Made by a program: the position numbers and the translations under genes. From positions 62,001 through 126,000 of the forward strand of contig CAMLCZ010000004.1 in NCBI GenBank assembly GCA_946478665.1: a stretch of 64,000 bases of DNA. The letters run 5' to 3'. Numbering within the stretch: the stretch's first letter is position 1; every line of letters begins with the position of its first letter. Below are positions 1 to 64,000 of this stretch, piece after piece. The stretch comes from an uncultured Bartonella sp. (GTDB lineage: Bacteria > Pseudomonadota > Alphaproteobacteria > Rhizobiales > Rhizobiaceae). Under the pieces are notes generated by a model, which saw only the letters and a list, made by a program, of their open reading frames with translations, did not search any database and was not told the origin of the DNA.

Positions 1-383
1 TAAAAGGGTTACCTAACCAAGCAGAACTTGCCGCGGAATTTTCGCATATAGCAGATAAAATTGCAGCAACCGAGAATCAGGCTGCAGAAGACGCTGGTAT
101 TGGTGAACAATTGTGGGCAAGTGCCAAGGGACTTGTTTCATCACGACCGATTGGTGATGTTGAAGGTGATAATCCTGCAGCCATTGCAGCAAGAATGGAA
201 GTATCCATTAAAAATGGCGATTATGAAAAGGCACTTGCTGAATGGCAGAATTTGCCACAAAATGCTAAGGAGGTTTCTGCAGATTTCATGCAGAAATTGA
301 CATTGAAACGCAATACTGATGCGCTTTTGTCAGAAGCATTGACGACCATTATGCAGCCATCGACAGCAAAAGACCAACATTAA
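1..383 (+). CDS. Mitofilin/Mic60-like inner membrane protein (COG4223), C-terminal part
   Basis: The reading frame is open from the left edge of the window, so this is the 3' end of a longer gene whose start lies outside. The visible 126 residues read KGLPNQAELAAEF near the start and continue as an alanine-rich helical domain with EKALAEWQNLP and a final LLSEALTTIMQ. This matches the C-terminal helical region of the alphaproteobacterial mitofilin-like proteins normally encoded just upstream of hemY. Those proteins are inner-membrane anchored with a periplasmic coiled coil. The stop is 14 bases before hemY, so the two are probably co-transcribed. The ORF-track start at 111 is only an internal codon. 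The family call is inference from tail sequence plus gene order. Confidence 0.8.
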   Translation, partial: KGLPNQAELAAEFSHIADKIAATENQAAEDAGIGEQLWASAKGLVSSRPIGDVEGDNPAAIAARMEVSIKNGDYEKALAEWQNLPQNAKEVSADFMQKLTLKRNTDALLSEALTTIMQPSTAKDQH

Positions 384-397
384 AGGGGTATAATGAC

Positions 398-1942
398 ATG
401 GTTCGGGTACTTCTTTATATTCTTATAGTTGTTTTTATTGGAGCTGGTTTTGCTTGGTTAGCGAATAATCCAGGCGACCTAGTTATGACATTTGGTGCAA
501 CACGTGTGACAGTGCCATTTTTTACAGCTGTTATATTGTTTGTTGTATTGTTGATTGTCGCTTTACTCATCATTTGGTTATTACGGGTATTGTTTACAGC
601 ACCGCGAAACGTATCAAAGCACTTTGCACAGAAAAGACAGAAAAAAGGTCAGGAAGCATTATCGAGTGGACTATTGGCGGTTTTGTCGGGAGATTTGGAT
701 ACAGCGCGGCGAATGAATAAACGCGTAACTAGATATATCGACAGTGACCATGAACCGCTAGTCAAGCTTATGGAAGCCCAAACTTTATTGCTTGAAAACG
801 ATATACCAAATGCAATTCGTGTTTACGAAGAAATGAGCAAAAATCCTAAGACACGCTTAATAGGTTTAAATGGTCTTTTTCGGGAAGCTATGAAATCAGG
901 CGCTTATGAAGCCGCTGGGCAATATGCCGAGCAGGCTACCCATATTTCGCCAACTGTTAAGTGGGCAAATCGCGCTATGCTCAATCGGTTGAGTGCAGAA
1001 GGTGATTGGGATAAGGCGATAGAGCTTTTCGATAGGGAAATAAAGGCTTTGCCACGTGTTGAACGGACAGACAAACCGCACAACCACCAGCGTGTTATTT
1101 TGTTGACCGGTCAAGCAATGGAAAAATTCGAGAATTATCCCGATGATGCGCGAAAAATCACACTTAAAGCACAAAAATTGGAGCCAGATTTTGTGCCAGC
1201 AACAATTGTTGCTGCGGATATATTATATAAGCTTCATGAGGTGCGGAAAGCTGATAAACTTATCGAAGCATTATGGAGAAAATCGCCTCATCCAGATTTG
1301 GCTGATGTTTATTTGACAGGGCAGGAGCGTGCGGTTGACCGGTTGAAAAAAGCAAGAAAACTTGCAAGCAATAATCCCAATAAATTTGAATCTTGCATGG
1401 TTTTAGCACGAGCAGCTTTTGATGCTGGAGAATTGCCACTTGCACGTGAACAAGCTGAAAAGGCTGCAGAAATAGGCCCACGTGAAAGCGCATACTTATT
1501 GTTGGCTGATATAGAAGAAGTTCAAAGTGGTGATCAGGGCAAAGTTCGGCAATGGTTATCTAATGCAGTACGTGCGCAACGTGATCCAGTATGGATGGCA
1601 GATGGGGTTGCTTTCGAAAAATGGCAACCTGTTTCGCCTTTGACTGGTAAACTCGATGCTTTTGAGTGGAAAGTACCTGCACAGTCTTTAGCGGGTAATA
1701 TGACCAAAAATGAGTCTCATAAGCCTGTATTGGAGGTCACTACTATTAAAAATGCTGGTATTGATGACTTCCCGCATCAGAAATTTGACACCAAGCCAGT
1801 AGACAGTAATTTTTCAGCTAAGGAGAAGACATTAGCAGCAGAACCAGTATTGGTTGTTGATGCTATTGATCCGTCAAAACCTGATGATGCTGAAAATATG
1901 ACCCGCATTAATGTCGATGATCCTGGTGTTTATAAGGGCTAA
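398..1942 (+). CDS. hemY: HemY-like inner membrane protein with TPR repeats
   Basis: The 514-residue product has two hydrophobic segments at about residues 3-22 and 40-65, then a long cytosolic helical region of tetratricopeptide type (for example LARAAFDAGELPLAREQAEKAAEI). This is the HemY_N plus TPR arrangement; the protein is linked by gene order to tetrapyrrole synthesis but has no proven enzymatic role and is not protoporphyrinogen oxidase. The last 80 or so residues are acidic and low in structure. The start ATG follows AAGGGG by about 11 bases; an out-of-frame ATG lies five bases before it. It sits 14 bases behind the mitofilin-like gene, the usual rhizobial order. Confidence 0.9.
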   Translation: MVRVLLYILIVVFIGAGFAWLANNPGDLVMTFGATRVTVPFFTAVILFVVLLIVALLIIWLLRVLFTAPRNVSKHFAQKRQKKGQEALSSGLLAVLSGDLDTARRMNKRVTRYIDSDHEPLVKLMEAQTLLLENDIPNAIRVYEEMSKNPKTRLIGLNGLFREAMKSGAYEAAGQYAEQATHISPTVKWANRAMLNRLSAEGDWDKAIELFDREIKALPRVERTDKPHNHQRVILLTGQAMEKFENYPDDARKITLKAQKLEPDFVPATIVAADILYKLHEVRKADKLIEALWRKSPHPDLADVYLTGQERAVDRLKKARKLASNNPNKFESCMVLARAAFDAGELPLAREQAEKAAEIGPRESAYLLLADIEEVQSGDQGKVRQWLSNAVRAQRDPVWMADGVAFEKWQPVSPLTGKLDAFEWKVPAQSLAGNMTKNESHKPVLEVTTIKNAGIDDFPHQKFDTKPVDSNFSAKEKTLAAEPVLVVDAIDPSKPDDAENMTRINVDDPGVYKG

Positions 1943-2078
1943 TATTTGATCTAATCGAAAGGCCTAGAATAAACTTAACAAATCGGGGTTTTAGCAAAGG
2001 CCTGATAGGATTTTTATTTGTCGGCTATACATTATTTGTGATTTGGCCTATAAAATAGAGTTTGGAGAGGATTAGCAT

Positions 2079-2546
2079 TTGTTTTTGCAGCGTTTGACAG
2101 ATTTTTTTCAAACACTTGGGAAAAATAAAGACGAATTTAATCAAGATGATCCAAGGGTGGCGGCTGTCGCTTTGCTTTTTTATATCGCTTATGCAGATGG
2201 TGTAGAGCAGAGTGTTGAAAAAGAAACTTTAAAAAATATTGTCTCGCGTGAATATGAACTTTGTGGTGAAGATTTAAAGAAACTTATTGATGCAGGGCGC
2301 AATGCTCACCAAAGTTGTCTTGACCCGTTGGAATTTTCGTCGACACTGAAACGCCATCTTACGCCGCAACAATGCACGGCATTTATTGGTCTCTTATGGG
2401 AAATAGCATATGCAGACGGATATGTTTATGAATTGGAAGATACTTTGATTTGGCGAGTAGCAGATCTAATTGGTGTTAATCGTGATGATCGTCTGGAATT
2501 GAAAAAACAAATTGAAGAAAAATATAAGCGCAGTCAAAAACAATGA
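2079..2546 (+). CDS. TerB-family (tellurite-resistance-like) protein
   Basis: The 155-residue soluble protein has two related helical halves marked by FYIAYADGVEQ and WEIAYADGYVY, the acidic [AY]ADG signature of the TerB/COG4103 family. TerB proteins fold as all-helical metal-binding domains; the cellular role of stand-alone alphaproteobacterial copies is not established and tellurite resistance should not be assumed. The start codon is TTG at 2079, supported by GGAGAGG eight bases upstream; no better in-frame ATG exists. It follows hemY by 136 bases and precedes the amidotransferase by 18 bases, so it is likely co-transcribed with the latter. Confidence 0.8.
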   Translation: MFLQRLTDFFQTLGKNKDEFNQDDPRVAAVALLFYIAYADGVEQSVEKETLKNIVSREYELCGEDLKKLIDAGRNAHQSCLDPLEFSSTLKRHLTPQQCTAFIGLLWEIAYADGYVYELEDTLIWRVADLIGVNRDDRLELKKQIEEKYKRSQKQ

Positions 2547-2564
2547 ATAGGTCAATACGATAAG

Positions 2565-3308
2565 ATGTCTGTTGCAGAAGGCGAATTCGATCAATCGTCA
2601 AAAATTTCAAAATCAAAAATAGCCGTTATATTGCATCGTGCGACATCAAGCACCGGTCGTATAGGGCAGATATTACAAAAAAATGGCTTTGAATTGGATA
2701 TTTTTCATCCCGTATTGGGTGATGATTTGCCTAAAACACTGAATGATTATGCAGGGGCTGTTATTTTTGGTGGCCCGATGAGTGTTAATGATAGTGATGA
2801 TTATATTCGTAAGGAAACCGATTGGATTTCTGTTGCATTGAAAGAAAATAAACCCTTTCTCGGTGTTTGCTTAGGCGCGCAAATGTTGGCGCGTAATTTA
2901 GGCGGAAAGGTAAAACCCCATCATGATGGCGCTGTTGAAATTGGATGGTATCCAATCAAAGCAACCAGTAAGGGCAACGATGTGATGGATTGGCCAGAGA
3001 TGGTTTATCATTTTCACAATGAAGGTATTTACGATTTACCATCTAGTGTCGATTTGCTTGCTGAAGGCTCGGTTTATCCGACGCAAGCTTTCCGATATGG
3101 AGAGAATGCTTGGGCATTACAGTTTCACGCTGAATTAACACGAGTCATGATGCATCGATGGGTTGTCCACGGAGCAGCCCGTTTGCAGGAAAAAGGTGCG
3201 CAATGTGCCCAAACGCAATTGGATGGACGGTTTCTTTACGATCCAGCATTGCGTAATTGGCTTGAAAAAGCTTTAGAGAAAATTTTTGGTACAACGCAAA
3301 CAGTATAA
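2565..3308 (+). CDS. Class I glutamine amidotransferase (GMP-synthase-like GATase domain)
   Basis: The 247-residue protein is a stand-alone class I glutamine amidotransferase. The nucleophile elbow GVCLGAQMLA lies at about residue 105, an oxyanion strand GGPMSVND precedes it, and the histidine/glutamate pair of the triad is in LQFHAEL near residue 190. Family members hydrolyse glutamine and pass ammonia to a partner, or act as gamma-glutamyl hydrolases; no synthetase domain is fused here and none is adjacent, so the acceptor is unknown. It is not guaA, which carries an ATP-pyrophosphatase domain. It is the last gene of the leftmost plus-strand group and converges on the ChaC-like gene. Confidence 0.85.
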   Translation: MSVAEGEFDQSSKISKSKIAVILHRATSSTGRIGQILQKNGFELDIFHPVLGDDLPKTLNDYAGAVIFGGPMSVNDSDDYIRKETDWISVALKENKPFLGVCLGAQMLARNLGGKVKPHHDGAVEIGWYPIKATSKGNDVMDWPEMVYHFHNEGIYDLPSSVDLLAEGSVYPTQAFRYGENAWALQFHAELTRVMMHRWVVHGAARLQEKGAQCAQTQLDGRFLYDPALRNWLEKALEKIFGTTQTV

Positions 3309-3361
3309 TTATTTTTTAGATATCCAGTGCACACTGCCGTTGTTGTATATTTTGCCCTATA

Positions 3362-3880
3362 CTATTGGGTAAGGTGTGTAGCAAGTTTTCCCAGTTGTGT
3401 GTCTTGGATGCCTTTCTCACGCAGCATCTCGATCGTATTAAGGACGTAATCGCTATTCGTACCAGCAATACCGCTACTTCTGCGTATAATTTCCACCATT
3501 TCTGGGACGTTGAGTTTACCAGCATATTGTTCGTGCGTTTCATCTGCAACAAAAAATAGACCTTTTACAACGCGTTTATCTTGTAAGTAGATTGATTGTT
3601 GTTTTTCAATATATACGCTATTCACCTGTTCTCGCTCGATAAGGTACTCATAAGTTTTCTTTGCGTTCTGTTCGGTGACGTGAAAAGCCAAACCATCGCA
3701 ACAACCTCCACGATTTAACCCCAATACAAGGCCGGGAAATTCAGGAGTACCGCGATAATGATGTGAATAGATGCATAATGAACGATGATAGCCGTAAATG
3801 CGCCCCGGCATGACATGATCATAGATAAAGCCAGGGTTCCACATAAGAGAACCATACCCAAATACCCAAAAATCGTTCAT
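3362..3880 (-). CDS. ChaC-like gamma-glutamylcyclotransferase
   Basis: The product (about 172 residues) begins MNDFWVFGYGSLMWNPGF, the N-terminal signature of the ChaC/GGCT fold (YGSL substrate loop). Family enzymes degrade glutathione to 5-oxoproline and Cys-Gly. The ORF track starts at a TTG at 3889, but the only good ribosome binding site (GGGGGAG) is placed for the ATG at 3880 and leaves no room for the TTG, so I use the ATG. Its upstream region is shared divergently with the DUF2125 gene. The acidic catalytic residue cannot be assigned with certainty by eye. Confidence 0.88.
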   Translation of the reverse strand: MNDFWVFGYGSLMWNPGFIYDHVMPGRIYGYHRSLCIYSHHYRGTPEFPGLVLGLNRGGCCDGLAFHVTEQNAKKTYEYLIEREQVNSVYIEKQQSIYLQDKRVVKGLFFVADETHEQYAGKLNVPEMVEIIRRSSGIAGTNSDYVLNTIEMLREKGIQDTQLGKLATHLTQ

Positions 3881-4020
3881 TGCTATCAACTCCCCCTATA
3901 ACCGCCGAATATTCAACTTTTAAACAGTTTATGCATCAAAAAAACCATAAAAGTCTATGGCGATATAGCATGATATTATCTATTATCTTAAACTTGTTGC
4001 AGTCCTAGGTCAGGAAAAAT

Positions 4021-5061
4021 TTGGTTATGCCGTCACCTGAATTATCGCTTTTTCGCGAGCAAAAACGCCGTTCATATTCGAAGGCTATCATTTTTATCAT
4101 TATCTCGATTATTGTTATCTATACAATAGTTTGGTTTTTTCTTGCCAATATGGTTGAAAATAAAGTTGCAGAACAACTGCAGCGTTACAATGATCGTGGT
4201 ATTGACGTGTTGTGCGAAAATATGCACAAAACTGGTTATCCTTTACGGATAGGGATTACCTGCGACACTGTTAATTTGCAGCAACCCATGAAGGGTTTTG
4301 CCTTTTCAAGTGAAAAATTGGCAGCTGGTGTCGCTATTTATACGCCGCGCTGGTTGGAGTTGACGATAGCTCCACCTGTCTCAATTGAAGTGCCGGGACT
4401 TGTACCGATACTGGCAAAATGGAACAGCCTTAAATTGGAAACAGATGTTAGCCGACCGATACCGGATCATATCATTTTGACATCAGAAAATTTTGAAGTT
4501 GGTGCCAAAGCGGAAGCAGGTGCGTTAACAGATAAGGCAACAGGGCAATTTTTGCGGTTTGAAGCAAAGGGTTTGAATAGTGATTTATCAGTCAATTTCA
4601 ATTTTGATAAGTTAAATCTTCCTATTGTTATCCCTCATGAAAATACAGTTTTGCCCGAGATAAGTGGTGACATAAAATGGAGTTTGGAAAACGCAGTAAC
4701 ATTGCTTAAAGATGATGGTGAAAGCGACTGGGTTGAACGGCTACACAATCATAAGGGTGAACTCAACGCAGCACATATAGATTTTTCAAGCGGTGGTAAG
4801 GTTGCGATATCGGGACCCTTTGCCTTTGATGAAGATGGGTATCTTGACGCCAATTTTGAAATAGCCATTTCAGATCAGAATGAGTTATTGCGCACAATGC
4901 AGACATTGTTGCCATCACAGTCAGATAATTTGAAAACTGTTTTCTTTGCCATAAATGCCATGCCAAAAAATAAGGATGGTAGCCCAGTGATTATGTTGAC
5001 GGTGGATCACGGGGAAGCTCGATTAGGCTTTTTTAAAATTGGCAAAATTAATCCTATTTGA
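4021..5061 (+). CDS. DUF2125 family membrane-anchored protein
   Basis: The 346-residue protein has one N-terminal membrane segment at about residues 22-44 (IIFIIISIIVIYTIVWFF) followed by a large periplasmic domain with the conserved CENMHKTGYPLRIGITC stretch, typical of DUF2125 proteins of alphaproteobacteria. Two cysteines flank that stretch and could form a disulfide. Function is unknown; the fold resembles AsmA/YdgA-like envelope proteins only by inference. TTG at 4021 and ATG at 4027 are both possible starts; AGGA at about 4012 suits either, with spacing favouring the TTG and codon strength favouring the ATG. Confidence 0.8.
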   Translation: MVMPSPELSLFREQKRRSYSKAIIFIIISIIVIYTIVWFFLANMVENKVAEQLQRYNDRGIDVLCENMHKTGYPLRIGITCDTVNLQQPMKGFAFSSEKLAAGVAIYTPRWLELTIAPPVSIEVPGLVPILAKWNSLKLETDVSRPIPDHIILTSENFEVGAKAEAGALTDKATGQFLRFEAKGLNSDLSVNFNFDKLNLPIVIPHENTVLPEISGDIKWSLENAVTLLKDDGESDWVERLHNHKGELNAAHIDFSSGGKVAISGPFAFDEDGYLDANFEIAISDQNELLRTMQTLLPSQSDNLKTVFFAINAMPKNKDGSPVIMLTVDHGEARLGFFKIGKINPI

Positions 5062-5122
5062 TGACTGCAGCACTCTTTATATTTGAATGTGGCAGCATAT
5101 TTGAATGAGACAGCGCGGAATG

Positions 5123-5152
5123 AAAAAAGGGAGAGTTAAACTCTCCCTTTTT
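5123..5152. terminator. Bidirectional rho-independent terminator
   Basis: A 13-bp perfect stem with a three-base loop, AAAAAGGGAGAGT / ACTCTCCCTTTTT, lies between the convergent DUF2125 and glutamate dehydrogenase genes. It has a T-run on both strands, so it can stop transcription from either side. Confidence 0.92.
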
Positions 5153-5170
5153 GAATTCTATTGTGATTGT

Positions 5171-8100
5171 TTATTTATTGATAGCGAGATTTGCCATCAT
5201 ACCGGCAGCAAAGATAAAGCGTGATAGATTGAGTTCTCCATCAATCAGAGCGCTCATTCGGTCAATAACATCATTGACTTTAATACCTTCTTCATCGAGC
5301 CAAGCTTGCAATGGATTATGGGTATTTCCGTAAGATGTCAGAACTTTCGTAACAATACCTCTTAAACTTTCAGCAATTGTATCATTGGCCTGTGATAGTG
5401 CCATGCCGTCATAATAATCAACCACCGGTATAGCGTGGCTTGCCTCCTCAATCCGATTGATGCGGAACATTTCAACAAATGAAAAATAGAGTTCTGCTGT
5501 TTTACCCAATTCTTCTTTTGTTTGTTTTGCAATCAATGCGATGTCTGGAATCATGGTTGCTACGTCAAGTAAAGCCAAACGTTTTGCCAAATCTTCAGGC
5601 GCACCCTTATTGCAATATTCTGAAGCGATATTTGTTAAATGGTTTTGCATATGAGCAGGCATTAGTGTGCTAATTTGCTGCTCAATAACCTTACGGGCAT
5701 TTTTTATCGTTTGCACCAAGTCAGATAAAGGAGCTGTTAGATCAATGTTTCTTAATACCCAACCTGTTGTGGCAAATAACATATGGGTTACTGTAGCATA
5801 GAACTGATTTTGCACTTGCCCCGCGATAAGATTGTCTAGCTTATCCAGCTCCTGATAAAGGCTAGGAACTGCAAAACCATCACGTACAGCAATATAAGCA
5901 CGCACAACATTTTCTATTGTCTGACCGCATTTATCTTGCAAACGGTTAACGAAAGTTGGTCCACCACGGTTAATAATGTCATTTGAAATGATCGTTGCAA
6001 TGATATCGCGACGCAAAGGATGGTTTTCAATATCGGTTGCAAATGCTTCCTGCATTTGAATTGGGAAATAGTTTTGTAGAGTTGTTTTGAAGTAATCGTC
6101 ATTAGACAAATTACTTTTTGTAATTTCTTCTTCCAAAGTGAGTTTGGCATAAGCCATAACAACCGATAATTCTGGTCTCGTTAGACCTTGTCCTTTTGCG
6201 AGCCTGTCTCGTAAAATTTGATCAGTTGGGAGAATTTCAACCTTACGATCAAGCAACTTGCGGCGTTCCAAATCATTTATGAAACGCATTTGATAGGGGA
6301 GGTCGAGCGTTCCGCGGTTTTCAGCCAATGATAAGGTTAAAGGTTGCAGATAGTTGTTACACAAAACCAAACGCGATACTTCAGGTGTCATTTCTTTCAG
6401 TAACTTGTCACGTGCCTCACGCGTCAGTTTGTTTGCTTGCATAGCAGATGCAAGAGCAATTTTGATATTAACTTCAATATCAGAGCAGTTAACACCTGCC
6501 GAGTTATCAATAGCATCAGTATCACAACGGCCATTATGCATCGAGTATTCGATACGTCCCCGTTGAGTCATACCAAGATTGGCGCCTTCTCCAACAACTT
6601 TGGCACGTAATTCATTACCTGAAATGCGGATTGCATCATTGGCACGATCACCAACTTCGGAATTGGTTTCGAAAGAAGCTTTTACATAGGTGCCAATGCC
6701 GCCAAACCATAACAGGTCGACATCTGCCTTGAGAATAGCATTGATAACTTCAAAGGGTGTGGCAGTTTCTTTATCTAAGCCAATAGCTTTTGCTGCCTCT
6801 GGTGTTAACGTAATTGTTTTTAACGACCGAGAAAAAACACCACCACCTTTTGATATTTTACTTCTATCGTAATCCTGCCAACTAGATCTCGGGAGATTGA
6901 ATAAACGGTTTCTTTCTTCAAAGGATTGGTCACAATCTGGTGTTGGATCAATGAAGATGTCGCGGTGGTCAAAAGCGGCAATAAGCTTCGTCTTTTTTGA
7001 TAACAGCATACCATTGCCAAAAACATCGCCAGACATATCGCCAACACCAACACATGTGAACGGCGTTACCTGGATATCTTTATCAAATAATTCACGGAAA
7101 TGACGCTTAACCGCTTCCCAGGCACCTTTTGCGGTAATGCCCATTTCCTTATGGTCGTAACCGGCAGAACCACCAGATGCAAAAGCATCATCAAGCCAAT
7201 ATCCATAAGATTCGCTGATAGCATTTGCTGTATCGGAAAATGTTGCTGTCCCTTTATCTGCAGCGACAACAAAATATGGATCATCACCATCATGGCGAAT
7301 GATACCGTCTGGCGCCACAACTTTCCGATCTACCAAATTATCCGTTATCGACAACATAGCAGAAATATACAAAATGTAGGCTTGTCTTGCCGCTTCATTA
7401 ATTTCTGCTCGATCCGAACTTTGCGGAAGACGATGTGGGTAAAATCCACCTTTAGAACCAACAGGCACAATAACTGCATTTTTGACTTGTTGTGCCTTAA
7501 CAAGGCCTAACACTTCAGTCCGGTAGTCCAATGCGCGATCAGACCATCTTATTCCACCGCGAGCGACAGGGCCAAACCGTAGGTGAACACCTTCTACTTC
7601 TGGCCCATAAACGAATATTTCGCGGTAAGGTCTGGGTTCTGGTAACCCGTCAATTTTTCTTGGCTCTAATTTTGTTGCCAGAATTCGCCGTGGGGAACCA
7701 TCTTTTTGTGATGTAAATGCATTGGTACGGACACTTGCTTCGATCAGATTACGATAACGCCTTATGATCGTGTCATCATCTAGGCTTGGTACCGTTTGTA
7801 ACTCTTGTTCAATACGATTTTGAATGGCTTGTTCACTGTTTTGGTTATCTTTTGATTTTTTTGCTGGGTCAAATTTCAAACAGAATAAAGCGTATAGATC
7901 ACGAGCTATTGCAGGATAGTCATTGAGCGTTTTTGCCAAACGCTCTTGTGAATAAGGAATACCAGTTTGTTGTAGATAACGGCCATAATGACGCAAAACC
8001 ACAATTTCTCGCCAATTTAACTTTGCAGTTTGGGTCAATGCATTGAAGGCGTCATCGTCGGCGTTTTCAAACCAGATAGCTTCAAAGGCTTCTGCAAGGC

Positions 8101-9967
8101 GATTTCCATTATCGCTTAAATCAACAGCTGAATGATATGCGTTTTGTATTTGCATATCATGAAGATAAATTTTAGCGCCGTTAAGGTCTTCCAGTTCTAT
8201 CGTTTGTTCGGCAATAACTTTAAATCCCATGTTTTCCAATAAAGGAACGCGTTCCGATAATGCCAATGCAACACCGTGATGGAATAGTTTTAAAGAAACA
8301 CCATCTTCCGTATCTGTCTCATGATGATAAAAGACAACCTTGAGCGAATTTTTCTCACTCAAAGTTAAAATATCATTGGCATCTTCGAGTGCTGTTTGGG
8401 CATCAAACAATTCGCGGTAGGAGTCTGGGAATTTTTTTGCAAGTGCGACGCGGTCACGAGATGAATTGGTTTGGCTTGCAGCGTATTCCACGCTGTCATC
8501 CCAATTGCGTGTAATATTCTCTACATTTTCTTCTAGGGTTTGGCGTGCAATAACAGGTGCCGTTTTTCGACCTATACGATGAACAATATAATAAACTCTA
8601 GTAAGTGCGCCTTCGATAAAGAGTGGTTGGGATTCGAAAAAATCCCCATCATAGGCTTTTACATAATAGGAACCGATTTTTTCGCGGATAGTCGTGTCAT
8701 AACGATCACGTGGGATAAAGGTGAGAATTGAAACAAAACGGCCAAATGGGTCAGCATGAGCAAGAACACGCAAGCGTGGATGTTCGCCAAGTTCCAAGAT
8801 GAGACTAACATTTTTTGTTAGAGTATCGACATCGCAACGAAACATTTCATCACGTGGGTAGCTTTCAAGAACATTGATTGCTCCCTTGCCTGAATGGTCT
8901 TTAGGATTATAGCCAAGACGTTTGATAACCTCTTCAGCTTTGTCTTTTAAAAATGGAATGCGCGTTACAGAACTTGTATAAGCGGTAGATGTAAAAAGGC
9001 CGACAATACGTAATTCCCCAGTTAAAGTGCCGCTTTCGTTAAATAATTTAACACCAATATAATCCAACCAGACAGGCCGGTGTACCATGGACCGACTGTT
9101 TGCTTTTGTAACGATAAGAAGCTCGTCGCTTTCCATAAATGAAAGTATTTCTCTAGGCGCTTCTTCGACGCGGGAATCGCTTAAAATATGGACGGAAGAA
9201 TTGGCAAGAATACCCAATTCTGTACCGTGAGCAGTAAAAGCATTTGCCGGATCTTTATCTTTCTTGAAATCATAAGCACGCATACCGAGAAAGGTAAAAT
9301 TGTTGTCACTTAACCATTTAAGAAATTCGATGGCCTTTGACGCCCTATTTCCATATTGTGCCGGAACAGATTTTTCATAAGAAATTATGATTTTACCAAC
9401 TTCATCCAACATTGGTTGCCAGTCACGAACAGCAGCGGTAACCTGGTCAAGAACGATCAATATATCTTCGGACAGCTTCTTAACTTCATCTTTGGTAAGA
9501 TTTTGCAGATGAATTTGAATGACACTAACACGACGCGCATTTTGCGTTGGTGTATCCGATATAGTGTCAGACATAACCGTCAGTTGATGATTATCATCTT
9601 CTGTGACATCTAAAATTGGATGAGCAACGAGATAAATGGTGTTGTTCAATTCGTTAATGATATTCATCACAGAATCAAACAAAAAGGGCTTGTTGTCATT
9701 GATTATCGTAAGAACTGTAACAGGGTGGCCGTTACGGGTTACTGCATCTTCATCGATTGAGAATGAAACTTTTGTTGGCTTTTGGTCAAGCAATGCCGAG
9801 CCAGCCAGTGCTGCGGCTTTTTTAAGTTCGCCATCCTGATAAATTGCTAAATCTTCATTTGCGGTATGGGCAAAAAGTAATGGCTCTAACATACCTTTTT
9901 CGGCCGTTGCCCTCGACAGCTTGATTTCTGTCGAAGATTTATGAGTGTTTTCCGATTTTGCAGACAT
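5171..9967 (-). CDS. NAD-specific glutamate dehydrogenase, large (180-kDa) type
   Basis: This 1598-residue protein is a full-length member of the large NAD-dependent glutamate dehydrogenase family, which oxidatively deaminates glutamate to 2-oxoglutarate and ammonium. Residues up to about 700 form the regulatory region with ACT-like folds (for example NDNKPFLFDSVMNIINEL). The catalytic core starts near residue 795 with GPVARGGIRWSDRALDYRTE and the lysine-containing VIVPVGSKGGF; the nucleotide fold follows with VGVGDMSGDVFGNGML near 975 and GGIGTYVKA. The C-terminal 350 residues are helical. It is transcribed alone, ends at a bidirectional terminator and starts at an ATG preceded by GGGAGAGGCGG. 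Gene names vary between groups, so none is given. Confidence 0.96.
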   Translation of the reverse strand: MSAKSENTHKSSTEIKLSRATAEKGMLEPLLFAHTANEDLAIYQDGELKKAAALAGSALLDQKPTKVSFSIDEDAVTRNGHPVTVLTIINDNKPFLFDSVMNIINELNNTIYLVAHPILDVTEDDNHQLTVMSDTISDTPTQNARRVSVIQIHLQNLTKDEVKKLSEDILIVLDQVTAAVRDWQPMLDEVGKIIISYEKSVPAQYGNRASKAIEFLKWLSDNNFTFLGMRAYDFKKDKDPANAFTAHGTELGILANSSVHILSDSRVEEAPREILSFMESDELLIVTKANSRSMVHRPVWLDYIGVKLFNESGTLTGELRIVGLFTSTAYTSSVTRIPFLKDKAEEVIKRLGYNPKDHSGKGAINVLESYPRDEMFRCDVDTLTKNVSLILELGEHPRLRVLAHADPFGRFVSILTFIPRDRYDTTIREKIGSYYVKAYDGDFFESQPLFIEGALTRVYYIVHRIGRKTAPVIARQTLEENVENITRNWDDSVEYAASQTNSSRDRVALAKKFPDSYRELFDAQTALEDANDILTLSEKNSLKVVFYHHETDTEDGVSLKLFHHGVALALSERVPLLENMGFKVIAEQTIELEDLNGAKIYLHDMQIQNAYHSAVDLSDNGNRLAEAFEAIWFENADDDAFNALTQTAKLNWREIVVLRHYGRYLQQTGIPYSQERLAKTLNDYPAIARDLYALFCLKFDPAKKSKDNQNSEQAIQNRIEQELQTVPSLDDDTIIRRYRNLIEASVRTNAFTSQKDGSPRRILATKLEPRKIDGLPEPRPYREIFVYGPEVEGVHLRFGPVARGGIRWSDRALDYRTEVLGLVKAQQVKNAVIVPVGSKGGFYPHRLPQSSDRAEINEAARQAYILYISAMLSITDNLVDRKVVAPDGIIRHDGDDPYFVVAADKGTATFSDTANAISESYGYWLDDAFASGGSAGYDHKEMGITAKGAWEAVKRHFRELFDKDIQVTPFTCVGVGDMSGDVFGNGMLLSKKTKLIAAFDHRDIFIDPTPDCDQSFEERNRLFNLPRSSWQDYDRSKISKGGGVFSRSLKTITLTPEAAKAIGLDKETATPFEVINAILKADVDLLWFGGIGTYVKASFETNSEVGDRANDAIRISGNELRAKVVGEGANLGMTQRGRIEYSMHNGRCDTDAIDNSAGVNCSDIEVNIKIALASAMQANKLTREARDKLLKEMTPEVSRLVLCNNYLQPLTLSLAENRGTLDLPYQMRFINDLERRKLLDRKVEILPTDQILRDRLAKGQGLTRPELSVVMAYAKLTLEEEITKSNLSNDDYFKTTLQNYFPIQMQEAFATDIENHPLRRDIIATIISNDIINRGGPTFVNRLQDKCGQTIENVVRAYIAVRDGFAVPSLYQELDKLDNLIAGQVQNQFYATVTHMLFATTGWVLRNIDLTAPLSDLVQTIKNARKVIEQQISTLMPAHMQNHLTNIASEYCNKGAPEDLAKRLALLDVATMIPDIALIAKQTKEELGKTAELYFSFVEMFRINRIEEASHAIPVVDYYDGMALSQANDTIAESLRGIVTKVLTSYGNTHNPLQAWLDEEGIKVNDVIDRMSALIDGELNLSRFIFAAGMMANLAINK

Positions 9968-10421
9968 ACCGCCTCTCCCTAGATTATCGTTCTATGAACG
10001 TACTCGCCATTAGTGCAGATAGCTAAAAAAAACGTCAACTAATTTTGCAAGCCTTGTCAATCTCTTTTTAAAAAAGTGTACCAAGTTTATCATGTTTTAT
10101 AAAAATGCTTCATGTGCAAACAATAAACATACGCTACTAAAGATAAATTCCGTAAAAGTTACTAAATGAGCACAATGGATTGTACCATCGATAATGATAG
10201 GTTTTAATTGTCGTTAAGCTATCAGATATCGTTAACGGTTTAACTATGACAATTCATCAAGCTATTTCAAAAAACAACAATAGCAAAAATATAAAATTAT
10301 CCAACTAAATAAAAATACGAGTAGTAGAACTAACCATGTCAACACTAAAGTTTAATTTTTCAGACTTGTCGTAGCTATCTGCGCGTTTTAAATAAGGGCA
10401 TATTTCATTAGGCGTAATTTC
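9968..10421. other. 454-bp divergent intergenic region
   Basis: No credible gene is seen. The stretch is AT-rich and must hold the promoters of the glutamate dehydrogenase (minus) and pdxY (plus). The only inverted repeat I notice is a weak TGATAG/CTATCA pair at 10195-10224. TTAA motifs around 10203-10245 are spaced by four or six bases and so do not fit the CtrA rule of seven. Confidence 0.6.
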
Positions 10422-11309
10422 ATGGCAACTCTTCAAAAATCTGTGCTTGTTATTTCAAGTCACGTTATCCGCGGTTCAGTAGGAACGCGCGTAACCGTTA
10501 ATGCACTAGAACAAATGGGATATCCCGTGTGGGATATGCTGACGGTAACAATGACTTGGCAACCACGTCATGGCATGTCTCACCGCCTTATTGTGCCAAC
10601 ACCAGATTTCACGGTGTGGGCTGACGATATCTTACGCTCACCATGGGCAGGTGAAATTTCGGCTGTTATGACTGGATATTTTGGCAGTGCCGATCAGGTT
10701 TTTGTTACGGCTCATTTGATTGAAGAACTCAAGAAGAAGAATCCAGATCTTATTTTCTTTTGTGATCCTGTTGTCGGTGATGAAGGCGGCCTTTATGTCG
10801 GTGAAGATATTGCACAAAATATTGTAAAATATCTGTTGCCTCTTGCCGATATATTAAAGCCTAATCGTTCAGAACTTGAATGGATAGTTGGCAGAGAATT
10901 GCCAGATAATCATGCCATTATTGGCGCGATCCGAGAATTGGGATGTAAAACAACATTGGTAACATCGGCTTGGCCTTTGTTGAAAAAGTCGACAGGCAAT
11001 TTATTGGTCGATGGACAGACGATTCTTTTAGCGGAACATCCATCTGTCGAAAATCCGGTGAATGGGCTTGGTGACATGACTGGAGCACTATTTTTAGCGC
11101 GGTTATTGGCAGGTGAGAATGAAGAGAATGCCTTAAAATTTGCCACAAGTTCGGTCTATGCGTTGCTTATGGAAACAACAAGACATAATGGCTATGAGCT
11201 CATGTTGGAAAGAGGACTGCTTGATCTCGGACCAATGGAAAATCGTGTAACTTTAAGACATCTTAAAGACAGTGAAAAATTAGCGGAAGTGAAAGTGAAA
11301 TCATTATGA
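10422..11309 (+). CDS. pdxY: Pyridoxal kinase (PdxY/PdxK family)
   Basis: The 295-residue protein belongs to the ribokinase-fold pyridoxal kinases, which phosphorylate pyridoxal with ATP in the B6 salvage pathway. Visible hallmarks are the N-terminal SSHVIRGSVGTRVTVNALEQMG, the FCDPVVGDEGGLYVGEDI strand-loop (FDPVMGD in relatives), LKPNRSELEWIVG, and the C-terminal anion-hole motif in NPVNGLGDMTGALF, where the GxGD aspartate is the catalytic base. The gene overlaps the carbonic anhydrase gene by four bases (ATGA), so the two are translationally coupled. No PdxA/J genes are near. Confidence 0.9.
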   Translation: MATLQKSVLVISSHVIRGSVGTRVTVNALEQMGYPVWDMLTVTMTWQPRHGMSHRLIVPTPDFTVWADDILRSPWAGEISAVMTGYFGSADQVFVTAHLIEELKKKNPDLIFFCDPVVGDEGGLYVGEDIAQNIVKYLLPLADILKPNRSELEWIVGRELPDNHAIIGAIRELGCKTTLVTSAWPLLKKSTGNLLVDGQTILLAEHPSVENPVNGLGDMTGALFLARLLAGENEENALKFATSSVYALLMETTRHNGYELMLERGLLDLGPMENRVTLRHLKDSEKLAEVKVKSL

Positions 11310-11965
11310 TGGATCTGCCAGAACAACTATTAAATGGATATCACAATTTTATGGGAAATCGCTTTTCCAATGAGCGAGATCGCTATAAACAATTGGCACG
11401 CGAGGGGCAAAAACCAGATACCATGGTTATAGCATGTTGTGATTCTCGAACAGCTCCTGAAACGATTTTTGATTCAGAGCCAGGCGAGATATTCGTGATG
11501 AGAAATGTCGCTAATCTGATTCCTCCATTTCACCCGGATAGAGAGTATCACGCAACTTCTGCTGCATTAGAATTTGCAGTCCAATCACTCAAAGTAAAAC
11601 ATATTGTCGTGCTTGGGCACGCATGTTGCGGTGGTATTCGAAATGCTCTTGATCTGGAAAGTGAGCCACTCTCATCGGACGACTTCATTGGTAAATGGAT
11701 GGGTTTGTTAACGCCGGCTGCTGAGGTTGTTGCAGCAAATACGATGATGACATCAATCGAACGTCGCACAGCGCTGGAACGCATATCGATTCGTTATTCA
11801 ATTAGTAATTTGCGCTCGTTTCCATGGTTAAAGCAGCGTGAAGACGCAGGCCAGTTAACACTTCACGGAGCATGGTTTGATATTGAAAGCGGCGAATTGT
11901 GGGTTATGGATAAGCAAACTGGGGATTTTTCCCGTGCTGAATATAATTTTGAAAAAGAAAGTTAA
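11306..11965 (+). CDS. Beta-class carbonic anhydrase
   Basis: The 219-residue protein is a beta-carbonic anhydrase, interconverting CO2 and bicarbonate. Zinc ligands are visible as C44 in CCDSR and H105/C108 in GHACCGG, with the D46-R48 dyad intact. Length is normal for bacterial beta enzymes. Two ATGs in frame (11306 and 11309) are possible; the first overlaps the stop of pdxY. The pair pdxY-carbonic anhydrase forms one transcription unit closed by a strong terminator. Confidence 0.95.
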   Translation: MMDLPEQLLNGYHNFMGNRFSNERDRYKQLAREGQKPDTMVIACCDSRTAPETIFDSEPGEIFVMRNVANLIPPFHPDREYHATSAALEFAVQSLKVKHIVVLGHACCGGIRNALDLESEPLSSDDFIGKWMGLLTPAAEVVAANTMMTSIERRTALERISIRYSISNLRSFPWLKQREDAGQLTLHGAWFDIESGELWVMDKQTGDFSRAEYNFEKES

Positions 11966-11966
11966 A

Positions 11967-11992
11967 AAAAGCCTGCAGAAGCAGGCTTTTGG
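11967..11992 (+). terminator. Rho-independent terminator after the carbonic anhydrase gene
   Basis: Stem AAAAGCCTGC / GCAGGCTTTT with an AGAA tetraloop begins within a few bases of the stop codon. Confidence 0.9.
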
Positions 11993-12014
11993 TTTAACCT
12001 ATAGAAATATATTC

Positions 12015-12833
12015 TTAATTGCCGTCGATTTGTTTACCCATAATGGCGATTGATTGTTGGTAAACGCTTGCTGCATTCCACCCTTGTATGGCAACAAAAT
12101 TTGGTTCTCCTGGTTGATAACCGGCGCCCGTCTTCCATCCATGATTACGCAAGAAATTGAAAGTTGATGCGAGAGCATCAGCTTTAGAATGGATCATGTC
12201 GATATGACCATCGCCATCACCATCAGCACCATAAAGCAGGACATTTTTCGGTAGGAATTGTGTTTGTCCTATTTCACCGTGCATTGCACCAACAGAATTA
12301 GGATCAAAATCACCCCGATCAATGAGCTTTAGCGCAGCGTATAGTTGGTCTGTAAAGAAATCACTCCGGCGGCAGTCATAAGCAAGTGTTGCAACAGCAG
12401 ACAGTGTGTGCTGTTTTCCCATAAACGAACCAAAACTGGTTTCCATGCCCCAAATGGCAATAACAGGACCTGATGCTACACCATATTTGGCCTCGAGTTT
12501 GGCAAATAAAGCAGCATTTTGCTTTTTCATAGCTTTGCCACGGGTAACAATTGTTGATGAACCGCGTTTTTGCATGAATTGTTGTAAACTTAATTTAAAA
12601 CTCTTCTGTCCGCGGTCAGCATTGATTGTTGCTTGAGCATAATGAACATTATTGAGTGCATTGAGAGCCCGTTTTCCAACGCCTTTTGCTGCTGCTTCTT
12701 GTTTTGTGGCTTCCAACCAAGTTTCAAAACCGGCTGACGTATTTCCACATTTAGGAGCTGCGATTGCTGTGCTGGTGATAGCTGCAAATGTTAAACCGAC
12801 AAGGCTAGCCTTTATAGCTGCTTTATAAGACAT
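12015..12833 (-). CDS. Periplasmic lytic murein transglycosylase (MltB/SLT_2 type)
   Basis: The product is about 272 residues with a Sec signal peptide (residues 1-26, cleavage after AIAA in TSTAIAAPKCG). The rest is a short MltB-like domain with the catalytic glutamate in IWGMETSFG, the substrate-groove motif GAMHGEIGQTQFLP and a glycine/aspartate loop DGDGDGHIDM. Such enzymes cleave the MurNAc-GlcNAc bond of peptidoglycan, forming 1,6-anhydro ends. There is no peptidoglycan-binding domain after the catalytic part. I choose the ATG at 12833 over the TTG at 12836 because GAAGGG sits eight bases before it. Confidence 0.92.
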   Translation of the reverse strand: MSYKAAIKASLVGLTFAAITSTAIAAPKCGNTSAGFETWLEATKQEAAAKGVGKRALNALNNVHYAQATINADRGQKSFKLSLQQFMQKRGSSTIVTRGKAMKKQNAALFAKLEAKYGVASGPVIAIWGMETSFGSFMGKQHTLSAVATLAYDCRRSDFFTDQLYAALKLIDRGDFDPNSVGAMHGEIGQTQFLPKNVLLYGADGDGDGHIDMIHSKADALASTFNFLRNHGWKTGAGYQPGEPNFVAIQGWNAASVYQQSIAIMGKQIDGN

Positions 12834-12952
12834 CAAATTTTCCCTTCTCCAGAACCCGTTGGCGCGGGCTAATTATTGTATTCGCCATATAACAACTTCG
12901 GTTGGAAACCAAGCTTAAGATCAAACTTTTCTTACAGAATGTGCTTAAACCA

Positions 12953-12981
12953 TTGACAATGGCAAGGTTTTGCTGTTTTAA
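12953..12981 (+). promoter_or_regulatory. Candidate housekeeping promoter of ffh
   Basis: A perfect -35 hexamer TTGACA (12953-12958) is followed after 17 bases by the weak -10 TTTTAA. Transcription from here would give a leader of about 145 nt before the ffh start codon. Confidence 0.45.
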
Positions 12982-13041
12982 AGTACCAAAAATCTGCGAC
13001 AGGCTTAAAACTTGAAGCCACTGACCGGGACCCTTTGATTG

Positions 13042-13110
13042 GTGTAAATAGATCCCGGAGGTCAACATCCGACAGCGCGATGCGCCCTCGGGTGCATTTG
13101 TTTTTTGTTT
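13042..13110 (+). promoter_or_regulatory. Structured ffh leader with terminator-like hairpin
   Basis: Two hairpins are visible. The first pairs TGACCGGGA with TCCC and GGTCA across a three-base bulge, with a loop of about 22 nt (roughly 13042-13077). The second, ATGCGCC-CTCG-GGTGCAT (13080-13097), is followed at once by a T-rich run TTTGTTTTTTGTTTG and looks like an intrinsic terminator. It lies just 5' of the ffh ribosome binding site (GAGGTAG). Either it ends a short upstream RNA or it attenuates ffh. The second hairpin is seen directly; the regulatory role is inferred. Confidence 0.5.
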
Positions 13111-13133
13111 GTTGATTAGGCACGAGGTAGACA

Positions 13134-14678
13134 ATGTTTGAGTCCTTACAGGAGCGGTTGGGTTCCATTCTGAATAATCTGACTGGGCGAGGTGCCTTGT
13201 CAGAGCAGGATGTATCTGCTGCACTTCGTGAAGTTCGTCGTGCATTGATCGAAGCTGATGTTGCATTGGACGTTGTTCGTTCGTTTACCGATCGTGTTCG
13301 TGAAAAGGCTGTTGGCGCCAATATTCTAAAATCCATCAAACCAGGACAGATGGTTGTTAAAATCGTCCACGATGAATTGGTGGAAATGTTGGGAACAGAA
13401 GGTGTCACGATAGACCTTAATGCTCCTGCGCCAGTTGTTATTATGATGGTTGGCTTGCAAGGGTCGGGTAAAACGACCACTTCGGCAAAAATTGCCAAGC
13501 GACTGGTTGAGAAACAAAATAAAAAAGTTTTAATGGCTTCGTTGGATACACGTCGTCCAGCAGCCCAAGAACAATTGCGTCAACTTGGTGAACAGATTCA
13601 TGTTCCAACCTTACCAATCATTGCAGAACAGACGCCCGTAGATATTGCTGCTCGTGCCGTTCAGGCTGCAAAACTGGGTGGTCAGGATGTAGTTATTCTC
13701 GATACAGCAGGACGTACGCATATTGATGAGCCTCTTATGGTCGAGATGGCTGAAATCAAGGCTAATTCGACACCGCATGAAATATTGCTTGTTGCAGATA
13801 GCTTGACGGGTCAAGATGCGGTTAATCTGGCACGGTCGTTTGATGAACGTGTTGGCATTACAGGTATTGTCCTCACACGTATGGACGGTGACGGGCGTGG
13901 CGGTGCAGCACTTTCTATGCGTGCTGTTACGGGTAAGCCTATCAAGGCGATTGCCACCGGCGAAAAAATGGAGGCATTGGAAGAGTTCTATCCGCGTCGT
14001 ATCGCCGATCGTATTCTTGGCATGGGTGATATTGTTTCTCTGGTGGAAAAAGCTGCAGAAACAATTGATCAGGAAAAAGCTGCTGCTCTTGCTAAAAAAA
14101 TGCAAAAAGGCAAGTTTGATTTAAGCGACTTGGCTGAGCAGCTTAAACAAATGAAAAAACTTGGTGGTATGGGCGGTATCATGGGAATGTTGCCCGGTAT
14201 CGGTAAGATGAAAGACCAGATAGCCGCTGCTGGACTTGACGATAATCTCTTTGACCGACAATTGGCAATTATATCGTCAATGACTAGAGCTGAGCGCGAG
14301 AATCCAGATATCTTAAAGCATAGCCGTAAACAGCGCATTGCCAAAGGTTCAGGAACAAATGCGGCTGAAATCAACAAGTTGTTAAAAATGCATCGCCAAA
14401 TGGCCGACATGATGAAAATGATGGGCGGTAAGAGCAAAGGTGGCTTGATGCAGAAAATGATGGGTGGCTTGGGTTCTAAGTTAGGATTGGGCGGTTTCGG
14501 TGGTGGTATGCCGGATTTGTCATCTATGGATCCAAAGCAACTAGAAAAGTTACAAAAACAGGCGGAAAGTGCGGGGCTAGCAGACAAACTCCCTGGACTT
14601 GGAGGAGGGGCACTTCCAGGACTTCCTAATAGTGCGCCAAAACTTCCTGGTCTGCCTGGTTTACCTAAGAAAAGATAA
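13134..14678 (+). CDS. ffh: Signal recognition particle protein (SRP54 GTPase)
   Basis: The 514-residue protein is the SRP GTPase that binds signal sequences with the 4.5S RNA and docks with FtsY. The N domain covers residues 1-95. The G domain has the P-loop GLQGSGKTTT at 107-116, DTRRPAAQEQL, DTAGRTHID and TRMDGDGRGGAAL. The methionine-rich M domain starts near 320 (GGMGGIMGMLPG) and contains the SGTNAAEINKLL RNA-binding helix; the C-terminus is a glycine/proline-rich tail (LPGLPNSAPKLPGLPGLP), longer than in E. coli. The downstream chorismate mutase gene starts four bases after the stop. Confidence 0.98.
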   Translation: MFESLQERLGSILNNLTGRGALSEQDVSAALREVRRALIEADVALDVVRSFTDRVREKAVGANILKSIKPGQMVVKIVHDELVEMLGTEGVTIDLNAPAPVVIMMVGLQGSGKTTTSAKIAKRLVEKQNKKVLMASLDTRRPAAQEQLRQLGEQIHVPTLPIIAEQTPVDIAARAVQAAKLGGQDVVILDTAGRTHIDEPLMVEMAEIKANSTPHEILLVADSLTGQDAVNLARSFDERVGITGIVLTRMDGDGRGGAALSMRAVTGKPIKAIATGEKMEALEEFYPRRIADRILGMGDIVSLVEKAAETIDQEKAAALAKKMQKGKFDLSDLAEQLKQMKKLGGMGGIMGMLPGIGKMKDQIAAAGLDDNLFDRQLAIISSMTRAERENPDILKHSRKQRIAKGSGTNAAEINKLLKMHRQMADMMKMMGGKSKGGLMQKMMGGLGSKLGLGGFGGGMPDLSSMDPKQLEKLQKQAESAGLADKLPGLGGGALPGLPNSAPKLPGLPGLPKKR

Positions 14679-14682
14679 TAGA

Positions 14683-14988
14683 ATGACGGATACGAAGATT
14701 CCAGACGAACTTTTGCGCTTGCGCGCTTCAATCGATAATTTTGATGCAGCTTTGATTCATATCCTTGCTGAGAGATTTCGTTGTACAAAGGCAGTTGGCG
14801 TGTTGAAAGCGAAGTTTAATCTTCCACCGGCAGATCCTGCCCGTGAAGAACGTCAGGTTGCGCGTTTGCGCAAACTTGCGGAAGAAAGTCATCTTGATCC
14901 TGATTTTGCGGAAAAATTTCTTAATTTTATTGTTAAAGAAGTTATCCGTCATCACGTAGATACAGCCGCTAGAATACAAAATAAGTAG
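14683..14988 (+). CDS. AroQ-type chorismate mutase
   Basis: The ORF track starts at 14599 inside ffh, but the real start is the ATG at 14683, giving a 101-residue protein. It is an all-helical AroQ domain: LRLRASIDNFDAALIHILAERF with the first-helix arginine, VGVLKAK and the C-terminal helix VIRHH. It converts chorismate to prephenate for phenylalanine and tyrosine. Its location between ffh and rpsP is the standard rhizobial order. Spacing of four bases from ffh suggests translational coupling; there is no strong ribosome binding site of its own. Confidence 0.9.
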   Translation: MTDTKIPDELLRLRASIDNFDAALIHILAERFRCTKAVGVLKAKFNLPPADPAREERQVARLRKLAEESHLDPDFAEKFLNFIVKEVIRHHVDTAARIQNK

Positions 14989-15072
14989 GATAAAAATCAC
15001 CCGAACATGTGTTTCAAGCAAAACGTTATTTAACCAATTGGTAAAGCCAAAACCGACAATAGGAGATATAAT

Positions 15073-15462
15073 ATGTCATTGAAAATTCGCCTGTCACGTG
15101 CAGGTTCTAAAAAGCGCCCTTACTATCACATTGTTATCGCTGATGTTCGCAGTCCACGTGACGGCCGTTTTATTGAACGTGTTGGCGCTTGGAACCCAAT
15201 GTTGCCAAGTGACGGTGAACGCGTAAAGCTTAACGTTGAACGCATTCAATATTGGTTGGGACACGGTGCTTTGCCGACAGATCGTGTATTGCGTTTTCTT
15301 GATAGCGCAGGTCTTGCCAAGCGTAAAACACGCAATAACCCAAATAAAGCTGTTCCAGGTAAAAAAGCTCAAGAGCGTTTAGCTGCTGCTAAACAGGCGG
15401 AAGAAGAAGCTAAGGCAGCAGCTGCTGCTCCTGCTGAAGAAGCTGCAGCACCAACAGAATAA
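15073..15462 (+). CDS. rpsP: 30S ribosomal protein S16
   Basis: The 129-residue protein has the conserved S16 core ([35 protein letters not shown]) followed by a lysine/alanine/glutamate-rich tail of about 40 residues, as in many alphaproteobacteria. A strong AGGAGAT site precedes the ATG. In most Hyphomicrobiales rpsP leads into rimM-trmD-rplS; here it is followed by its own terminator, and those genes lie about 17.5 kb downstream. Confidence 0.98.
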
Positions 15463-15510
15463 GAATATTCACAGGGCCGATAGGTTCGTGTTTATCAATA
15501 TAAAGTTTAA

Positions 15511-15541
15511 AAAAACGGGCAAAATATTGTCCGTTTTTTAT
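15511..15541 (+). terminator. Rho-independent terminator after rpsP
   Basis: A ten-pair stem AAAAACGGGC / GTCCGTTTTT with one G-U pair and an eight-base loop ends in a T-run. It closes the ffh-chorismate mutase-rpsP unit. Confidence 0.88.
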
Positions 15542-15614
15542 TTGCACCATTGTTTAGATAAGAACGATTGATCTATAGATTTTTATATCAAGTATCGGCG
15601 TTTTAGCCTCCGAT

Positions 15615-15821
15615 TTAAAAATCGATTGCACGCCCTTTGATTTCCCAATCGCCATATCGTGATGGGTCGCTACCACCGCGACCACCGATTTCTTTTGGCT
15701 GATTATTTTCGTGTGCTTTTTGCCGCCGTTCAGCAGCTTCTGCCAAAGCGCGAAGAGCAGCGGCAGGTAGCGCCTGTTTTTCGGTTTCAGTTTTCTTTTC
15801 GTTTGTTTTGTTATCGGTCAT
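15615..15821 (-). CDS. DUF1674 / SDHAF4-like succinate dehydrogenase assembly factor
   Basis: The 68-residue protein ends in GGRGGSDPSRYGDWEIKGRAIDF, the diagnostic C-terminal motif of DUF1674, the family that includes mitochondrial SDHAF4 (Sdh8). In mitochondria SDHAF4 binds flavinylated SdhA and promotes assembly with SdhB; a bacterial role is inferred by homology. The N-terminal half is charged and probably disordered. It has an AAGGT site five bases before the ATG. The sdhCDAB operon lies 22 kb away in this same window. Confidence 0.9.
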   Translation of the reverse strand: MTDNKTNEKKTETEKQALPAAALRALAEAAERRQKAHENNQPKEIGGRGGSDPSRYGDWEIKGRAIDF

Positions 15822-15905
15822 TTTTTACCTTGTTTTCCATTGCACAAAAGGAAAATGTTCACCATCATATAGAAACAAATATGCGTTATATTGGAGTTGT
15901 TGACA

Positions 15906-16862
15906 ATGAATTTTATGCGAACCGCTATATTACTGGCGTTTATGACAGCGCTATTTATGGGGGTTGGTTACCTGATTGGCGGCAGCAGTGGCATGATTAT
16001 CGCGCTGTTAATGGCCGCAGGTATGAATCTGTTTTCTTATTGGAATTCAGATAAAATGGTTTTGAGCATGTATGGTGCGCAACAGGTTGATGCACATTCA
16101 GCTCCCGAATATTATAGAATTGTTAGCGATCTTGCGCGCAAAGCAGGACTACCTCAGCCAAAAATTTTCATTATTGATAATCCGCAACCAAACGCTTTTG
16201 CAACGGGGCGCAATCCAGACAATGCTTCAGTAGCGGCAACAACGGGTTTGCTAGAGATTTTAAGTCCGGAAGAACTCGCAGGCGTCATGGCACACGAGCT
16301 ATCGCATGTACAAAATCATGATACATTGACAATGACGATTACAGCAACAATTGCGGGTGCAATTTCTATGCTCGGTAATTTTGCATTATTTATGGGAAGT
16401 GGCAACCGCGACTCTAACGGTAATTCTCATCCTCTCGGTATGCTCGGAACCATTATTGCTATGGTTGTTGCGCCATTTGCGGCTATGCTTGTACAAATGG
16501 CAATTAGTCGAACGCGAGAATATGCGGCGGATAAACGCGGCGGACAAATATGTGGCAATCCACTCTGGTTAGCGTCAGCATTGAATAAAATTGCTCGGGG
16601 TGTTCATGCAGTTGAAAATGAAGAAGCAGAACACAATCCTGCTACGGCACATATGTTCATCATTAATCCACTGAATGGGAGTGGAGCTGATAATCTCTTT
16701 TCTACTCACCCAGCGACAGAAAACAGAATAGCAGCTTTACGCAAGCAGGCTGAAGAGATGAATATTCATATGACAAGTGGAAGCCCACGTGAAACTATGC
16801 GCCGAACAGTTGAACGTCCAAGCTGGATGAGCAATAACACACCAAAAGGTCCATGGTCATAA
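15906..16862 (+). CDS. htpX: Membrane zinc metalloprotease HtpX
   Basis: The 318-residue inner-membrane M48 peptidase takes part in quality control of membrane proteins. There are two N-terminal membrane segments (about 5-22 and 28-45), the zinc motif HELSH at 130-134 with the third-ligand helix [13 protein letters not shown], and two further hydrophobic stretches between them. The ORF track begins at a TTG at 15891, but that codon is part of the ribosome binding site TTGGAG; the ATG at 15906 is nine bases downstream and matches family N-termini. Only ten bases separate it from rsmB, so the two are co-transcribed. Confidence 0.95.
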
Positions 16863-16872
16863 AGGTTTCATA

Positions 16873-18225
16873 TTGAAAAAGTTAGTTAAAGGGCAAATGT
16901 CCCAATCAAACGTACCGGGACTTGCTGTCAGGCAAGTTGGGGCACGTTTTCTAAGCGCGGTTATCGATAAAAAGACGTCATTGGATGGACTAATCGATAA
17001 CGAACATGGGCACCCACAATATTTGGCATTAGAAGGTCGTGATAGAGCTTTATGTCGGGCGATTTTAGGTGCGGCCTTACGTCATAGATCTGTTATCTCG
17101 GCTGCTTTGGATCGTTTTCTTGATAGGTCTTTGCCCCAAAACGCTTTATCTTTAGCGCATCTTCTTCATGTTGGAGTAGCTCAGGTTCTTTATCTTGATG
17201 TTCCAGATCATGCAGCAATAGACTTGGCTGTCACAGCAGCAAAATGTGATCCACGTAATAAGAGGTTTTCCGGATTGGTTAACGCATTGCTTCGCAAAAT
17301 TGCTCAGCATGCTGATGCCATTCGATTGCAATCAGAATCATCCAAGAATATTCCTGATTGGTTTTTATCTTTATTGACGCGGAATTATGGTAAAGAAAAA
17401 GCAGAGGCGATTATTGCCGCACAAGAGATTGAACCGCCCATTGATATAACGGTGAAAGATAATACTGCTGTTTGGGCTCGGAAACTGAATGGTACACTTC
17501 TTCCAAATGGATCAGTAAGACTGGGCGATTTTACTGGATCTTTAACCGAACTTGAGGGTTATGCTGAAGGGGCATGGTGGGTACAAGATGTGGCTGCATC
17601 ACTGCCGGCACGTTTGTTTGGAAATATTAAAGGTAAACGTGTTGGTGATCTTTGTGCAGCACCTGGAGGAAAAACTGCAGAGCTTGCTATTCAAGGAGCG
17701 CAGGTAACGGCAATAGATCTATCAGAAAATCGTTTGAGGCGTTTAAGAAAAAACATGGAACGGCTGGGATTGCAGGTCGAAACATGGGCAGGAAATTTAA
17801 AAGATTATCACCCTGAAAAGCTTTTTGATGCTGTTCTTCTTGATGCACCATGTTCATCCACCGGCACAATCCGGCGCCACCCCGATATCTTATGGACAAA
17901 AAATTATAACGATATTGTCAAATTGGCAGGGTTACAATTCGAGTTGTTGAATGCTGCTATTGAGCTTGTCGAAAAAGATGGAATTATTGTTTTTGCCAAT
18001 TGTTCGTTAGCGCGTGAAGAAGGTGAAGAAATGGTAGAAAAAGTACTTTCTGCACGCAAGGATATCGAACTGATCCCTATTATGGCCGATGAAGTTGGTG
18101 GTATGGACGACATTTTGACAGAGAATGGAACCTTGCGAACAACGCCAGCCAATTTGCAAGGTGAAATACCTGAAATGTCGGGTATGGACGGATTTTTTGC
18201 AGCGCGGTTTCGTAAAATATTATGA
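16873..18225 (+). CDS. rsmB: 16S rRNA m5C967 methyltransferase RsmB
   Basis: The 450-residue protein has an N-terminal NusB-like RNA-binding domain (about 20-160; HLLHVGVAQVLYLDVPDHAAID) and a C-terminal Rossmann methyltransferase. SAM motif I is LCAAPGGKTAEL, motif IV with one catalytic cysteine is DAPCSSTGTIRRHPD and motif VI with the nucleophile is ANCSLAREEGE. It methylates C967 of 16S rRNA. The start is a TTG at 16873 with AAAGG seven bases upstream; an ATG eight codons later (16897) is the alternative. Confidence 0.93.
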   Translation: MKKLVKGQMSQSNVPGLAVRQVGARFLSAVIDKKTSLDGLIDNEHGHPQYLALEGRDRALCRAILGAALRHRSVISAALDRFLDRSLPQNALSLAHLLHVGVAQVLYLDVPDHAAIDLAVTAAKCDPRNKRFSGLVNALLRKIAQHADAIRLQSESSKNIPDWFLSLLTRNYGKEKAEAIIAAQEIEPPIDITVKDNTAVWARKLNGTLLPNGSVRLGDFTGSLTELEGYAEGAWWVQDVAASLPARLFGNIKGKRVGDLCAAPGGKTAELAIQGAQVTAIDLSENRLRRLRKNMERLGLQVETWAGNLKDYHPEKLFDAVLLDAPCSSTGTIRRHPDILWTKNYNDIVKLAGLQFELLNAAIELVEKDGIIVFANCSLAREEGEEMVEKVLSARKDIELIPIMADEVGGMDDILTENGTLRTTPANLQGEIPEMSGMDGFFAARFRKIL

Positions 18226-18433
18226 ATTGGGTATGGTATTTTCAAAAAAATGTTTGTTTTCTATAGAATTCAAGCATCTATCATAACCAATTTTGTCTAT
18301 ACTAGGGATATGCTTGTAATTGCTAATAGCAATAACTAAATTTGGTTATTGGCTTTGTTATGACCGCTCATTAACCAAACATTCACCTTAATCATAGAAA
18401 ATATCCATAGTGCAAAACTATGGAGATCAAATC

Positions 18434-20134
18434 GTGTCCATTGCAATTGGAGGCAATCAACAATTAAAGAGATCACCGGCGGCATATGCTGTGGTGAAAT
18501 TGTTGCGTCGTTTGCGTGTTGGCCCACTGTTTCGCTGGCGGTTTTCAGGTTTTCGGCCACAACGTATTTTGGCTGAACCTGTCGATCTCCATTTAGCCGA
18601 TCCAGAAATGGCACATGAGTTTTATCATGGCCGTTTTGCGCTTGCTGGACGCATTGTACAAACAGGCGCTATATCTCCTTTCGCGGTAGAACCACCAACA
18701 TATGAGTGGGAAGCAGCATTAAATGATTTTAGCTGGCTGCGGCATATGGATGCTGCATGCACACCTTTAGCCAATGCCCATGCGCGTTCATTGTTGAATG
18801 ATTGGCTAGAACAGTCAGGAAAACGTGTAAAAGGTACAGCTTGGCAAACTGATATTGCAGCACGCCGGCTCATCGCATGGCTTTGTCATGCGCGTATGTT
18901 GTTGGACGGGGCAAGTGAGAACTTTGAAAAACGGTTTCTCCGTTCGCTCGGGTTTCATGTCCGCTATTTACGTACAGCAATCCATAGTATGGAAGAAGAT
19001 GAGAATCGTCTTCAAGCAGCAGCAGCGTTATGCTTTGCATCGCTTTCTTTACCGGTATCGCCAGCAATCAAGAAAACAGCGCAATCGCAGCTTGTGCAAT
19101 CTTTGACACGTCAAATTCTACCAGATGGAGGGCATATATCCCGTAACCCAGCGGTACTATTGTCTCTGCTCACTGATTTTATTGCTTTGCGACATCTTTA
19201 TGTGCACAGTAAAGAAGCGGCACCACGACTTTTGCTCGATTCTATTGAACGTATGCTGCCTGCACTACGATTTTTTATTCATCAAGATCAATCGCTAGCA
19301 CATTTTAATGGTGTTGGGCCAATTTTGCCTGAACGTCTGGCTGTTGTTCTCGGTTTAGATGAGACCGTTGGAAGTCCATTTTCACATACACCTTATTCAG
19401 GGTATCAGCGGTTATGGGCTAACAATACAACTATTATTGCTGATACTGGAACGACCCCAGCGCGTCCGAATTCCTATCAGGCTGCGGCCGGGTGTCTATC
19501 TTTTGAAATGTCATCGGGGATCAATCGCTTTATTATTAATGCCGGTATAGACCCCTATGGCCCATCGGATTACAGCTTTTTAGCGCGAGCAACTGCAGCT
19601 CATTCAACGGCTACATTAAATGACACATCATCTGGAAAATTTCAAAAAAGAAATGGACAGAGGAAAGTTGCTTTGTTGAATGGCCCAACAGAGATCAATA
19701 TCCAGAGGATAGAAAGCGCTGACCGTATGGGATTTGTGGCAAGTCATAATGGCTATGTTTCGACATTCAATCTGCTGCATGAACGTGGTCTTGTTTTATC
19801 TGCCGATGGACACGTTATCGATGGTTTTGATAAGTTTGTTCCTTCTAACGGTGCTACGGTAAAAGCCGATGGTCGTGATAATGTTGCCGTAAGATTCCAC
19901 CTTCATCCCCATGTGGAGGTAAGCCATGATGGAAATAGCTTGCGTCTTGAAGTCATGGGTGGAGATGCATGGAGCTTCATGTCACCGGATGCAGATATAC
20001 AATTGGAAGATTCAATAGACTTTGTTGATCTTAATGGTCCAAAGCGCACGCGCCAAATTGTTTTGAACTTCCGTCCAGCATTAACAGAGAAGATCCGTTG
20101 GCGATTTACCCGTATTACGCAAGCAAATCAGTAA
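18434..20134 (+). CDS. Heparinase II/III family protein
   Basis: The product (about 566 residues) has an N-terminal helical toroid region (for example DFSWLRHMDAACTPLANAHAR and RYLRTAIHSMEEDENRLQAA) and a C-terminal beta-sandwich typical of the heparinase II/III-like family (SYQAAAGCLSFEMSSG, ARATAAHSTATLND). Relatives are common beside rsmB and purH in Hyphomicrobiales, but their substrate is unknown; true heparin lyase activity should not be assumed. No signal peptide is evident. The ORF track starts at a GTG at 18410; the GTG at 18434 has GGAG eight bases upstream and is preferred. Confidence 0.85.
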   Translation: MSIAIGGNQQLKRSPAAYAVVKLLRRLRVGPLFRWRFSGFRPQRILAEPVDLHLADPEMAHEFYHGRFALAGRIVQTGAISPFAVEPPTYEWEAALNDFSWLRHMDAACTPLANAHARSLLNDWLEQSGKRVKGTAWQTDIAARRLIAWLCHARMLLDGASENFEKRFLRSLGFHVRYLRTAIHSMEEDENRLQAAAALCFASLSLPVSPAIKKTAQSQLVQSLTRQILPDGGHISRNPAVLLSLLTDFIALRHLYVHSKEAAPRLLLDSIERMLPALRFFIHQDQSLAHFNGVGPILPERLAVVLGLDETVGSPFSHTPYSGYQRLWANNTTIIADTGTTPARPNSYQAAAGCLSFEMSSGINRFIINAGIDPYGPSDYSFLARATAAHSTATLNDTSSGKFQKRNGQRKVALLNGPTEINIQRIESADRMGFVASHNGYVSTFNLLHERGLVLSADGHVIDGFDKFVPSNGATVKADGRDNVAVRFHLHPHVEVSHDGNSLRLEVMGGDAWSFMSPDADIQLEDSIDFVDLNGPKRTRQIVLNFRPALTEKIRWRFTRITQANQ

Positions 20135-20233
20135 ACTTATTTTGAGTTTTATCATAAGATTTAATTGATCACTGACCAAAGTTATTTGAACTTTATTTAT
20201 TTTATCTCGCAGTGTTATTTTTAAAGCTCTTGT

Positions 20234-20269
20234 GATAATGGATACGAATACATTCTCCTATTCATTATC
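20234..20269 (+). promoter_or_regulatory. Hairpin immediately before the purH ribosome binding site
   Basis: GATAATGGATA (20234-20244) pairs with TATTCATTATC (20259-20269) over eleven positions including one G-U pair, with a 14-base loop. The next bases are the AGGAAA ribosome binding site of purH. Confidence 0.5.
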
Positions 20270-20281
20270 AGGAAATTTATT

Positions 20282-21898
20282 ATGTCTGTGATATCTAAAC
20301 ACATTCCCGCTCCCGATCTTCATCGGGTTCGTCGTGCACTTCTGTCTGTATCTGATAAAACCGGTTTGGTAGACTTTGCTAAAGATCTGCACCGTCTGGG
20401 AGTGGAACTTATATCCACAGGTGGTACTTCTAAAGCATTAGCGCAGGCGGGTTTGCCCGTTAAAGATGTGTCAGAAGTCACAGGTTTTCCGGAAATTATG
20501 GATGGCCGTGTTAAGACACTTCACCCAGCCATTCATGGTGGGTTGTTGGCAGTGCGTAACGACCCTGAACATGAAGCAGCCATGAAGGAACATGGCATCA
20601 CTGGAATAGACCTTGTTGTTGTTAATCTCTATCCTTTTGAAGAAACGCGATTGTCTGGGGCTGATCGGGATACAATTGTTGAAAATATCGATATCGGCGG
20701 CCCAGCAATGATTCGTGCAGCGGCCAAGAATCACGGTTACACTGCTGTTATTACTGATCCTGAAGATTATGCGCTGGTTCTTGCTGAACTCGATAAATAT
20801 GAAGGTAGTTTGAGTTTAGCTTTCCGTCGTGTTTTGGCGTCACGCGCTTTTGCTCGTACAGCTGCCTATGATGCTGCTATTTCCAATTGGTTTGCTGAAG
20901 ATCTCAAGATTGAGACACCAAAATGGCGCGCATTGGCGGGTAAACTGGAATCAGTCATGCGCTATGGTGAAAATCCACATCAGCAAGCTGGTTTTTATCT
21001 CACTGGAGAAAAAAGATACGGCGTGTCTACAGCACAAGTTATACAGGGTAAACAACTCTCATATAACAATATTAATGACACTGATGCAGCATTTGAATTG
21101 GTAGCAGAGTTTGAGCCACAGAAAAGTGCCGCAGTCGCAATTATCAAGCATGCCAACCCATGTGGTGTGGCTAAAGGGTTAACACTTAAAGATGCATATT
21201 TGCGTGCTCTTGCTTGTGATCCGGTGTCTGCATTTGGAGGTATTATTGCGCTAAACCGTCCTCTTGATGAGGAATGTGCGTCGGAAATCGTCAAAATCTT
21301 TACCGAAGTAATTATTGCGCCAGAAGCAACACCAGAGGCGAGGAAAATTGTTGCAGCTAAGAAAAATTTGCGTCTGTTGGTTACGGGCGGACTGCCTGAT
21401 CCTCGCGCTGCTGGTTTGACAGCAAGAACAGTTGCCGGTGGGCTTCTTGTACAATCTCGTGATAATGGCGTTATCGATGATCTTGATTTGAAGGTTGTTA
21501 CAAAACGCCAGCCAAGTGAACAGGAAATGATAGATTTAAAATTTGCTTTTCAAGTTGCAAAACATGTTAAATCAAATGCAATTGTTTATGTTAAGGATAA
21601 TGCAACCGTCGGAATTGGTGCCGGACAAATGAGCCGTGTAGATTCTGCACGTATAGCAGCACGTAAGGCATTAGATGCTGCTGAGGCTGCTGGTCACCAT
21701 GAACCATTGACGAAAGGTTCTGTTGTAGCGTCAGATGCCTTTTTCCCATTTGCCGATGGTTTGTTATCCGCAGTAGAAGCTGGTGCCACGGCTGTTATCC
21801 AACCGGGTGGTTCAATGCGCGATAATGAAGTCATTGAAGCAGCAGATGCTAATAATATTGCTATGGTGTTTACAGGAATGCGCCACTTCCGCCATTAA
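20282..21898 (+). CDS. purH: Bifunctional AICAR formyltransferase / IMP cyclohydrolase
   Basis: The 538-residue PurH carries out the last two steps of IMP synthesis. The N-terminal IMP cyclohydrolase domain (1-200) shows [43 protein letters not shown] and NLYPFEET. The AICAR transformylase domain shows [32 protein letters not shown] with the catalytic Lys-His pair, SAFGGIIA and [10 protein letters not shown]. Length and motifs are complete. It follows the heparinase-like gene by 147 bases and is closed by a very strong terminator. Confidence 0.98.
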
Positions 21899-21927
21899 CA
21901 CAGCAATTTAACGACAGTTTTTCTATC

Positions 21928-21967
21928 ATAAAAATCCACCATTAGCACCTAATGGTGGATTTTTATT
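21928..21967 (+). terminator. Rho-independent terminator after purH
   Basis: A 17-bp perfect stem (ATAAAAATCCACCATTA and its complement) with a five-base loop ends in TTTTTATT. Confidence 0.94.
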
Positions 21968-22289
21968 AGGGCGATGCCCATTTTCCATTGAACTTAACGG
22001 ACTGGTTTATTGAGGGCAAAGTGTCGAGTCAGATTTGTTTACGGTTTAAATTGATCTGTACGTTTAATGTATATCTTGGATAGAATTCTGCCACTTTGTT
22101 CCCAATTGAGAAGGTGATGTGGCAATTAAGGCAAAATTGCAGCAATTATTAATGAATTATGAATAAAAAACGCTCAATTTGCTGATGGCTTGCACATCAG
22201 CTATGCAATCTTATGACTCCTCATAGTATATTAGCATCACTATATCGAGGCCAACAAATCAAACAGTATATAGTTTTTAGGTGTGTGTT
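21967..22289. other. 323-bp region upstream of the DUF1127 gene
   Basis: No coding region is supported. A seven-pair hairpin GCTGATG-gcttgca-CATCAGC sits at 22181-22201, about 90 bases before the DUF1127 start, and could be an operator or part of the 5' leader. I could not assign a clear promoter. Confidence 0.45.
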
Positions 22290-22433
22290 ATGAATCTTCT
22301 CCGTTCTTTCACGAGATGGCGTCGTTATCGTTCAACAGTGAATGAGTTGAGCCGACTCTCTACTCATGAATTAAATGATTTGGGTATTACCCGTGCAGAA
22401 ATTACCGCAATTGCGCGTCGCGCTGTTCGGTAA
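22290..22433 (+). CDS. DUF1127 small arginine-rich protein
   Basis: This 47-codon gene is too short for the ORF track. It encodes MNLLRSFTRWRRYRSTVNEL followed by LSTHELNDLGITRAEI, an exact fit to the DUF1127 (YjiS-like) domain with its helix ending in DLGI[TS]R. Short DUF1127 proteins in alphaproteobacteria bind RNA; one in Rhodobacter (CcaF1) influences sRNA maturation and is co-transcribed with CcsR RNAs. The 3' region here carries three hairpins that fit that arrangement. No strong ribosome binding site is seen (TTTTAGGTGTGTGTTATG). Confidence 0.88.
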   Translation: MNLLRSFTRWRRYRSTVNELSRLSTHELNDLGITRAEITAIARRAVR

Positions 22434-22442
22434 GTGTTTTTT

Positions 22443-22545
22443 GAGGCTTCCATCTTCCGAGCCTCATATAGGAAAACCTATCCTTCCCTTTGGTTTTCCT
22501 TTCTATAGCGCCTGTTGTTCCTCCCACAACAGGCGTTTTATTTTT
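22443..22545 (+). ncRNA. Triple hairpin with C/U-rich loops (cuckoo/CcsR-like sRNA)
   Basis: Ten bases after the DUF1127 stop, three consecutive hairpins are seen. Hairpin 1 is GAGGCT/AGCCTC with loop TCCATCTTCCG. Hairpin 2 is AGGAAAACC/GGTTTTCCT with loop TATCCTTCCCTTT. Hairpin 3 is CGCCTGTTGT/ACAACAGGCG with loop TCCTCCC and a following TTTTATTTTT, so it doubles as terminator. Pyrimidine loops able to pair with Shine-Dalgarno sequences, in tandem behind a DUF1127 gene, are the hallmark of the cuckoo RNA / CcsR family of Rhodobacterales and Rhizobiales. Structures are read directly; the assignment is inference. Confidence 0.65.
22509..22545 (+). terminator. Terminator hairpin of the DUF1127/sRNA unit
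   Basis: Ten-pair stem CGCCTGTTGT / ACAACAGGCG with loop TCCTCCC, followed by TTTTATTTTT. It ends a few bases before the stop codon of the convergent EamA gene. Confidence 0.88.
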
Positions 22546-22549
22546 CTGT

Positions 22550-23449
22550 TTACGATTTTGAAAATTTGTTTTGTGACGGCAACCTAAATTTAGTTTGTTC
22601 GGAATAACGTTTTTCTTCACGCAAAAATGTCAGTAGGCTTGATGCCATAATCAAGATAATTCCGATAACCATTGGTAAATCCAAATGATCGTGGAAAATA
22701 AAATAACCGAATAAAATGGCCCAAACCATTTGACTATATTGTGGTGTTGCAATAGCGATGGCGGGTACACGTCTAGCCGCTGCCATGGTAAAAATGGCTC
22801 CTAATGCTGCCAGCAACCCGTAACCCAAAAGGTAAATCCATTCGATGTTTTGAGGTTTGACATATGTTGGAATGCTCAACGTTCCACAAATGATTATAGA
22901 GCCTATGATGCCGCTTGCGTAAAGTGAGATACGTTTTTCTTTACCTCCCATAATACGCAGAATTATGATGGAAATTGCACCACTTAATCCGGCGAATACC
23001 GCTCCGATATGCCCTATATTCAAAGAGCGGAATCCAGGACGAAGGACGATAATGACGCCAAGAAAACCAATAATAATAGCTAACCAACGACGCCAGCCGA
23101 TGGGTTCTTTTAGAAAAAACATAGAAAGAATACTGACAAAAAGTGGCTGAAGAAAAATGAGTGTAAAGGCTTCGGCCATGGATAAATGGGTAAATGCCGT
23201 AACACTGCCGATAACACCAATTGCAGCGGATATTGTTCGCAATAACCACATTTTCCAGTTTTGTGAACGGATAATGTCAAACCAAGAGTCTTCTGAGCGT
23301 TTGACAAACGGAACAACAATCAAGCCAAATACAGCCCCATAAAACGCCGTTTCATAAGGTGGTAAAGCACCATTGATAAATTTTACGCATGCATCACTAA
23401 CAGCATAGGCGGCATAAGATGCAAATGAAAGGAAAACACCGTAAAACAT
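22550..23449 (-). CDS. EamA/DMT family transporter (RhaT-like)
   Basis: The product (about 299 residues) has ten hydrophobic segments in two EamA repeats, for example FAGLSGAISIIILRIMGG at the second repeat, and the LIFLQPLFVSILSMFFLKEPIGWRRW loop with the conserved glutamate/proline. The substrate is unknown; drug/metabolite transporters export amino acids, metabolites or lipids. The ORF-track TTG at 23476 lacks a ribosome binding site; the ATG at 23449 has AAGG eight bases upstream. It stands alone on the minus strand. Confidence 0.85.
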   Translation of the reverse strand: MFYGVFLSFASYAAYAVSDACVKFINGALPPYETAFYGAVFGLIVVPFVKRSEDSWFDIIRSQNWKMWLLRTISAAIGVIGSVTAFTHLSMAEAFTLIFLQPLFVSILSMFFLKEPIGWRRWLAIIIGFLGVIIVLRPGFRSLNIGHIGAVFAGLSGAISIIILRIMGGKEKRISLYASGIIGSIIICGTLSIPTYVKPQNIEWIYLLGYGLLAALGAIFTMAAARRVPAIAIATPQYSQMVWAILFGYFIFHDHLDLPMVIGIILIMASSLLTFLREEKRYSEQTKFRLPSQNKFSKS

Positions 23450-23674
23450 GATCCTGGCCTTAGATAAAAGAGGCAATAAACACCACTGTGAAGTAAGATA
23501 GTAAGATTATAAAAAAGAATATGAATTTTATATATAAAAAGAAAAGGGTAGTTTTAAGAGAAAACAATTCTTATTGAGGTTATATTCGATATAACTGGGA
23601 AATAATCAGGGATAGATAACAATAAATGTTCTTTAGATGTTGGGTAAAATAATACATCTATCATTAAGTTGACA

Positions 23675-24562
23675 TTAATTACCGTCTGTAGTTATTTTTG
23701 CACGAAAAATGAGATTTTTTGATGCCAAGATTGCTCCGCCAGTAATGAAAATACAGGCAATGAGAAGACGCCATGTTGGCTCTGCAAGTCCAGTGACGAC
23801 CATCAGCAGTGTCGATAGAAGTGGTGCGCTGTAGCTTGCAACACCTAATAACTGAATGTTTCCGCGTTTAACGCCGTAATCCCAACAATAAAACGCTAGA
23901 CCAACAGGCATTAAACCTAGCAGACCAACAGCAATCCATTGTCCGATATTGGTTGGCAATATATTGGGTTCATGAACAATGAAATGCGTTATTAAAGCCA
24001 ATAACGATGTTATCAGGCAAAACGCAGCAACAACACTTGTTGGGACTTTCGCTAAACGGCGCGATAAAAGAGAGTATGTGGCCCATGCAAAGGCACCGCA
24101 TAGAGCAGTGATGTAACCAAAACTGTTTTTGGCATCGAGTGACAAGCCATTATTTCCGCTAACGACCAACACCATACCAAAGAAGCCAAGTAGTGCTCCG
24201 GCAACATGAAACCAGCGAAGTTTTTCATTTGGCATGAGTGCTGAACCAAGCACAATGAAAAGTGGCCAAAGATAATTTATTAAAGCGGCCTCTACGGGCG
24301 GCGCATTCCGCATGGCTGTAAAATATAAAAAATGATAACCGAATAGGCCAAAAATGCCGACACACCAAACGACTATAGGCTGTTTAAGATCTTTCAATGT
24401 TTCAGGATTTTTTATCCAGAGATAAACACCGGGTAGAGCGCCAATGAAAAAGGTCATTGCGGTAAGTAACAATGAGGGGACTTCACCGCTAAATGCAGTG
24501 AGTGTCGCCATGATCGACCACATTAAAATGGCAAGAAAGCCAATTATTGTTGCTTTATTCAT
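23675..24562 (-). CDS. EamA/DMT transporter, YddG-like
   Basis: The 295-residue protein has ten membrane segments and the two EamA repeats. FGYHFLYFTAMRNAPPVEAALINYLWPLFIVLGSAL and YCWDYGVKRGNIQLLGVASYSAPLLSTL are close in style to the YddG aromatic amino-acid exporter subgroup. Substrate specificity cannot be read from sequence. Its start overlaps the end of the SURF1 gene by eight bases, so it is translated from the same message; that pairing does not imply a shared pathway. It is a distant paralogue of the neighbouring EamA gene. Confidence 0.85.
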   Translation of the reverse strand: MNKATIIGFLAILMWSIMATLTAFSGEVPSLLLTAMTFFIGALPGVYLWIKNPETLKDLKQPIVVWCVGIFGLFGYHFLYFTAMRNAPPVEAALINYLWPLFIVLGSALMPNEKLRWFHVAGALLGFFGMVLVVSGNNGLSLDAKNSFGYITALCGAFAWATYSLLSRRLAKVPTSVVAAFCLITSLLALITHFIVHEPNILPTNIGQWIAVGLLGLMPVGLAFYCWDYGVKRGNIQLLGVASYSAPLLSTLLMVVTGLAEPTWRLLIACIFITGGAILASKNLIFRAKITTDGN

Positions 24563-25328
24563 TGGATATACCGCGCCGCCGTTTTCTTTCGGTAAGAATT
24601 AGAAAAATAGAAGCTCCAAACACTCCAGTCGCTAATGTGAACCAAGTGATAGCGTAACTAAGATGGTTGTTTGGAAATGTAACGACTGTAAGACCACCAA
24701 TTGGTAGTCCGCCGGCATTAGGTGTTTTATCAGCATCAATAAAATATGGGGCAACATCTGTGAGGCCAAGTTTTTGAGCCATCGCAGGTAACTGACGTGT
24801 GTACCATTTGTCATCTTGCGGATTGTTTTTACGAGGATAGAAACCACCACCTTCACTCATTCTTAATAAACCAGTGACGGTTGTGTTACCCTCGATATTT
24901 CCTATCTTTCTTGTGCTAATATCATGTTTGTCCATGGGAACAAAGCCGCGGTTTATAAATGTTATAGAACCATCATCCGTTTCAAGTGGCGTCAGAACCC
25001 AATATCCTGTCGTCTCGTCCGCGACTGCCGTTACAAGAATTTCTTTATCGTTAAGGAATTTGCCGGTAATTTTTACAGGTCTATATTCATCCTTATCATA
25101 AGTGACATTTTGCCAATCATTTTTTGTAGGTGCCGTGACCGGAGCTAGATGAACACGCTCATTGGCATTGCGTATCAGGTTTTCTTTCCATCCGAGTCGT
25201 TCTACCTGCCATGTTCCAAGGGCACAAAAGGCACAGAAAAAGAATAGGCAAAGAAAACCGAATATACCTAAAAATAGAGGCGAACGGGCGCCTGCGTTAT
25301 TTCGTTTTATTTTGGTTTCTGTCATCAT
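24555..25328 (-). CDS. SURF1 family oxidase assembly protein
   Basis: The 257-residue protein has the SURF1 layout: an N-terminal membrane helix at about 18-40 (GIFGFLCLFFFCAFCALGTWQVERLGWK, with the conserved GTWQ), a periplasmic domain with GKF, FINRGFVP and the NNHLSYAITWF motif leading into the second membrane helix near the C-terminus. SURF1 proteins help insert haem a into terminal oxidases; some bacterial copies serve bo3-type quinol oxidases. No oxidase subunit genes are in this window, so the partner is unknown. Two ATGs (25328 and 25325) are possible. Confidence 0.9.
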   Translation of the reverse strand: MMTETKIKRNNAGARSPLFLGIFGFLCLFFFCAFCALGTWQVERLGWKENLIRNANERVHLAPVTAPTKNDWQNVTYDKDEYRPVKITGKFLNDKEILVTAVADETTGYWVLTPLETDDGSITFINRGFVPMDKHDISTRKIGNIEGNTTVTGLLRMSEGGGFYPRKNNPQDDKWYTRQLPAMAQKLGLTDVAPYFIDADKTPNAGGLPIGGLTVVTFPNNHLSYAITWFTLATGVFGASIFLILTERKRRRGISNE

Positions 25329-25540
25329 AATTTAACTCTTAGCATAGCTTTGCGTGAAAAAAAGCAGCTTTCTGACGTTTTGCCAGTAACGAAGATGGGA
25401 AAACTCTTGACCTTTTTATTAGAGACCCGTATAGAAACCCAACTTTCCAATTTTGGCCGGTCAGCGGCTGTGCGCGTTTATTCATTTATATAGCGTGCGT
25501 AAGAGTTGACAGGTTGTACTAGAGTTTAAAGGTGAAGCCT

Positions 25541-25834
25541 ATGTCCCGCGCCTGCGAATTGACCGGAAAATCGGTCCAATATGGCAATAACGTCAGCCAC
25601 GCAAACAACAAAACGCGTCGTCGCTTTTTGCCGAATCTTTGCAATGTTACTTTGATTTCTGAAGCTCTTGAGCAAAGTTATCGTTTGCGTATCTCTGCTG
25701 AAGCATTACGTTCAGTTGAGCATCGTGGTGGTCTTGATGCTTTTCTCGTTAAGGCTAATGAAAAAGAATTATCGCAACGTGCACGTTTGCTAAAGCGTCA
25801 AATTGCAAAAAAGTTGGCTGAAAAAGCAGCTTAA
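25541..25834 (+). CDS. rpmB: 50S ribosomal protein L28
   Basis: The 97-residue protein starts [29 protein letters not shown], the invariant L28 N-terminus. The ORF track includes three extra codons from a GTG at 25532, but AAAGGTGA is correctly spaced for the ATG at 25541. A TTGACA hexamer at 25506 may be part of the promoter, though no matching -10 is obvious. It is monocistronic or co-transcribed with the transporter behind the terminator. Confidence 0.97.
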
Positions 25835-25860
25835 TTTTTCATTGAAATCATATGTTAAAC

Positions 25861-25884
25861 GGCCGGTTTAACCGGCCTTTTTTC
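25861..25884 (+). terminator. Rho-independent terminator after rpmB
   Basis: GGCCGGTTTAACCGGCC is a near-complete palindrome followed by TTTTTT. It lies between rpmB and the transporter gene, so the latter may rely on read-through or its own promoter. Confidence 0.9.
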
Positions 25885-25909
25885 TGGTTCCATCACCCAG
25901 GTAAAAAAA

Positions 25910-26560
25910 ATGACAAAGTCACATCACTTACTTTTAGCTGTTTTTGCTATGTGTGTTGCGGTCACTGCATCCAATGTTCTTGTGCAGTATCCGTTTCATT
26001 GGTTCGGTTTTGAACACCTTTTGACATATGGTGCTTTTACCTATCCATTTGCATTTCTCATTAATGATCTAACGAATCGCCGTTATGGTCCACAAGCAGC
26101 ACGCCGGATTGTTTATGCTGGTTTTGTTTCAGGACTTGTGGTTTCTTGGATACTGGCCAGTCCGCGCATAGCGATTGCTTCAGGAACGGCATTTTTATTT
26201 GCTCAATTACTGGATATAACGGTTTTCAATCCGCTTCGTCGTAAGACTTGGTGGATAGCACCACTTGCTGCTGCAATTACCGGTTCTGCTTTAGATACAG
26301 TTTGGTTCTTTGGTGTAGCTTTCTCAAGTCACTTTTCATTTATTGATACATTGACCGGCTATAGCGATGGTTCAAACACCACGATGACTAATTTCTTAGG
26401 GTTGGATATTCCAGTCTGGCTGTCACTCTCATTTGGTGATTTTGGCGTGAAATTGGTTATGGGAATATTTATGTTGCTACCTTATGGTGCAATTTTGGCG
26501 ATATTCATGCCTGATATCTATAATGGGAAAACAGATCCAAAGAGCAATCAAGCTGCTTGA
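25910..26560 (+). CDS. Queuosine precursor transporter (YhhQ / VUT family, DUF165)
   Basis: The 216-residue membrane protein has about six hydrophobic segments and the family signatures TYGAFTYPFAFLINDLTNRRYGPQAARRIVYAGF and GSALDTVWFFGVAF. Members import 7-cyano- or 7-aminomethyl-7-deazaguanine for queuosine tRNA modification. No tgt or queuosine synthesis genes are adjacent. Start ATG follows CAGGTAAAAAA. Confidence 0.9.
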   Translation: MTKSHHLLLAVFAMCVAVTASNVLVQYPFHWFGFEHLLTYGAFTYPFAFLINDLTNRRYGPQAARRIVYAGFVSGLVVSWILASPRIAIASGTAFLFAQLLDITVFNPLRRKTWWIAPLAAAITGSALDTVWFFGVAFSSHFSFIDTLTGYSDGSNTTMTNFLGLDIPVWLSLSFGDFGVKLVMGIFMLLPYGAILAIFMPDIYNGKTDPKSNQAA

Positions 26561-26571
26561 TATAATTCAAA

Positions 26572-26598
26572 AAGGCGTAGCATTTAAATGCTGCGCTT
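26572..26598 (+). terminator. Possible terminator hairpin after the transporter gene
   Basis: GCGTAGCATT pairs with AATGCTGCGC (one T-G pair) with only two loop bases. There is no proper T-tract, so a terminator function is uncertain. Confidence 0.35.
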
Positions 26599-26637
26599 CA
26601 CGATATTAGTTTTCTAATTTTGTATAAAGCTAATCAA

Positions 26638-26661
26638 ACTTTTAATTGATGAATTAAAAGT
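26638..26661. repeat. AT-rich perfect inverted repeat
   Basis: ACTTTTAATT-GATG-AATTAAAAGT is a ten-pair perfect hairpin in the gap between the convergent transporter and cobT genes. It may help end the cobT transcript, but lacks GC pairs. Confidence 0.4.
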
Positions 26662-26814
26662 CAGATGTCTGCATATTCTATATTTTGAAGTTCTATTGGA
26701 ATTAACAAAAATCGCGATTAATAATTATAGAATAGATATTTAGCATCACGATTTGGTTGTTTGTGGTGACATTTCCACGCTATCCATTGAAATGCGTAGA
26801 TTCGAATTATCGTG

Positions 26815-28680
26815 TTAATTCGATTTCTTTTCATCAAACAAGCTTGCAAGCTGTTCGGTCATTGCACCAGCCAATTCCTCAGCATCGACAATTGTCACTG
26901 CGCGCCTATAATAACGTGTGACATCGTGGCCAATACCAATAGCGATGAGCTCTATAGGCGAACGTATTTCAATTTCCTGAATGACAGCGCGTAGATGTTT
27001 TTCAAGATAGTTGCCTGGGTTTACTGAAAGTGTCGAATCATCGACAGGTGCACCATCAGAAATCATCATCAAAATCCGACGATGTTCACGCCTAGCCAAT
27101 AAACGTTGATGTGCCCAAATAAGTGCTTCACCATCAATATTTTCTTTCAATAGACCTTCTCGCATCATGAGGCCTAGATTACGGCGAGCACGCCGCCATG
27201 GTGTATCAGCACTTTTATAAATAATGTGACGCAAATCATTTAGACGACCAGGGTTTGCAGGTTTGCCATGTGCCAACCATGTTTCGCGAGATTGGCCACC
27301 CTTCCAAGCTTTTGTTGTGAAACCTAGAATTTCAACTTTGACTCCGCAGCGCTCCAACGTTCTCGCCAGAATATCAACACATGTTGCTGCAACGGTGATA
27401 GGTCTACCTCTCATTGAACCAGAATTATCAATAACAAGAGAAACAACGGTATCACGAAAATCTGTGTCACGTTCCTGTTTGAATGATAGCGGTTGTGTTG
27501 GATCTATAATGACACGAGGCAAACGCGCTGAATCCAAATAGCCTTCTTCCAGATCAAAGTTCCATGATCTATTTTGTTGAGCCATAAGTCGCCTTTGTAA
27601 GCGATTCGCTAATCTGCCGACGACGCCCTGCAAATTGCTAAGTTGTTTATCAAGAAAAGCACGCAGCTTTTCTAGTTCTGCAATATCACAGAGATCAGGC
27701 GCTTCTACTTCTTCATCAAATTCGCGCGTATAAACCTTATAATCGCCTAAGCCATCCATATCAGAGAATGGTAGCGGAGGACGTGTCGTTTGGCCGGGTG
27801 TCTGCTCGGTATCAATTTCTTCAGAATCACCACCATCATCTTCAGCGGCTTCTGCGGCTTCCATTTCGCCGTCTTCCGCATTGTCACCAGCTTCATCTGA
27901 TGGTTCGCTATCGGACTTATCAGAGCCTTCTTGCTCTTGAGAATTTTGCTCGTCATCTTGCTGGTCTACATTTTGTTTATCATCTTCTTCATCATCAGCA
28001 AGAGTATTTTCTTCAATGCTTTCTGCCATTTCCATAGAAACGAGCATATCTCGCACGATGCGGGCAAATTTTTTCTGATTTTCGATGTTCTCTGCCAATG
28101 CAGATAAATCTTTACCTGCTTTTTCTTCTATCCAGGAACGCCAGAGATCCAATACGGGGCCAGCTTCTTCTGGCGGTTTGCGACCAGTTATTTTTTCTCG
28201 AACAAGAAGAGCAATAGCTTCTTCAAGTGGGGCTTCTTGTTGGCTGGTGATAGCAGCATAATTGGCCCGACTGTATTTGTCTGCCAGCATAGCATCAAGA
28301 TTATTTGCCATGCCTTCCATTGCTAATGTGCCAATTGCTTCGACACGCGCTTGTTCTACTGCGTCAAAAATGGCACGTGCTTCCGCACCCTGCGGTGCCA
28401 AACTTGCATGAATTTCTGTATCATGGCGTGCGCGCCTTAATGCCATAGAATCACCAAGGCCACGCGTTACAGCAAAATTTTGCTGTGTCGGGTGGCGTGG
28501 TAAGTCTGGTAGTCTGGCATGATCACCAACAATCGAAGGACGATCATCACTGAAAACAACTTCTAGGTCGCGTACACCACAGACCGCACGCATACAGGCG
28601 CTAACCGCTCTTTTAAACGGTTCGCTATCAACCAAGCCAGATGGGCGTTCACGGCTATTATCACCTGTTTCTGCGGTCAT
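26815..28680 (-). CDS. cobT: Cobaltochelatase subunit CobT
   Basis: The 621-residue protein matches aerobic cobalt chelatase CobT. Residues 1-215 form the N-terminal domain, about 220-305 are a long acidic, probably disordered linker ([20 protein letters not shown]), and the C-terminal 230 residues are a von Willebrand A domain with the MIDAS motif [10 protein letters not shown] and [12 protein letters not shown]. With CobS it forms the AAA-type motor that works with CobN to insert cobalt into hydrogenobyrinate diamide. It lies 12 bases behind cobS in one operon. No cobN or other cobalamin gene is present here. Confidence 0.95.
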
Positions 28681-28692
28681 AAGCGTCTTTCA

Positions 28693-29682
28693 TTAGGAAA
28701 AAACGGTATTAACAACTGATTCGGGAAGTTCTTTTCCAAAAGCACGTTGGTAAAACTCTGCAACCGTAGGTCGCTCAAGCTCGTCACATTTGTTCAAGAA
28801 AGTGAGCCTGAACGCAAAACCAATGTCTTTAAAGATTTCAGCATTTTCAGCCCATGTAATTACGGTACGTGGGCTCATCACCGTTGATAGGTCACCATTG
28901 ATGAATGCTTGTCTCGTCATATCGGCAACACGTACCATCTGCGATACAGTTTCTCGACCTTCTTTGGTTTGGAAGTGCTTTGCTTTCGCCAGAACTATAT
29001 CAACTTCATTGTCATGGGGCAGATAGTTTAGTGTGGTAACAATTGACCAACGATCCATCTGTGCCTGATTAATCTGCTGTGTTCCATGATAAAGGCCTGT
29101 TGTATCGCCAAGGCCAACAGTATTAGCCGTTGCAAACAGGCGGAAAGCTGGATGCGGGGCAATAACACGGCTTTGATCAAGTAATGTCAGACGGCCAGAC
29201 GATTCAAGAACACGTTGGATAACAAACATAACGTCAGGGCGACCTGCATCATATTCATCAAATACCAAGGCAACATTTTTTTGATAGGCCCATGGTAGAA
29301 TACCGTCTTTGAACTCAGTAATTTGCATGCCATCTTTAACGACAATTGCATCTTTACCAACAAGATCGATACGACTGACGTGACTATCGAGATTGACACG
29401 TACGCAAGGCCAATTCAAACGCGCAGCAACCTGTTCGATGTGTGTGGATTTACCAGTACCGTGATATCCTGAAACCATAACACGTCGGTTGAACGCAAAA
29501 CCGGCCAAGATAGCTAATGTCGTATTACGATCAAAAAGATAATCAGGGTCAAGTTCTGGAACATAGGGATCACTTTTACTGAATGCAGGAACCTGCATAT
29601 CCGTATCAATGCCAAATACATCATGTGCCGAAACTGTTATATCCGGCATATTCTCTATGCCCAGATCATCTTTAGTCATCAT
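28693..29682 (-). CDS. cobS: Cobaltochelatase AAA+ ATPase subunit CobS
   Basis: The 329-residue MoxR-like AAA+ ATPase has Walker [10 protein letters not shown], Walker [15 protein letters not shown], a sensor-1 segment [14 protein letters not shown] and the final [16 protein letters not shown] tail typical of CobS. Two ATGs occur in tandem behind GTGGAGG; the second (29679) is better spaced. It is the first gene of the cobS-cobT unit; the DnaJ-like gene ends up 163 bases upstream on the same strand. Confidence 0.96.
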
Positions 29683-29845
29683 GCCTCCACACGGGTAAAT
29701 ATCCGCTGTCTGAATTAATTTATCACACGTAAGGTGTGTATTCTACCTCTGCCACAAAGTTGACAGATCTTTGTATTGTTATCAGACTGTTGAGAAAGAA
29801 TTTCAATGGTCTTAGCAAAGAAATATTCCTAAGATTTAAAATATT

Positions 29846-30460
29846 TCAGCAAAAACCAGCATTCTTTAGCAAATTATAAGCTTGCAGAACCTCACGCAGT
29901 CTTTCTTCAGATGAACGATCGCCGCCATTTGCATCAGGATGGTGTATTTTTACCAATGCTTTATATTTTGCTTTGATATCGTCACTTGTTGCACTTGCTT
30001 CCAGTCCCAATGTTACAAAGGCTTTTGCTTCAAGTGTTTTCAGTTTACGTGGTGCTTGGGTATTGCGTTGCTGACCAAACATATGGAGAGCATCATTTAC
30101 CCGATTTTGATAGGCTGCTGACCCCGACCGAATTCGTGAAAAATCCGCCGATGTTTTCTTTGCAGAGGCATTCACGCCAGCCTTCCATGTGGGGCGATGA
30201 CCGGTTAAAGCATTTTTCTGGAATTTTGCGATATCTTCATTTGATAATCCAGAAAAATAATTGAAGTTCTTATTGTATTCACGCACATGATCGATACAAA
30301 AATGAAGATATTGTCCTTCATGGTTGCGGCCAGCAGGAGCGCGATGGGTTCCAGGCTTTTCACAGCCTTCCCATTGGCATTGCGGCACCTCAGGTTCAAC
30401 TTTCTTTTTTTTGTTTGAACTGATGCGAATAGAGTCAAATAGTTTCGATGTGGTTGTCAT
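29846..30460 (-). CDS. J-domain protein (DnaJ-like)
   Basis: The 204-residue protein carries its J domain at the C-terminus (about 148-204), with the HPD tripeptide in KIHHPDANGGD. The N-terminal part has a CQWEGCEKPGTHRAP...FCIDH segment, where two cysteines, a histidine and a further cysteine could bind metal. This arrangement is typical of the rhizobial J-protein next to bolA and cobS. It likely stimulates DnaK for a specific client, unknown. It is divergent from bolA. Confidence 0.9.
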   Translation of the reverse strand: MTTTSKLFDSIRISSNKKKKVEPEVPQCQWEGCEKPGTHRAPAGRNHEGQYLHFCIDHVREYNKNFNYFSGLSNEDIAKFQKNALTGHRPTWKAGVNASAKKTSADFSRIRSGSAAYQNRVNDALHMFGQQRNTQAPRKLKTLEAKAFVTLGLEASATSDDIKAKYKALVKIHHPDANGGDRSSEERLREVLQAYNLLKNAGFC

Positions 30461-30598
30461 GGTTCCGACTTACGCAAAACAGGAATGTTTGACAAGAATT
30501 GACATTAGGAAATTTTATTCCCACAATCTTGATGCCCAATCTTTATGGAAAAGAATCGGGTTTGGTTTGTCGATCACATATGGGATTAAAAGTATAAA

Positions 30599-30880
30599 AT
30601 GTCCAGCACAGTTGCAGAAACAATCGAGAAAAATCTTCAAGCGGCATTTTCCCCTACAGTCTTAGAAGTTATTAATGAAAGTCATCTTCATGCAGGCCAT
30701 CAACACGCTGACGGAGTTTCTTTCGATGGCACAGGTGAAACACATTTTCGTGTTAAGATCACCGCATCAGCATTCAACGGTTTAAAGCGCATTGATATTC
30801 ATCGTGCAATTAATCATGTTCTTAAACATGAGCTTGATAGTGGTGTGCACGCCTTAGCAATTGAAGCGAAATCCAACTGA
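30599..30880 (+). CDS. BolA family protein
   Basis: The 93-residue protein is a BolA-type KH-fold protein with the VINESHLHAGH and FRVKITASAFNGLKRIDIHRAINHVL signatures and an H that would serve as Fe-S or haem ligand in complex with a monothiol glutaredoxin. Members act in iron-sulfur trafficking and stress regulation. The pairing with a divergent J-protein and cobS is conserved in related genomes (from general knowledge). It converges on xerC. Confidence 0.9.
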   Translation: MSSTVAETIEKNLQAAFSPTVLEVINESHLHAGHQHADGVSFDGTGETHFRVKITASAFNGLKRIDIHRAINHVLKHELDSGVHALAIEAKSN

Positions 30881-30933
30881 ATCCCAGTATTTATTATAAT
30901 TTTGCGCAAACTATGAGTTCTTTATAAAAGAAA

Positions 30934-31890
30934 TTATGCGCGCGGATGAGCCTTTTTATAGATTTCTAAAAGATGGTCTGTGTCTACGCCGGTATATATT
31001 TGCGTTGTGGAAAGGCTTGAATGTCCCAGCAGTTCCTGAATTGTACGTAAATCGCCACCACGTGACAAAAGATGGGTCGCAAAAGAATGGCGTAATGCAT
31101 GGGGCGTTACTGTATCAGGAAGACCAAGGCATGCGCGTAAGTGTTGGACAGCGCGTTGGATAATTGCTGGCTGTAATATTCCACCCTTTGCCCCTCGAAA
31201 CATTGGTTGATCGGATACCAGTATGTATGGGCAGAGATTGATATAATCAGCAACGGCTTCATGAACGGCGGCAATCACCGGTACAAGTCGGGTTTTCCCA
31301 CCTTTCCCCTTGACGTAAATACTTGTCGCCGTGTTGTCGGAAAAATCTTCCGGAGTTATAGCTAGCGCTTCAGATATTCGTAAACCACACCCATAAAGTA
31401 ATGTAAGCACAGCAGCGTTACGGGCGGCAATCCACGGTTCCTCATCTGGTTGTGTTTCCTTATCGACAAGATGGACAGCATCAGCAACACTTAATGGCTT
31501 TGGTAGCGATTTTGGTTGCTTTGGTGTCCGTATAATACGAGCGGCAGGGACATCTGACAGACCTTGTGTCGATAAAAAACGCAAAAAGGATCGTATACCT
31601 GCAAGACCTCGGCCAAGAGAACGTGCGCCAATTCCCTCACTTCTACGGTATGCAAGATATGATCGTAAATCTGCGACACGAAGATTATTTAGATCTTTGA
31701 AACAAGGTTGATGACCAATGTGCTGGCAAAGAAAAGTTAAAAATTGTCGGCTGTCTCGTTCATAAGCTTCTATTGTATAATCCGCCATTCGGCGCGTTTT
31801 TTGAAGCTGATCAAGCCAAGTTTTACGCGCTTCTAATAATTCGATTGACGCGTCAAGTAGAAGCTCTTTTGTTAGAGTGGTCTCTGTCAT
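30934..31890 (-). CDS. xerC: Site-specific tyrosine recombinase XerC
   Basis: The 318-residue recombinase has a SAM-like N-terminal core-binding domain (about 22-112) and a catalytic domain with all expected residues: R171 in GCGLRISEAL, a lysine in KGKGGKTR, H264 and R267 in HALRHSFATHLL, H290 in LLGHSSLSTTQ and nucleophile Y299. With XerD it resolves chromosome dimers at dif under FtsK control; ftsK lies 14 kb away in this window. No dif site was recognised. It is 56 bases behind the SapC-family gene on the same strand. Confidence 0.94.
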   Translation of the reverse strand: MTETTLTKELLLDASIELLEARKTWLDQLQKTRRMADYTIEAYERDSRQFLTFLCQHIGHQPCFKDLNNLRVADLRSYLAYRRSEGIGARSLGRGLAGIRSFLRFLSTQGLSDVPAARIIRTPKQPKSLPKPLSVADAVHLVDKETQPDEEPWIAARNAAVLTLLYGCGLRISEALAITPEDFSDNTATSIYVKGKGGKTRLVPVIAAVHEAVADYINLCPYILVSDQPMFRGAKGGILQPAIIQRAVQHLRACLGLPDTVTPHALRHSFATHLLSRGGDLRTIQELLGHSSLSTTQIYTGVDTDHLLEIYKKAHPRA

Positions 31891-31946
31891 GATAAATCTA
31901 TATCATGACAGAGTTTAATATCTGGTTTCTAACGCAAAAAGCTATG

Positions 31947-32792
31947 CTATTTGGTTTTTTTGGAAGACGATGTTTTCCGTTTGCTGCCAGCTTTTTTATT
32001 GTCTGATGAGGACGCTTTCATGCTATCTGGTAAAGCGTTGGAATTATCCCTTAATTCGTTGGCGGTTCTTAAATTTAACAACAATGGTAAATTGTTTAAC
32101 GACATCAAATGGGCAAATATCCAGCCGAGGTGATGTTCTTTATGCAGCTTTCCTAGTCGATCAGCTGACAATGTATTAAATTTTTCAGTGTCAATGAGCC
32201 AAAAATTGGTGAGGCGTGCCGTTTGCCCAACATTGTTGCGAATATCAATAGATTGCTTCTTTAACAAATCCATTTTTGATAGCGTTTCAACAAATTTGAC
32301 TGTTTGTTCCATACTGTTTTTGAAGCCGTTCAATAAATTGATCCGGTTTTCCATAAAGGGAGATACGCTGCCATCGCTATTGAATAGATCGATACCTTCA
32401 AGCTCGTTGAACATTCCCGATTCAGAATCGAAGCAGATGGTAAGTTCTTTCTGATCAGGCGTCCCAGCTAAAACGAATGGGTAACGCCGAATAAAAGCAG
32501 GAATATATGTATCGGCTTTCCATTTGTTTTCTACATCAAGAAAGTCATTTTTTCCATTAGATAGACCGAGCATTGCAACAGGAGTATAAGAGGTTTTACC
32601 ATCGGGTGTTTCAGCACCCATAAAAAGAATGGGATAGTTGAGAGCTGCTTGGTAAAATTCGTCGCCGGCAACAGGTGTCCAATGTGTATTGGCGGCGAAA
32701 TTCATATCTTTATTATCATTAAATTTTAGATTTTTATGGGTTTCTCGCGAAATGGGAACAATATTTTTATAAAAAAGCATAACCGTTGTCAT
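31947..32792 (-). CDS. SapC family protein
   Basis: The 281-residue protein fits the SapC family: FYKNIVPISRETHKNLKF at the N-terminus, NYPILFMGAETPDGKTSYTPVAMLGL, FIRRYPFVLAGTPDQKELTICFD and a long middle helical region. The family name comes from Campylobacter S-layer loci, but alphaproteobacterial members have no proven S-layer role. The final 25 residues are a lysine/serine tail (KKAGSKRKTSSSKKTK). No signal peptide is visible. AGGA lies eight bases before the ATG. It precedes xerC in the same direction. Confidence 0.85.
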   Translation of the reverse strand: MTTVMLFYKNIVPISRETHKNLKFNDNKDMNFAANTHWTPVAGDEFYQAALNYPILFMGAETPDGKTSYTPVAMLGLSNGKNDFLDVENKWKADTYIPAFIRRYPFVLAGTPDQKELTICFDSESGMFNELEGIDLFNSDGSVSPFMENRINLLNGFKNSMEQTVKFVETLSKMDLLKKQSIDIRNNVGQTARLTNFWLIDTEKFNTLSADRLGKLHKEHHLGWIFAHLMSLNNLPLLLNLRTANELRDNSNALPDSMKASSSDNKKAGSKRKTSSSKKTK

Positions 32793-32888
32793 AATAGGTA
32801 TCCTCTTACACTCTCCAGTAAATATTATGGCTAAGTGATTGCAATCTTAGTGGTCCCCCCAAAAAAACCGCTTGTTTTAAAGTTATGA

Positions 32889-32980
32889 AACTACCCTTTG
32901 TAGTTGCATTCTTTCTTTATTGCACTGAATGTGTCAAAAAATGCTTACCAAGTTGGGATCCATAGGTTTCTATAACTTGG
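32889..32980 (+). promoter_or_regulatory. Hairpins in the rimM upstream region
   Basis: AACTAC-ccttt-GTAGTT (32889-32905) and CCAAGTT/AACTTGG (32948-32980, with an inner ATAG/CTAT helix) precede rimM. They probably lie in the promoter or 5' leader of the rimM-trmD-rplS unit, which here needs its own promoter. Confidence 0.35.
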
Positions 32981-33017
32981 AACAATGTTCTGCTTAATAG
33001 TTAGATGGAATTTGAAA

Positions 33018-33563
33018 ATGATCAGTCACCCAGTTCAGCTTGCTATAGTTGGAGTAGCTCATGGGACAAAAGGCGAAGTCAAAGTGAAAACTTTTACAGC
33101 TGCCCCTTTAGATCTTGCAGCATATGGTAATCTTTACGACAAGAATGGGAAACAATTTGAAATAAACGATATTCGTATACAAAAAAACGCTGTGATTGTC
33201 AGGTTTTCAGGTGTTAATGATCGTAATACGGCAGAATCTCTTAAAGGTACAGAGCTATATGTTGAGCGGGATCAGCTACCCGATGACCTTGATGAAGATG
33301 AATTTTACCATACCGATTTGATCGGTCTTACAGTCAAAAATGAACAGGGGCAAAAAATCGGCACAGTTCACGCACTATTTGACTTCGGCGGTGGAGATCT
33401 TTTGGAATTAAAGCTTACGAAACAGAAAATGGTTCTTATTCCCTTTTCTAAAGCTGCCGTGCCGGAGATAAAAATAGAAGAGGGATTTATTGTTATTGAT
33501 TCTATTGCAGCAGGTCTTAAAGAAGATCAAAACGCGGAGAATGATGACGAGGAAAAGAAATGA
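33018..33563 (+). CDS. rimM: Ribosome maturation factor RimM
   Basis: The 181-residue protein has the RimM N-terminal barrel ([21 protein letters not shown]) and the PRC-barrel ([22 protein letters not shown]). It binds S19 and assists 30S head maturation. The ORF track includes 11 extra residues from 32985; the ATG at 33018 matches family N-termini and has GGA nine bases upstream. Its stop overlaps the trmD start by four bases (ATGA). It is separated from rpsP by about 17.5 kb. Confidence 0.95.
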
Positions 33564-34258
33564 GTTTTCACGCATGTGTCTTGACGCTGTATCCTGAAAT
33601 GTTTCCTGGTTTTTTAGGCCACTCAATGGCAGGAAGAGCACGGGAAAACGGTTTATGGTCGCTCGATACTGTACAGATTAGAGACTTTGCAAAAGATCGC
33701 CATCATAGTGTTGATGACACGCCATCTGGTGGCGGAGCAGGTATGGTTATGAAACCAGATGTTCTGGCAGCTGCTATTGATAGTGTTGATAACAATGTAC
33801 CGCGCTTGCTTATGAGCCCAAGAGGCAAACCTTTTAATCAAAAAATGGCTAGAGAATTCGCTAATGGAAATGGTGTTACTCTTATTTGTGGACGTTTTGA
33901 AGGAATTGATGAGCGTGTCATAGAAGCAAGAGAGCTTATAGAAGTTTCAATTGGCGATTATATTTTATCAGGGGGTGAAACTGCTGCATTGGTTATACTC
34001 GACAGTATTATCCGACTGTTGCCCGGTGTTATGGGCAATAGCGAATCGGGCGAGCAGGAAAGTTTTGAAACTGGATTGTTGGAATACCCACATTATACGC
34101 GGCCTCAAATTTTTGAAGGAAGAACGATTCCGGAAGTTTTAACTTCGGGAAATCATCAGGCAATAAAGAATTGGCGAAAATTACAGTCAGAACAAATTAC
34201 AAGAGAACGGCGCCCGGATCTTTATGCACTTTACGAGAAAAATAAAGGCAAAGCTTGA
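33560..34258 (+). CDS. trmD: tRNA (guanine-N1)-methyltransferase TrmD
   Basis: The 232-residue SPOUT methyltransferase places m1G37 on tRNAs. Signatures are [58 protein letters not shown] and the knot motif [16 protein letters not shown]. Complete. It is translationally coupled to rimM and precedes the rplS leader. Confidence 0.97.
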
Positions 34259-34269
34259 TTCACTTGATA

Positions 34270-34401
34270 TGATAGTGTAATGGCAAGCAACGTTTTCAGG
34301 TGAACTATCATCTGCATCCGGAAAACAATGGATGGTGAATCCGCTCCTGCCGTAAGGCATAGCTTATGGAACGCAGATTTTCAGAGGCAAGTGTTGAGCG
34401 C
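34270..34401 (+). promoter_or_regulatory. Structured leader between trmD and rplS
   Basis: The 179-base gap shows several short hairpins: TGATAGT/ACTATCA (34270-34310), GGAT/ATCC, GCC-gtaa-GGC and TCAGAG/CTCTGA (about 34380-34401). It may be an L19 leader or include an internal promoter; neither is proven. Confidence 0.35.
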
Positions 34402-34437
34402 TCTGACTGTTCGAGAAGAACATGAAGGATTGATACG

Positions 34438-34899
34438 ATGAATATTATAGAACAGCTCAATGCAGAGCAGTGCGCAAAAATTGAAGAAAAGCGCAAACTT
34501 CCAATGTTTTATGCTGGTGATACACTTCGCGTCTTGGTGCGTGTTACTGAAGGTACACGTACGCGTGTTCAGGCTTATGAAGGTGTATGTATCGCACGTT
34601 CAGGCGGTGGCTTGAATGAGACATTTACTGTTCGTAAAATTTCTTATGGTGAAGGTGTAGAACGTGTGTTCCCTGTCTATTCACCACTTGTTGAAGGTGT
34701 TGAAGTTGTACGTCGCGGTAACGTTCGCCGTGCAAAACTCTATTACCTTCGTGGTCTTACAGGTAAAGCAGCACGTATTTCTGAAAAGAAAGACTATCGT
34801 AAGAAAAATCTTGACGTGCCAAGCACAGGTGCCGCCGAAGCTGTTACAGCAGATACAGTTGCAGCACCTCTTCCTGCTTCGGAAGCAAAATCCGAGTAA
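34438..34899 (+). CDS. rplS: 50S ribosomal protein L19
   Basis: The 153-residue protein has the L19 core: [60 protein letters not shown] and [19 protein letters not shown] tail of about 40 alanine/serine-rich residues extends beyond the E. coli length, usual in this order. It ends with a strong terminator 20 bases on. Confidence 0.98.
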
Positions 34900-34921
34900 A
34901 AGCCGAATACAATTTACAAAG

Positions 34922-34947
34922 AAAAGCGGCTTTTAGCCGCTTTTTTA
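34922..34947 (+). terminator. Rho-independent terminator after rplS
   Basis: AAAAGCGGC-tttta-GCCGCTTTTTT closes the rimM-trmD-rplS unit. Confidence 0.93.
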
Positions 34948-35093
34948 TTGCGAATATGAAGCTGTTATCATTCACCAAGTAAACTTTTTTGGACTTAGTG
35001 AGTGTGAATTGACTTTTTAATTCTTCAGCGAATAATGAAGCATTTATTATTAAATGTTTCAGATCTTCTGTACAAATATTTGAGGTTAAAAAA

Positions 35094-36503
35094 ATGAGTG
35101 CCCCGCGTACGCTTTATGACAAGATTTTTGAAGACCATATTGTTGACCGTCAGGAAGATGGAACATGCCTTCTTTACATCGATCGTCATCTCGTACACGA
35201 AGTGACAAGTCCTCAGGCATTTGAGGGATTACGATTAGCTCATCGTCAGGTACGTCATCCTGAAAAGACTTTGGCTGTGGTTGATCATAATATTCCAACA
35301 TCGCCAGATCGTTCGCAAATAATAAAAAATGAACAAAGCCGAATACAAGTTGAGGCATTGGCCAAAAATACAGCGGAATTTGGCATCGAATATTTTAACC
35401 AGAATGATAAACGTCAAGGGATTGTTCATATAATAGGACCAGAACAAGGTTTTACTCTACCGGGTATGACAATTGTGTGTGGCGATAGTCATACTTCGAC
35501 TCATGGTGCATTTGGTGCATTGGCACATGGAATTGGCACATCGGAAGTGGAACATGTGCTTGCTACACAGACGCTTATTCAGAAAAAATCAAAAAACATG
35601 CTTATCGACGTCAAAGGCAAATTGCCTGATGGCGTGACAGCGAAGGATCTTGTCCTTGCTATTATCGGCAAAATTGGAACAGCAGGCGGAACAGGGCATG
35701 TCATTGAGTTTGCTGGAGAAGCAATACGTAACCTATCTATGGAAGGGCGTATGACGGTCTGTAATATGACAATTGAAGCTGGTGCTCGTGCCGGTTTGAT
35801 TGCGCCTGATGAAACCACTTTTGATTATATACGCAGTCGTCCGCGTGCGCCAAAAGGTGCTTTGCTCGATCAAGCAATTGCATATTGGAAGACTCTGAAG
35901 TCCGATGAGGGCGCGGTCTACGACACTGTGGTTACGATTGACGCATCAGAATTGGTGCCTTCTGTCACGTGGGGGTCATCTCCAGAAGATGTTGTTCCAG
36001 TAACGGGTGTTGTGCCAGATCCTGAAACCATTGAGGATGAAACAAAAAGAGCGTCGAAAATACGCGCGCTTGAATATATGGGATTAAAAGCAGGAACAAA
36101 AATCACAGATATCAAGATTGATCGAGTATTTATCGGCTCGTGTACGAATGGACGTATTGAAGATATGCGCGCAGCCGCATCAATGATTGCAGGCAAGAAA
36201 GTAGCGCCAAATGTGTCGGCCATGGTGGTGCCGGGGTCTGGATTAGTCAAAGAACAGGCTGAAAAAGAAGGTCTCGATAAAATCTTTCGTGATGCTGGGT
36301 TTGATTGGAGAGAACCCGGATGTTCTATGTGTCTGGCAATGAATGATGACCGTTTGGAACCAGGCGAACGGTGTGCTTCAACTTCAAATCGTAATTTTGA
36401 AAGCAGACAGGGCTATAAAGGACGGACACATTTGGTTTCACCTGCCATGGCGGCAGCCGCTGCTATTGCCGGTCATTTCGTTGATGTAAGAGATTGGAAA
36501 TAA
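35094..36503 (+). CDS. leuC: 3-isopropylmalate dehydratase large subunit
   Basis: The 469-residue aconitase-family enzyme isomerises isopropylmalate in leucine synthesis with LeuD. The [4Fe-4S] cysteines are in [14 protein letters not shown] and [11 protein letters not shown]; the conserved [32 protein letters not shown] and RNFESRQG stretches are intact. GAGGTTAAAAAA precedes the ATG. leuD is not adjacent; an acetyltransferase gene follows. The presence of leuC implies leucine prototrophy in this lineage unless leuABD are missing. Confidence 0.97.
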
Positions 36504-36610
36504 TAAGTCACAATAAACACGAATACACTCTATTTCTTTCTCTTTACGTCTTGGTTGTAACAAACTAAGAATAAGAAAGTTTAGATGCAGAAAAAGGGAG
36601 TTCGTGCATT

Positions 36611-37078
36611 ATGGTCGAGAAAAATGACACGCAACATGCAGTTGCAATTAGTCTTTTACACTTGAAGGACGCGCGAGTTCTCGCTCCACTACTTGCGAGT
36701 TACACACAAGCTTTGAAACGTGGTGCTCCACGTCGGCCGGACGAATTTTATGCCGAGCAGCTATTGCAAGATCGTACGGCTGAAGTTTTGGGTGCTCACA
36801 TTGATGGTGAGCTTGTTGGCTTTGTGATCTTTTATGATCTTCCTGAGCCAGTTTCAGGTCTACGTGCCGGGCAGGTTAATCATATTCACGTGCATCATGC
36901 TTATCAGGGCAAAGGTATTGCTAAAGCGATGATTGATCTTCTTTGCGATAAAGCAGAGGAACGTGGTTGGACGAAGCTAATTCTCAATGCTCCACGTGTT
37001 CCGGAAGATGGTAGAAAACTCTATGAACAGATAGCGGTCAAAGGCGATTGGTCTGGTTTTATCATTCGCTTTGATTAA
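36611..37078 (+). CDS. GNAT family N-acetyltransferase
   Basis: The 155-residue protein has the GNAT fold with acetyl-CoA motif A in VNHIHVHHAYQGKGIAKAMIDLLCDKAEERGW (Q/R-x-x-G-x-G/A) and a final beta-strand GDWSGFIIRFD. The substrate cannot be told. It is preceded by AAAGGGAG and closed by a strong terminator, 107 bases after leuC. Confidence 0.85.
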   Translation: MVEKNDTQHAVAISLLHLKDARVLAPLLASYTQALKRGAPRRPDEFYAEQLLQDRTAEVLGAHIDGELVGFVIFYDLPEPVSGLRAGQVNHIHVHHAYQGKGIAKAMIDLLCDKAEERGWTKLILNAPRVPEDGRKLYEQIAVKGDWSGFIIRFD

Positions 37079-37133
37079 GCCGACAGGTTTATTACGACCT
37101 AATTTTATTATTGATTGAATATTATTTTTTATT

Positions 37134-37184
37134 AAGCAGAATGGTTAGCGATCTTCGGATCAAAATAACCATTCTGCTTTTATT
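37134..37184 (+). terminator. Rho-independent terminator after the acetyltransferase gene
   Basis: A 14-pair perfect stem AAGCAGAATGGTTA / TAACCATTCTGCTT with an 18-base loop that itself holds GATC-ttcg-GATC, followed by TTTTATT. Confidence 0.9.
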
Positions 37185-37619
37185 ATAAGAGGATTTTATC
37201 AATTTTACTTGAGAATCACTTTTGTTAAATTGCTACTGTTTTTATTCGATTTGAAATAGATAATATTATGATCTTAATAGTCATATTTTTTAAACGATTG
37301 AAACGCTCAACTTAAGAAAAACTGACTATAATCTCGATGATTTGATGACGAGAATCTACTTTACTGCTTTGACGTGAGACTAAATCCGCATTAGAAGAGA
37401 ACATGTTTTTTAGTATTATACTAAAAAGCTTCGGTTGTTTTTGGGCGAGACCTTTAATCCGCCAACTCAAATGGCCGGCCTGAAGCATTGGAAAGGTGAT
37501 TGCTTTTCTAATGTGTGAGTGATTTTCCAATCCGTTTGTCGTGCTGACAAGGCTAAACAAGCGGGGGAGAGTGTCAGGTAATTATTTTACCTGCGGTCAA
37601 AACCAGGTCAGGAAAGCCT
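37184..37619. other. 436-bp sdh upstream region
   Basis: No gene is supported; the minus-strand ORF at 37312-37560 has no family features. It holds an AT-only palindrome at 37407-37427 (TTTTTAGTA-tta-TACTAAAAA) and a seven-pair hairpin CAGGTAA-ttatt-TTACCTG at 37575-37593, 26 bases before sdhC. The sdh promoter must lie here. Confidence 0.6.
37575..37593 (+). promoter_or_regulatory. Hairpin in the sdhC leader
   Basis: CAGGTAA-ttatt-TTACCTG, a perfect inverted repeat ahead of the sdhC ribosome binding site (CAGGAAAG). It could be an operator or a leader hairpin. Confidence 0.4.
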
Positions 37620-38021
37620 ATGACAGATACGACAACAACAAAAACGCGTCCTCTTTCACCTCATGTCAGCATTTATCGCTGGCCAATTACCATGGCAATG
37701 TCGATAGCGCACCGTATTACAGGTGGTGCCCTTTATGTAGGAACATTGTTTCTTGCGGCATGGCTTATAGCAGCGGCTTGTGGTGCTGACGCATTTGAAA
37801 CAGTCAACGGTCTATTTAATTCATTTATCGGTCGTTGTATTTTGTTTCTATACACATTGGCACTCGTTCATCACCTTGTAGGCGGTGTACGACATTTTTT
37901 CTGGGATACAAGAACATATCTTCTTGAAAAGCATGTTGCGACGAAAACAGCATGGGCCACGGTCTTTATTTCCATCATTGCGACGCTTCTTATTTGGATC
38001 GTCGGCTATATCGTCCGCTAA
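37620..38021 (+). CDS. sdhC: Succinate dehydrogenase cytochrome b556 subunit
   Basis: The 133-residue membrane anchor begins RPLSPHVSIYRWPITMAMSIAHRITG, the SdhC signature with the quinone-site serine/arginine, and has three membrane helices (about 30-52, 70-95, 108-130). The haem-ligand histidine is in LVHHLVGGVRHFFWD. First gene of sdhCDAB. Confidence 0.96.
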   Translation: MTDTTTTKTRPLSPHVSIYRWPITMAMSIAHRITGGALYVGTLFLAAWLIAAACGADAFETVNGLFNSFIGRCILFLYTLALVHHLVGGVRHFFWDTRTYLLEKHVATKTAWATVFISIIATLLIWIVGYIVR

Positions 38022-38038
38022 TAGCTGGAGAGATATTT

Positions 38039-38425
38039 ATGAAAAAAGATTTTAGAACAGAACTTGGAAAAGTTCGAGGATGGGGCGCATCCCATACAGG
38101 TACGCGGCATTTTTGGATGCAACGCTTGACAGCGTTCGCCAATGTTCCCCTATTTATTTTCTTTATTGTGATCGTTGTTTCACTTGTTGGTAAAGACTAC
38201 GCAACGGTCCATGCAACATTGGCTAATCCCATTGTTACGGTTGTCATGGGCTTGATGATTCTTTCCGGCATATATCATATGAAACTAGGCATGCAGGTTA
38301 TCATTGAGGATTACCTTCCCAATGAGGCGGCACGCGTTCTAGTACTGACCTTTAACATTTTCTTTTGTTATCTGGTTGGTGCAGCTTTGCTGCTTGCACT
38401 TTTAAAAATTTCATTGGGAGGTTGA
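38039..38425 (+). CDS. sdhD: Succinate dehydrogenase membrane anchor subunit
   Basis: The 128-residue protein starts at the ATG at 38039 (GGAGAG seven bases upstream), not at the ORF-track start inside sdhC. It shows [25 protein letters not shown] and three membrane helices; the haem/quinone region is in [17 protein letters not shown]. It starts 17 bases after sdhC. Confidence 0.95.
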
Positions 38426-38430
38426 TCTCG

Positions 38431-40275
38431 ATGGTCTCCACTACTTCAAATACTTCCGCCAAGCGGGGGGATAAAGCCTACCACTTTGTTGATCACAAAT
38501 TTGATGTGGTCGTCATTGGTGCAGGTGGCTCAGGTTTGCGTGCAACTTTAGGTATGGCAGAACAGGGCTTAAGAACAGCCTGTATCACTAAAGTATTTCC
38601 AACACGTTCTCATACTGTCGCCGCACAAGGCGGTATTGCTGCATCTCTGTCCAATATGGGACCAGATAATTGGCAATGGCATATGTATGACACAATCAAG
38701 GGTTCTGATTGGTTGGGTGATATGGATGCCATGGAATATTTGGTGCGTAATGCACCAGATGCTGTTTACGAACTTGAACATTATGGTGTTCCATTTTCTC
38801 GTACAGAAGAAGGCAAAATTTATCAGAGACCTTTTGGTGGCCATACCACAGATTTTGGTGAAGGTCCTCCTGTTCAACGTACTTGTGCAGCAGCCGATCG
38901 TACAGGTCATGCCATTTTGCATACGCTATATGGTCAGAGCTTAAAACATAATGCGCAATTCTTCGTTGAGTATTATGCACTTGACCTGATTATGACTGAT
39001 GGTGTGTGCACTGGTGTTGTCGCATGGAATTTGGATGACGGTTCAATTCATCGGTTTTCTGCCAAGATGGTTGTTTTGGCTACTGGTGGTTATGGTCGTG
39101 CTTATTTCTCTGCAACATCTGCTCACACATGTACTGGTGACGGCGGTGGTATGATTGCCCGTGCTGGGTTGCCGCTTCAGGACATGGAATTTGTGCAGTT
39201 CCATCCGACAGGTATCTATGGTTCAGGTTGTCTGATTACAGAAGGTGCTCGTGGTGAAGGTGGTTATCTTATCAATTCGGAAGGTGAACGTTTCATGGAA
39301 CGTTATGCTCCTTCCTTCAAAGATCTAGCTTCACGAGATGTTGTGTCACGCTGTATGACAATCGAAATTCGTGAAGGACGTGGTGTTGGTCCAAAAAAAG
39401 ACCATATATTCCTCGTTCTCAGTCATATTGATCCAGCTATTTTGCACGAACGTCTACCAGGTATATCCGAGTCTGCACGTATCTTTGCTGGCGTTGATCT
39501 TACCAAGGATCCAATTCCAGTTATTCCTACCGTGCATTACAATATGGGTGGTATACCAACCAATTATTTTGGTGAAGTTTTAAACCCAACGGCTGACGAT
39601 CCTGATCGTGTTCAACCAGGCCTCATGGCTGTGGGCGAAGCAGGATGTGCTTCTGTTCATGGTGCAAATCGCCTTGGTTCAAATTCATTGATTGATCTTG
39701 TCGTATTCGGACGTGCTGCTGCTATTCGTGCAGGTCAAGTCATCGATCGTAAGTCGGAAATTCCTCCGATTAACGAGGCTGCGGTGGACGAAATCATGGA
39801 TCGGTTTGATCGCATCCGGTACGCAAGTGGCTCGACACCTACAGCTGAACTTCGCGAAAAAATGCAACGTGCTATGCAAGAAGATGCAGCGGTGTTTCGG
39901 ACGGCAGAATCGTTACAGCAAGGCTGTAAGCGTATTTCCGCAATCTGGAATGAGTTGCCTGATGTAAAAGTCAGTGACCGCTCGTTGATTTGGAATTCTG
40001 ATTTGATGGAAACATTGGAATTAGAAAACCTGATGGCTAATGCAATTTCAACGGTTTATTCTGCTGAAGCTCGTCATGAAAGCCGCGGTGCCCATGCTCG
40101 TGAGGATTTTCCGGATCGTGATGATGTTAATTGGCGTAAGCACACAATTTCTCATTTATCTGATGACGGAAAAGTAACACTTTCCTATAGAGGCGTTCAT
40201 CTTAATCCGCTCACCAGTGAAGCAGATGGTGGTATTTCACTTAAGAAAATTGCGCCTAAGAAGCGCGTTTACTAA
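38431..40275 (+). CDS. sdhA: Succinate dehydrogenase flavoprotein subunit
   Basis: The 614-residue flavoprotein begins at the ATG at 38431 behind GGGAGG; the ORF-track start lies in sdhD. It has the FAD-binding [17 protein letters not shown], the covalent-FAD histidine in [18 protein letters not shown], the active-site [23 protein letters not shown] and [11 protein letters not shown]. It oxidises succinate to fumarate in the TCA cycle and complex II. Flavinylation would need SdhE; an SDHAF4-like gene is present at 15.6 kb. Confidence 0.98.
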
Positions 40276-40289
40276 GGGGAGATAAAGCA

Positions 40290-41069
40290 ATGGTTCATAT
40301 GGCACTTCCCAAGAATTCACGTGTACAAAAAGGTAAGGTTTGGCCAAAGCCTGCTGATACCTCAAAGTTGACTGAATTCAATATATATCGCTGGTCACCT
40401 GATGATGATCAAAATCCGCGCCTCGACACTTATTATGTCGATCGTAATGCATGCGGACCAATGATTCTTGATGGATTATTATATATCAAGAATCATATTG
40501 ATCCGACTTTGACGTTGCGTCGTTCATGTCGTGAAGGGATATGCGGCTCATGCGCAATGAATATTGATGGTTCCAATACGCTGGCCTGTATTACAGGTAT
40601 GGATGAGGTGCATCACCCGATTAAGATATATCCACTACCATCAATGCCGGTTGTGAAAGATCTTGTACCAGATCTCAATAGATTCTATGCACAGCATCGT
40701 TCAATTGAGCCTTGGTTACAAACTGTTTCTCCAGAACCTCAAAAAGAATGGCTACAAAGTCATGAAGATCGTCAAAAGCTTGATGGCCTTTATGAGTGTA
40801 TTTTATGCGCTTGTTGCCAGACTTCTTGCCCAAGTTATTGGTGGAATGGTGATCGTTATCTTGGACCGGCTGTTTTGCTTCAAGCATATCGTTGGATTTC
40901 GGATTCTCGTGATGAAGCAAAAGGTGAACGTTTGGACAATCTGGAAGATCCTTTCCGGCTTTATCGTTGTCACACAATTATGAATTGTGCTCAGACCTGT
41001 CCTAAAGGATTAAATCCAGCAAAAGCAATTGCAGAAATCAAGAAATTGATGATTGAGCGGCGCGTATAA
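40290..41069 (+). CDS. sdhB: Succinate dehydrogenase iron-sulfur subunit
   Basis: The 259-residue protein has the [2Fe-2S] cysteines in [21 protein letters not shown] and the [4Fe-4S]/[3Fe-4S] cysteines in [16 protein letters not shown] and [23 protein letters not shown] lies seven bases before the ATG at 40290. Last gene of the operon, followed by a strong terminator. Confidence 0.98.
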
Positions 41070-41093
41070 AACAGGTCCGTTTATCCAATAAAT

Positions 41094-41125
41094 AAGCCAC
41101 GTGAAATGTTCACGTGGCTTTTTGT
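41094..41125 (+). terminator. Rho-independent terminator after sdhB
   Basis: A 12-pair stem AAGCCACGTGAA-atg-TTCACGTGGCTT followed by TTTTG. Confidence 0.94.
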
Positions 41126-41334
41126 TTAATTAATTTAATATCGCAACGATGGTTATAGAAAGCCAAACCTATCCATATCTAGAAGACGTTCCTACAATAT
41201 TTTATCGCGTCACAAATGGACTAAGACGATAGTTTTGATAATTGTTGTCATTAAAGTAAAAATTCTTGTCAGAATGGCGCTTCGTTAAATAGGATTACCA
41301 ATTTAGCTTGATAGTGAATTGTATTATCCAGCTT

Positions 41335-42576
41335 TTATAAAGCTTCACCCAGCAATAATTTTGGTGATCCCTTTGTTAAACCGGCAGCTTCTTGAATGAA
41401 GTATTTTTTTACTTTCGGCATACGATCAACAATACCAAGGCCAACGTCACGTAATAACCGTATAGGAGAAATATCATTAGAAAATAGTCGGTTGAGAATG
41501 TCAGTTGTTACACCCATACGAACGGTTTCGAATCTGCGCCAACTTTCATAACGCTCCAATGCAGCCATTGAACCAATATCAAGTCCAAGCCGCGCAGTTT
41601 CGACGACTATTTCAGCCAAAGCGGCAACGTCACGGAAGCCGAGGTTAAGACCTTGACCAGAAATCGGGTGGATACCGTGGGCGGCGTCGCCTGCGAGAGC
41701 AAAACGAGGTTTTACAAAATTACGTGCAAGCGTCAGGCCAAAAGGAAAAGCGCGTCGTTCACCAACGAGTTTCAATGCACCAAGGTGATGACCAAACCTT
41801 GCTTCCAGTTCTTTTTCAAATATGAGATTATCAGCTGCCATAAGACGTTTTGCATTGTCGTCACGTTCGTTCCATACAAGAGAAGAACGGTTGCCTTTTA
41901 ATGGAAGTATGGCAAATGGCCCTGCAGGAAGAAAATGTTCTTCAGCGCAGCCATTATGAGGACGTTCATGCTCGACAGTACAAACAATACCCATTTGTCC
42001 ATATGGCCAATAAACAGTTTTTATCCCAGCTATATCTCTTAATTTGGAGCGAACACCATCCGATGCAACGAGTAATCGGGTATTGAGAGAATCACCGTTA
42101 CTTAATTCAACATGGACTTTTTCACTATCGTTCGTAAAGTTTGTAACGCGAATTGATTCAATAAAAGGAATTTCCAGTTCTGATGCACGCCGATGTAACG
42201 CAGCATTGAGATATTTGTTTTCAACCATGTAAGCAAAAGGTTCACCAGGCTCAACATCACCTGCAAAGGTCAAAAATACAGGTCTAACAGGATCATTATT
42301 GCGCGAATCAGTAATAATCATGTCATTAATTGGTTGCGATAAGGATTCTATTTCATCCCAGCAATCGAGTTGTTTTAACATGCGGATTGCGGCTGCTGCT
42401 ATTGCAGAAGCACGAGGATCATTTTGCCAACTATCTTTTGGTCCCGCATCAATAACTGAAATTTTTAAGGAAGGAGCAGCCTGTTTTATAGCAACCGCCA
42501 AAGACAGACCAACATATGCCCCTCCCGCAATAACTAAATCTAATGTTTCATCAGTAGGTGTTGCTGAGGCAGACAT
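41335..42576 (-). CDS. UbiH/UbiF/COQ6-family FAD monooxygenase
   Basis: The product (413 residues from the ATG at 42576) is a flavin-dependent hydroxylase of ubiquinone synthesis. The FAD-binding GGAYVGLSLAVAIKQ, the middle motif VASDGVRSKLRDIAGI and the second FAD motif FALAGDAAHGIHPISGQGLNLGFRD are complete. Which ring position it hydroxylates cannot be told from sequence, so no symbol is given. The ORF-track start 15 codons upstream lacks a ribosome binding site, whereas AAGGAAG precedes the chosen ATG. It is divergent from tesB. Confidence 0.92.
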   Translation of the reverse strand: MSASATPTDETLDLVIAGGAYVGLSLAVAIKQAAPSLKISVIDAGPKDSWQNDPRASAIAAAAIRMLKQLDCWDEIESLSQPINDMIITDSRNNDPVRPVFLTFAGDVEPGEPFAYMVENKYLNAALHRRASELEIPFIESIRVTNFTNDSEKVHVELSNGDSLNTRLLVASDGVRSKLRDIAGIKTVYWPYGQMGIVCTVEHERPHNGCAEEHFLPAGPFAILPLKGNRSSLVWNERDDNAKRLMAADNLIFEKELEARFGHHLGALKLVGERRAFPFGLTLARNFVKPRFALAGDAAHGIHPISGQGLNLGFRDVAALAEIVVETARLGLDIGSMAALERYESWRRFETVRMGVTTDILNRLFSNDISPIRLLRDVGLGIVDRMPKVKKYFIQEAAGLTKGSPKLLLGEAL

Positions 42577-42680
42577 TTTGCTTCCTTTCGTATTATCTAA
42601 AAGTCTATTGGCTCTTGACAATATGCCTTAATGTGGTTGACCTTGATTGCCGAGAGTTCAATATAAAGTGAATATATTTC

Positions 42681-43553
42681 ATGATTAACCCACTTCAACA
42701 TCTTTTATCCATACTAGATTTAGAAAAAATTGACCAGAACTTGTTCCGTGGCGAAAGTGGTAGCTCTAAATGGCAACGTGTTTTTGGTGGTCATGTGATT
42801 GCTCAAGCACTGGTTGCTGCCCAACGTAGTGTGACAGCTGATCGTTTTATTCACTCTCTTCATGCCTATTTTATAAGACCTGGAGATCCTAATCATCCGA
42901 TTATATATGAAGTTGAACCATTACGTGATGGACGTAGTTTTTCTACACGAAGGGTGGTTGCAAAACAAAGCGGCGCAGTCATTTTATCATTTTCTGCGTC
43001 TTTTCAAATTGATGAACCTGGACTTGATTATCAACGCCCTATGCCGACCGGACTCCCTCAACCAGAGGATTTAGAAGGTGATGATAGAATAAATCAGGCT
43101 TTTGTCGATACGGCTCCAGAGATTGTGCGCAATTATTGGAATTTGCATAGGCCATTCATCATAAGACCTATTGATCGGGAAGATTATCTCAAGCGTGATA
43201 AGCATTCACCATTCCAACGTTGTTGGTTTAAGCTTAACGGTGCGGTTGACGGTACACGTAATCTCAATACAGCTTTGTTAGCTTATTTGTCAGATATGAC
43301 ACTTCTGGATACGTCTCTTCTTGTTCATGGGCTTTCCCTGTTTTCTCCCGATGTTATTCCTGCAAGCCTCGATCATTCTATGTGGTTTCATCGGCCTTTT
43401 CATATTGATGAATGGTTGCTTTATGACATAGAAACACCGGATACTTATGGTGCTCGTGGATTAAGTAATGGTTTTATTTATAGTCGTGAAGGTAAACTGA
43501 TAGCCAGCGTAGCGCAGGAAGGGTTAATGCGTCTTGCAAAGCCCAAAATTTAG
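42681..43553 (+). CDS. tesB: Acyl-CoA thioesterase II
   Basis: The 290-residue double-hotdog thioesterase has LFRGESGSSKWQRVFGGHVIAQAL, FSTRRVVAKQSGAVI and DHSMWFHRPFHIDEWLLYD, all TesB signatures. It hydrolyses medium- and long-chain acyl-CoAs. The start has only a weak ribosome binding site. In many relatives glnK-amtB follows; here amtB follows directly. Confidence 0.94.
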   Translation: MINPLQHLLSILDLEKIDQNLFRGESGSSKWQRVFGGHVIAQALVAAQRSVTADRFIHSLHAYFIRPGDPNHPIIYEVEPLRDGRSFSTRRVVAKQSGAVILSFSASFQIDEPGLDYQRPMPTGLPQPEDLEGDDRINQAFVDTAPEIVRNYWNLHRPFIIRPIDREDYLKRDKHSPFQRCWFKLNGAVDGTRNLNTALLAYLSDMTLLDTSLLVHGLSLFSPDVIPASLDHSMWFHRPFHIDEWLLYDIETPDTYGARGLSNGFIYSREGKLIASVAQEGLMRLAKPKI

Positions 43554-43587
43554 ATAATTTGCATTGATGAAATATTTTCAGTTGAAC

Positions 43588-43655
43588 CTGCACACTGTGC
43601 AGTTTTGACCTAAAAGTATGCGTTGACTTGTGCACAAAATAATATGCAATTGCAT
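43588..43655 (+). promoter_or_regulatory. Two palindromes upstream of the amtB promoter
   Basis: CTGCACACTGTGCAG (43588-43602) and ATGCAATTGCAT (43644-43655) lie 115-185 bases before the sigma-54-like promoter, where an NtrC-type activator would bind. The half-sites resemble NtrC (TGCAC/GTGCA), but the spacing is three rather than seven bases, so assignment to NtrC is uncertain. Confidence 0.35.
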
Positions 43656-43770
43656 GCCAAAACAACATTAAGCTGTTTTATTGCATAAAAAGTAGGCATA
43701 TCATTTTAACTGATTAACTAATAATCTTTTTTGTATCCCAAATTTATCAGAAAAAACGACTTTCTTCAAA

Positions 43771-43786
43771 TTGGCATGAAACTTGT
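43771..43786 (+). promoter_or_regulatory. Candidate sigma-54 promoter of amtB
   Basis: TTGGCATGAAACTTGTT fits the -24/-12 consensus TGGCA(C/T)G-N4-TTGC(A/T) with the GG intact and a T replacing C in the -12 GC. It lies about 57 bases before the amtB ATG. Confidence 0.6.
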
Positions 43787-43842
43787 TAGGTAAGATTATG
43801 GGTGAGCGTTATGCCCATTCTATTTCCTAATGGAGAGGTTTG

Positions 43843-45159
43843 ATGTTGCGTTTAAAAAAAATAATTCCAATGACATTGGGAGCGTTCACGCTGATGGGCG
43901 TAAATTTGGGGATTGCACAAGAAGTGGAGACGGTAACTGAAGTTGTAACCGAATTACCAGCCAAGTTGGATTCCGGGGATACAGCATGGATGCTCGTTTC
44001 TTCGGCTCTTGTTCTTTTAATGACCATACCAGGACTAGCCTTGTTTTATGGGGGTATGGTACGGAAGAAAAACGTGTTGGCAACCATGATGCAGAGTTTT
44101 GCAATCTGTTGTCTGATCAGCGTTTTATGGTTTGTAATTGGCTATTCTTTGGCGTTTTCCGGAGAAAATCCATATTATGGAAGTTTCTCTCATCTCTTTT
44201 TAAAAGGCATTTCAATTGATGATCTTAATGGAACATTCCCGACTTATCTCTGGGTTATGTTCCAAATGGCTTTTGCTATTATCACACCAGCATTAATCAC
44301 AGGTGCTTTTGCTGAACGGATGAAGTTTTCGGCAATGCTATGGTTTATGGGATTGTGGTCGTTGCTCGTTTATGCACCAATTTGTCATTGGGTTTGGGGC
44401 GGCGGTTTCCTCGGTAAAGATGGCGTTCTCGATTTTGCTGGAGGCACAGTTATTCATGTTAATGCAGGTGTTGCTGGCTTAGTGACGGCTATTATCCTAG
44501 GACGCAGACATGGCTATCGTAGCGTGAATATGGCACCGCACAATCTTACTTTATCCATGATTGGTGCAGCATTGTTATGGATCGGCTGGTTTGGCTTCAA
44601 TGCTGGCTCCGCAGGTGCTGCAAATAAAGTGGCAGCCATTGCTATGTTAAATACACAAGTTGCAACTGCCGCTGGGGCATTATGCTGGATGATTGTGGAA
44701 TGGTGTATATCCAAGAAACCTTCGGTTCTAGGTATTATATCTGGTGCAGTAGCAGGCTTAGTTGCAATTACACCAGCAGCAGGGTTCGTAGAACCTGTTG
44801 GTGCCTTGATTATAGGTATTGTTGCTGGTCCTATATGCTATTTTGCTGCTGTAGTATTGAAAAGAACCATCGGATATGATGACTCATTGGATGCTTTTGG
44901 TGTTCATGGGGTAGGTGGTATTATTGGTGCTTTATTAACCGGATATTTTGCATCGGACATCTTCTTTACCGATAAAGATGCTTATGCGCAGGTATCTGTT
45001 TTAAATCAAGCTTATGGTCTTGCGGCATCGATTGTCTATTCGGCGGTTGTTACAGCAATCATACTTTATGTTATTAAAGCAATTATTGGTTTGAGACCAA
45101 CGAAACAGCAAGAAGTCGAAGGACTTGATATTTCGCTCCATGGTGAAACAATCCAATAA
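43843..45159 (+). CDS. amtB: Ammonium transporter
   Basis: The 438-residue protein has a signal peptide (about 1-23, GVNLGIAQE) and eleven membrane helices. Substrate-pore motifs are present: GLALFYGGMVRKKNV, FQMAFAIITPALITGAFAERMKF, HWVWGGGFL, DFAGGTVIHVNAGVAGL with the first pore histidine, and DAFGVHGVGGIIGALLTG with the second. The TTG at 43840 in the ORF track is less likely than the ATG at 43843, which is well placed behind GGAGAGG. No glnK is found beside it. Confidence 0.96.
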   Translation: MLRLKKIIPMTLGAFTLMGVNLGIAQEVETVTEVVTELPAKLDSGDTAWMLVSSALVLLMTIPGLALFYGGMVRKKNVLATMMQSFAICCLISVLWFVIGYSLAFSGENPYYGSFSHLFLKGISIDDLNGTFPTYLWVMFQMAFAIITPALITGAFAERMKFSAMLWFMGLWSLLVYAPICHWVWGGGFLGKDGVLDFAGGTVIHVNAGVAGLVTAIILGRRHGYRSVNMAPHNLTLSMIGAALLWIGWFGFNAGSAGAANKVAAIAMLNTQVATAAGALCWMIVEWCISKKPSVLGIISGAVAGLVAITPAAGFVEPVGALIIGIVAGPICYFAAVVLKRTIGYDDSLDAFGVHGVGGIIGALLTGYFASDIFFTDKDAYAQVSVLNQAYGLAASIVYSAVVTAIILYVIKAIIGLRPTKQQEVEGLDISLHGETIQ

Positions 45160-45177
45160 ATTTTAAATTAGGATGGA

Positions 45178-45207
45178 AAAAAGCCCGCCTTGACAGCGGG
45201 CTTTTTC
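45178..45207 (+). terminator. Rho-independent terminator after amtB
   Basis: Stem AAAAAGCCCGC / GCGGGCTTTTT with loop CTTGACA. Confidence 0.95.
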
Positions 45208-45250
45208 ACAACTGTGAATGGTTTTTCATACTTGTGAAAGTCAGTGATGG

Positions 45251-45266
45251 TTAATAGCCCGTTAAC
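45251..45266 (+). promoter_or_regulatory. Candidate CtrA-binding box upstream of ftsK
   Basis: TTAATAGCCCGTTAAC fits the CtrA consensus TTAA-N7-TTAAC exactly and lies 62 bases before the ftsK ATG. CtrA binding is inferred from the motif. Confidence 0.55.
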
Positions 45267-45328
45267 TCTCTCACCGTATAGTACTCCGGATATGGAATTG
45301 AGCTATCGTCTTTTATCCGGGTTTAGTC

Positions 45329-47776
45329 ATGCGTCAGGATTCATCATCTTATGATATAACTACAGACAGCGCGTATCAAAGCCCGCGTCTTGTAGAGATG
45401 TTTTCCAGACAGATAGGCTCGTTCATTGGTATCGGTATTCTTGTACTTATTGCGCTTGCAGGCGCTGCTTTGGCAACGTGGAATGTAGCAGATCCTTGTT
45501 TAAGCTATGCCAATAGTAATCCTGTTACCAATATCATGGGATGGCCGGGTGCTGTTTTTGCTGATATTGCAATGCAATTTTTTGGTTTGGCAAGTGTAGC
45601 TGCTTTATTGCCTCCTTTCTTTTGGGCAATACTTTTGATCGCACAAAAAGATATTGGTAGACTGATCTATAGAATTTTCTTCTGGCTTATTTCGGCATTT
45701 TGCTTTGCAGGTTTAATTGCTTTGATTCCGCCGTTTGCCCATTGGCCAATGCCTATTGGACTAGGTGGTGTTTTTGGTGACAAAATTTTATCATTTGCCA
45801 ATAGTTTTTCATCCTCCGTGCCGCCTGTGGCTATTGCGACAATTATTATCGTCGTATTGGGACCATTGGCATTTTGGTCAGCTGCTGTTGCGGGTGGTGT
45901 TGTCGGGCGTAATAAAGCCAAACGGGTTTCTAAACCTAAACGTAAAGTTCGTTACCAAGAAGACGTTGACGATGAGGACGAACAACCCGCTCGGGCTGGT
46001 CTTATCGTAACTATACTTGGCGGTACCATGCACTTTTTCTATTTGTTGCGGGCAGAGTATTGTCGGATATTTCGTCGTCCGCCACCAGATTTCTCTCCAC
46101 GTTCATATGACTATGCGGATAGTTATTTAAGCGGTCGCAGAGCAGAACCAGACTTTTCATCGCAACAGAAACCAAGCAATGAGGTGCCTTGGGAAGAAGA
46201 GGAAGAAGAGACACCACGGCGTCAAGCGTCACAGAAGAAATCTACAAGGTTTCAAAGCAGTGGTTTTCAACTGCCCAGCCTTGATCTTTTAGCACAGCCG
46301 TTAGTCTTAGAAAAAAATCCATCTATGGCGCCCGAAATTTTAAAAGAACACGCGGTACAATTGGAAAGCGTGCTGGAAGATTTTGGTGTTAAAGGACAAG
46401 TTATTAATGCGCGACCAGGGCCAGTCGTTACGTTATATGAATTTGAACCTGCTCCTGGAATTAAGTCTTCTCGTATCATCGGACTGGCAGATGATATAGC
46501 CCGTTCCATGAGTGCAATTTCAGCACGTGTGGCAGTGATACCTGGTAGAAATGTTATTGGAATAGAACTTCCTAACCCGACACGGGAAATTGTTTACTTG
46601 CGTGAAATCATGCAAACACGCGACTTTTATGAAAGTAAAGCTAAGCTTGGCCTTGCACTTGGTAAAACAATTGGTGGTGAACCGGTTATCGCAGATTTAG
46701 CAAAAATGCCGCATTTGTTGGTTGCCGGCACAACCGGATCAGGTAAATCCGTCGCTATTAACACGATGATCTTATCATTGCTTTACCGGATGACCCCGGA
46801 ACAATGTAGGCTCATTATGGTTGATCCGAAAATGCTTGAATTATCTGTATATGACGGTATTCCGCATCTTTTGACGCCTGTTGTGACAGATCCCAAAAAA
46901 GCTGTGGTTGCTTTGAAATGGGCTGTTCGTGAAATGGAAGAACGCTACCGCAAAATGGCAAAAGTGGGTGTTCGTAACATTGATGGCTTTAACGAACGGG
47001 TCAAGGAAGCAGAAAGAAAAGGTGAAGCTCTTTCGCGTACTGTGCAGACGGGTTTTGATCGTGACACTGGTGAACCTGTTTATGAAACAGAAACTATCGA
47101 AATAGCCGCAATGCCATATATTGTCGTTATTATAGACGAAATGGCAGATCTGATGATGGTGGCCGGAAAAGATATTGAAGGTGCTGTACAGCGTTTGGCG
47201 CAAATGGCTCGTGCCGCTGGTATCCATGTTATTATGGCAACACAGCGCCCATCTGTTGATGTTATTACCGGAACAATCAAGGCAAACTTTCCTACGCGTA
47301 TTTCTTTTCAGGTTACTTCAAAAATTGATAGTCGTACAATCCTTGGAGAACAAGGTGCTGAACATCTGCTCGGGCAAGGTGATATGTTGTTCATGATGGG
47401 AGGCGGGCGTATTCAGCGTGTACATGGCCCGTTTGTTGGTGATGAAGAAGTTGAACAAATTGTTCAACATCTGAAAACGCAAGGCGTACCTAATTATCTT
47501 GATTCTGTTACAGAAGAAGATGAACCAGATGATGGGGATACTATTTCGGGTGGAGCAAGCCATTTTGAAGAGTCCCAAGACCCTTATGATCAAGCTGTCG
47601 CAGTTATATTACGAGACCGCAAAGTATCAACATCATATATACAGCGCCGTTTAGGTATTGGATATAATCGTGCCGCTTCAATAGTAGAACGCATGGAAGA
47701 AGAGGGGCTTATTAGTCCTGCTAATCACGCTGGAAAACGTGAAATTCTTGTTCCAGAGGACGATACCCCGTTTTAG
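45329..47776 (+). CDS. ftsK: DNA translocase FtsK
   Basis: The 815-residue protein has four N-terminal membrane helices (about 30-52, 80-105, 115-137, 165-195), a linker rich in charged residues (about 205-310), and a motor domain with Walker [13 protein letters not shown] near 472 and Walker [17 protein letters not shown]-terminal gamma winged helix ([22 protein letters not shown]) recognises KOPS. It couples septation to chromosome segregation and activates XerCD. It follows amtB but is set apart by a terminator and its own candidate CtrA box. Confidence 0.97.
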
Positions 47777-47878
47777 CCGATATTCGATTAAAAATTTTCG
47801 TATAAATCAGGCATGTAAAGCCTCAAAGCCATAGTAATGCCATAGCAAGCTGCGATAGTGAGAGCAGGAGTGATAACG

Positions 47879-48523
47879 ATGAGATATAACATGAAATCTG
47901 CTTTTAAAGCATTATTTTTCGCTGGAGCATTGGTTACAACGAATCTGGTATTTTCTGTTGTTTTGCCAACGCATGTTATGGCTCAAAATGCAGCGGCTCA
48001 TGCACAAGATATTGCTAATCACTTTTCAGCAATCCAAACAATGACGGGCGATTTTGTTCAATTTAGTCCGAAAGGTGAGATGACAGAAGGTACTTTTTAT
48101 CTCGAACGGCCGGGTAAAATTCGTTTCAGTTATAAAAATTCTCCAGTTCGCGTCATAACCGATGGAAAGTCTGTTGCGATTAACAATCGTAAACTTGATA
48201 CATGGTCTCTCTATCAATTATCGCAAACACCAATGAAAATGCTGCTTGATACCAAAATAGATCTATCGGACGGCAAACTACTGGGCGTTACTGAGGATAA
48301 CGGCGCAACTACGATTATTTTGGCCGATAAAAGTTTAGGTAAAGGCCAAATCCGCATGATCTTTGATTCCAAAACATATGATTTGCGGCAATGGACAATT
48401 GTTGATCAGCAAAATTTGGAAACAACAGTTCAGGTTACCAATGTTCGCGTTGGCGTTAGATTTGCTCAAGGAATGTTTGATATACCTTATCAACGTATTG
48501 CCATGAAAAGAAACCGCAACTAG
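47879..48523 (+). CDS. lolA: Outer-membrane lipoprotein carrier protein LolA
   Basis: The 214-residue precursor has a Sec signal peptide (to about VMAQN, residue 36) and the LolA-like fold: FSAIQTMTGDFVQFSPKGEMTEGTFYLERPGKIRFSY. It carries lipoproteins from LolCDE across the periplasm. The ORF track starts at a GTG at 47858; the ATG at 47879 lies eight bases behind GGAG and is preferred. It is 102 bases behind ftsK, the usual order. Confidence 0.93.
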   Translation: MRYNMKSAFKALFFAGALVTTNLVFSVVLPTHVMAQNAAAHAQDIANHFSAIQTMTGDFVQFSPKGEMTEGTFYLERPGKIRFSYKNSPVRVITDGKSVAINNRKLDTWSLYQLSQTPMKMLLDTKIDLSDGKLLGVTEDNGATTIILADKSLGKGQIRMIFDSKTYDLRQWTIVDQQNLETTVQVTNVRVGVRFAQGMFDIPYQRIAMKRNRN

Positions 48524-48924
48524 GCATTTTGAATATCGCCTAAAATCTCTATTAAACTCAGTGGATCCTGATTTCGATCTATGCGATAGATCCATATTTT
48601 TTAGTTATGCTATTTTTTGTCCTATATGAACCACAGTGTAAGAAAAATAAAAGGCTCAATTAAGCAGCTATAAGCATTCCTTCAGTTATATTTTGTCGTA
48701 TTTGGGTGGAAAAGCTATCAACTTATTTATTAATATGCGATGATTGAGGACATGACACAGAGCCTTTCCATGCATAGTGATATATACCATATCATAGCTA
48801 AAAACCTCGTTTAGAAATATCCCACATTTTTGCTAAAAGGGAATTAGACTGGGTTACTGGATTTTACCTTCATTTGCGACTATGAGAAGCTAGGCTATCA
48901 TTTCCTATTGAAGGTTGTCGTTGG
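48524..48924. other. 401-bp gap after lolA
   Basis: No gene is supported. A possible terminator (GATCTAT-gcg-ATAGATC, inside a larger TGGATC pairing, then ATATTTTTT) is at 48562-48602. The rest is AT-rich; a loose inverted repeat TGATAT/ATATCA lies near 48778. Confidence 0.5.
48562..48602 (+). terminator. Probable terminator after lolA
   Basis: The hairpin GATCTAT-gcg-ATAGATC is followed, after four bases, by TTTTTT. The offset T-run makes this weaker than other terminators here. Confidence 0.5.
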
Positions 48925-49731
48925 ATGAGTTTTTCAGTTGCTACTTGGAATATTAATTCTGTTCGTTTGCGTTTACCGATCGTCCTCGATTTTTTACAAG
49001 AAGCAAATCCAGAGATATTATGTTTGCAAGAAACCAAATGTCCTGATGATAAATTTCCGTTTAAAGCGTTGCAGGCAATTGGTTATGAACATATCGCGGT
49101 AAATGGGCAAAAAGGCTATCACGGTGTGGCTACATTATCCCGCCGTCCGTTCACATCAGTTAATAAAACCAACTTTTGTGGTAAAGAAGATTGCCGACAC
49201 GTTGCCGTAACTGTTCATGCAGGGGAAAAGATAATTAGGGTTCATAATTTTTATGTACCAGCTGGCGGTGACGAGCCTGATCCGGAAATTAATCCGAAAT
49301 TTCAGCATAAACTTGATTTTTTGGAAGAAATGAAAGCCATCAAAGCTGATATGGGGGATGGATATTCTTCAATATTGGTTGGTGATCTCAATATTGCACC
49401 ATTTGAAAATGACGTGTGGTCACATAAGCAATTGCTTAAAATAGTCAGCCATACACCAATAGAGACCGATACATTGAAAGCCTTATGTGCTGAAGGTGGC
49501 TGGGTTGACTTGATGCGGAAAAAGATACCAGAACCGGAAAAGATCTTTACTTGGTGGAGTTACCGCGCCAAGGATTGGGAAACGTCAAATCGTGGGCGCC
49601 GTTTAGATCATATTTGGTCATCGCCTGATCTTTCTCATCATATTAAAGAGCTGGAAATAATGACGAAGGCAAGAGGGTGGGAAAAGCCTTCAGATCACGT
49701 GCCAGTCATTATGCGGTTTGATATTGCATAA
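48925..49731 (+). CDS. xth: Exodeoxyribonuclease III (ExoIII family AP endonuclease)
   Basis: The 268-residue protein is an EEP-family nuclease with ATWNINSVRLRLP, LCLQETKCPDDKFP (metal-binding glutamate), YHGVATLSRRPF, LVGDLNIAP and the catalytic RLDHIWSSPDL and SDHVPVIM motifs. It cleaves at abasic sites in base excision repair. Length and motifs are complete. It is probably monocistronic. Confidence 0.95.
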   Translation: MSFSVATWNINSVRLRLPIVLDFLQEANPEILCLQETKCPDDKFPFKALQAIGYEHIAVNGQKGYHGVATLSRRPFTSVNKTNFCGKEDCRHVAVTVHAGEKIIRVHNFYVPAGGDEPDPEINPKFQHKLDFLEEMKAIKADMGDGYSSILVGDLNIAPFENDVWSHKQLLKIVSHTPIETDTLKALCAEGGWVDLMRKKIPEPEKIFTWWSYRAKDWETSNRGRRLDHIWSSPDLSHHIKELEIMTKARGWEKPSDHVPVIMRFDIA

Positions 49732-49863
49732 AGATGAACAGCTTTTCATTGTACGATTGCTCTTGATTTTTCCATAACATGAACAAAATTTCACAAGATT
49801 TCTGAACGCGATTATGAAATATAAGGCGCGGTAAGAGCATTTCATGTTCGGTAAACGAATATG

Positions 49864-49877
49864 ATGTCTAAAGACAT
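49864..49877. promoter_or_regulatory. Palindrome before the efflux operon
   Basis: ATGTCT-aa-AGACAT is a perfect palindrome just before the AGGAGAAATA ribosome binding site of the outer-membrane factor gene. It may act as operator or leader hairpin. Confidence 0.4.
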
Positions 49878-49889
49878 GCAGGAGAAATA

Positions 49890-51380
49890 ATGCAGAACCA
49901 TTATAAAAAGAATGCTGGTAAACTGCCATTATGCGTTTCTGTATTTTCATGCTTATTGGTATTATCGGGTTGCCTCGTTGGACCGGATTATCAGAAGCCA
50001 ATATTCAAGGTAGCATCTAAATGGAATACCGATTCACGTGAAACCCCTTCCACACCGCCGGAATTGGCTGGCTGGTGGCGACGCTTGAATGACCCCATAC
50101 TTGATAAAATTATAACAGATGCAATTGCTGGGAACACTGATGTTGCATCAGCAAAGGCAAGAGTAAGAGAGGCACGTGCAAGTCTTTCGCAAGTAACTGG
50201 AACACTCTATCCAAGTCTAGATGGTTCAGCATCGGGTAATCGTAATAAATCAGCAGGTGGACCAGAACGAAGTCAATATCGCGGCGGTTTGGATTCCAGT
50301 TGGGAGATAGATTTATTTGGTGCAAATCGACGCTCTGTGGAAGCAGCGAAGTATGGATTGGATGGTGCGAAAGAAGATATGCGCGCCACTATGCTTACAC
50401 TTATCGGCGATGTTGCCACTAATTATACTGAAATGCGTGGTTTGCAGCAGAAAATCGCACTTGCAAAACGAACTGCAGCATCACAAAGACGTACGGCACA
50501 GCTAACAAAAGATAAATTTGCGGCTGGAGCTGTTTCACAGTTGGATGTGTCAAATGCTGAAGGTCAGGCAGCTAGCACCGAAGCTGGCATTCCGCAAATG
50601 GAAGCAAATTTGGCCACGACAATACATCGTTTGTCGGTTTTGACAGGTCAAAGTCCAACAGCGTTAAATGATATATTGACGAAGACTGGCAATATTCCGC
50701 AGCCTAAATGGCCAATTCCTGCTGGTGTACCTGCAGATATTCTTTTAACACGTCCAGATGTGCGCTTGGCTGAGAGACAATATGCTCAAGCGACAGCGCG
50801 TATTGGACAGAAAGAAGCAGACCGTTATCCATCGGTTACTTTAACGGGAAATATTTCAACCGCTGCGACGCAACCCGGAAAGTTGGGAAAAAGTTCAACA
50901 ATCAGTTGGTCATTCGGTCCAGGCGTGAGTGTGCCACTTTTCCACGGAGGGCAACGTATAGCGGCTGTAGAAGTGGCAAAGGCTCAAAGAGATCAATCTT
51001 TTATTGCTTATCGTAGTGCTGTTCTTAGTGCGTTGGAGGATGTTGAAAATGCGTTGGTTTCGGTGAAAAAAGAAAAGCAGCGCTCTATAAAATTAACAGA
51101 ATCGGCGAATGCTTATTCAAAGGCACTCGCATTATCGCGTTCACTTTATCAAAATGGAAACACAAGTTTTCTTGAATTGTTGAATGCAGAACGTTCGCAT
51201 TATTCGTCAGAACAGTCACTGATCGAAAGTAAAGTTGCCATTACGACCGACTATATTGCTTTAATGAAAGCATTAGGGGGTGGCTGGGATGGAGCCATAG
51301 ATGTTTCACATCCTGAAATAGTTGATGGTTACACAGGCCCTCATTTAAAAACAGTTCAAGCAGAGAGTAAAACACGATGA
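49890..51380 (+). CDS. RND/MacAB-type outer-membrane efflux lipoprotein (NodT family)
   Basis: The 496-residue protein has a lipoprotein signal with lipobox LSGC (cysteine near residue 28, LVLSGCLVGPDYQKP) and two OEP repeats, each with a long helical pair (for example ASAKARVREARASLSQVTG and AERQYAQATARIGQKEADRYP). It is the TolC-like outer-membrane channel. It overlaps the next gene by four bases (ATGA), showing tight coupling with the MacAB-type pair. Confidence 0.93.
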   Translation: MQNHYKKNAGKLPLCVSVFSCLLVLSGCLVGPDYQKPIFKVASKWNTDSRETPSTPPELAGWWRRLNDPILDKIITDAIAGNTDVASAKARVREARASLSQVTGTLYPSLDGSASGNRNKSAGGPERSQYRGGLDSSWEIDLFGANRRSVEAAKYGLDGAKEDMRATMLTLIGDVATNYTEMRGLQQKIALAKRTAASQRRTAQLTKDKFAAGAVSQLDVSNAEGQAASTEAGIPQMEANLATTIHRLSVLTGQSPTALNDILTKTGNIPQPKWPIPAGVPADILLTRPDVRLAERQYAQATARIGQKEADRYPSVTLTGNISTAATQPGKLGKSSTISWSFGPGVSVPLFHGGQRIAAVEVAKAQRDQSFIAYRSAVLSALEDVENALVSVKKEKQRSIKLTESANAYSKALALSRSLYQNGNTSFLELLNAERSHYSSEQSLIESKVAITTDYIALMKALGGGWDGAIDVSHPEIVDGYTGPHLKTVQAESKTR

Positions 51381-52585
51381 TAAAGAAAAAACCGGTTACA
51401 ATTATTATAGTTGTGATTGCCCTTATCGTGCTTTTTTGGTGGGTGCGCTCTGCATTTTTTTCATCTGTTCAACCAACTTATATGACCTCCAAAGTTAAAC
51501 GTGGGGATATCGAAGTCAGTGTGTTGGCGAATGGAACAATAAAACCGCACCGGTTGGTTGCTGTTGGTGCGCGTGCTACGGGTAGAATTATTTCGTTGAA
51601 AGTTCAGCCAGGTAGTGTCGTAAAAGAGGGTGATTTATTAGCAGAAATTGACCCGACGACTCAGCAAAATGAATTAAAAAGCAAGCAGGCAGCACTTGCA
51701 AATTACAGAGGCAAACTTGCAGAGCAAGAAGCCCAGCTAGTTTTAGCCAAACAGAATATGGCTCGTCAGCAAAATATGATTTCCACGCATGCTGTTTCTC
51801 GTGCCGATTTTGACGATGCGAATGCTCAAGTTAAGGTACGCGAGGCACAAATTGACCAGTTAAAGGCTCAAATTGTTCAGGCAGAAGTTGATGTGCAGAC
51901 TGCTGAGGTCAATTTAGGATATACGCGTGTTACCGCACCATCGGATGGTACAGTGCTAGCAACTGTTGTGCAGGAAGGGCAAAACGTAAACGCCGTACAA
52001 TCTGCACCAACTATCGTTATTCTTGGTGATTTGTCTGTTATGACAGTAAGAGCAGAAATATCGGAAGCAGATGTTATCAATGTCAAGCCGCAGCAAGAGC
52101 TTTACTTTAACGTTCTTGGTAATCGAACCAGACGTTATGAAAGCCATTTGGAGAAGATAGAACCAGCGCCCGAATCCATTCGTAATGATATTAGTTTCAA
52201 TTCTTCTGCAAGTGCATCGTCCAGTTCTTCAACCTCATCGGCAATTTATTATAACGGAACCTTTAATGTTCCGAATGATGATGGCGTTTTGAGAACGTAT
52301 ATGACAGCTGAAGTGCATATAATTTTAGGCCGAGCCAAGAATGCATTGCTGATACCGACAGATGCGTTAAACAATGTGTCTGGGAAAAATGCGGTCGTGC
52401 AAGTTCTTGGTAAAGACGGTAATTTACAGTCACGTAATGTCGAAACTGGACTGAACAACAAAGTCATGGTTGAGATTTTATCTGGTCTTAAAGAAGGTGA
52501 AACAGTTGTAACTGGTGTCAGTAATGGCGTGATTGTGCCAACCGGTGCTCCTTCTGGTAATCGTCATCGCGTAGGACCGTTTTAA
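51377..52585 (+). CDS. MacA-like periplasmic adaptor subunit
   Basis: The 402-residue membrane-fusion protein has an N-terminal membrane helix (about 7-27), a biotinyl-lipoyl domain split by a coiled-coil hairpin (about 95-165, NELKSKQAALANYRGKLAEQEAQ), VNLGYTRVTAPSDGTVLATVVQEGQNV, and a beta-barrel. A serine-rich loop ([14 protein letters not shown]) at about 275-290 is unusual. It links the MacB-like ABC transporter to the outer-membrane channel. Confidence 0.92.
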   Translation: MIKKKPVTIIIVVIALIVLFWWVRSAFFSSVQPTYMTSKVKRGDIEVSVLANGTIKPHRLVAVGARATGRIISLKVQPGSVVKEGDLLAEIDPTTQQNELKSKQAALANYRGKLAEQEAQLVLAKQNMARQQNMISTHAVSRADFDDANAQVKVREAQIDQLKAQIVQAEVDVQTAEVNLGYTRVTAPSDGTVLATVVQEGQNVNAVQSAPTIVILGDLSVMTVRAEISEADVINVKPQQELYFNVLGNRTRRYESHLEKIEPAPESIRNDISFNSSASASSSSSTSSAIYYNGTFNVPNDDGVLRTYMTAEVHIILGRAKNALLIPTDALNNVSGKNAVVQVLGKDGNLQSRNVETGLNNKVMVEILSGLKEGETVVTGVSNGVIVPTGAPSGNRHRVGPF

Positions 52586-52588
52586 AAC

Positions 52589-54568
52589 ATGGAAAACAAT
52601 CAAGACGAAGCCGTTATTGTTCTGCAAGACGTTATCCGTGAGTTTCCAGCAGGTGAATCAACAGTACGAATCTTAAAAGGTATAAACCTGACTATAAAAC
52701 GTGGTGAAATGGTCGCCATCGTTGGGGCTTCTGGCTCAGGTAAATCCACATTAATGAATATATTGGGTTGCCTTGATAGACCAAGTGCAGGAAGTTATCG
52801 TGTTTCAGGGAAAGAAACCTCTCAACTCAATGCTGATCAACTTTCAAGTTTGAGAAGAGATCATTTCGGATTTATTTTTCAACGCTATCACTTACTTAGC
52901 GAATTGACTGCATTGGATAATGTTGAAATTCCAGCCATTTATGCTGGACGCTCTCCATTAGAACGTGAGAAGCGTGCTGCGGCGCTTCTGCAACGATTGG
53001 GTATGGGGGAACGTATCCATCATAGACCCGGTCAGCTTTCAGGTGGTCAACAGCAACGCGTATCGATAGCCCGTGCACTTATGAATAATGCTGAAGTAAT
53101 TTTGGCAGATGAACCTACTGGTGCGCTTGATCGCACTAGTGGTGAGGAAGTTTTACGAATACTCGAAGAAATTCACGCCGAAGGTCGTACGATTATCATT
53201 GTCACACATGATATGTCCGTTGCGCAAAAAGCGGAACGAATTATTGAAATCAGTGATGGTGAGATTTTATCAGATAGACCAAATAAGCCAACAGAGTTGG
53301 CAACAGGGCGCGCAGATGATGTTGCAACAGAAGTTTTTAGTACGAGAAAAATTGGGTTAATTCGCTCTTTTCTAGATCGGTTTCATGAAGCTTTCCGTAT
53401 GGCCTTGCTGTCCATGAATGCGCATCGTATGAGAACTTTTTTGACAATGCTTGGCGTTATTATTGGCATTGCCGCAGTGGTTTCCATGGTGGCCCTTGGT
53501 AATGGAACGCAAAAACAAATATTGGAAAACATCAATAGTTTAGGCAGCAATACACTCAATATCTTTGCAGGCAAAAGCTTTGCAGACATGCGATCCGGGA
53601 AAGTAACGACATTGGTTGATTCCGATGCAGTGGCACTTTCCCAACAACCATATGCGGATGGTGTAACTCCAACTGTAACAACGTCTACCACTGTTCGTTA
53701 TGGTTCATTGGAATCGAATGTTACTGTGTATGGTGTGAGTGACCAATATTTTACGGCACAAGGAGCTAAACTTGTTGAGGGAAAATTATTTGACGGGGAA
53801 AGCGTTTTAGCTCGTACAACTGAATTGGTAATTGAAAAACAGGCTGTTACAACATTATTTCCTGATACACATGATAGCCCTATTGGCAAAGTCGTTCTGG
53901 TAGGAAAGGTACCGACACGTATAGTGGGTGTTATTGAGCTGCAACAAATGGGGCCGAAATCCGATACATTACAATTTTATCTACCCTATACAACAGTACA
54001 AACTAGGTTTTTAGGCAACAACACAGTGCGCTCAATCACCTTAAAAGTGGCCGATAATGTCGATTCTCGATTGGCAGAGGAAGCAGTTAAACGCTTTCTC
54101 ATCATGCGCCATGGTGCTGAAGATTTCTTCATTCGTAATTCGGATGAATTTCGTGAGCAGGTTATGGCGAGTACACGCGTATTGACTTTGCTGGTCGCAT
54201 CAATTGCTTTTATCTCACTTTTGGTCGGTGGTATTGGCGTAATGAATATTATGCTTGTCACTGTTTCCGAGCGGATCAATGAAATTGGTGTCCGTATGGC
54301 AGTTGGTGCAAGGCAGAGCGATATATTGCAACAGTTTCTCATTGAATCCATCTTGGTATGCCTTATTGGCGGGGCATTGGGAATTCTATTTGGTTTATCA
54401 GTTGGTTGGATTTTTGCGGTGAGTGGGGCTCCATTTAAACTTGTCTATTCTACAGGTTCTATTATGATCGCTTTCATATTTTCTACGCTTATCGGTATTG
54501 GTTTCGGTTTTCTTCCGGCACGAAATGCTTCTAAGCTTGATCCTGTTGCTGCTTTGTCAAGAGACTAG
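52589..54568 (+). CDS. MacB-like ABC transporter, fused ATPase and permease
   Basis: The 659-residue protein joins an ABC domain (1-235; Walker A GASGSGKSTLMN, signature LSGGQQQRVSIARAL, Walker B VILADEPTGALD) to a MacB-type permease with four membrane helices (about 278, 535, 585 and 620) and a large periplasmic domain between the first and second. MacB-type pumps export macrolides, peptides or siderophores; the substrate is not readable. It follows the adaptor gene by three bases. Confidence 0.94.
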   Translation: MENNQDEAVIVLQDVIREFPAGESTVRILKGINLTIKRGEMVAIVGASGSGKSTLMNILGCLDRPSAGSYRVSGKETSQLNADQLSSLRRDHFGFIFQRYHLLSELTALDNVEIPAIYAGRSPLEREKRAAALLQRLGMGERIHHRPGQLSGGQQQRVSIARALMNNAEVILADEPTGALDRTSGEEVLRILEEIHAEGRTIIIVTHDMSVAQKAERIIEISDGEILSDRPNKPTELATGRADDVATEVFSTRKIGLIRSFLDRFHEAFRMALLSMNAHRMRTFLTMLGVIIGIAAVVSMVALGNGTQKQILENINSLGSNTLNIFAGKSFADMRSGKVTTLVDSDAVALSQQPYADGVTPTVTTSTTVRYGSLESNVTVYGVSDQYFTAQGAKLVEGKLFDGESVLARTTELVIEKQAVTTLFPDTHDSPIGKVVLVGKVPTRIVGVIELQQMGPKSDTLQFYLPYTTVQTRFLGNNTVRSITLKVADNVDSRLAEEAVKRFLIMRHGAEDFFIRNSDEFREQVMASTRVLTLLVASIAFISLLVGGIGVMNIMLVTVSERINEIGVRMAVGARQSDILQQFLIESILVCLIGGALGILFGLSVGWIFAVSGAPFKLVYSTGSIMIAFIFSTLIGIGFGFLPARNASKLDPVAALSRD

Positions 54569-54640
54569 TCGATACACCGAGAAATGCAGCGATTTTTTTG
54601 ACGTCAACGTATTTGGTAGAGACTTCAAAGGAAATTGAAA

Positions 54641-55114
54641 TTGTCGAAAACCACACCAGCTACCTCCTTTTTGGATCATAATCATATTGCCTACGAATTT
54701 ATAACTTATACCTATGATCCACATGCTGATCGTGCAGGACTCCAAGCTGCAGAAGCAGTCGGTGCGGATCCTGCAACAGTTTTCAAAACACTCATGGTCA
54801 ATGTTGATGGTAAACCACATGTTGCGGTGCTACCGTCAGACCAAGAAGCAAATATGAAAAAGTTGGCAGCAGCATTTGGTGGAAAACACGCAGAAATGTT
54901 ATCTGTTGAAGAGGCAGAAAAGCTGACGGGTTACAAAGTTGGTGGTATTTCACCTTTTGGTCAACGGCGACATCTTCCTATTGTTTTCGAAGAAACAGCA
55001 GAGCTTTTTGACGCAATATATATCAATGGTGGTGGACGCGGATATCAGGTTAAACTTTCACCTCAAGATGCAATAAACGTTCTTTCTGCAAAAGTAGCTG
55101 ACTTTAAACGCTGA
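54641..55114 (+). CDS. ybaK: YbaK/EbsC-type Cys-tRNA(Pro) deacylase
   Basis: The 157-residue protein begins MSKTTPATSFLDHNHIAYEF and carries ADPATVFKTLMVNVDGKPHVAVLPSDQEANMKKLA, the YbaK family core with the catalytic lysine, then GYKVGGISPFGQRRHLPIVFEE. It hydrolyses mischarged Cys-tRNA(Pro). The start is a TTG; of the two in-frame TTGs, the one at 54641 lies eight bases behind AAAGGA and is better than 54635. Confidence 0.9.
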   Translation: MSKTTPATSFLDHNHIAYEFITYTYDPHADRAGLQAAEAVGADPATVFKTLMVNVDGKPHVAVLPSDQEANMKKLAAAFGGKHAEMLSVEEAEKLTGYKVGGISPFGQRRHLPIVFEETAELFDAIYINGGGRGYQVKLSPQDAINVLSAKVADFKR

Positions 55115-55214
55115 AACGGTGTGCGATATGGCTCAAATATTCTTGAAGGTGGCACTGCACAGATAGTGTCTTTATCGCTATTCATGCAAATATCAAAAAT
55201 TTCTCCTAATGATA

Positions 55215-55886
55215 TTAAATCCATGAGCGGATTTCTGCGCCAATATATTTGATATATTCTGTTCCAATTAGTCTCAGTTGATTGAATTGCCTCACCCAAC
55301 TTTGATCCTCATTACCATCGCTAATAGGATAAGCAATAAAGGTAGTATTGGGTAACAAACGCTCCAGCTCACGTAAAGATCTGGGCATGTGATAATCGTT
55401 GGTTACAATATAAACGCTACGATAATGCTTTTGTTTGATCCAATTTGTGCTTTCTTCAGCATTGCCAATCGTATTGGTTGCGTCATGGCCAAGATCAACA
55501 CAACAGTCGAATAATTTCGGATCAGCATGGGTTACACGAATTAAAGTGTGACTATTTGTTGAAGGGTTAACACCGCTAATAAGAAGGCGTTCTCCCTTGC
55601 CTTTGGCTAATAGTTCCAATCCGGCTGCTACGCGCTTTTCACCTCCGGTTAAAACGATGATAGCATCTGCTTTTGGCAATGGGTTTGGCGGAATTGTTCG
55701 GGATATTTTTTCGCTAAAATAAAAAAAACCTGCGCTAAAAATTATAATGCAGAGCAGAATTATAATTGTGACGGGAGGTAAATGTTTAAAAAAACGCTTT
55801 TTCCACCGCAGCAAAGTTAATTTCTGCATCCGTTTACGGCGGATGTTAGGATTTGCCAGCTCTGCAATTAAAGCACAATCATTCAT
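55215..55886 (-). CDS. YdcF-like DUF218 membrane protein
   Basis: The product (about 223 residues) has one N-terminal membrane segment (about 36-58) and a DUF218 domain: ADAIIVLTGGEKRVAAGLELL, GERLLISGVNP and YIVTNDYHMPRSLRELER. The activity of DUF218 proteins is not settled. The ATG at 55886 starts four bases after the ftsX stop, suggesting re-initiation; the ORF-track GTG at 55910 would overlap ftsX. Third gene of ftsE-ftsX-ydcF. Confidence 0.82.
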   Translation of the reverse strand: MNDCALIAELANPNIRRKRMQKLTLLRWKKRFFKHLPPVTIIILLCIIIFSAGFFYFSEKISRTIPPNPLPKADAIIVLTGGEKRVAAGLELLAKGKGERLLISGVNPSTNSHTLIRVTHADPKLFDCCVDLGHDATNTIGNAEESTNWIKQKHYRSVYIVTNDYHMPRSLRELERLLPNTTFIAYPISDGNEDQSWVRQFNQLRLIGTEYIKYIGAEIRSWI

Positions 55887-55890
55887 AATT

Positions 55891-56865
55891 TTAGAACAAA
55901 TCGCTTTCACTACGGTCTATAAATCTCAATTGATTGAGAATGGTTAAACGACTGGTCGCCATCGTCAATATTGATACGCAACATATTAATATGAAAATCT
56001 TTAAATAACTTAACCAATCGATCGAAAAATTTCCGAACAATGCAGAAGCTTGGTCAGCTTCTGGCATACCAATATTATGGCTTGCCCAAAATGAAAAAGC
56101 GACAAACACGAAGATTGCAGCAACGCCTCCATAAAACGATCCTTTGAGACCAGTCTTCAAAAAATGAAAGTCGAATTGTCGTGCAATAAATTTCGACTCA
56201 GCACCAATGAAATGGAGTACTTCGACAATATGAGCATTACCAGAGAGAGCACTTCTTGTTGCAAAAATAATTGTCAAAGTGAGCGATGCTATCACCAAAC
56301 ATAGAATTACCAAGCCAATGATAATTGTTGCATGTGCCATGAGAACAAGTCGATCAATTGCATTGTGATGATTATCAAAACTTCCACCCGGTATTTGAGC
56401 GGCAACGGCATCACTTATCATACCAAAATCTGGTTTTTTATCATCATCGAGGGTTACAACAACCAGTCTTGGGACTGGAAGCTCCTTCAATTCCAACCCA
56501 GTACCAAGCCATGGCTCTAAAAGACGTTCTGTTGCTGCACGATCAACAATTTGAGCGTCCTTAACCCCTTGAAACCCTTTCACCAAGTCAACAGCGTAAC
56601 GAAGTGTTTTTTCAATATCGAGGCCATCGGTCGGGCGAATTTGAATAGTTGCTTCTCTAGAGATTTCACTTTCCCAATTGCGTGCTGAATGACTGATGAG
56701 ATCAACGCCACCAATTGCTAGAGACGCGAGGAATGTCATTATAGCAATGACAACCACCAAGGCTTGACCAGTAACATCATGTTCGGGAACAATAGAGGAA
56801 AGCCCGTCGCTTTGCTTTTTCCCCAAAAAGCGTTTTTTTGTTTCTAATGATGATAGCTTAGTCAT
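55891..56865 (-). CDS. ftsX: Cell division permease FtsX
   Basis: The 324-residue protein has the FtsX layout: an N-terminal cytoplasmic segment, four membrane helices (about 41-63, 180-205, 232-257 and 283-305) and a periplasmic domain between the first two. With FtsE it regulates peptidoglycan hydrolases at the septum. The ATG at 56865 overlaps the end of ftsE by eight bases with GGAAGG ten bases upstream; the ORF-track start at 56886 is not supported. Confidence 0.9.
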   Translation of the reverse strand: MTKLSSLETKKRFLGKKQSDGLSSIVPEHDVTGQALVVVIAIMTFLASLAIGGVDLISHSARNWESEISREATIQIRPTDGLDIEKTLRYAVDLVKGFQGVKDAQIVDRAATERLLEPWLGTGLELKELPVPRLVVVTLDDDKKPDFGMISDAVAAQIPGGSFDNHHNAIDRLVLMAHATIIIGLVILCLVIASLTLTIIFATRSALSGNAHIVEVLHFIGAESKFIARQFDFHFLKTGLKGSFYGGVAAIFVFVAFSFWASHNIGMPEADQASALFGNFSIDWLSYLKIFILICCVSILTMATSRLTILNQLRFIDRSESDLF

Positions 56866-57517
56866 ATATATCAAGCCTTCCATCATTAAGAATCATGCGT
56901 CGTGCATCAACTTGATCCATCAAACCGATATCGTGTGTTGCGATAATGACAGCCGTTCCTGACCGGTTAAGCTCGATGAAAAGCCGTAAAAGACGGCGTG
57001 CTAATGTTGGATCAACATTACCGGTAGGTTCATCAGCAAGAAGAATTTCTGGTTGATCTATAAGTGCGCGAGCTATTGCTGCACGTTGCTTTTCTCCGCC
57101 AGAAAGAACAGGAGGTAAGACATCCATACGTTCACCCAACCCAACCCATTGAAGTAGTTCTTCCACTTCAGCGCGATAGGTTATCTCTTCTCGCCCTTTG
57201 ATTCGTAACGGTAAAGAAACATTTTCATATGTGGTCATATGGTCAAGTAAACGAAAATCCTGAAATACGATTCCAATACGTTGTCTTAATGCCGACATAT
57301 CACGGCGTTTTAAAAGAGCTGTGTCCGTACCAAATATATTAATTAGGCCACGTGTTGGCTTTAACGCGAGAAACATTAAGCGTAATAATGAGGTCTTTCC
57401 TGCACCTGATGGGCCTGTTAAAAATTGAAATGATCCGCGTGGAATATGAAAGCTTACATCGCGAAGCACTTCAGGACCCATACCATAGCGTAATCCAACA
57501 TTTTCAAAACGAATCAC
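56858..57517 (-). CDS. ftsE: Cell division ATP-binding protein FtsE
   Basis: The 219-residue ABC ATPase has Walker A GPSGAGKTSLLRL, a Q-loop in GIVFQDFRLLD, signature LSGGEKQRAAIARAL and Walker B ILLADEPTGNVDP, typical of FtsE. First gene of the ftsE-ftsX-ydcF unit, divergent from hpt with a CtrA-like box between. Confidence 0.95.
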   Translation of the reverse strand: MIRFENVGLRYGMGPEVLRDVSFHIPRGSFQFLTGPSGAGKTSLLRLMFLALKPTRGLINIFGTDTALLKRRDMSALRQRIGIVFQDFRLLDHMTTYENVSLPLRIKGREEITYRAEVEELLQWVGLGERMDVLPPVLSGGEKQRAAIARALIDQPEILLADEPTGNVDPTLARRLLRLFIELNRSGTAVIIATHDIGLMDQVDARRMILNDGRLDIYD

Positions 57518-57670
57518 AGCGTGTGTACCTACATTCCAGCTTTACTATTTTTACTTAATTCATGAACAGGAAAGCTGGCATTTTAACGGCTTACCTATTA
57601 TCATTTGCGTTGAATTACGGTGCTAAATTCAATTTTAGCCCATATTCTCCTATATCCTTGTGGAATATGG

Positions 57671-57685
57671 TTAAGTCACGGTTAA
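57671..57685. promoter_or_regulatory. Candidate CtrA-binding box between ftsE and hpt
   Basis: TTAAGTCACGGTTAA matches TTAA-N7-TTAA exactly. It lies about 155 bases before ftsE and 80-95 before hpt. Confidence 0.45.
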
Positions 57686-57764
57686 AATTTATTGTTGATC
57701 GGTGCTTTCTTCGGAAAGCTGTCTGTGTTAGGCATCGGCAGAAATTTGTTACATGGATATCGAA

Positions 57765-58301
57765 ATGCCCATTATAGATGGAAAGACAATAGACGTCTTA
57801 TTTTCTGCAGAAGAAATTGCAAAACGTAATCAAGTTATTGCGCAAGAAATTGCTGAGAAAAAGCCAGATAAATTACTAATTTTGCCGGTATTAAAGGGCT
57901 CGTTTATTTTTGCCGCCGATCTCATCAGGGCTTTACACAGTGTAGGTGTTGTTTCTACTGTAGAATTTATTACTGTGTCCAGTTATGGTGCCGGTAAAGA
58001 AAGTGGTGATATCAAGCTTCTTCACGATGTCGATAGCGATGTGACAGGACGGGATATTTTATTGGTTGATGATATTCTCGAGTCTGGAAAAACATTAAAA
58101 TTTGTACGGGATTTATTAAAGTCACGTGGAGCAAGACGCATTTTTGTTGCTGCACTTCTTGATAAGGCTATGAGGCGGCAAGCAAATATTGAAGCTGACT
58201 TCGTCGGGTTTTCATGTCCTGATAATTTTGTCGTAGGATATGGTATGGATGCAGGTCATGCATTCCGCCAACTACCGTTTGTCGGTGTAGTTCGCGATTA
58301 A
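57765..58301 (+). CDS. hpt: Hypoxanthine phosphoribosyltransferase
   Basis: The protein (178 residues from the ATG at 57765, 182 from 57753) salvages hypoxanthine and guanine to IMP and GMP. It has LPVLKGSFIFAADLIRAL, VSSYGAGKESGD, the PRPP-binding ILLVDDILESGKTLKF and CPDNFVVGYGMDAG. The inner ATG gives the family-like start MPIIDGKTIDVLF with GGA upstream; the outer one is not excluded. Monocistronic. Confidence 0.94.
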   Translation: MPIIDGKTIDVLFSAEEIAKRNQVIAQEIAEKKPDKLLILPVLKGSFIFAADLIRALHSVGVVSTVEFITVSSYGAGKESGDIKLLHDVDSDVTGRDILLVDDILESGKTLKFVRDLLKSRGARRIFVAALLDKAMRRQANIEADFVGFSCPDNFVVGYGMDAGHAFRQLPFVGVVRD

Positions 58302-58463
58302 TAGTGTTGCAGGAACGATATAAACGGTTGTTTGATATTGGTTGAAGGATATTGAGGCATATTTGTTGGTTGATTGATAAGCAATAATTTTGCTGAGCAC
58401 AGTTATCATTATCCGTTATAACTGGACTGGCAATCCATAATAGGTTTCAGCGCGGCCGGATGG

Positions 58464-59843
58464 TCAACCTTGGTTGTAGGGAAAATTATTAAGCGTGTCA
58501 GGTGCTAATAATTCAAAGGATACGCCTTTAGCATCATAATTTAAATTTGCTCTTCCATTAAAACTAACGGGAAGAAGGCGTTCGATCAATTTTGATCCAA
58601 AACCTTTTTGTTTAGGTCTAGCTACTTTGGGGCCTCCGGATTCGTTCCAATAGAAACGAAAGCACTCATTATCTACCGACCAAAAGATTTTTACCTTTCC
58701 TCTTTTGTTCGATAATGCGCCATATTTGATAGCATTTGTACTTAATTCATGCAGCGCTAATGCCATTGATAATGCTGCTTGCGGTGAAAGTGGTATGTCT
58801 GCCCCTTCAATAATAAAACGATCTTTATTGCAGCTGTGAATGCTAATCGTGCTTTCAAGGATTTGTTTTAGACTGGCACTATTTGACACACCTTTTGTTA
58901 GAATATCTTGGGCGTGTGCCAGTGCCTTTAATCTTATCGACAAATCTTGTGATGCTGTTTCAAGAGATGAAGCCTTAGACAGAGTTTGATTAGCAATACT
59001 TTGTACAATGGCTAAAATATTTTTGACCCTGTGAACAAGCTCGTCAGATAATATTTCCTGCTTTTCCTGCGCTTTATGATGTTCTGTCACATCTTGTAAA
59101 ACGCCTAGGATACGCTCTCTTACGTTTGAGCCGCTATCCCGAGGAGCGATTTCAGACCAATAACCCATCCAGCGTAGCTGATTATCGTTTGCTCGTCTTA
59201 TTTGGAATTCTAAATGGGTTATAGAATTGGTACCGTGTTTTGTTTCCAATATTTTATGTACGATCGTTCCTTGATCATCGATCAATACACTGAAAAACTG
59301 GTCAAGTGACAGTTCAGCCGCTTCAGGAAAACCCAGTAGTTTAAGAAATTGTGGAGTGGCTTCTATGACGCGACGGTCTTGATCTATTTCAAAGGCACCT
59401 ATACCCGCTGCTTGTTGGGCAAGTCGAACGCGTTCTTCACTCAGCCGCAATGATTCAGAATTACGTCTTTCTTCTGTGCGGTCACGGACAATTTTTAAAA
59501 AGCCTTTTTGTTTGCCATCATCGCCATAAAACGCTTGTAAATCGCCTGAAGCCCAAAACGTTGTCCCATCCTTACGTATGTGATAGCGCTCTACAGCATC
59601 AATGCGATGGAGACTTGCCATCTCTCGACGCAGCTTTGGTAATCCAGTTTCACGATCTTCGTTAGTGAATAGAATATCTAAAGGTTGACCGATTGCTTCT
59701 TCTGGAGTCCAGCCAAACAATTTTTGTGCGCCGAAACTCCAAGTGACAATTCGCCCTTTCATGTCAGCAGTCAATATTGCATAGTCCAATGCATTATCGA
59801 GAATAAGCTGATTGCGCCATCCTTGTTTTTCAACACGCTTCAT
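58464..59843 (-). CDS. HWE-family sensor histidine kinase with two PAS domains
   Basis: The 459-residue soluble kinase has PAS domain 1 at about 12-125 (ALDYAILTADMKGRIVTWSFGAQKLFGWTPEEAIGQP), PAS domain 2 at about 135-255, and an HWE kinase core. The H-box is LVHRVKNILAIVQSIANQTL near 270, the N-box ALHELSTNAIKYGALS near 360 and the characteristic WNE in FYWNESGGPKV. There is no LOV cysteine motif, no membrane segment and no response regulator nearby. Relatives include general stress-response and light/redox sensors of Hyphomicrobiales. The signal is unknown. Confidence 0.92.
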   Translation of the reverse strand: MKRVEKQGWRNQLILDNALDYAILTADMKGRIVTWSFGAQKLFGWTPEEAIGQPLDILFTNEDRETGLPKLRREMASLHRIDAVERYHIRKDGTTFWASGDLQAFYGDDGKQKGFLKIVRDRTEERRNSESLRLSEERVRLAQQAAGIGAFEIDQDRRVIEATPQFLKLLGFPEAAELSLDQFFSVLIDDQGTIVHKILETKHGTNSITHLEFQIRRANDNQLRWMGYWSEIAPRDSGSNVRERILGVLQDVTEHHKAQEKQEILSDELVHRVKNILAIVQSIANQTLSKASSLETASQDLSIRLKALAHAQDILTKGVSNSASLKQILESTISIHSCNKDRFIIEGADIPLSPQAALSMALALHELSTNAIKYGALSNKRGKVKIFWSVDNECFRFYWNESGGPKVARPKQKGFGSKLIERLLPVSFNGRANLNYDAKGVSFELLAPDTLNNFPYNQG

Positions 59844-60274
59844 TACCTTTATTCAAACTCCGTTCCGTAAAATATTACAAAGGCCAAAAGCTCAAGCGTA
59901 TCATTTCTGATGATGTAGCCTAAAAACGTTTTAAATTTAACATTTTATATAGGGTTTGTTAATCGTTTAACTAAATTAAATTGTATTTAATATTAATTTT
60001 ATTGTATTTTTTAACAATTTTATAAATTTTTATTCTGGAAAAACATGGATATTTAACAGGTATATAGGAAAATTTTATTAATTCTATTTTTTAGAATAAT
60101 TATTATGTTAGATATATTATGATATGTTTAATCTCATTATATTTAAAAATTTTTATAAAATAATTATTGATATTATTTAACTTAATAAGAAATATATTTA
60201 AATATAAATTGCATGTATTGATCGATATAATATTTGATGATTTCATCAGTCTTAATAGATGAGGAGTTTTCAAC
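59844..60274. other. 431-bp very AT-rich intergenic region
   Basis: No gene is supported; stop codons are frequent in all frames. The stretch is the most AT-rich of the window along with 62379-62686. It holds the divergent promoters of the HWE kinase and pta. A TTAA-N7-TTAA at 59976-59990 is expected by chance in such composition. Confidence 0.65.
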
Positions 60275-61216
60275 GTGTCAATAAAACATGATCGCTATGA
60301 TTCTTATCTTAAGCAGGCGCACGATCAGCCGCCGATTAAGACTGCAATTGTTCATCCTTGTTCATCAGAAGCGATATTGGCAGCAATAGAAGCTTGTCAC
60401 GAAAAATTTCTAGAACCTATACTTATTGGACCTGCGGCAAAAATTAAAAAAGCAGCGGATGACGCTAAAGTTACTCTGGATAGTATCCAGATTGTTGATA
60501 CTGAACACAGTCATGCAGCTGCAAAACAGGCTGTTAAAATGGCGGTTGATGGACAAGTGCAAGCGTTGATGAAGGGCTCATTACACACTGATGAGTTGTT
60601 GAGTGCAGTTGTCAGTGCGGAATCAGGTTTGCGAACAGAACGAAGAATTAGCCATGTCTATGCTATGGACATACCAGCATATTCTAAAGCGCTTTTTATA
60701 ACTGATGCAGCTATTAATATACGCCCTGATCTAGATGATAAGCGTGATATTATTCAAAATGCAGTTGATTTGATGCGTATTTTGGGGGTTGATAAGCCTT
60801 TGGTGGCAGTGTTGGCTGCTGTTGAAACTGTTAATTCAAAAATGCAAGCGACGCTTGATGCAGCGGCTCTGACAGTTATGTCTTTGCGTGGACAAATTAC
60901 AGGGGCGGTGGTTGATGGACCTTTAGCATTTGACAATGCTATCAATCTAAAAGCTGCAGAAATTAAAGGTATTGTTTCTCCTGTTGCTGGTCAGGCAGAC
61001 ATTTTGCTTGTTCCAGATCTCGAAGCGGGAAATATGTTAGCTAAGCAATTAATGTATTTTGCTGATGCAGGAGCTGCTGGATTGGTTCTTGGCGCGCGTG
61101 TACCAATTATCTTAACAAGTCGATCTGATAAAGTTGCTGTGCGATTGGCATCAGCTGCACTTGCCAAAATAATGGTTGAACGTAAGTTTAACTTGGATCA
61201 AAAACATCATGAATGA
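60275..61216 (+). CDS. Phosphate acetyl/butyryltransferase family protein
   Basis: The 313-residue protein is a short PTA_PTB-type acyltransferase, with AIVHPCSSEAILAAIEACHE, VQALMKGSLHTDELLSAVV, VYAMDIPAYSKALFITDAAINIRPDL and FADAGAAGLVLGARVPIILTSRSD. It lacks the N-terminal domains of long Pta. It probably interconverts acetyl-CoA and acetyl phosphate, as its neighbour is acetate kinase; other acyl groups are possible. The start is a GTG behind GAGGAG. It overlaps ackA by eight bases. Confidence 0.88.
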   Translation: MSIKHDRYDSYLKQAHDQPPIKTAIVHPCSSEAILAAIEACHEKFLEPILIGPAAKIKKAADDAKVTLDSIQIVDTEHSHAAAKQAVKMAVDGQVQALMKGSLHTDELLSAVVSAESGLRTERRISHVYAMDIPAYSKALFITDAAINIRPDLDDKRDIIQNAVDLMRILGVDKPLVAVLAAVETVNSKMQATLDAAALTVMSLRGQITGAVVDGPLAFDNAINLKAAEIKGIVSPVAGQADILLVPDLEAGNMLAKQLMYFADAGAAGLVLGARVPIILTSRSDKVAVRLASAALAKIMVERKFNLDQKHHE

Positions 61217-62378
61217 TCGTATTCTTACATTCAATTCGGGTTCTTCATCACTAAAAATCGGCCTTTATGAGACTGATAGTGGTTGTGCAAAAAGAATAGG
61301 AAAAGGCTCTATTGATCTTAGACGAAATTGTTTTTCATTTCGTATCGAAGGTGGAAAACAAATAGTTACAGCACCGTTACCTGACGACGCAGATGATAAG
61401 ACGAGATTGAAGGACGTCTTTGGCTGGATTTCTAAAGCAGTGGAGATTGGTTCTGTTAAAGTGGTTGGTCATAGGGTAGTGCATGGTGCTGATATTTTTA
61501 AAGAGGCTTGTATCGTTACAGACAAAACCCTCGATTATATGGAATCATTAATTCCGCTTGATCCGTTACATCAACCAGCCAATTTAAAATTGATTTATCT
61601 TGTACGTAAACTGTTTCCATCATTACAGCAAACGGCTTCTTTTGATACGTCATTTCACCAAGAGCAATCGGATAAAGTAAGGCGGTTTGCTTTGCCTCGC
61701 TTATTACATGACCAAGGTGTAAAGAGGTATGGTTTTCACGGACTTTCGTACCGATATATTTCCAGCAAATTAACGACGCTGCCTGAAAACGTAAAAACAG
61801 AAAATGTCATTGTTGCTCATCTTGGTAGCGGTGCAAGTCTTTGCGCGATGAAGAACGGTAAAAGTGTGGAAACCACTATGGGGTTTTCAACGTTGGATGG
61901 TATACCCATGGCATCGCGTTGTGGTGCACTGGATGCTGGTGTCCTAATTTATCTATTGCGTGATAATAAACACAGTGTCAGTGATATTGAATATATGCTT
62001 TATTATTCCAGCGGTTTATTAGGAATGTCTGGCATTAGCGCTGATACGCGTGATCTAATTGAATCAAAACTTGGTCAGGCAAAACAGGCGCTTGATGTAT
62101 TTAATTTTCGGGTAGCAGGTGAAATAGCGCGTTTGGCTGTTGCATTGAATGGTCTTGATAGTATCATTTTTACGGGCGGAATTGGTGAACATCAGCCGGA
62201 AATTAGAGCCGCAATTTTAGAACAACTCCGTTGGCTTGGTTTTAATATTGATTATAAAGCAAATGATGCGAATGCTTTGCAAATTACCACACAAGACAGC
62301 CGATTGGCGGCATGTGTTATTTCGACGGATGAAGAACAATGCATTGCAGATGATGCAGCCTATCTGATGAAAAATTAA
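61209..62378 (+). CDS. ackA: Acetate kinase
   Basis: The 389-residue kinase starts at the ATG at 61209 (MNDRILTFNSGSSSLKIGLYE); the ORF track adds 11 residues inside pta. ASKHA motifs are intact: GHRVVHGADIF, FDTSFHQ, YGFHGLSYRYI, VIVAHLGSGASLCAM, and FTGGIGEHQPEIR. The segment after the second phosphate loop reads MGFSTLDGIPMASRCGALDAG, slightly divergent from the commonest form. It turns acetyl phosphate into acetate plus ATP. Confidence 0.93.
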   Translation: MNDRILTFNSGSSSLKIGLYETDSGCAKRIGKGSIDLRRNCFSFRIEGGKQIVTAPLPDDADDKTRLKDVFGWISKAVEIGSVKVVGHRVVHGADIFKEACIVTDKTLDYMESLIPLDPLHQPANLKLIYLVRKLFPSLQQTASFDTSFHQEQSDKVRRFALPRLLHDQGVKRYGFHGLSYRYISSKLTTLPENVKTENVIVAHLGSGASLCAMKNGKSVETTMGFSTLDGIPMASRCGALDAGVLIYLLRDNKHSVSDIEYMLYYSSGLLGMSGISADTRDLIESKLGQAKQALDVFNFRVAGEIARLAVALNGLDSIIFTGGIGEHQPEIRAAILEQLRWLGFNIDYKANDANALQITTQDSRLAACVISTDEEQCIADDAAYLMKN

Positions 62379-62686
62379 GACTGCTTATATTCTAAAATTT
62401 GCAATGATAGCGATATGATAAATTTATTATTCAAATCATAAAGTATCAAGAGCTATAATCATCCTACTATACCACTTAATTTTTATTCCTGAAACGGATA
62501 TATAAATATATATGTCTATTTTTTAGTAAAAAATCATAATAAATAGGTAAAATTTTTATTTTTCAACCTTAAAAAAATAATAAAAATATAATTTCTTCTA
62601 TAGATATAGAGAAATCCTGCAGTAGTTAATTATAGGTAAAGAACATGTAGTTCGAGACAATTAATTAAATACAGAAGGATATCTCG
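62379..62686. other. 308-bp very AT-rich intergenic region
   Basis: No gene and no clear terminator are seen. A small palindrome GAAC-atgta-GTTC lies at 62641-62653, about 35 bases before the SDR gene. Poly-A/T runs dominate. Confidence 0.6.
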
Positions 62687-63655
62687 ATGTCAGATGAAAA
62701 AAATAAAAATGCTCATCATAGTCATGAAGCAAACTCGAATAATCAATGTTGTTCGCAGCCAAATCCATTAAATGCCCTTCGTAATCCTTTAGATGCTTAC
62801 CCTAAACCTCCATATCATACCGAAAAACAGACCGTGCCAGGATTAGTTTCAAAAATGAATCCATTACCAGATCACGGTGAAAAAACGTATAAAGGTTCAG
62901 GTAAACTTATTGGTAGAAAAGCTCTCATTACCGGTGGCGATAGTGGTATTGGCCGTGCCATTGCAATAGCCTTTGCGCGTGAAGGCGCTGATGTGGCAAT
63001 TAACTATTTGCCGGAAGAAGAATCAGATGCAAAAGAGGTTATTAATCTCATTAAGGAAGCGGGGCGTAAGGGGATAGCCATTCCAGGTGATTTAACCAAT
63101 CGTGATTTTTGCAGCGAGCTTGTTAATAAAGCTGTGAAGGAGTTGGGTGGCTTAGATATTTTGGTGAATAATGCAGGGCGCCAGCAAGCTGTTGAGTCTC
63201 TTGCTGATTTGACCGATGAGTCATTTGACGCAACAATGAAAACCAATATTTATGCTCCATATCGTGTAACAAAAGCAGCCCTTAGTCACATTCCTGCTGG
63301 CGGCACAATTATCATTACATCGTCTATACAAGCATTCGACCCATCAGCTACTTTGTTTGATTACTCACAAACAAAAGCCGCAAATGTTGCCTTCGCAAAA
63401 TCATTGGCAAAACAACTTGCTCCAAAAGGAATTCGTGTCAATGCCGTTGCTCCGGGGCCATTCTGGACGCCGCTTCAACCTGCCGGTGGGCAGTTGATGG
63501 AAGCGATGCCACAATTTGGTAGCGAATCACCATTAAAACGCGCTGGTCAACCTGTTGAAATTGCACCTCTTTATGTGCTCTTGGCCAGCGGCGAGGCAAG
63601 TTACTGTTCAGGCCAGGTTTTTGGCGCAGCAGGTGGTTTGGGTTTGGATAGTTAA
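62687..63655 (+). CDS. SDR-family oxidoreductase (YghA/YdaD-like)
   Basis: The 322-residue short-chain dehydrogenase has an N-terminal extension of about 80 residues (rich in His/Asn, then PGLVSKMNPLPDHGEKTYKGSGKL), cofactor motif TGGDSGIGRAIA, NNAG, catalytic serine in ITSSIQAF and YSQTK. The N-terminal layout matches YghA/YdaD-like oxidoreductases, often stress-related in Hyphomicrobiales. The substrate is unknown. Strong AGAAGGATAT site. Its stop codon abuts that of the convergent YggS-family gene. Confidence 0.92.
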   Translation: MSDEKNKNAHHSHEANSNNQCCSQPNPLNALRNPLDAYPKPPYHTEKQTVPGLVSKMNPLPDHGEKTYKGSGKLIGRKALITGGDSGIGRAIAIAFAREGADVAINYLPEEESDAKEVINLIKEAGRKGIAIPGDLTNRDFCSELVNKAVKELGGLDILVNNAGRQQAVESLADLTDESFDATMKTNIYAPYRVTKAALSHIPAGGTIIITSSIQAFDPSATLFDYSQTKAANVAFAKSLAKQLAPKGIRVNAVAPGPFWTPLQPAGGQLMEAMPQFGSESPLKRAGQPVEIAPLYVLLASGEASYCSGQVFGAAGGLGLDS

Positions 63656-64000
63656 TCAGGTATGTGGATTGGCTCGGTGTCCAAAAATGGCTGAGCCAAC
63701 ACGTACACTCGTTGCTCCAAACATAATTGCTGTTTCGTAATCAGCAGACATACCCATGGATAACTTTGAAACTCCAGCCTCTTTTGCTAGTTTTTGTAAC
63801 AATGCAAAGTAGGGGCCGGGGTTTTCTCCAGCAGGCGGAATACACATTAACCCGACAATGTTGAGATTGTATTCTTGTTGACATTTTTTGACAAAATTGA
63901 CGGTGTCTGAAGGTGCAATACCTGCTTTTTGCGGCTCAAGCCCGATGTTTACTTGTACATAACAAGGTAGAATACGCTTTTGTTGTTGCATTTCTTGGCT
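63656..64000 (-). CDS. YggS-family PLP homeostasis protein, C-terminal part
   Basis: The frame remains open to the right edge, so the N-terminal half lies beyond the window. The visible 114 residues show YVQVNIGLEPQKAGI, GLMCIPP and LSMGMSADYETAIMFGATSVRVGSAIFG, characteristic of YggS/PLPBP proteins that bind pyridoxal phosphate without catalysis. The lysine that binds PLP is outside the window. The ORF-track start at 63991 is internal. Confidence 0.95.
   Translation of the reverse strand, partial: SQEMQQQKRILPCYVQVNIGLEPQKAGIAPSDTVNFVKKCQQEYNLNIVGLMCIPPAGENPGPYFALLQKLAKEAGVSKLSMGMSADYETAIMFGATSVRVGSAIFGHRANPHT

Follow-up and report, generated by a model that had tools for sequence, protein, structure and literature searches.

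A DUF1127 gene of an uncultured Bartonella sp. is followed by a hairpin array resembling a loop-drifted copy of the ar14 (NfeR1) RNA

In the locus type named CIN1 in the literature, a DUF1127 gene is combined with a cuckoo RNA (PMC10253847). A locus of similar layout in an uncultured Bartonella sp., lying within a stretch of 64,000 nucleotides (the window), raises the question of which RNA family its hairpins belong to, and whether they act as a regulatory RNA or serve the stability and termination of the DUF1127 messenger. The initial annotation had described a 47-codon DUF1127 gene with three adjacent hairpins, the last a terminator, and had read the whole as a reduced cuckoo/CcsR-like RNA. 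Judged from sequence comparisons, the locus is real and conserved and belongs to a known kind, of which it is a variant with drifted loops.

The DUF1127 gene and the hairpin array

The gene described initially is present, its product scoring 63.2 bits for PF06568, where the cut-off is 23.3 (Table 1). It is the only DUF1127 copy in the 2.31 Mb genome. With a 50-aa query, the protein shows 83% identity to its counterpart in Bartonella choladocola BBC0122 and 96–98% to those in MAGs of uncultured Bartonella; judged by these neighbours, the host is a Bartonella of the insect-gut clade. Hairpin 1 begins 8 nt after the stop codon on the same strand, giving the CIN1 layout of a short DUF1127 gene with a hairpin array directly 3′ of it, although the anti-Shine-Dalgarno (anti-SD) character that belongs to CIN1 is clear only for hairpin 3.

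Table 1. Positions of the features of the DUF1127-array locus in the window
Feature	Position	Strand	Basis
LsrB/VtlR-type box TGCACATCAGCTATGCA (putative LysR-type regulator site)	22191–22207	+	kept in 14/14 aligned loci
Probable -10 element CTATAT	22240–22245	+	upstream alignment; 32 nt after box
Ribosome-binding site AGGTG of the DUF1127 gene	22279–22283		
DUF1127 small basic protein, 47 aa	22290–22433	+	PF06568, E = 1.8e-17; ATG at 22290, stop codon 22431–22433
Whole array, ar14 (RF02344) match, model positions 1–123	22436–22541	+	55.8 bits, E = 1.8e-9
Hairpin 1, stem TGAGGCTT/GAGCCTCA, loop CCATCTTCC	22442–22466	+	MFE fold; 5/8 stem pairs compensated
Hairpin 2, stem AGGAAAACC/GGTTTTCCT, loop TATCCTTCCCTTT	22470–22500	+	MFE fold; core TCCTTCCCTT invariant in 13 genomes
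Hairpin 3, 12-bp stem, loop TCCTCCC, T tract (intrinsic terminator)	22507–22537	+	fold; terminator call

Folding of the array gave a minimum free energy of -40.0 kcal/mol, compared with -17.6 ± 2.8 kcal/mol for shuffled sequences (z = -8.1), and 0 of 200 shuffles folded as well; together with the terminator call, this confirms three adjacent hairpins of which the last is a terminator. The loop motifs claimed at the outset (CTTCC, CCTTCCC, and TCCTCCC) are all there. The sequence CCUCCUCCC is absent from all three loops, with UCCUCCC kept only by hairpin 3, and the loop of hairpin 1 is pyrimidine without the anti-SD core.

A covariance-model search, proposed with the initial annotation, returned a full-length match of the array to ar14. 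This match appears in E-value mode and lies 3 bits below the Rfam gathering score for ar14 (55.8 vs. 58.8 bits); orthologues of the array score 46.7–57.7 bits against the same model. No match to the CcsR1 model (RF02791) was found at E <= 5 in 22100–22700, and CcsR1 membership of the array was rejected. Many DUF1127-linked arrays of relatives match the CcsR1 model weakly. The first reading therefore held for the DUF1127 gene and the cuckoo-type (CIN1) arrangement, and its family assignment has to be changed from CcsR to ar14/NfeR1. Its description of the array as a reduced version was abandoned, because three hairpins are the normal number in canonical ar14 (PMC10746234); as in ar14, the three are consecutive and the third is a Rho-independent terminator, and the change sits in the loops, which do not share the identical unpaired CCUCCUCCC of every ar14 loop. 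The resemblance is not due to chance, given the full-length ar14 match and the conservation at the orthologous position in 12 further genomes. Elsewhere in the window, an ffh sRNA (RF01793; 13051–13102, + strand, 67.8 bits) is the only Rfam match at the gathering threshold.

Compared with characterized systems, the locus is mostly of a known kind but has unusual loop sequences; we regard the array as a drifted copy of ar14/NfeR1 (“cuckoo”) RNA. NfeR1 (Smr14C2) of Sinorhizobium meliloti is the type member of ar14 (RF02344), whose three hairpins each show CCUCCUCCC in the loop, on stems of variable sequence (PMC10746234; PMC7143759). Like the array, NfeR1 has unpaired C-rich loops and a third hairpin that is the terminator. 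Its promoter has an LsrB site and a CTATAT -10 element, to which the putative LsrB/VtlR-like box of the window locus, with a differing exact spacing, and its probable -10 element appear to correspond. It differs in that the array carries CCATCTTCC, TATCCTTCCCTTT, and TCCTCCC in place of three CCUCCUCCC loops, and in that the array lies behind DUF1127, apparently on one transcript, whereas NfeR1 has its own promoter. The CIN1 locus of Rhodobacter sphaeroides (CcaF1 and CcsR1–4) shares with the window a DUF1127 gene followed by C-rich-loop hairpins and a terminator. Its DUF1127 protein CcaF1 is 71 aa long vs. 47 aa here, and its four CcsR RNAs stand under an RpoHI/RpoHII promoter (PMC10253847), in contrast to the LsrB/VtlR-like box and the missing CcsR1 match in the window.

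Distribution in Bartonella and in the family

The array is found behind DUF1127 in 13 of 71 Bartonella genomes (the genome of the window and 12 others), and folds into three hairpins and a terminator in all of them. Between the two subclades, compensated stem pairs number 5/8 in hairpin 1, 1/8 in hairpin 2, and 2/12 in hairpin 3, a total of 8, and RNAalifold independently gives five; as these changes separate two subclades only, the number of independent covariation events is modest. Conservation of the loops, suggested initially as a check, was seen in full for loop 2 (UCCUUCCCUU), which is invariant in 13/13 genomes while the stems covary, in part for loop 3, which varies around CUCCC, and failed for loop 1, which keeps pyrimidine character only. 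The condition named initially as refuting the reading, unconserved loops on drifting stems, does not hold for loop 2. The DUF1127 gene itself is kept in 68/71 Bartonella genomes, and in the other Bartonella examined outside the insect clade it is present with no ar14-like array behind it. One genome (G063) is intermediate, with one TCCTCCC-type loop left and an AT-rich terminator loop.

The host genome also contains a canonical ar14 (copy A; G000:C10:27043-27163, 81.4 bits), so that the array behind DUF1127 is a second, diverged copy. Copy A has the loops CTCCTCCTCCC, CTCCTCCTCCC, and CTCCTCCC and sits among other genes, without DUF1127. Its orthologues have metal ABC transporter permease-like genes upstream and a gene for a DUF454-like protein downstream in many other Bartonella. 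In vector-borne-type Bartonella (L016–L031; L012 1501–1621), they are single-copy with anti-SD loops 1 and 2 kept, and the terminator loop of copy A in other Bartonella has decayed to a ATTGATTTAT-like sequence. Loop 1 of these copies, TTCCTCCTAA, is the loop reported for BbsR14 of Bartonella bacilliformis, an expressed sRNA of two stem-loops with TTCCTCCTAA anti-SD loops (PMC7717549). The array of the window does not share this loop sequence, and BbsR14 is a candidate orthologue of copy A.

At the level of the family, ar14 occurs in 146/151 genomes, representing 105/109 genera. Similarity to the DUF1127 protein of the window retrieved 28 loci from other genera of the family, and in 24 of them an ar14 match follows DUF1127 directly, at a distance of no more than about 135 nt. 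Loop-drifted DUF1127-linked arrays are present in other genera as well (L121, L129, L142, and L144). The loops at L121, L129, and L142 (genomes G137, G156, and G108) are drifted and C-richer, for example CCCTCCCCCTCC, suggesting that loosening of CCUCCUCCC has occurred more than once.

A putative LsrB/VtlR-dependent promoter

Alignment of the upstream regions shows a conserved block consisting of TTGCACA-CAGCTATGCA, a CTTGTCACTCCTCA-like sequence, and CTATAT, the last being the -10 element quoted for NfeR1 homologues (PMC10746234). Upstream of this probable -10 element there is no consensus -35, as expected of an activator-dependent promoter, and CTCCTCA is conserved there. The box resembles both the published VtlR motif CAATGCAGCCATGCA (PMC12595884) and the LsrB site of the NfeR1 promoter, TGCA-N6-GCAT (PMC10746234), from whose exact spacing the conserved TGCA...CAGCTATGCA deviates. 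LsrB activates NfeR1, itself an ar14 RNA (PMC10746234), and VtlR activates three small DUF1127 genes of Brucella, BAB1_0914, BAB2_0512, and BAB2_0574, through a CAATGCAGCCATGCA-type box (PMC12595884).

The host genome has only two exact matches to TGCAYANCAGCYATGCA, one preceding the DUF1127 gene and the other preceding canonical ar14. Each of the 13 two-copy genomes (and G063) likewise has exactly two, one per locus. Across the genus there are 60 exact matches in 45/71 genomes, many of them coinciding with mapped ar14 promoters, and none with a reversed-pattern control. At most of the family loci, a similar box precedes the DUF1127 gene by 84–133 nt.

A LysR gene (vtlR/lsrB-like) is present in the host genome, adjoining trxB, near an AbcR (ar15) gene; the trxB neighbourhood is the synteny described for vtlR (PMC7486931). 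The AbcR-type sRNA near the LysR-trxB pair (L152; G000:C2:282913-283035, - strand) is itself preceded by CGCATGGCTGGCTTG, a sequence similar to the VtlR motif in reverse complement. A separate promoter for the array was rejected, since no + strand promoter-like site was found between 22240 and 22560, which favours a single transcript. The DUF1127-array locus is thus probably switched on by LsrB/VtlR, as far as motif and synteny indicate.

Function of the array

We consider it likely, with a probability of roughly three in four, that the locus is an LsrB/VtlR-activated DUF1127-ar14 operon of the CIN1/cuckoo type with loosened anti-SD loops. The LsrB/VtlR orthologue encoded beside trxB would bind the box at 22191–22207 and give rise to one transcript, with the 47-aa DUF1127 protein encoded in its 5′ part and the three-hairpin ar14-like RNA, bearing its own terminator, as its 3′ end. 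In Rhodobacter, RNase E cleaves the DUF1127 mRNA to release the CcsR RNAs (PMC10253847), and the hairpins would probably be cut from the mRNA in the same way, or might function as its 3′ part. The resulting sRNA would block translation by pairing its C-rich loops with ribosome-binding sites. As the loops have drifted from canonical ar14, repression of general SD sites should be weaker, and the drifted copy may prefer GGGAAGGA- and GGGAGG-like sites, with the canonical copy under the same box keeping the general anti-SD role.

Against this reading stand the ar14 score 3 bits below the gathering cut-off and the lack of CCUCCUCCC in every loop, and the predicted pairing energies bear on both it and its main rival. 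For an ideal SD, the predicted pairing energy of each drifted loop is -8.3 to -8.7 kcal/mol vs. -10.5 to -12.5 kcal/mol for canonical loops, and so the sRNA function could be decaying; the other Bartonella examined, which have DUF1127 but no array after it, are compatible with such decay. The array would then be a 3′ UTR in which hairpin 3 terminates and hairpins 1 and 2 stabilize the message, its C-rich loops left over from an ar14 that is losing its ancestral function because the canonical copy suffices. The variation of loops 1 and 3 among close relatives, the lack of CCUCCUCCC in the window loops, the single TCCTCCC-type loop and AT-rich terminator loop of G063, the Bartonella outside the insect clade that keep DUF1127 alone, and the canonical ar14 in the same genome are all consistent with this explanation. 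We nevertheless hold it to be unlikely, since the three C-rich-loop hairpins are kept in 13 genomes while their stems change in a compensated manner, and since loop 2 does not vary within or between the two subclades, a conservation of loop sequence that stabilizers would not need.

A second rival reading gives the array a narrower role as a specialized paralogue, in which loop 2 has been re-tuned to a few GGGAAGGA-type sites, for example that of etfA, with the general role falling to the canonical copy. The predicted duplex of loop 2 with a GGGAAGGA site has an energy of -17.7 kcal/mol, and AAGGGAAGGA-N(2-12)-ATG occurs just once in the genome, at the ribosome-binding site of etfA in the etfBA operon. 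Over 11 nt this site, AAGGGAAGGAT (L155 1500–1520), is complementary to the invariant loop 2. Of 12 insect-clade genomes with a readable start, 11 retain AAGGGAAGGA before etfA, whereas the other Bartonella inspected have different SD sites there. Against this, the search pattern was picked after loop 2 had been seen, and in a control comparing window genes with two relatives, 23/89 SD comparisons showed runs of at least 12 identical bases. Such conservation being found in about a quarter of cases, etfA is a candidate target and a lead only. GGGAAGG-N(4-11)-ATG occurs 18 times in the genome vs. 11 for the reversed control, without clear enrichment. Besides etfA, the genes with GGGAAGG-SD starts include some that by eye resemble those for enolase, a carboxyl-terminal protease, and a universal stress protein; a transporter theme is not apparent. 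No loop-complementary SD sites were found within the window. A re-tuned paralogue of this kind is accordingly improbable in our estimate. Much the same doubt attaches to the broader proposal that the two ar14 copies might split the work within one LsrB/VtlR regulon, copy A as the general anti-SD RNA and the DUF1127-linked UCCUUCCCUU loop re-tuned to targets such as etfA, which we rate as rather improbable.

The loops might also serve a protein rather than mRNAs, the DUF1127 protein binding its own 3′ hairpins and autoregulating its expression. CcaF1 binds RNA and promotes the maturation of CcsR RNAs (PMC10253847), and DUF1127 and the array are 8 nt apart, both of which would fit. Yet DUF1127 occurs without an array in most of the genus and copy A of ar14 occurs without DUF1127, and DUF1127 proteins of Agrobacterium are reported to act through PhoR (PMC12501420), making a role of this sort, in cis or as a protein ligand, improbable.

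The locus brings insect-gut Bartonella into the range of the DUF1127-cuckoo RNA arrangement. A single genus displays graded states, from canonical ar14 through loop-drifted DUF1127-linked ar14 and a remnant to DUF1127 alone. The near-exclusive use of the box by the two ar14 copies links the reports on VtlR and DUF1127 with those on LsrB and NfeR1, and the two-copy box regulon may offer a compact test of what an sRNA with loosened anti-SD loops does.
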